From positions 129-37,321 of the forward strand of contig MUNG01000143.1 of the NCBI GenBank assembly GCA_002154585.1: 37,193 nt of DNA, written 5' to 3'. A program made the translations under genes and the position numbers. Source of the DNA: Streptomyces pseudogriseolus (lineage in GTDB: Bacteria; Actinomycetota; Actinomycetes; Streptomycetales; Streptomycetaceae). Shown piece by piece: positions 1 through 37,193 of this stretch (position 1 is its first letter; every line of letters starts with the position of its first letter). Below the pieces are notes generated by a model, which searched no databases, had not been told where the DNA came from, and saw only the letters and a program-made list of their open reading frames with translations.

Positions 1-1
1 C

Positions 2-1105
2 GACGGCGGGCCCGCCGTCGAGCGCCTGGCTGTCTCCGTGTACCGGATCCCGACTGATCTGCCGGGCGGCGACGCGACCCTGACCTGGGACGCGACCACT
101 TTGGTGCTGGTCGAGGCCACCGCGGCGGGCGTGACGGGCCTCGGCTTCACCTACGGCTCGCCCGCCACCGCCCCCGTCGTCAGGCAGGAGCTGGCGGACC
201 TCGTCGTCGGGCACGACGCCTTCGACGTCCCGGCCGCGGGCGACCGGATGAGCCGTGCTCTGCGTAACACGGGCAGGCCCGGCATCGGCGCCGGGGCCGT
301 ATCCGCCGTCGACACCGCCCTGTGGGACCTCAAAGCGCGCCTGCTGGACCTGCCGCTGGTGCGTCTGCTGGGCGCGGCCCGCGAGGAGGTCGCGGTGTAC
401 GGCAGCGGCGGTCTGACCACCTACGACGACACCCGGCTCGAAGAGCAGCTGCGCGGCTGGACCGAGCAGGGCGTCGGCCGCGTGAAGATCAAGGTCGCCG
501 AGTCCTGGGGCCGCAGGGAGGCCCGCGACCTGCACCGCACCGTGCTGGCCCGCCGTACCGTGGGCGACACCGCCGAGCTGTACGTCGACGCGAACGGCGG
601 CTACACCCGCAAGCAGGCCGTCCGCATGGCAGCCGCCCTGGCCGACCTCGGCGTCATCTGGCTGGAGGAACCCGTCTCCTCCGACGATCTGACCGGGTTG
701 CGCGAGGTGCGCGAGGCCGTCGCCCCCGACGTCGCGGCAGGCGAGTACGGCTACGACCTGCCGTACTTCGCCCGGATGGCCGCCTCGGGAGCCGTCGACT
801 GCCTCCAGGCCGACGTCACCCGCTGCGGCGGCATCACCGTCTGGCTCCGCGCCGCGGCCGTGGCCGAAGGACTCGGCCTGCACATCTCGGGCCACTGCGC
901 TCCGCACCTGCACGCCCACGTCGCCGCAGCCGTGCCCAACACGCGCCACCTGGAGTGGTTCCACGATCATGTCCGCATCGAGAACATGATGTTCCACGGC
1001 ACCCTGGACCCGCGGGGCGGCACCGTCTCCCCCGGCGCCTCCGGCGAGCCGGGCCACGGCCTCACCCTGGACCGGGCGGCCGCCGACCGCTACCGCACCG
1101 CATGA
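2..1105 (+). CDS. Enolase-superfamily protein, mandelate racemase/muconate lactonizing type (5' partial)
   Basis: Probable sugar-acid dehydratase or racemase acting on a carboxylate through a Mg2+-stabilised enolate; the substrate cannot be read from sequence. The barrel residues are in order: the KIK general base (nt about 485-493), metal ligands in YVDANGG, WLEEPV and AAGEYGYD, then QADVTRCGG and the SGHCAPHLHAH histidine region, with a late HLEW glutamate. This pattern fits the mandelate racemase subgroup with its Asp-His dyad. The frame is open to the left edge and reads VERLAVSVYRIPTDLPGG, a typical family N-terminus, so the true start probably lies outside the window; the first start codon inside it is GTG at 38. 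The stop overlaps the ATG of the next gene (ATGA), implying translational coupling with the GH15 gene. Confidence 0.85.
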   Translation, partial: DGGPAVERLAVSVYRIPTDLPGGDATLTWDATTLVLVEATAAGVTGLGFTYGSPATAPVVRQELADLVVGHDAFDVPAAGDRMSRALRNTGRPGIGAGAVSAVDTALWDLKARLLDLPLVRLLGAAREEVAVYGSGGLTTYDDTRLEEQLRGWTEQGVGRVKIKVAESWGRREARDLHRTVLARRTVGDTAELYVDANGGYTRKQAVRMAAALADLGVIWLEEPVSSDDLTGLREVREAVAPDVAAGEYGYDLPYFARMAASGAVDCLQADVTRCGGITVWLRAAAVAEGLGLHISGHCAPHLHAHVAAAVPNTRHLEWFHDHVRIENMMFHGTLDPRGGTVSPGASGEPGHGLTLDRAAADRYRTA

Positions 1106-2898
1106 CCCGGCCCGGCGAAACCGACGATGCGGCCGCGGCCAGCGGGGCGGACAGCCCCTGGACCCTGCGCGACTACGCCCTGATCGCCGACGGGGAGCGC
1201 GGGGCCCTCATCGATCCGCGCGGAGGTATCGCCTGGCTGTGCGCACCCGCCTGGCACGACGGCGCCGTCTTCAACGGCCTCCTGGGCGGCCCCGGCCGGT
1301 TCCGGGTCCGTCCCGCCGACCGGTGGAACGTGTGGGGCGGCTACTACGAGGACGGCACCCTCATCCGCGTCAGCCGGTGGGTCACCGCCGCCGGCATCGT
1401 GTCCTGCCGGGAGGCCCTGGCGGTGCCGGCCGACACGGGGCGCCTGGTGCTGCTGCGGCAGATCCGTGCCGTCCGCGGCGCCGCGGTCGTCGACGTCGAC
1501 CTCGACGTGCGCGCCGGCTACGGGCGGCATCCCATGACGCAGCTCCGGCAGGACGGCGGCGCTTGGCGGGCACGCTCCGGCGCCCTGCACGTGAGGCTCA
1601 CCGGGGCCGAGGACGCCCGCCATGACCCGGACGGCGGGTTGCACGCCCGCGTGCGCCTGCCGGAGGGCGGCGCCCACGACCTGGTCCTGGAACTGGCCAC
1701 GGAGCCGGGCAGCACCCCCCTCGACCCGCCTTCCCTGTGGAACGCCACCGAACGGTGGTGGAAGCGCGTCGTGCCGGACTGCTCGGACACCGCCGCCCCT
1801 CGCGACACCCGCATGGCGTACGCGGTCCTGAACGGACTGACCAGTGCCGCGGGGGGCATGGTCGCCGCGGCCACCACCTCGCTGCCCGAACGCGCCGACA
1901 CCGGCCGCGACTACGACTACCGGTACGCCTGGGTCCGCGACCAGTGCTACGCCGGCATCGCGGTCGCCGCACACGGCCCGCACCCGCTGCTGGAACGCGC
2001 GGTGCGCTTCGTCGCCGACCGCATCCTGGAGGACGGCGCCGCACTGCGTCCCGCCTACACGGTGAGCGGCGGCCGGCTGCCCGCCGAGCGGCCCCTGCCG
2101 GTCGTCGGCTATCCCGGGGGCGGTGACCGGGCCGGGAACCGGGCGGGCCGGCAGTTCCAGCTCGACGTCTTCGGCGAGGCGCTCCAGCTGTTCGCGGCAG
2201 CCGCCCGCCACGACGTCCTGGACGCCCGGGCGGCCGAAGCCGCCGCCCGGGCCGCCGAAGCCGTCGCGGACCGCTGGACCCAGCCGGACGCCGGGCTGTG
2301 GGAGCTGGAGGACCGCTGGTGGACCCATTCCCGTCTCTGCTGCGTCGTCGGTCTGCGCGACCTGTCACGGGAGCTGCGCACTCCCGCGTCGGCGGACTGG
2401 TCCCGACTGGCCGATCGGATCCTCGCGGCCACCCGGTCCCGCTGCGTCCATCCCGACGGTCACTGGCAGCGCGCCGACGACGACACCGGGCCGGAGGCGG
2501 CCCTGCTGCTGCCGTTGGCGCGCGGGGCGGTGCCGCGCACCGATCCCAGTCTCTCCCGCACTCGCTCCGAGGTGGCGCGCCATCTGGCGAAGGACGGTTA
2601 CGTGTACCGCTTCCGGCACGGGGACGAACCGCTGGGCGACGCGGAGGGCGCCTTCCTGCTGTGCGGCTTCACGATGGCGCTGGCCGCCCACGTACAGGGC
2701 CGGCCCGCCGAGGCGGCGCGGTGGTTCGAGCGGACCCGCTCGGCGTGCGGGCCCACCGGACTGTTCGCCGAGGAGTACGACGTGGCGCAGCGCCAGTTGC
2801 GGGGCAATCTGCCTCAGGGGTTCGTCCACGCCCTGCTGCTCGAGTGCTCGGCACGGTTCGGGAAGGCCCCGGACGAGGAGTCGTCGGCCGGCTGGTGA
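1102..2898 (+). CDS. Glycoside hydrolase family 15 protein (glucoamylase/trehalase-like)
   Basis: 598 residues, probably cytoplasmic because no signal peptide is visible. The N-terminal beta-sandwich begins with a GH15-type signature (YALIADGERGALIDPRGGIAWLCAP). The (alpha/alpha)6 catalytic domain has RYAWVRDQCYAG, the LWELEDRWWTHSR region bearing the probable general acid Glu, and FAEEYD followed by RGNLPQGFVHALLL, bearing the probable general base Glu. Family members release glucose from alpha-glucans or cleave trehalose; the specificity cannot be decided here. The start at 1102 was chosen because its ATG overlaps the stop of the enolase-superfamily gene and the family N-terminus follows at once; the longer upstream open frame is arginine-rich shadow sequence. 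The shared operon suggests carbohydrate or sugar-acid use. Confidence 0.88.
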   Translation: MTRPGETDDAAAASGADSPWTLRDYALIADGERGALIDPRGGIAWLCAPAWHDGAVFNGLLGGPGRFRVRPADRWNVWGGYYEDGTLIRVSRWVTAAGIVSCREALAVPADTGRLVLLRQIRAVRGAAVVDVDLDVRAGYGRHPMTQLRQDGGAWRARSGALHVRLTGAEDARHDPDGGLHARVRLPEGGAHDLVLELATEPGSTPLDPPSLWNATERWWKRVVPDCSDTAAPRDTRMAYAVLNGLTSAAGGMVAAATTSLPERADTGRDYDYRYAWVRDQCYAGIAVAAHGPHPLLERAVRFVADRILEDGAALRPAYTVSGGRLPAERPLPVVGYPGGGDRAGNRAGRQFQLDVFGEALQLFAAAARHDVLDARAAEAAARAAEAVADRWTQPDAGLWELEDRWWTHSRLCCVVGLRDLSRELRTPASADWSRLADRILAATRSRCVHPDGHWQRADDDTGPEAALLLPLARGAVPRTDPSLSRTRSEVARHLAKDGYVYRFRHGDEPLGDAEGAFLLCGFTMALAAHVQGRPAEAARWFERTRSACGPTGLFAEEYDVAQRQLRGNLPQGFVHALLLECSARFGKAPDEESSAGW

Positions 2899-3226
2899 AC
2901 GTCCCCGGCGTGACTGGCGAGCCGTGCGCCACCGCCCGCGGGTGGTGAGGCGCCCTGCCGCTGAGCGGCTGCTCCGGGTCCCCGCGCGTGCCGAAGCCCG
3001 GCCATGCGGTTGTCCGCGACCGGCCCGAGCGTGCCCGGCGACGGCCGGCCGACGTCGTCGTGCGCCGGCACCGATACGGTGGTCACCGCGACCGCCGCCG
3101 GCCACGGCGCCGGCATTCCGGCCTGTCCCGCACCGCGGAGGTTTCGCGCCGCGCGGCCCGAGTCGGGAGGTTAGACGAGGCGGCTTCCGCAGTCGTGCGT
3201 GCCAGGTTTCCGCGGGAGGGAACAGC
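2899..3226. other. Intergenic region without a recognisable gene
   Basis: The 328 bases between the GH15 gene and the small membrane protein contain only arginine/proline-rich shadow frames. No convincing terminator with a U-tract is visible; short GC hairpins such as CCGCTGAGCGG are expected by chance at this GC content. A ribosome site (GGGAGGG) lies just before the GTG at 3227. A GGTTAGAC element near 3170 also occurs upstream of ctaD (near 13735, minus strand), which may hint at a shared promoter type but is weak. Confidence 0.4.
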
Positions 3227-3541
3227 GTGAGTGAGGTGCCGAAGCGGCGTTCAGTCTTGGGAGCTCTCGGGATCGCGGCCGCCGGCTTGACGCTGCTCGC
3301 CGTCGCCGGCTGGTCCCTGAGCGAGCTGGTCGCTGCCGGCTCCCCCGAGGGGCCCGTTCGGGAGCTCGACGGTGCGGGGGCCTGGGTGGCGGCGTACGCG
3401 CGGGCCGTCGCCGCCGGGTCGTGGGGGGCGGCGCGTGTCTGTCTGACCCTGGCCGTCCTGGTGCTGGCGCTGAGGGGTGCCTCGCTGCTCGTCAAGACGC
3501 TGGGCCGGGCCTTCCGGCGGCCGAGCCGGTCGGCATCCTGA
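3227..3541 (+). CDS. Small two-helix membrane protein, unknown function
   Basis: 104 residues from GTG 3227, preceded by a strong GGGAGGG ribosome site seven bases upstream. The N-terminus is basic (SEVPKRRS), followed by a hydrophobic segment at about residues 9-31 (LGALGIAAAGLTLLAVAGW) and a second at about 65-85 (VCLTLAVLVLALRGASLLV), with a basic tail (GRAFRRPSRSAS). This suggests a hairpin membrane protein with both ends inside. I do not recognise a family. It stands alone between the GH15 and DUF4396 genes. The ribosome site and sensible hydropathy support it as real; the small size and lack of a known homologue keep confidence moderate. Confidence 0.55.
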   Translation: MSEVPKRRSVLGALGIAAAGLTLLAVAGWSLSELVAAGSPEGPVRELDGAGAWVAAYARAVAAGSWGAARVCLTLAVLVLALRGASLLVKTLGRAFRRPSRSAS

Positions 3542-3881
3542 CCCCGGCCCGTCCTGTCCGAACGAACCGCGGAGCCGGCCGTTCACCGACCAGGGCCGCC
3601 GCTCCCTCTCGGTGAATCGGTCACTGGATCCAGTGCCACACTCACCCGGCCTTTTCCGCGACCATGCGGCAGAGCGGTCCGGTAGGGGCGGGCTGTCCGC
3701 GAAAGACCCCCTGGCACTCCTCACCCCCGTCCGCTCGCCGTCGGCGACCTGCGTCAGCTGTACCCGCACACCACGGCGGCGCCCCCGGCTCGGTCGCGCA
3801 CCGGCCGGGCGAGTGACCGACGAATGACGCGGGTACCCAGGCGTCCGATCGCGTGGCCGAGAAGACGAACGGACGAAGAGC
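3542..3881. other. Intergenic region upstream of the DUF4396 gene
   Basis: 340 bases with no credible gene. It contains a 14-bp perfect palindrome (listed separately, 3622-3635) that could be an operator for the downstream gene. I could not assign -35/-10 elements with confidence. Confidence 0.4.
3622..3635. promoter_or_regulatory. 14-bp perfect palindrome, possible operator
   Basis: CACTGGATCCAGTG is its own reverse complement. It lies about 245 bases upstream of the DUF4396 start and 80 bases after the preceding stop, in non-coding DNA. The symmetry fits a dimeric regulator site, but no regulator gene is adjacent and no promoter is clearly positioned. Confidence 0.3.
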
Positions 3882-4586
3882 ATGGCAGAGCAGATGGAAC
3901 CGGCGGGGTGGCTCGAGGCTCTGGGCTGGTTCAGCCTGAGTGTGGCCTTCGCCTGCGCGCTGGTCATCCTGGCGGACGTCTTCCTCTTGGGCCGCCGACA
4001 GCACATGTGGATCATGAACCTGGTCTATCCCGTGACGGCCCTGTACTGGGGACCGGTGGCCCTGTGGTTCTACTACGCCCATGGCCGTCGCACCTCCGAG
4101 CCGGCTGTCGCGGAACACGGCATGCCCGACTCGGACAAGCTGCCGGACTGGAACGTCCAGTCCAAGGCGATCAGTCACTGCGGGGCCGGCTGCACGCTCG
4201 GCGACATCGCCGCGGAGTGGCTGGTCCTCGCAACGTCGCTCACCCTGGCGGGCAAGGCCCTCTACGCGGACTTCGCCCTGGACTTCGCCTTCGCCTGGGT
4301 CCTGGGCGTCGTCTTCCAGTACTTCACCATCGTTCCCATGCGCGGCATCGGACGGCTCAGGGGCATCTGGGCAGCTGTGAAGGCCGACACCCTGTCCATC
4401 GTCGCCTTCCAGATCGGGCTGTTCTTCGGCATGTGGCTCTACCAGGAGATCATTTTCTCGCCGGGCCTGCCCAAGACCACGGCCGCCTACTGGATGATGA
4501 TGCAGCTCTCCATGGTCCTCGGCTTCTTCACCGCGTGGCCCGTCAATGCCTGGCTGGTCCGGGCCGGCTGGAAGGAGAGGATGTGA
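3882..4586 (+). CDS. DUF4396 domain-containing membrane protein
   Basis: 234 residues with about six hydrophobic segments: roughly 10-31, 38-62, 108-125, 130-150, 170-190 and 200-225. The central SHCGAGCTLGDIAAEW motif, with one His and two Cys beside a membrane segment, is the hallmark of the DUF4396 family; such a cluster could bind a metal or be redox-active, but the function is unknown. The ribosome site before the ATG is weak (GAAGAG). The gene is convergent with the antiporter gene that ends at 4663 and seems monocistronic. Confidence 0.85.
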   Translation: MAEQMEPAGWLEALGWFSLSVAFACALVILADVFLLGRRQHMWIMNLVYPVTALYWGPVALWFYYAHGRRTSEPAVAEHGMPDSDKLPDWNVQSKAISHCGAGCTLGDIAAEWLVLATSLTLAGKALYADFALDFAFAWVLGVVFQYFTIVPMRGIGRLRGIWAAVKADTLSIVAFQIGLFFGMWLYQEIIFSPGLPKTTAAYWMMMQLSMVLGFFTAWPVNAWLVRAGWKERM

Positions 4587-4627
4587 CGGCCCGCTCCGGT
4601 CCGTGCTCAGCGCCCTGGCGAGGACGG

Positions 4628-4649
4628 GCCCGTACGCCTGTCAACGGGC
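4628..4649. terminator. Possible bidirectional terminator hairpin
   Basis: GCCCGT (4628-4633) and ACGGGC (4644-4649) form a six-pair stem with a 10-base loop in the 76-base gap between the convergent DUF4396 and antiporter genes. There is no U-tract, which is common in high-GC actinobacteria. The support is position plus symmetry. Confidence 0.3.
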
Positions 4650-4662
4650 GGTCCGACGGACG

Positions 4663-6128
4663 TCACGTCGGGTGGCTGGTGAACAGCTGCGCGCACGTCT
4701 TCTCGTCGTCCCCCGTCAGCAGCAGCACCTCGTCGCCCGTGCGCAGGCGCGTGGAGCCGCTCACGGGGAGCAGGCGTCCCTCGCGCACGACGAGGCTGAT
4801 CCAGGTGTCCTCGCCGATGTCGAGTTCCTCGATAGTGGCGCCGTCGGCCGGGGAGCCCTCCGCGACCACGTGGCGGGCCACGCCTTCCGGGCGGTCGCGC
4901 AGGCGTACCCCGAGGGCCCACGGCTCCAGTTCCACCGACCGCGTCGGCACCCGGCACCATCGCGCCACGGTCGGCACCAGCGACCCCTGGACCACGACGG
5001 AGAAGACGACCACGACGAAGACGATGTCGTAGAGGCGATCGGCGTCCGCGACCTGCGAGCTGACGATGTAGCTGCCGAGAAGCACCGGGACGGCGCCCTT
5101 GAGTCCGGTGAAGGCGAGGAACACCCTCTCCCCCGTGCTCATCCGCATGCGCGACAGCAGGACAGCCATGACGACCGGACGCACGACCAAGGCGAGCACC
5201 ACCGCCAGGACCAGCCCGTCCGTCCACGCGCCTTCGGCGGTGAACGTCCACAACGGCACGGTCAGCCCCAGCACGGCGAAGGCGACGACCTCGCCGAGGC
5301 TGCCCAGTGCGGTGTGGAAGCGTTCGATCTCCCTCTTGTAGGGGCCCGGACGTCGCCGAGCAGGATGCCTGCCACGAAGACGGCCAGAAACCCGGAGCCG
5401 TGGGCGACCGTCGCCAGTCCGTAGATCGCGAAGGCCCCCGCGAGCGTGCGCAGCGGGTACAGGCCCTCGGCGGGCAGGGCGACCCTGCGCATCAGCCATT
5501 TGAGCACCCACCCGCCCGCGGCCCCGAGCGCCGCGCCGACGACCATTTCCTGGACGAAGAGCAGGGCCGTGTGACCTGCCGTGCCGAGCGCCGAGCCGCT
5601 GGAGCTGCCCAGCAGGCCGGCCATCAGCGCGATGCCCACCGGGTCGTTGGCGCCGGACTCGCCGGGCAGCAGCACTCCGGTGCGGCCGGTGATCCGGCGG
5701 CGGCCGAGCACCGAGAAGACGACGGCCGGGTCGGTCGGGGCGAGAGCCGTGCCCAGCAGCAGGGCAGGGCGCCAGTCGAGACCGAGCAGTGTGTGCGCCG
5801 CGACGGCCAGCAGACCGGCGGTGGCGAAGGTGCCCAGTACACCGATGCCGAGGATGGCTCGGGCCTCCGGCCGGAAGCGCCGCCAGCCGAGGTCCATGCC
5901 GCCCTGGAAGAGCAGCACCACCAGGGCTACGGTGACCACGTCCTGCACCGTGGCGGTCGACAGGGTCCGCAGTCCGGGGAAGACGTCCACGGCGACTGCG
6001 GCCACCACCAGGAAGAAGGCGGGAGCCGGTACTCGGGTCCGCTCGCTCACGCGGTTCGACGCGACCGCGGCCATCCCGGCCAGCGCCACGACGAGAATCG
6101 CCAGTCCGAACGACCAGGTTCCCTCCAC
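4663..6128 (-). pseudogene. CPA1-family potassium(sodium)/proton antiporter with TrkA-C domain, frameshifted
   Basis: The product would be about 488 residues: ten or more membrane helices, then a C-terminal RCK/TrkA-C regulatory domain (about 405-488, EPWALGVRLRDR to LLLTGDDE). Antiporter signatures are intact, including LLGTALAPTDPAVVFSVLG and LLPGESGANDPVGIALM, resembling NhaP2/CvrA exchangers. The frame from ATG 6128 runs to GILLGDVRAP and then goes out of phase near 5341-5346; the neighbouring frame resumes exactly with YKREIERFHTALGSLGEVVAFAVLGLTV. One missing C in the coding-strand run (GCCCCTAC where GCCCCCTAC is expected) explains this. The rest is intact to the stop at 4663, so a sequencing error or recent mutation is likelier than old decay. 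It starts 17 bases after the dehydrogenase gene, so the two probably form an operon. Confidence 0.8.
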
Positions 6129-6145
6129 TCAGCGCACACCCTTCC

Positions 6146-9100
6146 TCAGTGGGTCGTACGGGTCGCCCGGACACGCCGGGCTCCGAGGGCGGCGGCGAGC
6201 AGGGCGGCACCCGCGCCGGCAAGCGGCAGCAGCGCGCGTCGCCGCGGAGCCCCGGGCCGGTCCGCCACGGGTTCCTTGCCGTGCAGGCCGGCCGCGAGGA
6301 CCTCCGCGAGGTGCAGCGGGGTGCGTCCGGTGCCGGCCTGGTCGACCTGGGTACGGCAGCTGAAGCCGTCGGCGAGGACCAGGGTCGAGTCGTCGGCCTG
6401 ACGCACGGCGGGCAGCAGCCCGGCCTCGGCGCAGGCCATGGACACGTCGTAATGTCCCTTCTCGAAGCCGAAGTTTCCGGCGAGTCCGCAGCATCCGGCG
6501 TCCAGGACATCGGCGTCGACCCCGGCGCGCCCGAGGATCTCCCGGTCGGCGTCGAACCCCATGACGGCGTACTGGTGGCAGTGGCGCTGGACGACCGCCC
6601 GGGCGTCGACCCGGGGCGGCCGCCAGTCGCCGGCGCGTTCCAGGAGGAGTTCGGCGAGCGTCCTGGTCCGGTCGCGCAGCCGCTCCACGTCCGGGTCCTT
6701 GGGCAGCAGTTCCACGGCGTCGGCGCGGAAGACGGCGGTGCAGCTCGGTTCCAGACCGACGACGGGGGTGCCCCGGCGCAGGTCCTCGCGGAGCACGTCG
6801 AGGGTGTGCCGCAGAACCCGTTGGGCGACGCCCAACTGCCCGGTGGAGATCCATGTCAGCCCGCAGCAGACCGCGCGGTCGGGGACCTTGACCCGGAAGC
6901 CGGCCGCTTCCAGGACCTCGACGGCGGCGCGGCCGATCGCGGGGTGGAAGTGGTCGGTGAACGTGTCGGGCCAGACCACGACCTCGCCCCGGTGTCCGTC
7001 ACCGCGCGGCCCGCCCCGTTCACGCCACCAGTCGGTGAAGCGCTGCTCGGCGAAAACCGGCACGTCACGCTCCGGTGCCACCCCGCCCAGCGCCTTCGCC
7101 GCCCGGGCCACCCAGGGCACGGACGTCAGGGCGTTGACGGTGCGGGGCGCGAGCGCGACGGCTCGTGCGACGGCGGGCAGCCAGCCCATCGAGTAGTGGG
7201 CGAGCGGCCGCAGCCGCCCTTTGTAGTGGTGGTGCAGGAACTCGGCCTTGTAGGTGGCCATGTCGACGTTGGCCGGGCAGTCCGTCTTGCAGCCCTTGCA
7301 GGCGAGGCACAGATCGAGGGCGTCGCGCACCTCGCCGGATTGCCAGCCGTCCGTCACCGGGGAGTCGCCGTCGTTGTTGACCATCTCGAACAGCAGGCGC
7401 GCGCGGCCCCGGGTGGAGTGCTCCTCCTCGCGGGTGGCACGGTAACTGGGGCACATCACCCCGCCTTCCAGGGAGCGGCACTTGCCCACTCCGACACAGC
7501 GGGCGGCGGCACGGCTGAACCTGCCGTCGTCGTGCGGGTAGGAGAAGACGGTCTCCGGTTCCCAGGGCAGGTAGTCGGCGCCCAGGCGCAAGTTCTCGTC
7601 GAGCCGGTAGGGAACGACGATCTTGCCCGGGTTCATGCGGTTGCCGGGATCGAACAGCCCCTTCAGCCGCTCGAAGCCCTCGATCAGCTCCGGCCCGAAC
7701 ATTCTCACCAGCAGCTCGCCCCGGGACTGGCCGTCCCCGTGCTCTCCCGACAGGGATCCGCCGTAGGAGACGACGAGGTCGGCTGCCTTCTCCACGAACG
7801 CCCGCATCCGGGCGATGCCTTCCTCCGACTCGAGGTCGAAGGGGATGCGGGTGTGGACGCAGCCGTGGCCGAAGTGGCCGTAGACCGAAGGGTGCCCGTA
7901 GTCGAACTCCTCGTACAGGCGCTTGAGGTCGCGCAGGTAGTCGCCGAGGCGGGGCACGGGAACGGCCGAATCCTCCCAGCCCTCCCAGGTGTCCGGCTTC
8001 CCGGGGACGTGCGCGGTCGCACCGAGCCCGGACTCGCGCACCCTCCACAGCTCTCCGATGTGCTGCGGGTCGTCGTACCAGGTGTGGCCGACGTCCTCGG
8101 GCTTGGCGTCGATGAGCGCCCTGGCCTGCTCCTCCACCTCCTCACGGGTGTCGCCGTTGAGCTGCACCAGCAGGTAGGCGCGTCCCTCGGGCAGTTCCTT
8201 CAACGCGTCAGGGTTGAGGTGCTTCTTCTGCTCGAAGTGGATCAGCTGGTGGTCCACCCCCTCCAGCGCGGCCGGCTCGTGCCGGAGGACGGCCGGTACG
8301 TGGTCGGCGGCCTGGCAGATGTCCTCGTACCCGAGGACGACCAGCGCGCTGTGCTTCGGTACGGGGACCAGTTCGAGTTCCGCGTGCAGGACGGTGACGA
8401 GCGTGGACTCGGATCCGGTGAGCAGCCCGGCGACATCGAATCCGTGCTCGGGCAGGAGCGAGTCCAGGTTGTAGCCGGAGACCCGGCGGGGGATGTCGGG
8501 GTAGCGCTCACGGACGAGGCCGGCGTACCGGTCGCGCACGGCGGTCATCCCGCGGTAGAGCTCCCCCACCCGCCCGTCGGCGGCCGTCAGCCGGCGCAGT
8601 TCGCCGTCGTCCGTCCGGCCCACCCACATGCGGACGCCGTCGTACGTGAGGACCTCCAGGCGGTGCAGGTTGTCGACGACCTTGCCGTACGCCTGGGCCG
8701 TCGACCCGCACGAGTTGTTGCCGATCATCCCGCCGATCGTGCAGTTCGGATGGGTGGCCGGCTTGGGGCCGTACATCAGGCCGTGTTCGGCGAGCTGTCG
8801 GTTCAGGTCGTCCAGCACGATGCCCGGTTCGACGACGCAGCGCCTGTTGTGCGTGTCGACGGAGACCAGCCGGTTGCAGTACTTGGTCCAGTCCAGGACC
8901 ACGGCGGTGTTGCAGCACTCGCCGGCGAGGCTGGTGCCACCGCCCCGCGACAGAAGCGGCGCCCCATGGTCACGGCACACCGCCACCGCCTCCCGGGCCG
9001 CCTCGACCGTGCGGGGGACGACGACGCCTATGGGCACCTGCCGGTAGTTGGAGCCGTCCGTCGAGTACGCCGCGCGGGTGCCCGCGTCGAAGCGCACCTC

Positions 9101-9199
9101 CCCGTCGACACGGGAGCGCAGGTCGCGCTCGAGAGCTCCCGCGTCGGTCCCCTCCCGCGGGCGCCTCACGACAGGCAGGGGCAGATCGACCGGGTCCAT
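6146..9199 (-). CDS. FAD- and Fe-S-binding dehydrogenase, YdiJ/GlcD-GlcF fusion type
   Basis: 1017 residues, close to E. coli YdiJ, a D-2-hydroxyacid (2-hydroxyglutarate) dehydrogenase. The order is a PCMH-type FAD domain (about 35-270, with VVPRTVEAAREAVAVC and SRGGGTSLAGECCN), an FAD-oxidase C-terminal domain (to about 560, with YGHFGHGCVHTRIPFD), an Fe-S region with CVGVGKC...MCPSYRATREEEHSTRGRA and CLACKGCKTDCPANVDM, then CCG-type cysteine domains (CCGLTW, CCGLAGNFGFEKGHY). It would oxidise a 2-hydroxyacid and pass electrons through Fe-S clusters to the respiratory chain. The start at 9199 has GGAGAG eight bases upstream; an ATG 14 codons earlier lacks this. Unusually, the C-terminus ends in a hydrophobic segment (LLPLAGAGAALLAAALGA) followed by arginines, as in a tail anchor. 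Confidence 0.9.
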   Translation of the reverse strand: MDPVDLPLPVVRRPREGTDAGALERDLRSRVDGEVRFDAGTRAAYSTDGSNYRQVPIGVVVPRTVEAAREAVAVCRDHGAPLLSRGGGTSLAGECCNTAVVLDWTKYCNRLVSVDTHNRRCVVEPGIVLDDLNRQLAEHGLMYGPKPATHPNCTIGGMIGNNSCGSTAQAYGKVVDNLHRLEVLTYDGVRMWVGRTDDGELRRLTAADGRVGELYRGMTAVRDRYAGLVRERYPDIPRRVSGYNLDSLLPEHGFDVAGLLTGSESTLVTVLHAELELVPVPKHSALVVLGYEDICQAADHVPAVLRHEPAALEGVDHQLIHFEQKKHLNPDALKELPEGRAYLLVQLNGDTREEVEEQARALIDAKPEDVGHTWYDDPQHIGELWRVRESGLGATAHVPGKPDTWEGWEDSAVPVPRLGDYLRDLKRLYEEFDYGHPSVYGHFGHGCVHTRIPFDLESEEGIARMRAFVEKAADLVVSYGGSLSGEHGDGQSRGELLVRMFGPELIEGFERLKGLFDPGNRMNPGKIVVPYRLDENLRLGADYLPWEPETVFSYPHDDGRFSRAAARCVGVGKCRSLEGGVMCPSYRATREEEHSTRGRARLLFEMVNNDGDSPVTDGWQSGEVRDALDLCLACKGCKTDCPANVDMATYKAEFLHHHYKGRLRPLAHYSMGWLPAVARAVALAPRTVNALTSVPWVARAAKALGGVAPERDVPVFAEQRFTDWWRERGGPRGDGHRGEVVVWPDTFTDHFHPAIGRAAVEVLEAAGFRVKVPDRAVCCGLTWISTGQLGVAQRVLRHTLDVLREDLRRGTPVVGLEPSCTAVFRADAVELLPKDPDVERLRDRTRTLAELLLERAGDWRPPRVDARAVVQRHCHQYAVMGFDADREILGRAGVDADVLDAGCCGLAGNFGFEKGHYDVSMACAEAGLLPAVRQADDSTLVLADGFSCRTQVDQAGTGRTPLHLAEVLAAGLHGKEPVADRPGAPRRRALLPLAGAGAALLAAALGARRVRATRTTH

Positions 9200-9484
9200 G
9201 AACAGCTCTCCACTGGGTGACGAGGGTGTGCCGACACGCACCGGCCGATGCCGGAGTCGGCCTGTCCGCCGGTGGGCGGGCGCCGCGCGGAGTCGGTCCT
9301 GGCCACGTTCCGTCAGGGCGCGCCTGCCGCTGCCCGCCGCTGGGCACCGCCCTCGTCCGGCGGACCGCGCCCGGGCGGCGACGGAACGGACCGGTCCATG
9401 ACCGCGTTCCGCCGCCGGCCGCTGCCGGGTCGGCGGAGGTGCGGACGCACCCGGGGACGGCTCACCGCACGCCTGCGCGGCGGG

Positions 9485-10045
9485 TCAGTCCTTGCCACGG
9501 CCCGTGAGCGCGTCCCTGATCCGGTCGACCATGCCCGCGCCCGGGGCCAGCAGCTTGTTGGCCGGCGGCGTGTCCGGCGCGGACGGATGCGGGCGGGTGG
9601 GGGCGGTCTTCTTGGCCTGCCGGACCTTGTCCCCGAGCTTCATCAGCTCGTCCTCGGAAGCCGCTGACCGCAGCTGGGCGAAGAGGTTGTCCTCCTCGTC
9701 GCGGACGTGGGAGCGGATCTCCGCCATCAGCTCACCGATGAGCCGGTCGAACTCGGGATCGCCGGCGTCGACGCCCTCGAGGTCCTTCATCGTCCGCTCG
9801 GCCTCGGCGTGGTCCTCGAGTTCCTTGTCGGCGATGCCGTCACCGTTGGGGAGGAACTCGCGCACCGCCGGGTACAGGTATGCCTCCTCGGCGATCGAGT
9901 GCCTCACCAGTTCGATCACGGCTTGGTCGGCGTACTTCTTGCGCTGCTCATCGCCCGACGGCAGTGCCTCGATCTTCCCGAACAGTTCTTCGACCTCCCG
10001 ATGGTCCGTCGTCAGTTCCGCGATGACGTCTCCGCCGTGTCCCAT
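9485..10045 (-). CDS. Hemerythrin-like domain protein
   Basis: 186 residues, soluble and rich in Asp/Glu. A four-helix HHE fold at about residues 8-130 has likely di-iron ligands in ELTTDHREVEELF, LVRHSIAEEAYLYPAV, DHAEAERTMKDL and EIRSHVRDEEDNLF. Such proteins bind oxygen or sense oxygen, NO or peroxide. The C-terminal 50 residues are a Pro/Thr-rich linker and a short basic end (MVDRIRDALTGRGKD). The start at 10045 is supported by GGGGAG six bases upstream; a longer frame to 10435 is low-complexity shadow. A possible stress sigma-factor promoter lies about 45-70 bases upstream. The gene stands alone between the dehydrogenase/antiporter unit and the oxidase operon. Confidence 0.88.
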   Translation of the reverse strand: MGHGGDVIAELTTDHREVEELFGKIEALPSGDEQRKKYADQAVIELVRHSIAEEAYLYPAVREFLPNGDGIADKELEDHAEAERTMKDLEGVDAGDPEFDRLIGELMAEIRSHVRDEEDNLFAQLRSAASEDELMKLGDKVRQAKKTAPTRPHPSAPDTPPANKLLAPGAGMVDRIRDALTGRGKD

Positions 10046-10471
10046 GGGTGGCTCCCCTTCTGCGCGCTGACCGGAACGCCTCGACCGTGTATCCATGGCA
10101 CCGCATCCGCAAACCGGGCAGGCATTCGGCGTATCGGACCCACCGCGCGAGCCCAGGCAAGAAGGGCCGTGAGACGCGGGATGTCGCGCGGTCGGTCGAG
10201 GGCGGCTGTCGCGAGTCCGACGCTCCTGTCCCGGCGCGGGACCGCCATGCCGTCGTCGCCCGCCAGGTGCCGCGTCCGCTGCCGACGCCACCGGCCGGCT
10301 CGTCGGCGCGGCGGCTGAGGCGGGCGCTGAGCGGCTGGTTCCACAGCGACCGGGTGGCGCTCCCGGGCGAGAACGCCGACGGGGGCGAGCCGCGTCACGG
10401 CGCTGAAAGCGCGGCCACGTGGATCCGGCCGGCACGGGCGGGCACGGCCGGAGCCTGTGACGTGGCGTGGC
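10046..10471. other. Intergenic region between SDR and hemerythrin genes
   Basis: 426 bases. The minus-strand part near 10089-10114 holds a candidate SigB-type promoter for the hemerythrin gene. The rest lies downstream of the SDR stop and shows only arginine-rich shadow frames; no clear terminator or RNA gene was recognised. Confidence 0.35.
10089..10114 (-). promoter_or_regulatory. Candidate SigB-type stress promoter for the hemerythrin gene
   Basis: On the minus strand GTTT (10114-10111) and GGATAC (10094-10089) are separated by 16 bases, close to the Streptomyces SigB-type consensus GNNT-N14-16-GGGTAY with one mismatch. It would give a leader of roughly 35 bases before ATG 10045. This is pattern matching only. 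Confidence 0.35.
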
Positions 10472-11485
10472 TCAGCGCCCGCCGCGGCGGCGCAGCAGCG
10501 CGTATCCCGCGCCGGCGAGTCCCGCCACGGCCGCCGCCTTGCCCAGGTGATGGCGGCTCGCCCACACCTGCGGGTCGAAGGAGTGAGCCTGGTCGTCGAA
10601 CACGCCGTGGGCTCCGTAGTCCCGCTTCTCGTCCGCCGGTGCGAAGAGGTTGCCGTGCCCTTCGGGCTGCGGGTGGGCGTCGGTCTGCTGGGAGTCGAAC
10701 CCGGTGCGGGCCAGGTAGCGGTCGAGCAGGCCGGGTACGACGGCGTTGGCCAGCAGCGTCAGCGCCGTGGACGTCCCGACCCAGTACTCGCGCCGCTGCG
10801 GGTGGTCGGCGGCGCGCAGTACGGCGCGGGCGGCCATCTCGGGCTGGTAGATCGGCGGCACGGGCTGGGCGTGGCGGGGCAGATGGGTGCGCAGCCAGGT
10901 GAACTGCGGGGTGTTGACGGCCGGCATCTGGACCATGGTGACGCGCACCCGGGATTTGTCGTGCAGCAGTTCGCACCGCACGGACTCGGTGAAGCCCTGG
11001 ATGGCGTGCTTGGCTCCGCAGTACGCGCTCTGCAGCGGGATGCCGCGGTAGGCGAGCGCGGAGCCCACCTGCACCACCGCGCCGCTGTCCCGTGGCACCA
11101 TGCGCTCCAGCGCGGCCCGGGTGCCGTGCACGTAGCCGAGGTAGGTCGACCTCGTGGCCTGCAGGAACTCCTCCGGGGGAACGTCGGTGAACTTGCCGAA
11201 GGCCGCCGTGAAGGCGTTGTTCACCCAGACGTCGACCGGGCCGAACTCCTCCTCGACGCGACGGGCGGCGTCCTCCACCTGCTCCCATTCCGCCATGTCG
11301 GTGACGAGGGGCAGCGCCTGCCCGCCGGCCGCGCGCACGTCGGCCGCAGCCGCGTCCAGGCCCGCGCGTCCCCGTGCCAGCAGAGCGACCCTGGCGCCGC
11401 GGGCGGCGAACATCGTGGCGGTCGCCCGCCCGATGCCGGCACTCGCCCCGGTCACCACGACCGTCTGCCGTGTCCTGTCGTTCAT
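10472..11485 (-). CDS. Short-chain dehydrogenase/reductase with hydrophobic C-terminal tail
   Basis: 337 residues. The Rossmann NAD(P)-binding motif TGASAGIG is at about 13-20; NNAF (usually NNAG), a Ser in VGSALAYRG and the catalytic YCGAK follow. About 100 residues beyond the classical SDR length contain a Gln/His/Asp-rich linker and a final hydrophobic segment (LGKAAAVAGLAGAGYALL) ending in RRRGGR, which suggests a tail anchor. The substrate is unknown. The start at 11485 has GGAGG five bases upstream and overlaps the stop of ctaF by four bases, so it is the last gene of the ctaD-ctaF operon, an unusual partner for oxidase subunits. A longer frame to 11791 lies in the shadow of ctaF. Confidence 0.86.
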   Translation of the reverse strand: MNDRTRQTVVVTGASAGIGRATATMFAARGARVALLARGRAGLDAAAADVRAAGGQALPLVTDMAEWEQVEDAARRVEEEFGPVDVWVNNAFTAAFGKFTDVPPEEFLQATRSTYLGYVHGTRAALERMVPRDSGAVVQVGSALAYRGIPLQSAYCGAKHAIQGFTESVRCELLHDKSRVRVTMVQMPAVNTPQFTWLRTHLPRHAQPVPPIYQPEMAARAVLRAADHPQRREYWVGTSTALTLLANAVVPGLLDRYLARTGFDSQQTDAHPQPEGHGNLFAPADEKRDYGAHGVFDDQAHSFDPQVWASRHHLGKAAAVAGLAGAGYALLRRRGGR

Positions 11486-11904
11486 CGGTCCTCCACACCG
11501 GTCGGGCGCACGGGGTCCGTCCCCCGTGCGGCGTACTGGAAAACGAAACCCAGGACACCGGGGACGAGCACCCCGGCGCCGATCAGGAACAGCCACAGCC
11601 CGTACACCGCGCCCAGGCCGAGCAGCGCCGTGCCCGCCGCCGCCAGCACCGGGAACGCGCTGCGCGGCGGGAAGAAGGCCACGGGCCCCGCGGCCTCGTG
11701 CACCGAGGCCCCCTTGCGGTCCTTCGGCAGGAGCCCGTCCTTGCGGTGCCGGTACCAGAGGAAGAAGGCGACCAGGGCCGACATCAGGCACGAGACCACC
11801 AGAGCGACGGTGCCCGCCGGCTCGGCCGAGGACCGTCCGTAGACGGCGGCGCTGACGGCGAAGAAGAGGCTGACGCCCGCGAACAGGGCGGTCTCGGCCT
11901 TCAC
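11482..11904 (-). CDS. ctaF: Cytochrome c oxidase subunit IV, actinobacterial type
   Basis: 140 residues with four hydrophobic segments in two pairs (about 3-22, 32-50, 82-97, 100-122) around a charged loop [25 protein letters not shown]; the spacing and the ...FFPPRSAFP... loop match the actinobacterial aa3 oxidase subunit IV. It has no redox ligands and stabilises the complex in the membrane. The ATG overlaps the end of ctaD by four bases and its stop overlaps the SDR start, indicating a tightly coupled three-gene operon. Confidence 0.85.
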
Positions 11905-13640
11905 GGGCGCTCCCCCCTCCCGGTCCCGTTCCCGGTCACGTCGCCCGGCTGTCCCTGCCCGGCACGGTCACCGGCCGGCGAGTGGGAGTGAGCGTGCCTC
12001 GCGTGACTCGGGTGGCGCAGGTCGAACGCCGGCGACTCGGAGCGGATCCGGGGCAGGGCGACGAAGTTGTGCTGCGGCGGGGGACAGGAGGTGGCCCATT
12101 CGAGGGAGCGTCCGAACCCCCAGGGATCGTCCACGGTGACCTTCTCCCCGTAGCGCGCCGTCTTCCAGACGTTGTAGAGGAAGGGCAGCGTGGAGCCGCC
12201 GAGCAGGAAGGCGCCGACGGACGAGACCGTGTTGAGCGCGGTGAAGCCGTCCGCGGCCAGGTAGTCGGCGTAACGCCGGGGCATTCCCTCGGCGCCCAGC
12301 CAGTGCTGCACCAGGAAGGTGAGGTGGAACCCGACGAACAGCGTCCAGAAGTGCAGTCTCCCGAGCCGCTCGTCGAGCATGCGGCCGGTGAACTTCGGCC
12401 ACCAGAAGTAGAAGCCGGCGAACATGGCGAAGACGACGGTGCCGAAGAGGACGTAGTGCATGTGCGCCACGACGAAGTAGGTGTCGGTGGTGTGGAAGTC
12501 CAGCGGCGGCGACGCCAGCAGCACCCCCGTCAGCCCGCCGAAGAGGAAGGTCGCGAGGAAGCCCAGCGCCCACAGCATGGGCGTCTCGAACGACAGCGAA
12601 CCACGCCACATCGTCCCGATCCAGTTGAAGAACTTCACCCCGGTCGGCACCGCGATCAGGAACGAGGCCAGCGAGAAGAACGGCAGCAGCACCGCGCCCG
12701 TGGCGAACATGTGGTGGGCCCAGACGATCGCGGACAGCCCCGTGATGGCGGCGGTCGCCCCGATCAGGCCGAAGTACCCGAAGACCGGCTTGCGGCTGAA
12801 GACCGGGATGACCTCGGTGATGATGCCGAAGAACGGCAGGGCGACGATGTAGACCTCGGGATGCCCGAAGAACCAGAAGAGGTGCTGCCAGAGCAGTGCT
12901 CCCCCGTTGGCCGGGTCGAAAACGTGCGCGCCGAAGCGGCGGTCGGCGAACAGCGCCAGGAGAGCTGCGGTGAGCACGGGGAACGCCAGGAGCACCAGGA
13001 TCGATGTGAACAGTACGTTCCACGTGAAGACCGGCATCCGGAAGAGCGTCATACCGGGGGCGCGCAGGCAGATGACGGTGGCGATGAAGTTGACGGCGCC
13101 CAGGATGGTGCTCAGCCCGGACACGGCCAGACCCATGACCCACAGGTCGCCGCCGGCTCCGGGGCTGTGCGCGGGGCCGTTCAGCGGAGCGTACGCGAAC
13201 CACCCGAAGTCGGCCGCTCCCCGGCCGGTGAGGAATCCCGACACCACCATCAGACCGCCGAAGAGATACACCCAGTAGGTGTAGGCGTTCAGCCGGGGGA
13301 ACGCCACGTCAGGAGCGCCGATCTGCAACGGCATCACCGCGTTGGCGAACCCCACGAACGTAGGGGTGGCGAACAGCAGCATCATCACCGTGCCGTGAAT
13401 GGTGAAGAGCTGGTTGTACTGCTCGGCGGAGACGATCTGAAGTCCGGGCCGTGCCAGCTCGGCCCGCATCAGCATCGCGAGCATTCCCGCGAACAGGAAG
13501 AAGCCGAAGGCTGTCGTCAGGTACATGTGGGCGATGACCTTGTGATCGGTGGTCGTCAGCCACCGCACCACAGCTCTCCCCTGTGCCGGACGCCGCGCCG
13601 CCCCGTCCGGCATCCGCGCGCCCTCGTCCACCGCCGCCAT
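11901..13640 (-). CDS. ctaD: Cytochrome c oxidase subunit I (aa3 type)
   Basis: 579 residues, about 12 membrane helices, the catalytic subunit of a heme-copper terminal oxidase. Visible ligands and channel residues: FTIHGTVMM (low-spin heme His), [15 protein letters not shown] (D-channel Asp and Asn), [15 protein letters not shown] (CuB His, Glu and the cross-linked Tyr), [10 protein letters not shown] (CuB His pair), [15 protein letters not shown] (K-channel Lys) and [10 protein letters not shown] (heme a3 and heme a His). The start at 13640 has GGGAAGGG about six bases upstream; the longer frame to 13724 adds a non-conserved basic stretch. The C-terminus is His/Ser/Gly-rich. No subunit II (CuA) or III gene is adjacent, so this is probably an additional copy that borrows partners from a main oxidase locus. 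Confidence 0.93.
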
Positions 13641-14421
13641 GCGTGCCCTTCCCTTCGCCCGCCGACCCGCGTCGTCCCTCTGGCGGGGCGCCCGGAGAAC
13701 CGGCGCCCGTCGAGCACCCGACAACGGCGTCTAACCGATGCCACCGTTCCGGAAACCTCACAGTCGTCGCGGGGGCCGGAGTACCCGGCGAGGACGCTTC
13801 TGCACTCCAGCCGTCAGCCGGCGCCACCGTGCTCCCCGTGTGCCACCTGCCCGGACGCTCCCGAGCCGGAGCAGACGTCCGAACCGGTCCGTCTCACTCC
13901 GCTCCCGCCCGGTGAGCCTGGGCACGGGCAACAGCCGGCGACGTCACCGGGGCTGCTCATCGGGAGGTGCACCGTGCCGGCACGGCCCGCGGCTCGGACT
14001 CGCCTCCACCCCACCGGTGGCGTCCGGCCGAGCCGGGCGTCGCGCCCTTCGGAGAAGGCGAGTCGGCCACCGTGCACCGCGTCCCAGGACGCAGCCGGGT
14101 CGGGTCACAGCGCTGACGCGATCACCAGCCGTAGCATGCGCGCGTGCCATGTGCAGAGCCGAAAGAGTGGCTCCTGCCCGTGGGAGTCCTCTGGGACTTC
14201 CTGGGACTTCCGGCCGTATCAGCCAGAGCGAGCCTGTACCAGGTCAACGACTCACGACAGTCGGACGGCGCAGGTCACAGCCTTGGCCGGTCTCTCCCCG
14301 GGACATCTGAGCAACGGCTGCCGCCGCACCCAGTCCGGCCCGCGGTTCAGCGGTCAGGTAGGGGTGCGGCGGCATCTCCGGGACGTCTCCGGGACCTGTC
14401 CGGGGCATTTCTCGGACCGGC
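13641..14421. other. Long intergenic region with GGGAC-type repeats
   Basis: 781 bases between ctaD and the XRE regulator. Open frames here are arginine/serine-rich, lack good ribosome sites and look non-coding. On the minus strand near 13735-13760 a GTTT-N16-GGTTAG pair could be a degenerate stress promoter for ctaD. Between about 14188 and 14405 the pentamer GGGAC recurs, including a tandem CTGGGACTTC pair and a run of TCCGGGAC-like units (listed separately). Confidence 0.4.
14188..14405. repeat. Cluster of short GGGAC-containing direct repeats
   Basis: Near 14190-14211 the decamer CTGGGACTTC occurs twice in tandem. GGGACATCT follows near 14299, and near 14374-14403 TCTCCGGGAC, TCTCCGGGAC and TGTCCGGGG follow each other, abutting the 3' end of the XRE regulator gene. 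They may be protein-binding sites or simple expansion. Confidence 0.4.
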
Positions 14422-15267
14422 TCAATGCAGCCTCGTCCGCGGCCCCATCACGGACAGCAGTTGCAGCTTCTCGTGGCTCTCGCTGCCGGGGACGGCGGTG
14501 TAGACGAGCAGCAGATGCGACTGGTCGGGGTCGAGGAGCGTCTGGCAGCTCAGCTCCATGATGCCGAGCTCGGGGTGGTTGAAGCGTTTGACCTCGCGGG
14601 GACGCAGGCCGATCTCGTGGTCGTTCCACACCTTCTTGAACTCCTCGCTCCGCGCCAGGAGCAGGTCGGCGAGCTGCGCCGCCCGGGAGCCGGGGCCCCG
14701 CTGGGTGGCCAGGGAACGCAAGCCCGAGGCGAACAGGCGGCTGAGGAAGGCGTGTTGGTCGTCGGCGTAGAGCCGGCGGGTGGCGGGGTCGGTGAACCAG
14801 CGGTAGCCGAGGCTGCGGGCCGGGCCCTGGTGGACGGTCAGATCGCCGGTGAGGGCGACGCCGAGCGGGGTCTGCCGCAGGGTTTCGCCGAGCTCGGTGA
14901 CGATTTCGGCGGGGGTGTCCTGCAAGCGGTCGAGGATGCGGAGCAGACCCGGGCTGATGTGTTCGCTGGCCGGACCGCGCGCGGGTGGGTGGTGGCCGGC
15001 GAGACGGAACAGGTGGTCGCGCTCGTCGAGGGAGAGGTGGAGTCCCTGCGCGATGGAGGCGATCATCTGTTCGGACGGCCGCGGGCCGCGCTCCCTCTCG
15101 AGGCGCGCGTAGTAGTCGGTCGACATGCTGCACAGCAGGGCGGCCTCCTCCCGCCGCAGCCCGCTGGTCCGGCGGCGTCGGCCGCGCGGCAGGCCGACGT
15201 CCTCGGGTTGCAGCGCCGCGCGGCGGCTGCGGAGGAACTCCGCCAGTCCGCTCCGGTCGATCTCCAT
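14422..15267 (-). CDS. XRE-family regulator with MmyB-like ligand-binding domain
   Basis: 281 residues. An N-terminal helix-turn-helix (about 8-75) contains RRTSGLRREEAALLCSMSTDYYARLERERGPRPSEQM; the rest (about 100-270, with GYRWFTDPATRRLYADDQHAFLSRLF and FNHPELGIMELSCQTLLDPD) is the MmyB-like domain thought to bind small hydrophobic ligands. The AAGGAGGTG ribosome site before ATG 15267 is near-perfect. Members of this family are often found beside the SDR gene they control; here an SDR gene lies 128 bases upstream on the same strand, so it is the likely target or operon partner. Confidence 0.9.
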   Translation of the reverse strand: MEIDRSGLAEFLRSRRAALQPEDVGLPRGRRRRTSGLRREEAALLCSMSTDYYARLERERGPRPSEQMIASIAQGLHLSLDERDHLFRLAGHHPPARGPASEHISPGLLRILDRLQDTPAEIVTELGETLRQTPLGVALTGDLTVHQGPARSLGYRWFTDPATRRLYADDQHAFLSRLFASGLRSLATQRGPGSRAAQLADLLLARSEEFKKVWNDHEIGLRPREVKRFNHPELGIMELSCQTLLDPDQSHLLLVYTAVPGSESHEKLQLLSVMGPRTRLH

Positions 15268-15395
15268 GCCGCACCTCCTTCCGTGCTGGTTCACTTCTAC
15301 CGCCCGTGGACGCGCGTATCCACGGCCTGCCGATCCCCCCTTACGGGTCCCCCCGTACGGCCTCGCCGTGCGGTGAGCGTCGGCGGAGCTCCGCG

Positions 15396-16346
15396 TCAGC
15401 TGTCGGGGAAGCGCACCTCGGCGAGCTCCTGGGAGATCTGCCAGACGCGGGCGGCGTCCTCGGCGCTGCGCAGGGGACGCCACAGCGCCTGCTGTCCGGG
15501 GGCTCCGCCGAGGTTGCCGGGACCCTGGGGTCCGTAGAACAGCTCGCCCCGGGCGTCGGGCGAGGTGGCGGCGTACAGGGCGGGGAGCATCGCGGTCCGC
15601 GGGGTGCCGAGGAGGATGCCGCGCCGGGACAACGCCTTGATCACGCGGAGGGCCGCGGTGTCGCTGCCGCGGCCGACCTCCGGGCGGGCGGCCAGCAGGC
15701 TCGTCGGGGCGACGCCGGGATGCGCGATGTTGCTGGTGATGCCCCAGCCGTGGGCACGGCTGCGGCGGTCGAGCTCGAGTCCGAACAGGGCGCCCGCGAT
15801 CTTCGACTGCCGGTAGGCGCGTGAGCTGCTGTAGGAGCGCTCGAAGTTCAGGTCGTCCCAGTTGATGGCGCCGCTGCGCGCGGCGATGCTGCTCTGTGAG
15901 GTCACCCGGGCACCGCCGGCCCGCAGCAGGGGCAGCAGATGGGCGACGAGGGCGACATGGCCGAGGTGGTTCGTGCCGAACTGGAGCTCGAAGCCGTCGG
16001 CGGTCGTCTGCCGGTCGGGCGGGTTCATGACGCCGGCGTTGTTGACGAGGATGTGGATCGGCAGCCCCTCCTCCGCCAGCGTCTTGCCGAGCGCGGCGAC
16101 GGAGCTCAGCGAGGACAGGTCGAGCTCGCGCAGCGACACGTCGGCGGCGGGATGGCTCGCACGGATCGTGGCGATCGCCGCCTCTCCCTTGCGCGGGTTG
16201 CGGACAGGCATGACGACCTCGGCGCCGGCGGCGGCGAGCCGCGCCGCCAGCTCCAGCCCCATGCCGTCGCTCGCTCCGGTGACGACGGCGCGCCGGCCGG
16301 ACAGGTCGGGGACGGTGATGTCGATGTCGACGGGCTTGCGTGGCAT
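15396..16346 (-). CDS. Short-chain dehydrogenase/reductase
   Basis: 316 residues, cytoplasmic NAD(P)-dependent oxidoreductase. It shows TGASDGMG (cofactor loop, about 22-29), a LDLSSL segment, [14 protein letters not shown] with the catalytic Ser, and YRQSK with catalytic Tyr and Lys; the length and [21 protein letters not shown] segment match the retinol dehydrogenase-like/protochlorophyllide reductase-like SDR group common in actinobacteria. The start at 16346 follows GAGGAG by about six bases; a frame extending to 16403 lacks such a site. It is followed by the XRE/MmyB-like regulator and divergent from the citrate synthase-like gene. Confidence 0.88.
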
Positions 16347-16497
16347 GTCGGCTCCTCGTGGGTGTGTCGTTGCCTCCACCGTGGCAGGAGCCGGCGTCCG
16401 CATTCAGGGCCGCTTGAGCCACTGATCGGCGATCCGAGGATGCGGGGTGTCCGATGCCGGTGAGGTGTGCCGGCGCCCTGGAAGGCATGATCGTCCG

Positions 16498-17619
16498 GTG
16501 CGCGCATCATGGATGACGTCGGAGCAGGCCGCCGAGGCCCTGGGGGTGCGGCTGTCCACCCTGTACGCCTATGTGTCGCGCGGGGTGATCGCGCGGGAGG
16601 TGTCGACGGGGCCGGAGGGGCAGCGGGTGTCGCGGTTCCGGCGGGACGACGTGCTGGCGTTGGCCCGGGCCCGGAGCCGGCCTCGGGCGGGCGCGCTGCC
16701 ACTGATCGAGTCCGAGGTCACGCAGCTGGACGCGTCCGGGCGTCTCGCCTTCCGCGGGGTGGACGTGGCGGACTGCGCGGCATGGGGGTTCGAGCGGACG
16801 GCGTGCCATGTGCTGGGCATGTCCGACGCCGACGCGACGTGGCGCGCGGAGGCCGAGGAGACCGTGCCCGGTGATCCGGCCGGCGCCGACGTCGTGCGCT
16901 GGACGGTGATGCGGGGGGCCGCGCGGGACCGGGAGCGTACGTGCCTCGAACCCGGGCACTGCCGGGAGGTCGCGGTCACCGCCGTCGCCGCCTCGACCAC
17001 GGCGCTGACCGGTCTGCGCGACGGCACCGTCGCCGAGCGGCTCGCCCGTGCCTGGGCGCCCGAGCCCGTCGACGACGCCCGGCTCGCCGGCGTCGGCCGG
17101 GCCCTCGACGCGGCGCTGACCGCGCTGGTGGACCACGAGCTCACCGCCTCGACGCTGGCGGCACGCACCGCGGCGGGAGTCGGCGCCGACCCGTGGATGG
17201 TGCTCCTCACCGGACTCGCCGCGATGAGCGGCCGCGCGCAGGCGGGTGCGAGCCGCGCCGCCACGAGGGCCCTACGGGCGTGGATCGCCACGCGCGCCGT
17301 GCCCGACGCGCCGGTTCCCGGGTTCGGGCACAAGGTGTACGTCGGACCCGATCCCCGTGTCGCCGTGCTCCTCGACCGGGTCGCCGACGTCTCCCCGGAC
17401 GCCGCCGACGCCGCCGACGACCTCGCGGTGCGGGTGGCGCGCGAGCACAGCGTCCACCCGAACGTCGACGCCGCCCTGGCCGCTCTGACGGTCGCGGCGG
17501 ATCTGCCCGCCGACGCCGGCGAGGTCGTCTTCACCCTGGCCCGCATCCCCGGTCTCATGGCTCACGCCCTGGAGGAGTATCCGAACGGGCTGCGTCTGCG
17601 GCCCCGCGCCCTGGCCTGA
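16498..17619 (+). CDS. Citrate synthase-like protein with N-terminal helix-turn-helix
   Basis: 373 residues from GTG 16498 (ATG 16513 is the alternative; neither has an ideal ribosome site). Residues about 5-60 are a MerR/excisionase-like HTH (WMTSEQAAEALGVRLSTLYAYVSRG...SRFRRDDVLALA). The remainder is a citrate synthase fold: FRGVDVAD, DHELTASTLAARTAAGVGAD, GFGHKVYVGPDPR (second catalytic His) and HPNVDAALAALT (catalytic Asp). The first catalytic His, normally in LHGGAN, is absent: the segment reads SGRAQAGASRAA, with Gln at about residue 248. Normal citrate-forming chemistry is therefore doubtful, and a DNA-binding or acyl-CoA-sensing role is possible. It is divergent from the SDR gene with a 151-base spacer. 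Confidence 0.87.
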   Translation: MRASWMTSEQAAEALGVRLSTLYAYVSRGVIAREVSTGPEGQRVSRFRRDDVLALARARSRPRAGALPLIESEVTQLDASGRLAFRGVDVADCAAWGFERTACHVLGMSDADATWRAEAEETVPGDPAGADVVRWTVMRGAARDRERTCLEPGHCREVAVTAVAASTTALTGLRDGTVAERLARAWAPEPVDDARLAGVGRALDAALTALVDHELTASTLAARTAAGVGADPWMVLLTGLAAMSGRAQAGASRAATRALRAWIATRAVPDAPVPGFGHKVYVGPDPRVAVLLDRVADVSPDAADAADDLAVRVAREHSVHPNVDAALAALTVAADLPADAGEVVFTLARIPGLMAHALEEYPNGLRLRPRALA

Positions 17620-17628
17620 GCCGCCCAT

Positions 17629-17643
17629 GTTGACTCGGTCAAC
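17629..17643. promoter_or_regulatory. Inverted repeat, possible TetR-type operator
   Basis: GTTGAC (17629-17634) and GTCAAC (17638-17643) flank TCG, a perfect 6-3-6 inverted repeat about 38 bases upstream of the DUF2332 ATG. It contains TTGACT, which could also be a -35 element. Such sites suit TetR-like dimers; no TetR gene is next to it. Confidence 0.35.
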
Positions 17644-17680
17644 GTCGACGCGGGCCCGGGCGTCCCGCAGGCTCCCCGTC

Positions 17681-18892
17681 ATGAACGACACCACGGCATC
17701 CCACCACCGTCCGGACCTGCGCGCCCTCGCCGAGCGGTACCGCGCCTTCGCCGTCCACCAGGCCGCCGATACGTCACCCACCCTGCGGCGCTGGGCCGAG
17801 ACCGTCGCCGACGACCCCGCGCTGCTCGCGCCGCTGGCTTCGCTTCCGCCCGGCAAGCAGCAGCCCAACCTGGTCTTCGCGTCGGCGCGGTGGCACGGGG
17901 CACGGCCCGGGGACGCGGACTCCCTGCGCGACCTGTTCGCCACCCGGTGGCCGGCGTTCGCGGCCACCGTCCGGACGCGGGCGACGCAGACCAACGAGCC
18001 CGCCCGCTGCGGAGCGATCCTGCTGGGACTCCAGCGCATCGAGGGCCCCATCGCCCTACTGGAGATCGGCGCGTCGGCCGGGCTGTGCTTGATCCCGGAG
18101 CGGTACTCCTACGAGTTCAATGGGGCGGCTCGTTCTGAAGCGGTGAGTGGAGTCGGCGGGCCGGCGGGCGGAGCCGGACCGGTGACCGGGGGCGCAGGAC
18201 CGACGAACGGAGCCGAGCCGGTGAGCAGGGCCGCCAGGCCGGTGAACGGAGCCCGGCCGGTCAACGAACCCGGACCGATGAGCGAGGCCGCCAAGCCGCT
18301 GAGCGGGCCCGCCGGGCCCGTGAGCGGAGCCGAGCCCAAGAGCGGAGCCGGACCGACCAGCGAGGCTGCCCGGTCCGTGACCCTCGACATCCGCCTCGGG
18401 CCCGGGCTCGCCCCGCCCGCCGCCATGCCCGACATCGTCTGGCGTGCGGGCCTCGACCTGCATCCGCTGGACCCCGCCGACCCCGACAGCCTCGCCTGGC
18501 TCCGCGCCCTCGTCTGGCCCGAGCACGAGGCGCGGCGTGCGCGTCTCACCGCGGCGGCCGCCCTCGTGGCCGAGGAAGGGGTACGCGTCACGGCCGGTGA
18601 CCTGATGACCGCCGACCTGGCGCGGCCGGCCGCCGGCGCGCCGCGCGACGCCACGCTCGTGGTCATGCATTCCGCCACGCTCGCCTACTTGGACGAGCCG
18701 GCCCGGCGCGCGGCCGTCGAGCGGATCGGACGCCTCGGCGCACGCCGCCTCAGTTTCGAGGCGCGGGGTGTCGACCCCGCGGTCCCCCGCGTCGACGTCC
18801 CGCTCACCCCGGACACGCTGTTCGTCGCCGCGCTCGACGGCGTCCCGTACGCCCTCGGCAACGGCCACGGGACGGTCCTCACCGAGCCGTAA
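17681..18892 (+). CDS. DUF2332 domain-containing protein with internal repeat insertion
   Basis: 403 residues. Typical DUF2332 segments are LPPGKQQPNLVFASARWHG, TQTNEPARCGAILLGLQ, ALLEIGASAGLCLIPERYSYEFNG and, after the insertion, WRAGLDLHPLDPADPDSLAWLRALVWPEHEARRARL. ALLEIGASAGL resembles the SAM-binding glycine loop of methyltransferases, but the biochemical role is unknown. Residues about 152-233 are a Pro/Gly/Ala-rich repeat tract inserted into a loop (see the repeat entry); without it the protein would have about 320 residues. ATG 17681 lacks a good ribosome site; an ATG at 17627 is in frame but adds a non-conserved basic peptide. The 3' end nearly meets the convergent DUF5707-like gene. 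Confidence 0.85.
   Translation: MNDTTASHHRPDLRALAERYRAFAVHQAADTSPTLRRWAETVADDPALLAPLASLPPGKQQPNLVFASARWHGARPGDADSLRDLFATRWPAFAATVRTRATQTNEPARCGAILLGLQRIEGPIALLEIGASAGLCLIPERYSYEFNGAARSEAVSGVGGPAGGAGPVTGGAGPTNGAEPVSRAARPVNGARPVNEPGPMSEAAKPLSGPAGPVSGAEPKSGAGPTSEAARSVTLDIRLGPGLAPPAAMPDIVWRAGLDLHPLDPADPDSLAWLRALVWPEHEARRARLTAAAALVAEEGVRVTAGDLMTADLARPAAGAPRDATLVVMHSATLAYLDEPARRAAVERIGRLGARRLSFEARGVDPAVPRVDVPLTPDTLFVAALDGVPYALGNGHGTVLTEP
18134..18379 (+). repeat. 18/21-nt degenerate tandem repeats inside the DUF2332 gene
   Basis: Related units begin at 18182, 18203, 18221, 18242, 18260, 18278, 18299, 18320, 18338 and 18356, giving steps of 21 or 18 bases, always whole codons. Each encodes six or seven residues of the form [A/G]-x-P-x-[S/N]-x-[A/P], for example AGPVSGA and RPVNEP. 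The frame is kept throughout, so the array is translated. Confidence 0.75.
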
Positions 18893-18915
18893 CCGCCGTA
18901 GCTGCCATGACCGCC

Positions 18916-19371
18916 CTACTCGATGGTGAAGCCGGACGCCTCCTCGGCCAGGGTGCTGGAGCCGTCGTCCGCGGTGGCCAGGACCGCGATGTGCCACCTG
19001 CCGTTCGGCGACGCGTCGGCGTCGGTGGCCGTGACGGGGACGGTGTAGGTGCAGCGGGCGGAGTCGTCGCCGGTGGGCTCGCACGTGGCGGATTCCGCCG
19101 CGGCCATGTCCTTCGCCGTCGGCTTCTGCTCGGCGAGGGAGGAGTTCTCGGGCCAGGCCAGCACCTTGACGCTCTTGACGCCCGAGGACGCCGTGACGTC
19201 GGTGGTGAACGTGAGCGAGCCGTCGCGGTCGGCGCGGGGAGCGGTGTACCGCGCGGCGCTGTCGCCGAGGGCCGGCGGCTGCTCGTCCGCGTGGGCGAGA
19301 GCGAAGGCTCCGGCGCCGGCGGCGAGAACCAGGGCGCCTGCGGCAACGGACAGGGTCACACGAGGCGACAT
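18916..19371 (-). CDS. Secreted protein, probable DUF5707 family
   Basis: 151 residues. A Sec-type signal peptide is visible (MSPRVTLSVAAGALVLAAGAGAFALAHA, probable cleavage after AHA). The mature part is a single beta-rich domain (RYTAPRADRDGSLTFTTDVTASSGVKSVKVLAWPEN... to ...SGFTIE) with two cysteines (ATCEPTGDDSARCTYTV) that could form a disulfide. It resembles actinobacterial DUF5707 proteins; function unknown. Start 19371 was preferred because GGGGGAG lies six bases upstream, whereas ATG 19377 would abut it. It is divergent from the symporter unit and has an inverted repeat about 105-125 bases upstream. Confidence 0.75.
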   Translation of the reverse strand: MSPRVTLSVAAGALVLAAGAGAFALAHADEQPPALGDSAARYTAPRADRDGSLTFTTDVTASSGVKSVKVLAWPENSSLAEQKPTAKDMAAAESATCEPTGDDSARCTYTVPVTATDADASPNGRWHIAVLATADDGSSTLAEEASGFTIE

Positions 19372-19738
19372 CACCATCTCCCCCACGTCATCGGTCGATC
19401 CGGGCGGCATTCCTCGGCCGCCCTTCCTTGCCTCGATCCTCGCCGGGCGGGGGAACGGCGGACATGAGCGCCGATACTCATCACGGCCTGAGTAAGTACC
19501 TGCTGCGGGCGTCGAGTTGAACCGGCTCCCACTCAGAGCGACGCACTCACGCCCGCACGCGACGTCCCGCCCCGCAGTGCCCGTGCACTGTCCGCCCCGC
19601 CTCCCGTTGGGTGCCGGAACAACATGGCGTCCGGGACGCCCCGTGGCACGGTCCGGGTCTGGTTGACTCCGGCGCCCACCCCCACACCGTGCCCGCACCC
19701 CTGCCGGGGTGCCCGAGCAGCATGAGCGGAGCCACCCC
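19372..19738. other. Divergent intergenic region
   Basis: 367 bases between the DUF5707-like gene and the symporter unit. It holds the TACTCA/TGAGTA inverted repeat (19475-19494). A TTGACT at 19663-19668 could be a -35 for the symporter unit, but no convincing -10 follows. No additional gene is credible. Confidence 0.4.
19475..19494. promoter_or_regulatory. TACTCA-N8-TGAGTA inverted repeat, possible response-regulator site
   Basis: Perfect six-base arms, TACTCA (19475-19480) and TGAGTA (19489-19494), spaced by eight bases. It lies about 105-125 bases upstream of the DUF5707-like start. The symmetry is of the kind bound by LuxR/NarL-type response regulators, but the regulator is not in the window. 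Confidence 0.4.
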
Positions 19739-20092
19739 ATGTCCTTCGGACAGCAGCCCTGGTCCGGGCCGCCGCCGCACCACCACCCCGACCCGAGGAC
19801 GACGGCCCACGCCCGGCCTCCCGCCGCGCACGAGCATGACGACGCCGAGGAGGCGGCACGCCTGAGCGTCGGGCTGCGGATCGGGGCCCGGATCGCCGTC
19901 GTGTGGCTGGTCTACGTGACGGGCGCCGCGCTCGTGCCGGGCGGGTACGGCACGCCGGTCGCCGGGACCGTGAGTCTCGGGGCCGTGCTGGCCCTGGTGC
20001 CGCTGGGGGTCGGGGTGCACGGGGTCGTCGCGTACGGGCGGCGGGTCGACCGGGCCGCGGCGGCCGATGCCGAGCACCGGAGGTGGTCGTGA
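19739..20092 (+). CDS. Small membrane protein preceding the sodium:solute symporter
   Basis: 117 residues. The first 50 are hydrophilic and rich in His and Pro (GPPPHHHPDPRTTAHARPPAAHEHDDAEEAARLS); two hydrophobic helices follow (about 56-76 and 82-105) and a charged tail. Size, two helices and position directly before an SSS transporter recall the DUF485/YjcH partner of the acetate permease ActP. The ATG has GGAG seven bases upstream, and its stop overlaps the GTG of the transporter (GTGA), so the two are translationally coupled. The His-rich N-terminus could bind metal, which is speculative. Confidence 0.75.
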   Translation: MSFGQQPWSGPPPHHHPDPRTTAHARPPAAHEHDDAEEAARLSVGLRIGARIAVVWLVYVTGAALVPGGYGTPVAGTVSLGAVLALVPLGVGVHGVVAYGRRVDRAAAADAEHRRWS

Positions 20093-21684
20093 CCGAGTTG
20101 CTCGACTCCTCCTCCCGCTCCCTCGTCTTCGCCGTGTTCTCCGTCTTCGTCGTCATCTGCCTGATGCTGTGCGTCATCACCGGCGCCGACGAGGACGACC
20201 GCGCTCTCGTGCGGTCCGACAGCCGGCGGCTGCGCTCCTGGCAGCAGGGCGTCGCGATGGGCGGTGACACGACGACCGTGGCGACGGTCACCGTGCTGGT
20301 GGGCATGGTCGCCACGACCGGGTTCGACGGGCTCGGCGTGATGCTGGGCAGCCTGGTCGGGGTGCTCCTCTTCCTCGTGCTCGTCATCGAGCCGCTGCGG
20401 GCGCACGCCTCGCTGACCGCGCCCGATCTGCTGGACGCGCGCGGCAGCGGCGGGCCGGCCGTGCGGGTGGCGTGGGGTGTGGTGACGCTGCTGGTCTGTT
20501 TCCCGTTGCTGGTCGTGCAGTTGGTGGTGGTCGGGAACGTGGCCGCCGCCGTGCTCGGACAGCCGGGAGCCCGGACGGGGTGCATCGTCGTCATCGGCGT
20601 GGTGATGACCGCGCTGGCCGTCAGCGGCGGTATCCGGGGCACGGGTGTGGTGATGATCGCCAAGTCAGCGATCGCGCTGCCCGTGCTGGTGGTTGCCGCC
20701 GGCCTCGTCCTGCACCGCTTCGGCGGGGATCTCGGCCGGCTGCTCGACGCGGCGGCGCTCGGCTCGGGGACGGGCGAGGCGTTCCTGCGGCCCGGCGGCT
20801 ACACGGGTGACGGGTGGGCCGGGGCGGTGAACCGGGTCGGGCAGATCCTCGGCATGACGATGGCCACGCTCGCCATGCCCGCCGTGCTGATGCGGGCGAT
20901 CGCGACGAAGAGCCCGCGCGGAGCCCGTACCGTCGGCCGCTGGATGCTCGGCGAGCTGGTCGTGCTGTACGGCGCTCTCGCCGTCGTCGGTGTAGGCGCG
21001 GCGGCGCTGGCCGGCGGGGTGCTGCGGGAGGCCGGTCCGTCGGCGCAGGTGTTCACGCCGCTGCTGCTGGGGCGGGCGCTGGACGGCGGCGGCCTCCTGG
21101 TCGCGGCCCTCGCCTGCGTCCTCTTCCTCACCGCGCTGGCCGCCGTCGTGGACGTCACCCTCGCCGCCGGCATCACGCTGGGACGGGACGTACTGGCCGC
21201 GTCCGGCGACCGCCGCAAGGAGCGCGTGGACGGCGCCGCGTCACGCTGGTCCGCCGCGCTGACCGGGCTGGCCGCCGCGGCCGTGGCCGTCGTCTGCGCC
21301 GACTGGAACCTGGTCGTCGTCTCGACGCTCTGGCTGGGTCTGTGCGGGGCCTCCCTCGCGCCGGTCCTGCTGTACGCCCTGTACTGGCCCGGGTTCACGG
21401 CCCGGGGCGCGCTGTGGTGCCTGTGGGGCGCGACGGTGGTGACGGTCGTGGCGCTCGCGGTGTCGCCGTACGCGTCCGGCGTCCCCGGGGCGATCTGGCC
21501 GGACCACGACTTCCGGCTGTGGGACGTGACGATCCCGGGGCTGGTGACGACACCGGCCGGGTTCCTGCTGGGCTGGCTGGGCAGCGTCACGGACCGGCGC
21601 CGGACGGGCGGGGCGGGGCGGCCGTCCGGAGGGGCTTCTCGCGTGCCGTCCGCCGATGAGTTCCGGCGGCTGCCACGGTCGTAA
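20089..21684 (+). CDS. Sodium:solute symporter family transporter (ActP-like)
   Basis: 531 residues with about 12-13 hydrophobic segments, for example LVFAVFSVFVVICLMLCVITG at the N-terminus. Order and loops match the SSS family: an early GDTTTVATVTVLVGMVATTGFDGLG, a MTALAVSGGIRGTGVVMIAKSAIALPVL segment like the ActP GGMKGTTWVQ-type region, and GMTMATLAMPAVLMRAI. It would import a small organic acid or similar solute with Na+; substrate not determined. The GTG start at 20089 follows GGAGGT and overlaps the previous gene by four bases. The C-terminus is a cytoplasmic Gly/Arg-rich tail. Confidence 0.85.
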   Translation: MTELLDSSSRSLVFAVFSVFVVICLMLCVITGADEDDRALVRSDSRRLRSWQQGVAMGGDTTTVATVTVLVGMVATTGFDGLGVMLGSLVGVLLFLVLVIEPLRAHASLTAPDLLDARGSGGPAVRVAWGVVTLLVCFPLLVVQLVVVGNVAAAVLGQPGARTGCIVVIGVVMTALAVSGGIRGTGVVMIAKSAIALPVLVVAAGLVLHRFGGDLGRLLDAAALGSGTGEAFLRPGGYTGDGWAGAVNRVGQILGMTMATLAMPAVLMRAIATKSPRGARTVGRWMLGELVVLYGALAVVGVGAAALAGGVLREAGPSAQVFTPLLLGRALDGGGLLVAALACVLFLTALAAVVDVTLAAGITLGRDVLAASGDRRKERVDGAASRWSAALTGLAAAAVAVVCADWNLVVVSTLWLGLCGASLAPVLLYALYWPGFTARGALWCLWGATVVTVVALAVSPYASGVPGAIWPDHDFRLWDVTIPGLVTTPAGFLLGWLGSVTDRRRTGGAGRPSGGASRVPSADEFRRLPRS

Positions 21685-21717
21685 CCCGTACACGGACCGA
21701 CACCTCAGGAGGACCCC

Positions 21718-22326
21718 ATGTCCCGCAAGATCGTGGCCAGCGTGTTCATCTCGCTCGACGGCGTCGTGGAGGCGCCCGACCAGTGGCACTTCCCGTACTT
21801 CGACGAGGAGATGGGCGCGGCCGTGGGCGCGGGTCTGAGCAACGCCGACACCATGCTCTTCGGCCGCGTGACGTACGACAGCTTCGCCGGCGCCTGGCCG
21901 GGACGGGAGGCGGCGGGCGAAGAGGACGCGGGCTTCGCCAAGCAGCTCGGCGACATGCGGAAGATCGTGTTCTCCCGCAGTCCGCTGGACTTCCAGTGGC
22001 GCAACTCCGAGCAGGCGGGGGGCGACGTGGCCGAGGTGGCCGCCGCGCTGAAGCAGGAGCCGGGGGGTGACATCGGGCTGAGCGGCTCGATCTCGATCAT
22101 CCGCCAGCTGCTGGCCGCCGGGCTGCTCGACGAGCTGCAGCTCATCGTCCACCCGATCGCCGTACGCACGGGCATGCGGCTGTTCGACGAGGGCGAGCCG
22201 TCGATCCCGCTGAAGCTGCTGAAGTCGGAGACGTTCGGCACGGGGGTGCTCAACCTCGTGTACGGGCCGGACACGGCGCCGCCGACGGGGGGTTACGAGG
22301 AGGCGGTGGCGTCGCTCGGGGAGTGA
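21718..22326 (+). CDS. Dihydrofolate reductase-family (RibD C-terminal-like) protein
   Basis: 202 residues, soluble. RKIVASVFISLDGVVEAPDQWHFPYFDEE, TMLFGRVTYDSFAGAWPGREA, KIVFSRSPLDF, GDIGLSGSISIIRQLLAAGLLDELQLIVHPIAVRTGMRLF are the standard segments of the YwjB/YyaP-like reductase group. It is expected to bind NADPH; these proteins are seldom true dihydrofolate reductases and their substrate is unknown. The ATG has AGGAGG seven bases upstream. It lies 33 bases after the symporter gene and could be co-transcribed. It precedes the defence-like operon but does not look part of it. Confidence 0.88.
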   Translation: MSRKIVASVFISLDGVVEAPDQWHFPYFDEEMGAAVGAGLSNADTMLFGRVTYDSFAGAWPGREAAGEEDAGFAKQLGDMRKIVFSRSPLDFQWRNSEQAGGDVAEVAAALKQEPGGDIGLSGSISIIRQLLAAGLLDELQLIVHPIAVRTGMRLFDEGEPSIPLKLLKSETFGTGVLNLVYGPDTAPPTGGYEEAVASLGE

Positions 22327-22362
22327 CGCCACCCGCACCCTTATCGTTCACACCCAAATAGC

Positions 22363-22381
22363 GTGTTGACACCCTCAACAC
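22363..22381. promoter_or_regulatory. Inverted repeat upstream of the kinase-helicase gene
   Basis: GTGTTGA (22363-22369) and TCAACAC (22375-22381) surround CACCC, a perfect 7-5-7 inverted repeat. It contains TTGACA (22366-22371), a consensus -35 hexamer, although no -10 sits at the usual distance; it may instead be an operator just upstream of the promoter proposed at 22383-22411. Confidence 0.4.
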
Positions 22382-22382
22382 A

Positions 22383-22411
22383 TAGACGCCGCCGCCCGTA
22401 CGGGCTAAGGT
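22383..22411 (+). promoter_or_regulatory. Candidate promoter of the kinase-helicase-methyltransferase operon
   Basis: TAGACG (22383-22388) and TAAGGT (22406-22411) are spaced by 17 bases, an acceptable match to actinobacterial vegetative promoters (TTGACR, TANNNT). The start of transcription would fall near 22418, immediately before the 22422-22443 inverted repeat and about 50 bases before GTG 22471. Confidence 0.35.
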
Positions 22412-22421
22412 GTACGCTCCC

Positions 22422-22443
22422 TGCAAGATGTACCCATCTTGCA
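22422..22443. promoter_or_regulatory. Perfect 9-bp inverted repeat, operator or leader hairpin
   Basis: TGCAAGATG (22422-22430) and CATCTTGCA (22435-22443) are exact reverse complements around TACC. The site sits just after the candidate promoter and 28 bases before the kinase-helicase start. As DNA it would suit a dimeric repressor blocking the start of transcription; as RNA it would form a stable nine-pair hairpin with a four-base loop in the leader. Confidence 0.55.
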
Positions 22444-22470
22444 CGGGACGGGCGTCATGGGGAGGGGTAA

Positions 22471-25400
22471 GTGGGGTTGGGGATTGTCGGCGGACGTTTC
22501 CGCATCACGGGCGTCGTCGGACGCGGGAACATGGGCGAGGTGCACCGGGCGGAGGACCTCGAGGCCGCCGCGGACTCCCCGCACCGGCAGGTCGCCGTCA
22601 AGACCCTGCTGCGCAGCCGGACCGGGGGCGCGATCGACACCTCCGGGTCCGGCAAGGAGACCGCCCGGTTCCGCCGTGAGGTGCGCATCATGCGCATGCT
22701 CTCCCAGGGGCACCCGAACCTCACGCTGCTGATCGACGGCGGCGTGGACGACTCGGCGGACGGCGGCGGACTGCCGTACCTGGCGATGGAGCTGCTGGAC
22801 GGCAGTCCGCTCGCGGACCTCATCGACGAGGAGCCCCAGCTGCCGGTCTCCTGGGTCGCGGCCGTCGGCGCGCAGATCGCGTCCGGGCTGACGGCGGCGC
22901 ACACGGCCGGGGTCGTGCACCGCGACCTGAAGCCGGCCAACGTGATGCTGACCGGTGACGGCACGGTCAAGGTCCTCGACTTCGGCATGGGCTCGATCGT
23001 CGACGACCCCGACCAGACGCGGCTCACCAGCACGGGCGTGAGCCTCGGCACGGCCCGGTACATGGCGCCCGAGCAGTTCCGTGCCGAGCAGGTCTCCGCC
23101 CCGGCCGACCTGTACGCGCTCGGCTGCATCCTGTACGAACTGCTCATAGGGCGGCCGCCGTTCTCCGGCCGGACCCACTACGAGATCTCCGAGCAGCATC
23201 TGCACGAGCGGCCGCCCCAGTTGACGCTGGTGCGCCCGGACCTGCCCGCAGGGCTGGTGCGGCTGGTGGAGCGTCTGCTGGAGAAGGACGCCGAACTGCG
23301 CCCGGAGAACGCCGCCCTGGTCCGTGAGGCCCTGGTGCCGCTCGCCCTCGCGCCGGACCCCACGGCCGCCCTGCTCGCCCCGCACTGGCAGGAGATGGAC
23401 CCGGTGGCGCGGCTGCGCGCCCTGCTTCCCGAGCGGGCCCCCGCCGTGCCCGCGCCCGCGCCGCGCAGGCAGCCGCGGCTGCCGGAGGCGATGGACGTCT
23501 TCGGCATCCACGCCGACCTGATCGGCGAGTACGAGAGCTTCACCCGCAGCGGCACGGTGATCCGCGACGCCCGGATCGAGGGCTTCGTCGCGGACGACCT
23601 GAAGGCGAAGTCGCAGTGGCCCGACCCGTGGCTGTCGCTGAACCCGTTCTTCGCCGACGGCGGCCAGGTCACCGACCTGGTGCGGGACGGCGTCCTGCAC
23701 CCGAGGTGCGCGGAGATCTTCCAGGCGGGGAAGAAGGAGACGTCGTCGCGTCCGGACGGACGGCCGCTGACCTTCCACCTGCACCAGCGGCAGGCGATCG
23801 AGGCCGCGCAGGCGGGCGACTCGTACGTGCTGACCACCGGCACCGGTTCCGGCAAGTCGCTGTCGTACATCGTGCCGATCGTGGACCGGGTGCTGAAGGA
23901 GCGTGAGGCGGCGGGACCGGACGCCGAGCGCAGGGTGCGGGCGATCGTCGTCTACCCGATGAACGCGCTGGCCAACTCGCAGCTCGGGGAGCTGGAGAAG
24001 TATCTGCGCCACGGCTTCGGGAAGGGCCGCGAGCCGGTCACGTTCGCCCGGTACACCGGCCAGGAGTCCAGCGAGGAGCGCCGTGAGCTGCGCAAGAACC
24101 CGCCGGACATCCTGCTGACCAACTACGTGATGCTGGAGCTGATGCTGACCCGGCCGGACGACCGGTCCAGCCTGATCCGCATGGCGGAGGGACTGCAGTT
24201 CCTGGTCTTCGACGAGCTGCACACCTACCGGGGCCGGCAGGGCGCCGACGTGGCGTTCCTGATCCGCCGGGTGCGCGAGGCGTGCCGGGCGTCGGAGTCC
24301 CTCCAGTGCATCGGCACCTCGGCGACCATGTCCACCGAGGGCACCTGGGACGACCAGCGGCGTGAGGTGGCGAAGGTCGCCGGGCGGCTGTTCGGCACGA
24401 CGGTGCTGCCGGAGCGGGTCATCGGCGAGACCCTGGTCCGGGCCACGGAGGAGGCGCCGGAGTCGGTGCCCGCCGAGCGGCTGCGGGTGCCCTCGGCGCC
24501 CCGGTCGTACGAGGCGCTGACGAAGGACTCCCTGGCGCGCTGGGTGGAGTCGCGGTTCGGACTGGAGCGGGAGGAGGGCACGGGACGGCTGCGCCGCCGT
24601 GCCCCGGCGACCGTGGAGGAGGCGGCGGCGGAGCTGTCCGCCGCGTCGGGTGTCGCCGAGGAGACCGTGCGCGAGGCGATCCGGACGACGCTGGAGGCGG
24701 GCGCGCAGGCCAAGCACCCGGTGACGGAGCGGCCGTTGTTCGCGTTCCGGCTGCACCAGTTCCTGTCCAAGGGCGACACCGTCTACACCACGCTGGAGGA
24801 CCCGCTCACCCGGCCGCTGACCCGCACCTATCAGCTGGAGCAGCCGGACAGCGGCGGCAAGCCGCTGTTCCCGCTGGCGTTCTGCCGTGAGTGCGGGCAG
24901 GAGTATCTGACGGTGTGGCGCACCGAGGACGGCGGCGCCTTCCGGTACGAGCCGCGCCGGGACACCTCCGCCTCCGGGGGCCGCGAGGGCGAGGGCTACC
25001 TGTATCTGGGCATGCCGGGGCAGGACTACGAGTGGCCGGCCGACCCGCAGAAGGCGGTGGACGACCGTCGGCTGCCGGAGTCGTGGCTGGAGCCGGACGC
25101 GAACGGCGGGACGACCGTCAAGAAGTCGTACCGTCCGCGCGTGCCGAAGCGGGTCGTCGTGGACGCGCACGGCAACGAGTCGGGCGAGGGCCTGGTGGCG
25201 GCGTTCGTGCCGGCGCCGTTCCTGTTCTGCGTGCACTGCCAGGTCAGTTACGAGCAGACGCGCGGCCGGGACTTCGCGAAGCTGGCCACGCTGGACCAGG
25301 AGGGGCGGTCGTCGGCGACGTCGCTGATCTCCGCGTCGATCGTGAAGTCCCTGCGGGCGATGCCGGAGGACGGCCTGGGCAAGGAGGCGCGCAAGCTCCT

Positions 25401-28400
25401 CACGTTCGTCGACAACCGGCAGGACGCGTCCCTCCAGGCGGGGCACTTCAACGACTTCGCGCAGGTGACGCAGTTGCGCGGCGCGCTGTACCAGGCGGCG
25501 GTGCAGGCGGGTGAGGACGGGCTGCGCCACGACGACCTCGCGGAGGCCGTCACCGAGGTGATGGGTCTGACGCCCCGCGACTACGCGGCGGGCACGAACC
25601 TGCCGCCGTCGATGGAGAAGCGGGCGACGAAGGTGTTCCGGGAGGTCGTCGGGTACCGCCTGTACCGCGACCTGGAGCGCGGCTGGCGGATCACGATGCC
25701 GAACCTGGAGCAGACGGGTCTGCTGCGGATCGACTACGAGGACCTGGCCTGGGTCGCCGCCCAGCCGGACCGCTGGCAGTCCGCGCACGCGGTGCTGCGT
25801 GACGCCGACGCGCCCCTGCGCGAGGAGATCAGCCGGACGCTGCTCGACTACCTGCGGCGTGAACTCGCCATCGACGTGCAGTACTTCCGCGACGACTTCG
25901 ACACGTTGCAGCGGGCGAGCGAGGAGCGGCTGACGGGGCCGTGGGTGCTGAGCGACTCGGACCAGCCGACCGTGGGCACCGCCTACCCGTACGGTTCGCG
26001 GCCGGGCATGGAGCGTTCCGCGCTGTTCCTGTCGGCGCGCGGCAAGTTCGGCAAGTATCTGCGCCGGAACATGCCCGCCCTGCGGGAGCCGTCCGTCTCC
26101 CTGGACGACGTGCAGGGCGTCATCGAGGACCTGTTGAAGGTGTTGCGGGACGCGGACCTGGTGCGTGAGGTGGAGGCGGCCCCCGAGCGCTCGGGGCCGG
26201 CCTTCCGCCGCCGCGCGTCGGAGAAGCGGACCGGCTACCGGGTGTCGGCGGCGGCGCTGATCTGGCGGGCGGGTGACGGGGAGCGCGGCGCGGTCGACCC
26301 GCTGGCGCGCACCTACAGCAGCGGCGAGGGACCCCGCGTCAACCCGTTCTTCCGCGACCTGTACCGCACGGCGGCGTCCGAGCTGGCGGGGCTGTTCGCG
26401 CGGGAGCACACGGCGCAGGTCACGCCGGAGGACCGGCTGGAGCGTGAGCGGCAGTTCCGTGACGCCGAACTGCCCCTGCTGTACTGCTCGCCGACGATGG
26501 AGCTGGGCGTGGACATCTCCTCGCTCAACGCGGTGATGATGCGCAACGTGCCGCCGACCCCGGCGAACTACGCGCAGCGTTCGGGCCGGGCGGGCCGCTC
26601 CGGTCAGCCCGCGCTGGTGACCACGTACTGCGCGACGGGCAACAGCCACGACCAGTACTACTTCCGGCGTTCCCAGGACATGGTGTCGGGGCAGGTGGCC
26701 CCGCCGCGTCTGGACCTCGCCAACGAGGACCTGGTCCGTTCGCACATCCAGGGCATCTGGCTGGCGGAGACCGAGATGAAGCTCGGCGCCGCGATCCCGG
26801 ACGTCATCGACGTCGCCTATGACCCGGACGGCGACGACCGCCCCGATCCGCAGATGCCGCTGCCGCTGCTCGACCGGATCCGGGACCTGTCCCTGGACGA
26901 GGGCGCGCGCCGGCGTGCGGTCGCCGCCGCCCGGACGGTCCTCGCCCCGCTGATCGCGGACTTCGAGGCGACGACGTGGTGGTACGACGAGTGGATCGAG
27001 GACCGGATCGAGCGGGCCCCGGCGAAGTTCGACGCGGCCTTCGACCGGTGGCGGGACCTGTTCCGGGCGGCGGTCATCGACCAGTACGAGCAGAACAAGC
27101 GGGTCGTGGACCACACCCTGTCCCCCGGTGAGCAGAGCCGGGCGCGCACGCGCCGCCGGGAGGCGGAGACGCAGACGAACCTGCTGCTGAACCGCTCCAC
27201 CGACAGCAAGTCGGTGATGAGCGACTTCAACCCGTACCGGTATCTGGCGTCCGAGGGGTTCCTGCCCGGCTACAGTTTCCCGCGCCTGCCGCTGGCCGCG
27301 TACATCCCGCGCTCCGGGAACCGGCGCAACGCCGACGGCGACTACCTCCAGCGGCCCCGGTTCCTCGCGATCCGCGAGTTCGGCCCCGGCGCGCTCATCT
27401 ACCACGAGGGCGCCCGCTACCAGGTGACGCGGGTGCAGCTGCCGCCGGACGCCTCGGGCGACCTGGCGACGGCGGAGGCCCGCCGCTGCGACGGCTGCGG
27501 CTACCACCACGACGTCAAGGCGGGTTCGGACCTGTGCGCGATGTGCGGCGAGCCGCTGCGCGGCAAGCGCACGGGCCTGCTCCAGCTGCACACCGTGTAC
27601 ACCACCCCGCGCGAGCGGATCTCCTCGGACGAGGAGGAGCGGCGCAGGGCCGGGTTCCGTCTGGAGACGTCGTACGCGTTCCAGGATCACGGCGCCCGCA
27701 AGGGCCGTCTCACCTCGCACGTCGGCGACGCGGAGGGCGTGCCCGTCCTGGACCTGGACTACGGCGACTCGGCGACCGTCCGCATCACCAACCTGGGCCG
27801 GGTCCGCGACAAGGAGGGCGAGCCGGACGGTTACTGGCTGGACCTGGGCGACGGCCGCTGGCTGAACGACCGGGCCGCCGCGGACGCCATCGAGGGCACC
27901 GGCATGCCGGTGGTCGACGAGGACGGCAACGAGAAGCGCCGCAAGAAGCGGGTCCTGCCGTACGTGGAGGACCGCCGGAACATCCTGGTGGTGACGCTGG
28001 ACGAGCCGCAGCCGGAGCCGGTGGCGCTGTCGTTCCTGTACGCGCTGGAGCGGGGCATCGAGGCGGCGTTCGAGCTGGAGGACTCCGAGCTGACGGCGGA
28101 GCTGCTGCCCCCGGACGACGGGCCGCGCCGCCGCATGCTGTTCACGGAGGCCGCGGAGGGCGGCGCGGGCGTGCTGCGCCGCATCCAGCACGAGAAGGAC
28201 GCGCTGGCGAAGGCCGCCCGGACGGCGCTGGAGATCTGCCACTTCGACCCCGACACGGGCGAGGACCTGGGCGGTCCCTCGGAGCACGAGAAGTGCGCCC
28301 GCGGCTGCTACACCTGCCTGCTGACGTACGCCAACCAGGGCCACCACCGGCAGCTCAGCCGGCACACCGCCCGCCCGCTGCTGCTGCGCCTGGCCGGCGC

Positions 28401-28863
28401 CCGCACCGAGCGGGAGGACCGGGGCGAGTCGCGCAGCGAGGCGTTCCGCAGGCTCGTCCCGGCGGCTGCCGCCGCGGGCGGCGACCGCACGGCGGCCGGG
28501 GACGCTCCCGCCGCCGCCGAGGTCTCCCCCGTGTCGGTGCCGACCCCGCTGGAGTCGGATCTGGCGGCGCTCGTCGCGCAGGGCGATCTGGTGGGCTGGC
28601 TGAAGGCGAAGGGGTACCGGCTGCCGGACGAGGTGGACGTGTTCGTCGACGCGGCGGCGGCCCGGCCCGACCTGGTGTTCCGCCTGGACGGCGTCCACCT
28701 CGCCGTGTTCGTCGACACCCCGGGCCGCCCGGCCGACTCCACCCGTGACGTGGACGCCGGCTACCGCCTGGAGGAGGCCGGCTGGGACGTCGTGCGCTTC
28801 CCGGCGGACGCGGACTGGGACGCCGTCGTCGAGCATCACGCCGCCTACTTCCATCTGCGCTGA
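22471..28863 (+). CDS. Ser/Thr kinase - DEAD/H helicase - DUF1998 fusion (putative defence protein)
   Basis: 2130 residues from GTG 22471, preceded by GGAGGGG. Residues about 8-290 are a Ser/Thr kinase that looks active: glycine loop GRGNMG, Lys44, Glu70, HRDLKPAN (Asp152), DFG (Asp170) and APE (199-201). A superfamily 2 helicase follows: TGTGSGKS (about 456), FDELH (about 581), TSATMS (about 616), then an insert of about 700 residues with CRECGQEY and CVHC pairs and [21 protein letters not shown], then [10 protein letters not shown] and [11 protein letters not shown] (about 1369). [21 protein letters not shown] (about 1673) and [18 protein letters not shown] (about 1942) mark a zinc-binding DUF1998 region. 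The last 100 residues ([18 protein letters not shown]...[11 protein letters not shown]) resemble a Vsr/DUF559 nuclease fold. The helicase resembles DISARM DrmA and the DUF1998 part DrmB; DruE is another comparison. It is the first gene of a probable defence operon. Confidence 0.9.
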   Translation: [2130 protein letters not shown]

Positions 28864-28921
28864 CCCGCCCCGCACGCATCGACTTCCCGACGTATCGACC
28901 CTTGAGGAACTGAGACATCCC

Positions 28922-31875
28922 ATGAGCCCCACGTACACAGCCGGCTCGCTGGTCGCCGCCCGTGGCCGGGAATGGGTGGTGCTGCCCGAGAGCGCCCCCG
29001 ACATGCTGGTGCTGCGCCCGCTGGGCGGGAGCGAGGACGACATCGCGGCCGTGTTCCCCTCGTTCGAGGAGGTGCGGCCCGCCGAGTTCGCCGCGCCGAG
29101 CCCGGACGACCTGGGCGACCAGCGCGCGGCCGGTCTGCTGCGCACGGCGCTGCGCATCGGGTTCCGGTCGGGCGCGGGCCCGTTCCGCTCGCTGGCGTCG
29201 ATCGCCGTGGAGCCGCGCGCCTACCAGCTGGTGCCGCTGCTGATGGCGCTGCGGCAGCGCACGGTGCGCCTGCTGATCTCGGACGACGTCGGTATCGGCA
29301 AGACGGTCGAGGCGGGCCTGATCGCCAAGGAGCTGCTGGCGCAGGGCGAGGCGACCCGGCTGGCGGTGCTGTGCTCCCCCGCGCTGGCCGAGCAGTGGCA
29401 GGCGGAACTGCGGGAGAAGTTCGGCATCGACGCCGAACTGGTGCTGGCGTCCACGGTGTCGCGCCTGGAGCGGAACCTGGAGCTGGGGCAGTCGCTGTTC
29501 GACAAGCACCCGTTCACGATCATCTCGACGGACTTCATCAAGTCGACCCGGCACCGCGAGGACTTCGTCAAGCACTGCCCCGACCTGGTGATCGTCGACG
29601 AGGCGCACACCTGTGTCGCCGCCGACGACGCCGCGCAGGGCGGCGCGTCCTCCGCGACGAACCAGCTCCGCTACGAGCTGCTGCGGAAGGTGTCCGCCGA
29701 CGCCGACCGCCATCTGCTGCTGCTGACGGCGACCCCGCACTCCGGCAAGGAGTCCGCGTTCCGCAACCTGCTCGGCCTGGTGCGGCCCGAGCTGGCGACG
29801 CTGGACCTGGAGACGCCGGCGGGCCGCGCGAAGCTCGCCGAGCACTTCGTGGCCCGCAAGCGCGCCGACGTCCGCACCTACCTCACCAAGGAGGACGGTC
29901 TCACCGACGACTCCCTGATCGAGCGGACCGCGTTCCCCTCCGACCGCTGGACGAAGGACGAGCCGTACAAGCTGACGCCCGCCTACCGTGCGCTCCTTGA
30001 CGACGCGATCGCCTACGCCGCGGACCGCGTCCACGCGGCCGGTGAGCAGGGCAAGCGGGAGGCCCGGATCGCCTGGTGGTCGGTGATCGCCCTGCTGCGC
30101 TCCATGGTGTCGTCCCCGGCCGCCGCCGCGCAGACCCTGAAGACGCGCTCCGAGTCCGCCACCGCCCGCACCGCGCACGAGGCGGACGTGCTGGGCGCCC
30201 CGGTGGCCGCCGACTCCGCGGAGAACGACCGCCTGGAGGGCATGGACGTCACGCCCGGCGCCGCCGAGTCGGAGGACGCGGGCGCCCGCCTGCTGGAACT
30301 GGCCGGACGCGCCGAGGAGTTGATGGGCCCGGCGGGCGACGCGAAGCTGAAGGCGCTGACCAAGCACCTGAAGGACCTGATCAGCGAGGGCTACAACCCC
30401 ATCGTCTTCTGCCGCTACATCCCCACCGCCGACTATCTCGCCGAGCAGCTGGACGGCAAGCTCGGCAAGAAGACGAAGATCGCCTCCGTGACCGGCACGC
30501 TCTCCCCGCAGCAGCGCCTGGAGCGCATCGAGCAGCTCGCCGCCGAGGCCGCCGAGGCGGGCGACGACCCGGCCGTGCGCCGCGTGCTGATCGCCACCGA
30601 CTGCCTCTCCGAGGGCGTCAACCTCCAGCACCACTTCGACGCCGTCGTCCACTACGACCTGGCCTGGAACCCCACCCGCCACGACCAGCGCGAGGGCCGC
30701 GTCGACCGCTACGGCCAGAAACGCGACCAGGTCCGCGTCATCACCATGTACGGCGAGGACAACGGGATCGACGGCAAGGTCCTGGACGTGCTGTTCAAGA
30801 AGCACCGCCAGATCAAGAAGGACCTCGGCATCTCCGTCTCCGTCCCCGACGAGACCGCCTCCGGCGTCACCGACGCCGTGGTGGAGTGGCTGCTGCTGCA
30901 CGGCCGGCAGGGCAGCCAGGAGAGCCTGTTCGAGATGGACGGCCACCAGGAGTCCTTCGACCGTATCGAGCGGGAGTGGAGCTCGGCCGCCGAGCGGGAG
31001 AAAACCTCCCGTTCCAAGTACGCGCAGCGTGCCATCCACCCGGAGGAGGTGGCCCGCGAGGTCGCCGCCGTACGGGCCGCGCTCGGCGGCGCGGAGGAGG
31101 TGCGCGAGTTCACGCTGGAGGCGCTGCGGGACCTGGACGCGCTGATCCGCGACCCGCGGGACGGCAGCGGTGACTTCACCGCCCAGGTCGGCGGCACCCC
31201 GGCCGGGCTGCGGGACGCGCTCGCGGCCACGCTGGGCAACCGGCTGGTCGAGGAGGACCGCGAGATTCCCTTCCGCACGACCCCGGCGATCGGGCGCGGC
31301 GAGGCCGCCCTCGTCCGCACCGACCCGGCGATCGGGGCCGTCGCCTCGTACGTCCTGGACTCGGCGCTCGACGCCAAGGCGCTGGGTCCGCGCCCGGCCC
31401 GCCGCTGCGGTGTGGTGACGACGGACGCGGTGAGCGTGCGCACCACGCTGCTGCTGGTCCGCTACCGCTTCCACCTCACCCTGCCGTCCCGCACGGGCGA
31501 GCGGCAGCTCGTCGCCGAGGACGCACGGCTCCTCGCCTACGAGGGGCTGCCGCAGCGCGCCCGCTGGCTGGACGACGACGCGGCCACCGCGCTCCTGGGT
31601 GCCCGCGCCACCGCCAACACCCATGAGCTGGCCGCCCGCAACGCCATCACCCGCGCGCTGGACGGCCTGCCCGGCATCGCCGACCACCTCACCGAGTACG
31701 GCACCCGCCTGGCCGCCGAACTCGACGCCTCGCACCGCCGCGTGCGCAAGGCCAACGAGGAGATCGTCCGCGGCCTGAAGGTCGTCCGCAGGAGCCCGCC
31801 GACGTCCTCGGCGTGTACGTCTACCTGCCGCCCGCCGCCCCCGCCGCCTCTACCGTGTCCGGAGCCGAAGCCTGA
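28922..31875 (+). CDS. SNF2-type helicase, DrmD-like, with one-base frameshift near the 3' end
   Basis: Expected to have about 983 residues. The N-terminal ATPase lobe has SDDVGIGKTVEAGL (Walker A, about 121), VIVDEAHTCV (DEAH at about 226) and LLTATPHSGKE (about 269). The C-terminal lobe has NPIVFCRYIPTADYLAEQL, LIATDCLSEGVNLQ and QREGRVDRYGQKRDQVRV (about 591). The pattern matches the DrmD helicase of class 1 DISARM and related HepA/RapA-like ATPases that move along DNA. Near 31786 the frame shifts: after RGLKVV the expected PQEPADVLGVYVYLPPAAP lies one frame away, and a single missing C explains it. The proper stop (31873-31875) then shares its A with the methyltransferase ATG. Without correction the frame would run to 32917 across the next gene, which is implausible. 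The gap to the kinase-helicase gene is 58 bases. Confidence 0.85.
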
Positions 31876-34800
31876 TGTCCGCCGCCGCCACCCGCACCGC
31901 CCTGGCCTTCACCGCCGTCACCACGGTCGGCGGACTCCTCCCCGCCGACATGCTGCTCCGCATCGCCGAGGCGCGGAACCTGCCCGGCACCAAGCCCGCC
32001 GACTACGGCCTCCCCGCGTCCGTCCCGGTCCGGGACGAGGCCGAGCGCGCCTGGGAGTACCTCAAGCCGCTGTGGCGCGAGCTGCGGGCCGCGCTGCCCT
32101 CGGATCCGGTCACGGGTGCCCCGTCCGCCGACCCGACGGGGCGGGCGGGCTCGGATTGGCTCGCCCAGTTGTTCCGCAAGCTGGACTTCGGGGCGCTGAC
32201 GGAGGTCGGGACGGCGGGCATCCCTGCCGACTCGGACCCGGAGAAGCGGTTCCCGGTGTCGCACCGGCACGGGCCAGCGCTGGTGCATCTGGTGCCGTGG
32301 AACCAGGAGTTGGACAAGCGTCCGGCGGCCGGTCAGGTCCCGGCGCAGTCGATGCTCCAGGACTGCCTGAACCGGGCCGAGGCCCACCTGTGGGCGGTCC
32401 TGACGAACGGGCGCCGGCTGCGGCTGCTGCGGGACTCGTCTTCCTTTGCCACGGCGGCGTACGTCGAGTTCGACCTCGAGGCGATCTTCGACGGGGAGCT
32501 GTTCAGCGAGTTCGTGCTGCTGTACTGCGTGCTGCATGCGTCGCGGTTCGCCGTGCCGGAGGGGGCGGCGCCGGCCGGGTGCTGGCTGGAGAAGTGGCGT
32601 ACGGAGGCCGTCACATCGGGGGCGCGTGCGCTGGACCAGTTGCGGCTGGGCGTGCAGAACGCGCTGACCGTGCTCGGCACCGGATTCCTGCGGCACCCGG
32701 AGAACGTGCGGCTGCGGGAGGATGTGGACGCAAAGGCGCTGCGGGACGCGCTGCTGCGGCTGGTGTACCGGCTGTTGTTCGTGTTCGTGGCCGAGGACCG
32801 GGATGCGTTGCTCGACCCGGCGGCCGGCGAGCGGCAGCGGGAGGCCTACGAGCGGTACTTCTCGTCGGCGCGGCTGCGGGAGCGGGCGCGGCGGCGGCAG
32901 GGGACGGCCCACGGTGACCAGTACGAGGCGCTGCGGATCGTCCTCGACGCGCTGGGCACGGAGGGGGGCCGTCCGGAGCTGGGGCTGCCTGGACTCGGTG
33001 GGTTGTTCTCGCACACGGAGGCGGACGCGCCGCTGGACGGGCTGAAGCTGTCCAACGAGTCGTTGCTGGCGGCGGTGCGGCACCTGGCTCAGGTGCGGGA
33101 CCCGGGGGCGCGGCGGTGGCGTTCGGTGGACTACCGGCATCTGGACGCGGAGGAGCTGGGCTCGGTCTACGAGTCGCTGCTGGAGCTGGAGCCCAAGCAC
33201 TCGGCTACGGACCGGTCCTTCGAGTTGATCGAGGTCGCGGGCAACAGCCGGAAGACGACCGGTAGTTACTACACCCCGTCGTCGTTGATCGAGTGCTTGC
33301 TCGACACGACGCTCGATCCGGTCATAGACGACGCGGTCAAGCGGGGTGAGGAGCGGGCGACGAAGGCCGGCCGTCCTGACCCGGCCGACGACATCGTGGA
33401 GGAACTGCTCGGGCTTACGGTCTGCGACCCGGCTTGTGGGTCGGGGCATTTCCTTGTTGCTTCGGCTCGGCGTATCGCCAAGCGGGTGGCGTCCGTGCGG
33501 GAGCGGAACCCGGAGCCGACGGTCGATGCGGTGCGGCATGCCTTGCACGAGGTCGTCGCGCGGTGCATCTATGGCGTGGACCTCAACCCGATGGCGGTGG
33601 AGCTGGCGAAGGTTTCGCTGTGGCTGGAGGCGCTGGAGCCGGGTAAGCCGCTCGGGTTCCTTGACGCCCACGTCAAGCACGGCAACGGGCTGATCGGTGC
33701 GACGCCGAAGCTGCTGGCGGAGGGGGTTCCGGACGACGCGTTCAAGCCGATCGAGGGGGATGACAAGAAGTACGCAGCCGGGCTCGTCAAGCGGAACAGG
33801 GCCCAGCGGGGCGGGCAGGACGAGCTTCTGTTCGACACGGAGACTCTGCCTGGCAACGACCAGTACGCTGCCGAGTTGGCCCGGATCACCACGGCACCGG
33901 CAGACTCTCTGGAGCAGGTGCGGGCGCAGGAGTCGGCGTATCGGGCCTACGTCGAGTCTGCGGCCTACGTGCAGGATCTGCATGCCGCTGACGCGTGGTG
34001 CGCCGCATTTGTCTGGCCCAAGTGGGAGGGAGCGCCGGAGGCTCCGACGGACCAGGTGTTCCGGGCGTTGCGGGGGCGCGACCAGTCGGCGGTTCCGGAT
34101 GCCACGCATGCCGAGATCATGAGCTTGCGCGACCAGTACCACTTCTTCCACTGGCATCTGGAGTTCCCGGAGGTGTTCGCGGTCCCTGAGTCGGGGGCGG
34201 GCGTCCAGCCGGGCACGGGGTGGGCCGGCGGGTTCGATGCGGTAGTGGGGAATCCGCCATGGGACAGTGTGAACTTGCCGGAAATCGAGTTTTTCGCAGT
34301 ACGAGCGCCTGATATTGCGGCCACCAACAACACCGCCGCCCGAAAGAAGAAGATCGAGGGACTCAAGGACAACCCCGACACCGTCGACCTCTACGCCGAC
34401 CACGAGGCCGCGAAGCGCAAGGTGCTCGGCGAAAGCCACTTTCTCCGTAATTCTGGCCGCTACCTCCTGACGGGACAGGGCAACCTTAACCTATACGCCC
34501 TATTCACTGAGACTGACCGAATTCTGACAGCTGACCGAGGCCGCACAGGCGTCGTCGCCCCAACCGGCATCGCCACTGATGCTCGTACGCAACACTTCTT
34601 CAAGGACCTCGTTTCAGCAAGATCTTTGGCTGCGCTATATGACTTCGAGAACCGTAGCGGGCTATTCCCCGCAGTGGACTCACGCATGAAATTCTGCGTC
34701 CTCTCCTTCACTGGCCGTAGCCTTCGAGTGCCCGCAGCCCGTTTCGCCTTCTTCGTCCATGACCCAGCCGAACTGGACTCTCCGAAGAAGATCTTTTCTC

Positions 34801-35984
34801 TCACTCCTGAGGAAATTCAGCTCCTCAACCCCAATACCCGCACTTGTCCCATCTTCCGCTCCCGTCGAGACGCTGAAATAACCCTCGGAATCTATCGCCG
34901 CGTACCAGTTCTCCTCAATGAGGCCGATGAGAAAAACGGTAATCCGTGGGGCGTGTCCTTCAACCAAGGACTCTTCAACATGTCGCACGACTCACATCTC
35001 TTTCGCCCCTCCACGGCCAACGGTGAGACGCTCGAGTCGATGCTCACCGACGGGTGGCAACTCGACGGCAACCTACTCGTCCGAGGTGGTGAGCGACTGC
35101 TGCCGCTATACGAGGCGAAAATGTTCCATCACTACAACCACCGCTGGGCAACCTATACCCGCAAGGGAGAAACCCGGGATCTCACTCTAGATGAAAGGAA
35201 TGACCCAGGTAGCGTTGCACAACCTCGCTACTGGGTCGCCGATCAAGAGATTCAGACCGGAACGGTGGACAAGCATGGCGCTGAAGTCAAATGCGACGGC
35301 GTGAGTCAACGGCTGGCGAATCGACGCTGGACTCATGACTGGCTACTCAGTTGGCGTGACATCTGTCGAGCTACAGATGAACGCACCATGATCAACGCTG
35401 TAATCCCTCGCGTCGCCGCGCCCAACGCAACGCTACTGATGTTCCCGACACAGGGCCCCATCGCCGGTCTCGTAGCATGCCTTTCGTCCTTCGTGCTGGA
35501 CTTCGCCGTACGGCAGAAGGTGGGTGGGACACATCTCTCGTTCTTCACGGCTCAGCAACTCCCGGTCCTCACCCCCCAGCAACTCTCGCCTCACATGGGT
35601 GCCGTCTCCCCCCGCGTGCTCGAACTTGCCTACACGACCTACGATATGACCCCCTTTGCTGTCTACCTCGGCGACGACAACCCTCCTTTCCGTTGGGACG
35701 AGGATCGCCGGGCTCATATTCGCAGTGAGCTGGACGCTCTCTTCTTCCATCTTTACGGCATCAACCGCGACGACGTGGCGTATATCCTCGACACTTTCCC
35801 GATCGTCAAGCGTAAAGATGAGGAGAAGTACGGCGAGTACCGCACTAAAAGCCTGGTCCTCGCCGAGTACGACCGTATGGCCGCCGCTGGCCTGACCTTG
35901 GAGAACCCGCTTACCGAGGGCGAGTCCGGCACCTACCGCTCCACACTCACTCCGCCCCCCGGTCAGGGTGCTCGCCACGACTGA
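31875..35984 (+). CDS. N6-adenine DNA methyltransferase, DrmMI/PglX-like
   Basis: 1369 residues. An N-terminal helical region (1-450) precedes the gamma-class methyltransferase core: [12 protein letters not shown] (motif X, about 462), [14 protein letters not shown] (SAM motif I, about 518), [22 protein letters not shown] (motif II, about 569) and [13 protein letters not shown] (catalytic NPPW, 793-796). The C-terminal 550 residues hold [10 protein letters not shown] and a probable target-recognition region. It should methylate adenine at a specific site, marking host DNA or, as in Pgl, modifying phage DNA. It resembles DISARM DrmMI and the PglX/BrxX family. The ATG overlaps the restored helicase stop (TGATG), so the two are coupled. 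Base composition drops sharply after about 34255, with AT-containing third positions and an ATA codon near 34878, suggesting a different origin for the specificity half. Confidence 0.9.
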   Translation: [1369 protein letters not shown]

Positions 35985-35985
35985 C

Positions 35986-36020
35986 CCACCCCTGGGGTGG
36001 CCCCACCCGGTGGCCACCCC
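35986..36020. terminator. Cluster of overlapping GC-rich inverted repeats
   Basis: CCACCCC-T-GGGGTGG (35986-36000) is a 7-bp inverted repeat starting two bases after the methyltransferase stop. CCACC-C-GGTGG (36003-36013) and the perfect palindrome GGTGGCCACC (36009-36018) follow, and CCACCCC recurs at 36014-36020. The arms can pair in alternative ways. This may be a terminator or processing site between the large genes and the small downstream genes; there is no U-tract. Confidence 0.4.
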
Positions 36021-36057
36021 GCGGTCTGCCCCACCGCTCACCCAAGGAACAACGCAC

Positions 36058-36567
36058 GTGGTACGCGTAAACCAGACCAGCAACCCCCGGTCGGTCGTCG
36101 TCCTGAGCTCAGGTACGGATTGGCGTACGCGAGCCGCTGGGCAGAAGCGCAGCAGCGGGGCCGAGTCCGAGATACCCCGGAAGCAGCCCGCGAAAATCAG
36201 AGCCTTGCAGCAGGCCATCAGCCTGGCGAACATGGCCATCAACAAAAAGAACTGGAGTGCGGCGCGCTACGCGCTCAGCCGGGCCCGTGTCCTCGCCGAC
36301 GCTCTACCCGCCAACGTGGCGGTTCCGGAACGCGAAAGACTCGCCGCGGCCCGCAAGAGGTTCGCCGCGCGCAACACGCCGGCCGCGAAGAAGGTCAGGC
36401 AGGCGAAGACGACAGCGGCCAAGCGAGCGGGCGGCAAGAAGCCCGCCCCGAACAAGTCCACGGCGAAGAGCACCGCCAAGCAGCCGAAACCCGCGCCCGT
36501 GCGCGACCTCGGTGACCGTTTCATCAACCGCGCTGCTCTCGGCTACGGCCAGAACAGAACGACGTAA
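36058..36567 (+). CDS. Basic Lys/Ala-rich protein with histone H1-like tail
   Basis: 169 residues from GTG 36058, with AAGGA about ten bases upstream; a longer frame from 35968 would begin within the upstream gene. Residues about 42-105 look helical (KIRALQQAISLANMAINKKNWSAARYALSRARVLADAL), reminiscent of a helical-repeat hairpin. Residues about 107-155 are a strongly basic, low-complexity tail of Lys, Ala, Pro and Thr (PAAKKVRQAKTTAAKRAGGKK, then similar) like histone H1 or HupS-type tails, suggesting DNA binding. It ends in a less basic RDLGDRFINRAALGYGQ. I do not recognise a named family. It lies 73 bases after the methyltransferase gene on the same strand. Confidence 0.6.
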   Translation: MVRVNQTSNPRSVVVLSSGTDWRTRAAGQKRSSGAESEIPRKQPAKIRALQQAISLANMAINKKNWSAARYALSRARVLADALPANVAVPERERLAAARKRFAARNTPAAKKVRQAKTTAAKRAGGKKPAPNKSTAKSTAKQPKPAPVRDLGDRFINRAALGYGQNRTT

Positions 36568-36630
36568 GTTCCCCGAACATGATGTCCGGACCTCCGCACC
36601 ACCCTGTCTCACCACTCCGGAGGAGCACCC

Positions 36631-37140
36631 ATGGAACCACGCGGTTACCGCATGGTGGTCTCGACCGAATTCGACTACGTCAAAGCATGCGGCATAGCCG
36701 AGCGACAGCTACTCGAATGGCTCCGCAGCAAGAACTACGACCCGTCCGGTCTGGACGAGGGGCGGACTGAGATCGCCCCGCACGCCACCCTCGACCGTGA
36801 CTCGGAAAGCGGGCGAAAGGGGGCTTACAGCCGGTGGCGCATGCGCGAGACACACTCCGCCACCTCGGGCACCTGGCAGTCAACGCTCATCGTGCGCTCC
36901 GGCCTCGCCGAGGACCAGGGTCGTACTTGGGTACAGGTCGACGTCGAGCACCAGCCGCCCGAGGGGCAGTTCCCCACGCGCGCCAACACGCCCAACATCG
37001 TCCGCTCCCTTCTGGACGCTTTGGAGGCGCGTGACGCCCAGGCCGACGTCACTACCGCGCCGGTTTTCGTCGAGGCCGATGAAGTCGACGACACCATCGA
37101 GGAGTTGTGCGACAGTGAGCCTTTTCCACCATCACTCTGA
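36631..37140 (+). CDS. Unknown protein, possibly truncated at the right edge
   Basis: 169 residues from ATG 36631, with GGAGGAG five bases upstream. The sequence is a mixed alpha/beta domain (YRMVVSTEFDYVKACGIAERQLLEWLRSKNYD... and SGTWQSTLIVRSG...RTWVQVDVEHQPPEGQFPTRANTPNIVRSLLDALEARDA) followed by an acidic linker (FVEADEVDDTIEELCDSE). I do not recognise the family. It ends abruptly in PFPPSL, and the bases from about 37115 look unlike the coding sequence before them, so it may be the N-terminal part of a longer protein interrupted by a mobile element. It is the fifth gene of the defence-like operon in the window. Confidence 0.6.
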   Translation: MEPRGYRMVVSTEFDYVKACGIAERQLLEWLRSKNYDPSGLDEGRTEIAPHATLDRDSESGRKGAYSRWRMRETHSATSGTWQSTLIVRSGLAEDQGRTWVQVDVEHQPPEGQFPTRANTPNIVRSLLDALEARDAQADVTTAPVFVEADEVDDTIEELCDSEPFPPSL

Positions 37141-37193
37141 GCTGGTCAGATGAAGGGTGAGGACGGCTTGGACAATGCTGGTGATCCGGGTGG
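37132..37193 (-). other. Possible C-terminal end of a transposase at the window edge
   Basis: On the minus strand a frame open to the right edge reads TRITSIVQAVLTLHLTSSE and stops at 37134-37132. Its composition resembles the end of an insertion-sequence transposase, and it sits where the plus-strand gene seems to be cut. Only 19 residues are visible, so this is a suggestion. Confidence 0.2.

What the first reader, a model, noticed from the sequence alone, without database searches (positions are those of the whole stretch)
22471..37140. Kinase-helicase / SNF2 helicase / adenine methyltransferase operon: a DISARM-Pgl hybrid candidate defence system
Seen: three large co-directional genes encode a kinase-SF2 helicase-DUF1998 fusion, a SNF2-type helicase and a DrmMI/PglX-like methyltransferase, followed by two small genes. 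Known: class 1 DISARM combines DrmD (SNF2), DrmMI (methylase), DrmA (helicase), DrmB (DUF1998) and DrmC (PLD); Pgl combines the PglW kinase with the PglX methylase. Inferred: this locus merges both logics in fewer, larger proteins, with phosphorylation built into the helicase. No DrmC-like gene is in the window.
Basis: partly seen in the sequence, partly recalled or inferred. Interest (0 to 1): 0.88.

Follow-up and report, generated by a model that had tools for sequence, protein, structure and literature searches.

The report
Kinase-fused ARMADA phage-defence operon
This Streptomyces-type operon looks like a recently named bacterial anti-virus system (ARMADA Type I) in which a protein kinase, an on/off signalling enzyme, has been fused to the DNA-unwinding motor, which suggests that in these actinobacteria the defence is switched by phosphorylation.

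Summary
Three large genes (22471-35984) encode a kinase + YprA-type helicase (MZB/DUF1998) + Vsr-like nuclease fold, a SNF2/RapA-type helicase and a PglX/Eco57I-type adenine methyltransferase. The interpretation changes: not DISARM-Pgl, but ARMADA Type I (Bell et al., 2025 preprint) by gene set, order, helicase tree and C-terminal domain. The kinase is PknB-like, not PglW-like. New is the kinase: the word does not occur in that preprint's main text, yet it precedes the helicase in 77 of 80 loci, in a clade best explained by one gain and one loss. In the sister clade 6 of 6 loci carry a separate, divergent kinase gene directly upstream, on at least four different upstream flanks. Catalytic residues are intact in 76 of 76. 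The methyltransferase specificity half is swapped independently of the helicases. The Vsr catalytic-type histidine is missing in 41 of 80 kinase-fused proteins, this one included. Best reading: methylation-marked, helicase-driven restriction gated by phosphorylation. Anti-phage function and the kinase's role are inferred. The two small genes are not core; the second is truncated near the contig end.

The parts
22471..28863 (+). kinase-YprA helicase-MZB/DUF1998-Vsr-like fusion (2130 aa), ARMADA Type I YprA gene with N-terminal kinase
22507..23322 (+). PknB-like Ser/Thr kinase domain (res 13-284); K44, D152, D170 present
23782..24333 (+). DEAD/RecA1 (res 438-621), Walker A K462, DELH 581-584
26398..26604 (+). 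Helicase_C/RecA2 (res 1310-1378)
28039..28320 (+). MZB (former DUF1998) Zn domain (res 1857-1950); Cys 1942/1946/1949 in 84 of 84 aligned
28573..28854 (+). Vsr-like PD-(D/E)XK fold (res ~2035-2128); D2067 and D2082 kept, catalytic-type His replaced by R2086
28922..31878 (+). SNF2/RapA/BrxHII-like helicase (ArmA-type); end inferred from relatives, the frame itself runs on to 32917
31875..35984 (+). PglX/Eco57I-type N6-adenine methyltransferase (1369 aa)
33675..35654 (+). hypervariable, low-GC half of the methyltransferase (res 601-1260), probable target-recognition region
35968..36567 (+). small Lys/Ala-rich protein (start uncertain), accessory, in 17 of 80 relatives
36631..37140 (+). truncated copy of an accessory protein that is 548 aa long in three relatives (present in 7 of 80)

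Best explanation
An ARMADA Type I anti-phage system in which the YprA helicase carries an N-terminal PknB-like Ser/Thr kinase with intact catalytic residues. The adenine methyltransferase marks host DNA at sites set by its exchangeable C-terminal half. The SNF2 motor and the YprA helicase act on unmarked invading DNA, which is unwound, or degraded by the Vsr-like domain (where active) or by host nucleases. The tethered kinase phosphorylates itself and its partners to switch the complex between resting and restricting states, as PglW is proposed to do in Pgl. Shown here: the gene set, conservation, domains, intact motifs, a fusion explained by one gain, and a stand-alone kinase gene beside the sister systems. 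Inferred: phage defence, methylation-based self-marking, and kinase gating.
For: Gene trio in one order and strand in 77 of 77 loci with all three genes. Kinase-less homologues with the same three genes in Nocardioides, Rhodococcus, Deinococcus, Chlorohelix and Roseomonas match the ARMADA Type I description. Tree. Kinase K44/D152/D170 in 76 of 76. Kinase state needs two changes on helicase-only trees, one gain (support 100) and one loss. Six of 6 sister-clade loci have an adjacent divergent kinase gene, whose far-side DNA differs between four groups. SNF2 and helicase identities to the window co-vary (r 0.91) while the methyltransferase does not (r -0.15), and its variable half has GC 0.61 vs 0.71. 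Precedent: PglW K677A loses autophosphorylation and phage resistance in Streptomyces (PMC4365076, passages); an ARMADA Type II cluster protects E. coli against 13 of 80 phages (PMC12458937).
Against: No experiment on a Type I system was met in the papers seen. One natural copy (L067) has lost the kinase while its three frames stay open, so the kinase is dispensable at least there. Common origin of fused and stand-alone kinases is not shown: the free kinase tree puts four ordinary kinases with the stand-alone group (AU p 0.16 for one clade). The Thermus TF19 relative (L096) does not show the trio in the 17.8 kb held. The window's SNF2 C-end is out of register, so this copy may be damaged. The left flank is ordinary metabolism, not a defence island (10 of 19 predicted genes scanned).
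Confidence: 0.68

Rival explanations
1. The kinase is the effector: on infection it phosphorylates host proteins and stops growth (abortive infection), the helicase-methyltransferase part serving as the sensor; this would explain why the fused nuclease decays in Streptomyces.
For: The catalytic-type His of the Vsr-like domain is absent in 41 of 80 kinase-fused proteins, against 4 of 34 kinase-less ones, one of which (L067) is a recent kinase loss. Suicidal roles are proposed for the kinases of PglW/DndF (PMC12839542, passages).
Against: The loss is concentrated in Streptomycetaceae (21 of 59 keep His; other kinase-fused 17 of 18 keep it), so it is confounded with lineage; the six systems with a stand-alone kinase keep His. 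ARMADA Type II acts without killing cells (PMC12458937).
Confidence: 0.15
2. An ordinary ARMADA Type I system; the kinase is a lineage-specific add-on that lets host kinases tune expression or assembly and has little to do with sensing phage.
For: Kinase-less relatives are common (in a phylum-wide sample 18 of 296 genomes matched, 2 of them with fusion-length frames) and one copy lost the kinase (L067).
Against: Full retention of catalytic residues in 76 of 76 over kinase identities of 56-95% to the window; association in two arrangements (fused, divergent neighbour).
Confidence: 0.2
3. One reading: a DISARM-Pgl hybrid.
For: DrmD- and DrmMI-type profile hits (277 and 229 bits).
Against: DrmA match is weak (47.5 bits) against DruE 345; NCBIfam DrmD and PglW cut-offs missed; tree.
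Confidence: 0.04
4. Part of a Dpd (7-deazaguanine) system, as the PADLOC label of the SNF2 gene (DpdE, 1617 bits) would have it.
Against: The same model scores 769 and 1074 bits on the SNF2 genes of the kinase-less Deinococcus and Nocardioides loci and 1522-1657 on kinase-fused relatives, while NCBIfam's DpdE scores 172 (cut-off 500); no modification gene of Dpd among the 15 window proteins scanned.
Confidence: 0.02

Closest known systems
ARMADA Type I (Bell et al. 2025, PMC12458937; outline, Results parts 1-2 of 3, Conclusions and figure legends read; main text searched for 'kinase')
   Same: YprA-like helicase first, then BrxHII/RapA-like helicase, then PglX-like methyltransferase; fused DUF1998 and C-terminal Vsr-type domain; [quoted passage not shown]
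   Different: N-terminal kinase fused to the helicase ('kinase' has 0 occurrences in that main text; supplements not read); Vsr motif degenerate in this copy
ARMADA Type II (ArmABCD, E. coli)
   Same: same three protein families; tested anti-phage activity
   Different: order SNF2-methyltransferase-YprA followed by ArmD (UvrD-type helicase), seen here in L122 with small genes between, and its last two genes in L124; not in this window
DISARM class 1
   Same: SNF2 helicase (DrmD) and methyltransferase (DrmMI) families
   Different: DrmA and DrmB are separate genes, with a DrmC PLD nuclease; none found here
Pgl / BREX type 2
   Same: a Hanks kinase and a PglX-like methyltransferase; PglW kinase activity is needed for phage resistance (PMC4365076, passages)
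   Different: PglW has NERD, pseudokinase, BrxA-like and iSTAND parts (PMC12839542, passages); here a PknB-like kinase on a helicase; no PglZ/PglY among the proteins scanned
Druantia (DruE)
   Same: nearest named helicase profile (345 bits)
   Different: no DruH/DruF partner seen among the proteins scanned; a DruE in the same genome scores 2180 bits

Membership tests
ARMADA Type I | YprA-like helicase with fused DUF1998/MZB | tested here: met
   Pfam MZB above cut-off; YprA/MrfA 6znp among PDB hits (89 bits)
ARMADA Type I | helicase falls with Type I rather than Type II, Druantia or DISARM | tested here: met
   Tree of 20 rows: window in a 12-row group (support 88) with loci of Type I order such as L092, L093, L094, L098, L123; four other rows labelled Type I stay unresolved at the root; long branches. 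Labels by gene order where seen (L101, L104, L110 by similarity alone); no named reference protein was on hand
ARMADA Type I | BrxHII/RapA-like (SNF2) helicase gene | tested here: met
   SNF2/Helicase_C in Pfam; PADLOC BrxHI/HII 187 bits; NCBIfam RapA 114 bits (under that equivalog's cut-off of 576)
ARMADA Type I | PglX-like DNA methyltransferase gene | tested here: met
   Eco57I/N6_Mtase over Pfam cut-offs; PglX models 50-54 bits, under NCBIfam's cut-off of 400; NPPW in 83 of 86 frames
ARMADA Type I | order YprA, SNF2, methyltransferase | tested here: met
   77 of 77 loci with all three
ARMADA Type I | C-terminal Vsr-type nuclease fold | tested here: met
ARMADA Type I | that nuclease predicted active | tested here: not met
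   window has R at the His position; the authors describe activity as the prediction for the class, not as a condition of it
ARMADA Type I | BrxA-like insert after RecA1 | not tested
   no model of that part was made
ARMADA Type I | anti-phage activity | not testable with these tools
   -
DISARM class 1 | DrmA and DrmB as separate genes plus DrmC | tested here: not met
   one fused YprA protein, DrmA 47.5 bits, no DrmC gene among the proteins scanned
Pgl / BREX type 2 | PglW kinase | tested here: not met
   46 bits vs cut-off 990
Pgl / BREX type 2 | PglZ and PglY | tested here: not met
   none among the 5 operon proteins or the 10 of 19 predicted left-flank proteins scanned; contig ends 53 bases after the last ORF, so the right side is unseen in this genome
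Dpd | 7-deazaguanine modification genes with DpdE | tested here: not met
   no such gene among 15 window proteins scanned; NCBIfam DpdE below cut-off

The most novel reading that the evidence does not exclude
A phosphorylation-switched class of ARMADA: a soluble PknB-like kinase was recruited next to the ARMADA operon as a divergent gene, in a sister lineage is fused onto the helicase, and has become the decisive sensor/effector as the fused Vsr nuclease decays, so that a helicase-methyltransferase restriction system has turned into a kinase-signalling immune system.
Probability: 0.2. Interest if true: 0.8.

Novelty: new variant of a known kind. Interest (0 to 1): 0.6.

Why it matters
ARMADA was named only in 2025, and the preprint's parts that I read say nothing about how it is controlled. 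A lineage in which a kinase is either the divergent neighbour of, or fused to, the central helicase gives a handle on control of helicase-based restriction, parallel to the role of PglW in Pgl. It is also common: 49 of 295 sampled genomes of the window's genus hold a helicase of this branch, 40 of the 52 matches with frames long enough for the fusion. The easily compared fused, neighbour, kinase-less and nuclease-decayed forms make the kinase's role directly testable in laboratory Streptomyces.

Tried and rejected
DISARM-Pgl hybrid: rejected on profiles and tree. Dpd: rejected; the PADLOC 'DpdE' model PDLC02853 behaves as an ARMADA SNF2 model. 'Nuclease dead in Streptomyces because the kinase replaced it': not established; 13 changes of the His on the tree, but the kinase state changes only twice and lineage is confounded. 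Shared tail motif (W..xDP) as proof that fused and stand-alone kinases are one family: weak, because a DP motif also follows the four nearest background kinases. Common origin of the two kinase groups: not rejected (AU p 0.16), not shown (two fused rows, L074 and L132, were dropped by my pattern; background = 29 kinases, 28 of them from the best loci of the 62 matches in two genomes). P0004/P0005 as core parts: rejected (17 and 7 of 80). In the first tree ten reverse-strand loci were misread by my script and left out; one search repeats it with them, with the same result. Paper searches by COG numbers and with DrmD found nothing; two others listed papers of which no title or abstract start names this fusion (one followed up in passages, PMC7159879). 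The claim that the kinase fusion is not in print rests only (open-licence papers; listings, passages and one main text; no supplements). Foldseek with the C-terminal model gave no hit below E 0.001; the Vsr assignment rests on the VIA second look, on the PD...FVD..H signature and on the preprint.

Full report
WHAT IS THERE. From 22471 five + strand ORFs follow each other. Protein 1 (2130 aa) has a Ser/Thr kinase domain, a DEAD/YprA helicase core and an MZB (former DUF1998) domain; protein 2 is a SNF2/RapA-type helicase; protein 3 an Eco57I/PglX-type adenine methyltransferase. Ten of 19 predicted left-flank genes were scanned: ordinary (glycosyl hydrolase 15, FAD oxidase, cytochrome oxidase, symporter, RibD-like), no PADLOC hit at 1e-10.

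CONSERVATION. A scan of genome contigs with the helicase part alone gave 197 relatives, of which the best 80 were kept. All 80 hold the helicase, 79 the SNF2 gene and 77 the methyltransferase; the three loci lacking one or both are cut by contig ends; all 77 with the trio keep order and strand. The kinase precedes the helicase on the same strand within 400 nt in 77 of 80, in one frame of at least 2000 aa in 76 of these (the other, L052, has a broken helicase frame). Of the remaining three, L051 and L061 begin 111 and 130 nt before the helicase match, and L067 (second copy in Streptomyces sp. AC1-42W) has no kinase hit in 25 kb. In 84 aligned proteins (five dropped: L030, L051, L052, L061, L084) the kinase Lys44, Asp152 and Asp170 are present in 76 of the 76 that have the kinase, and Walker A/B residues and MZB cysteines in 84 of 84. 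The model of residues 2-699 (mean pLDDT 75) shows a confident kinase fold and a disordered linker (about 320-389, pLDDT mostly under 50) before the helicase. Nearest solved kinases are PknB (165 bits).

THE KINASE. On helicase-only trees (kinase and nuclease columns left out) the kinase state changes twice, read as one gain (support 100) and one loss, L067 (with 114 rows). In the window's genus 49 of 295 genomes have a match at E 1e-100; 40 of 52 matches have frames of 2001 aa or more (lengths, not individually checked). The sister clade of the fused form has a kinase-less helicase, yet in 6 of 6 members found (L129, L130, L137-L140) a stand-alone kinase gene stands directly upstream in divergent orientation; none of ten more distant kinase-less loci (L127, L128, L141-L144, L092-L094, L098) has a kinase hit in the DNA held, 4-10 kb upstream. 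On the far side of the kinase (2.8-3.8 kb compared, DNA level) only L129, L137 and L138 match each other; L130, L139 and L140 match none, so kinase and trio have stayed together on at least four backgrounds. G298 has 38 kinase matches in 8.5 Mb, so adjacency by chance is unlikely, though the six are related and count as one event. In a kinase tree of 51 rows fused (16, support 99) and stand-alone (6, support 100) kinases are each one group, in one larger group (95) with four background kinases; a single fused + stand-alone clade is neither shown nor rejected (AU p 0.162).

SPECIFICITY AND NUCLEASE. In 32 relatives of the window's own subclade, helicase and SNF2 identities to the window correlate (r 0.91), helicase and methyltransferase do not (r -0.15; best aligned piece of each): L012 is 94/96/62% and L013 91/93/87%. 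Residues 601-1260 of the methyltransferase average 44-67% pairwise identity per 60-residue window while residues 1-600 stay at 75-89% (34 sequences), and the variable half has GC 0.610 against 0.713 for the first half in the window (0.646 against 0.718 on average in the 32). This fits exchange of target recognition, as in restriction-modification systems. The Vsr-like D2067 is kept in 99 of 99 and D2082 in 97 of 99; a histidine four residues after D2082 is kept in 20 of 21 kinase-less sequences outside Streptomycetaceae, 17 of 18 kinase-fused ones outside that family, and 21 of 59 kinase-fused ones inside it; the window has arginine. On 114 sequences: kinase-fused 39 with, 41 without; kinase-less 30 with, 4 without. 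That this histidine is catalytic is inferred from the Vsr-family motif as I recall it.

HOW IT LIKELY WORKS. In ARMADA Type II deletion of any of four genes abolishes protection, most Walker/NPPW mutants do so too and two motif mutants only in part, and infected cells survive (PMC12458937). By analogy the trio probably restricts DNA lacking its own adenine mark. PglW of Streptomyces shows that a Hanks kinase can be essential for a PglX-type defence (PMC4365076, passages). I therefore read the fused kinase as a switch of the complex (inferred). The loss in L067 and the decay of the nuclease in many Streptomyces leave open a kinase-effector alternative.

NOVELTY. The core is a known, very recently named system; the kinase-fused and kinase-neighbour forms were not met in the papers searched (PMC12458937: outline, Results parts 1-2 of 3, Conclusions and legends read, main text searched for 'kinase', 0 hits; PMC12839542, PMC11090510, PMC12904381 and PMC7159879: passages only; supplements not available). 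Hence new variant of a known kind.

Noticed in passing
L119:6442-14959 (G000:C346, ~26.4-35.0 kb): The same genome also carries Druantia genes (DruE 2180 bits, DruF 331 bits, PADLOC).
   Followed up: partly
window:37113-37193 (contig end; L117): The second small gene loses homology about 25 bases before its stop and the contig ends 53 bases after that stop; possibly an insertion-sequence edge that broke the assembly. A 548-aa relative (L058) has weak HEC-07/NsnC profile hits.
   Followed up: partly
L038, L042, L043, L045, L047, L050 and others, within 10 kb upstream of the helicase: In 11-13 loci a mostly divergent cluster of DrmA-like, DrmB-like and a 922-aa sigma-70-domain (MzaA-like) protein stands next to the kinase-fused ARMADA (one member of each family scanned).
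   Followed up: partly
L014, L018, L027, L045, L056, L057, L065, L070, L074, L076, L092 downstream of the methyltransferase: A ~590-aa AAA_5 ATPase follows the trio in 11 loci (one member scanned); in L092 an AAA ATPase gene is followed by a McrC family gene.
   Followed up: no
PADLOC model PDLC02853: The model labelled DpdE matches ARMADA SNF2 genes at 769-1657 bits (Deinococcus, Nocardioides, Streptomyces, Pseudonocardia); the label looks misleading.
   Followed up: partly
L035+L067; L130+L131 (G316); L134+L135 (G323); G486 C24 and C39 (L142); L127+L128 (G331): Five genomes hold two ARMADA Type I-like copies each, three of them with different kinase states (by frame length for G486).
   Followed up: partly
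window:31798-31878: The SNF2 frame is out of register with relatives near its end; intact copies exist in other genomes.
   Followed up: partly
L077: One kinase-fused copy sits on a 9.9-kb contig labelled Candidatus Melainabacteria but nests among Pseudonocardiaceae copies in the trees; probably a mis-binned contig.
   Followed up: no
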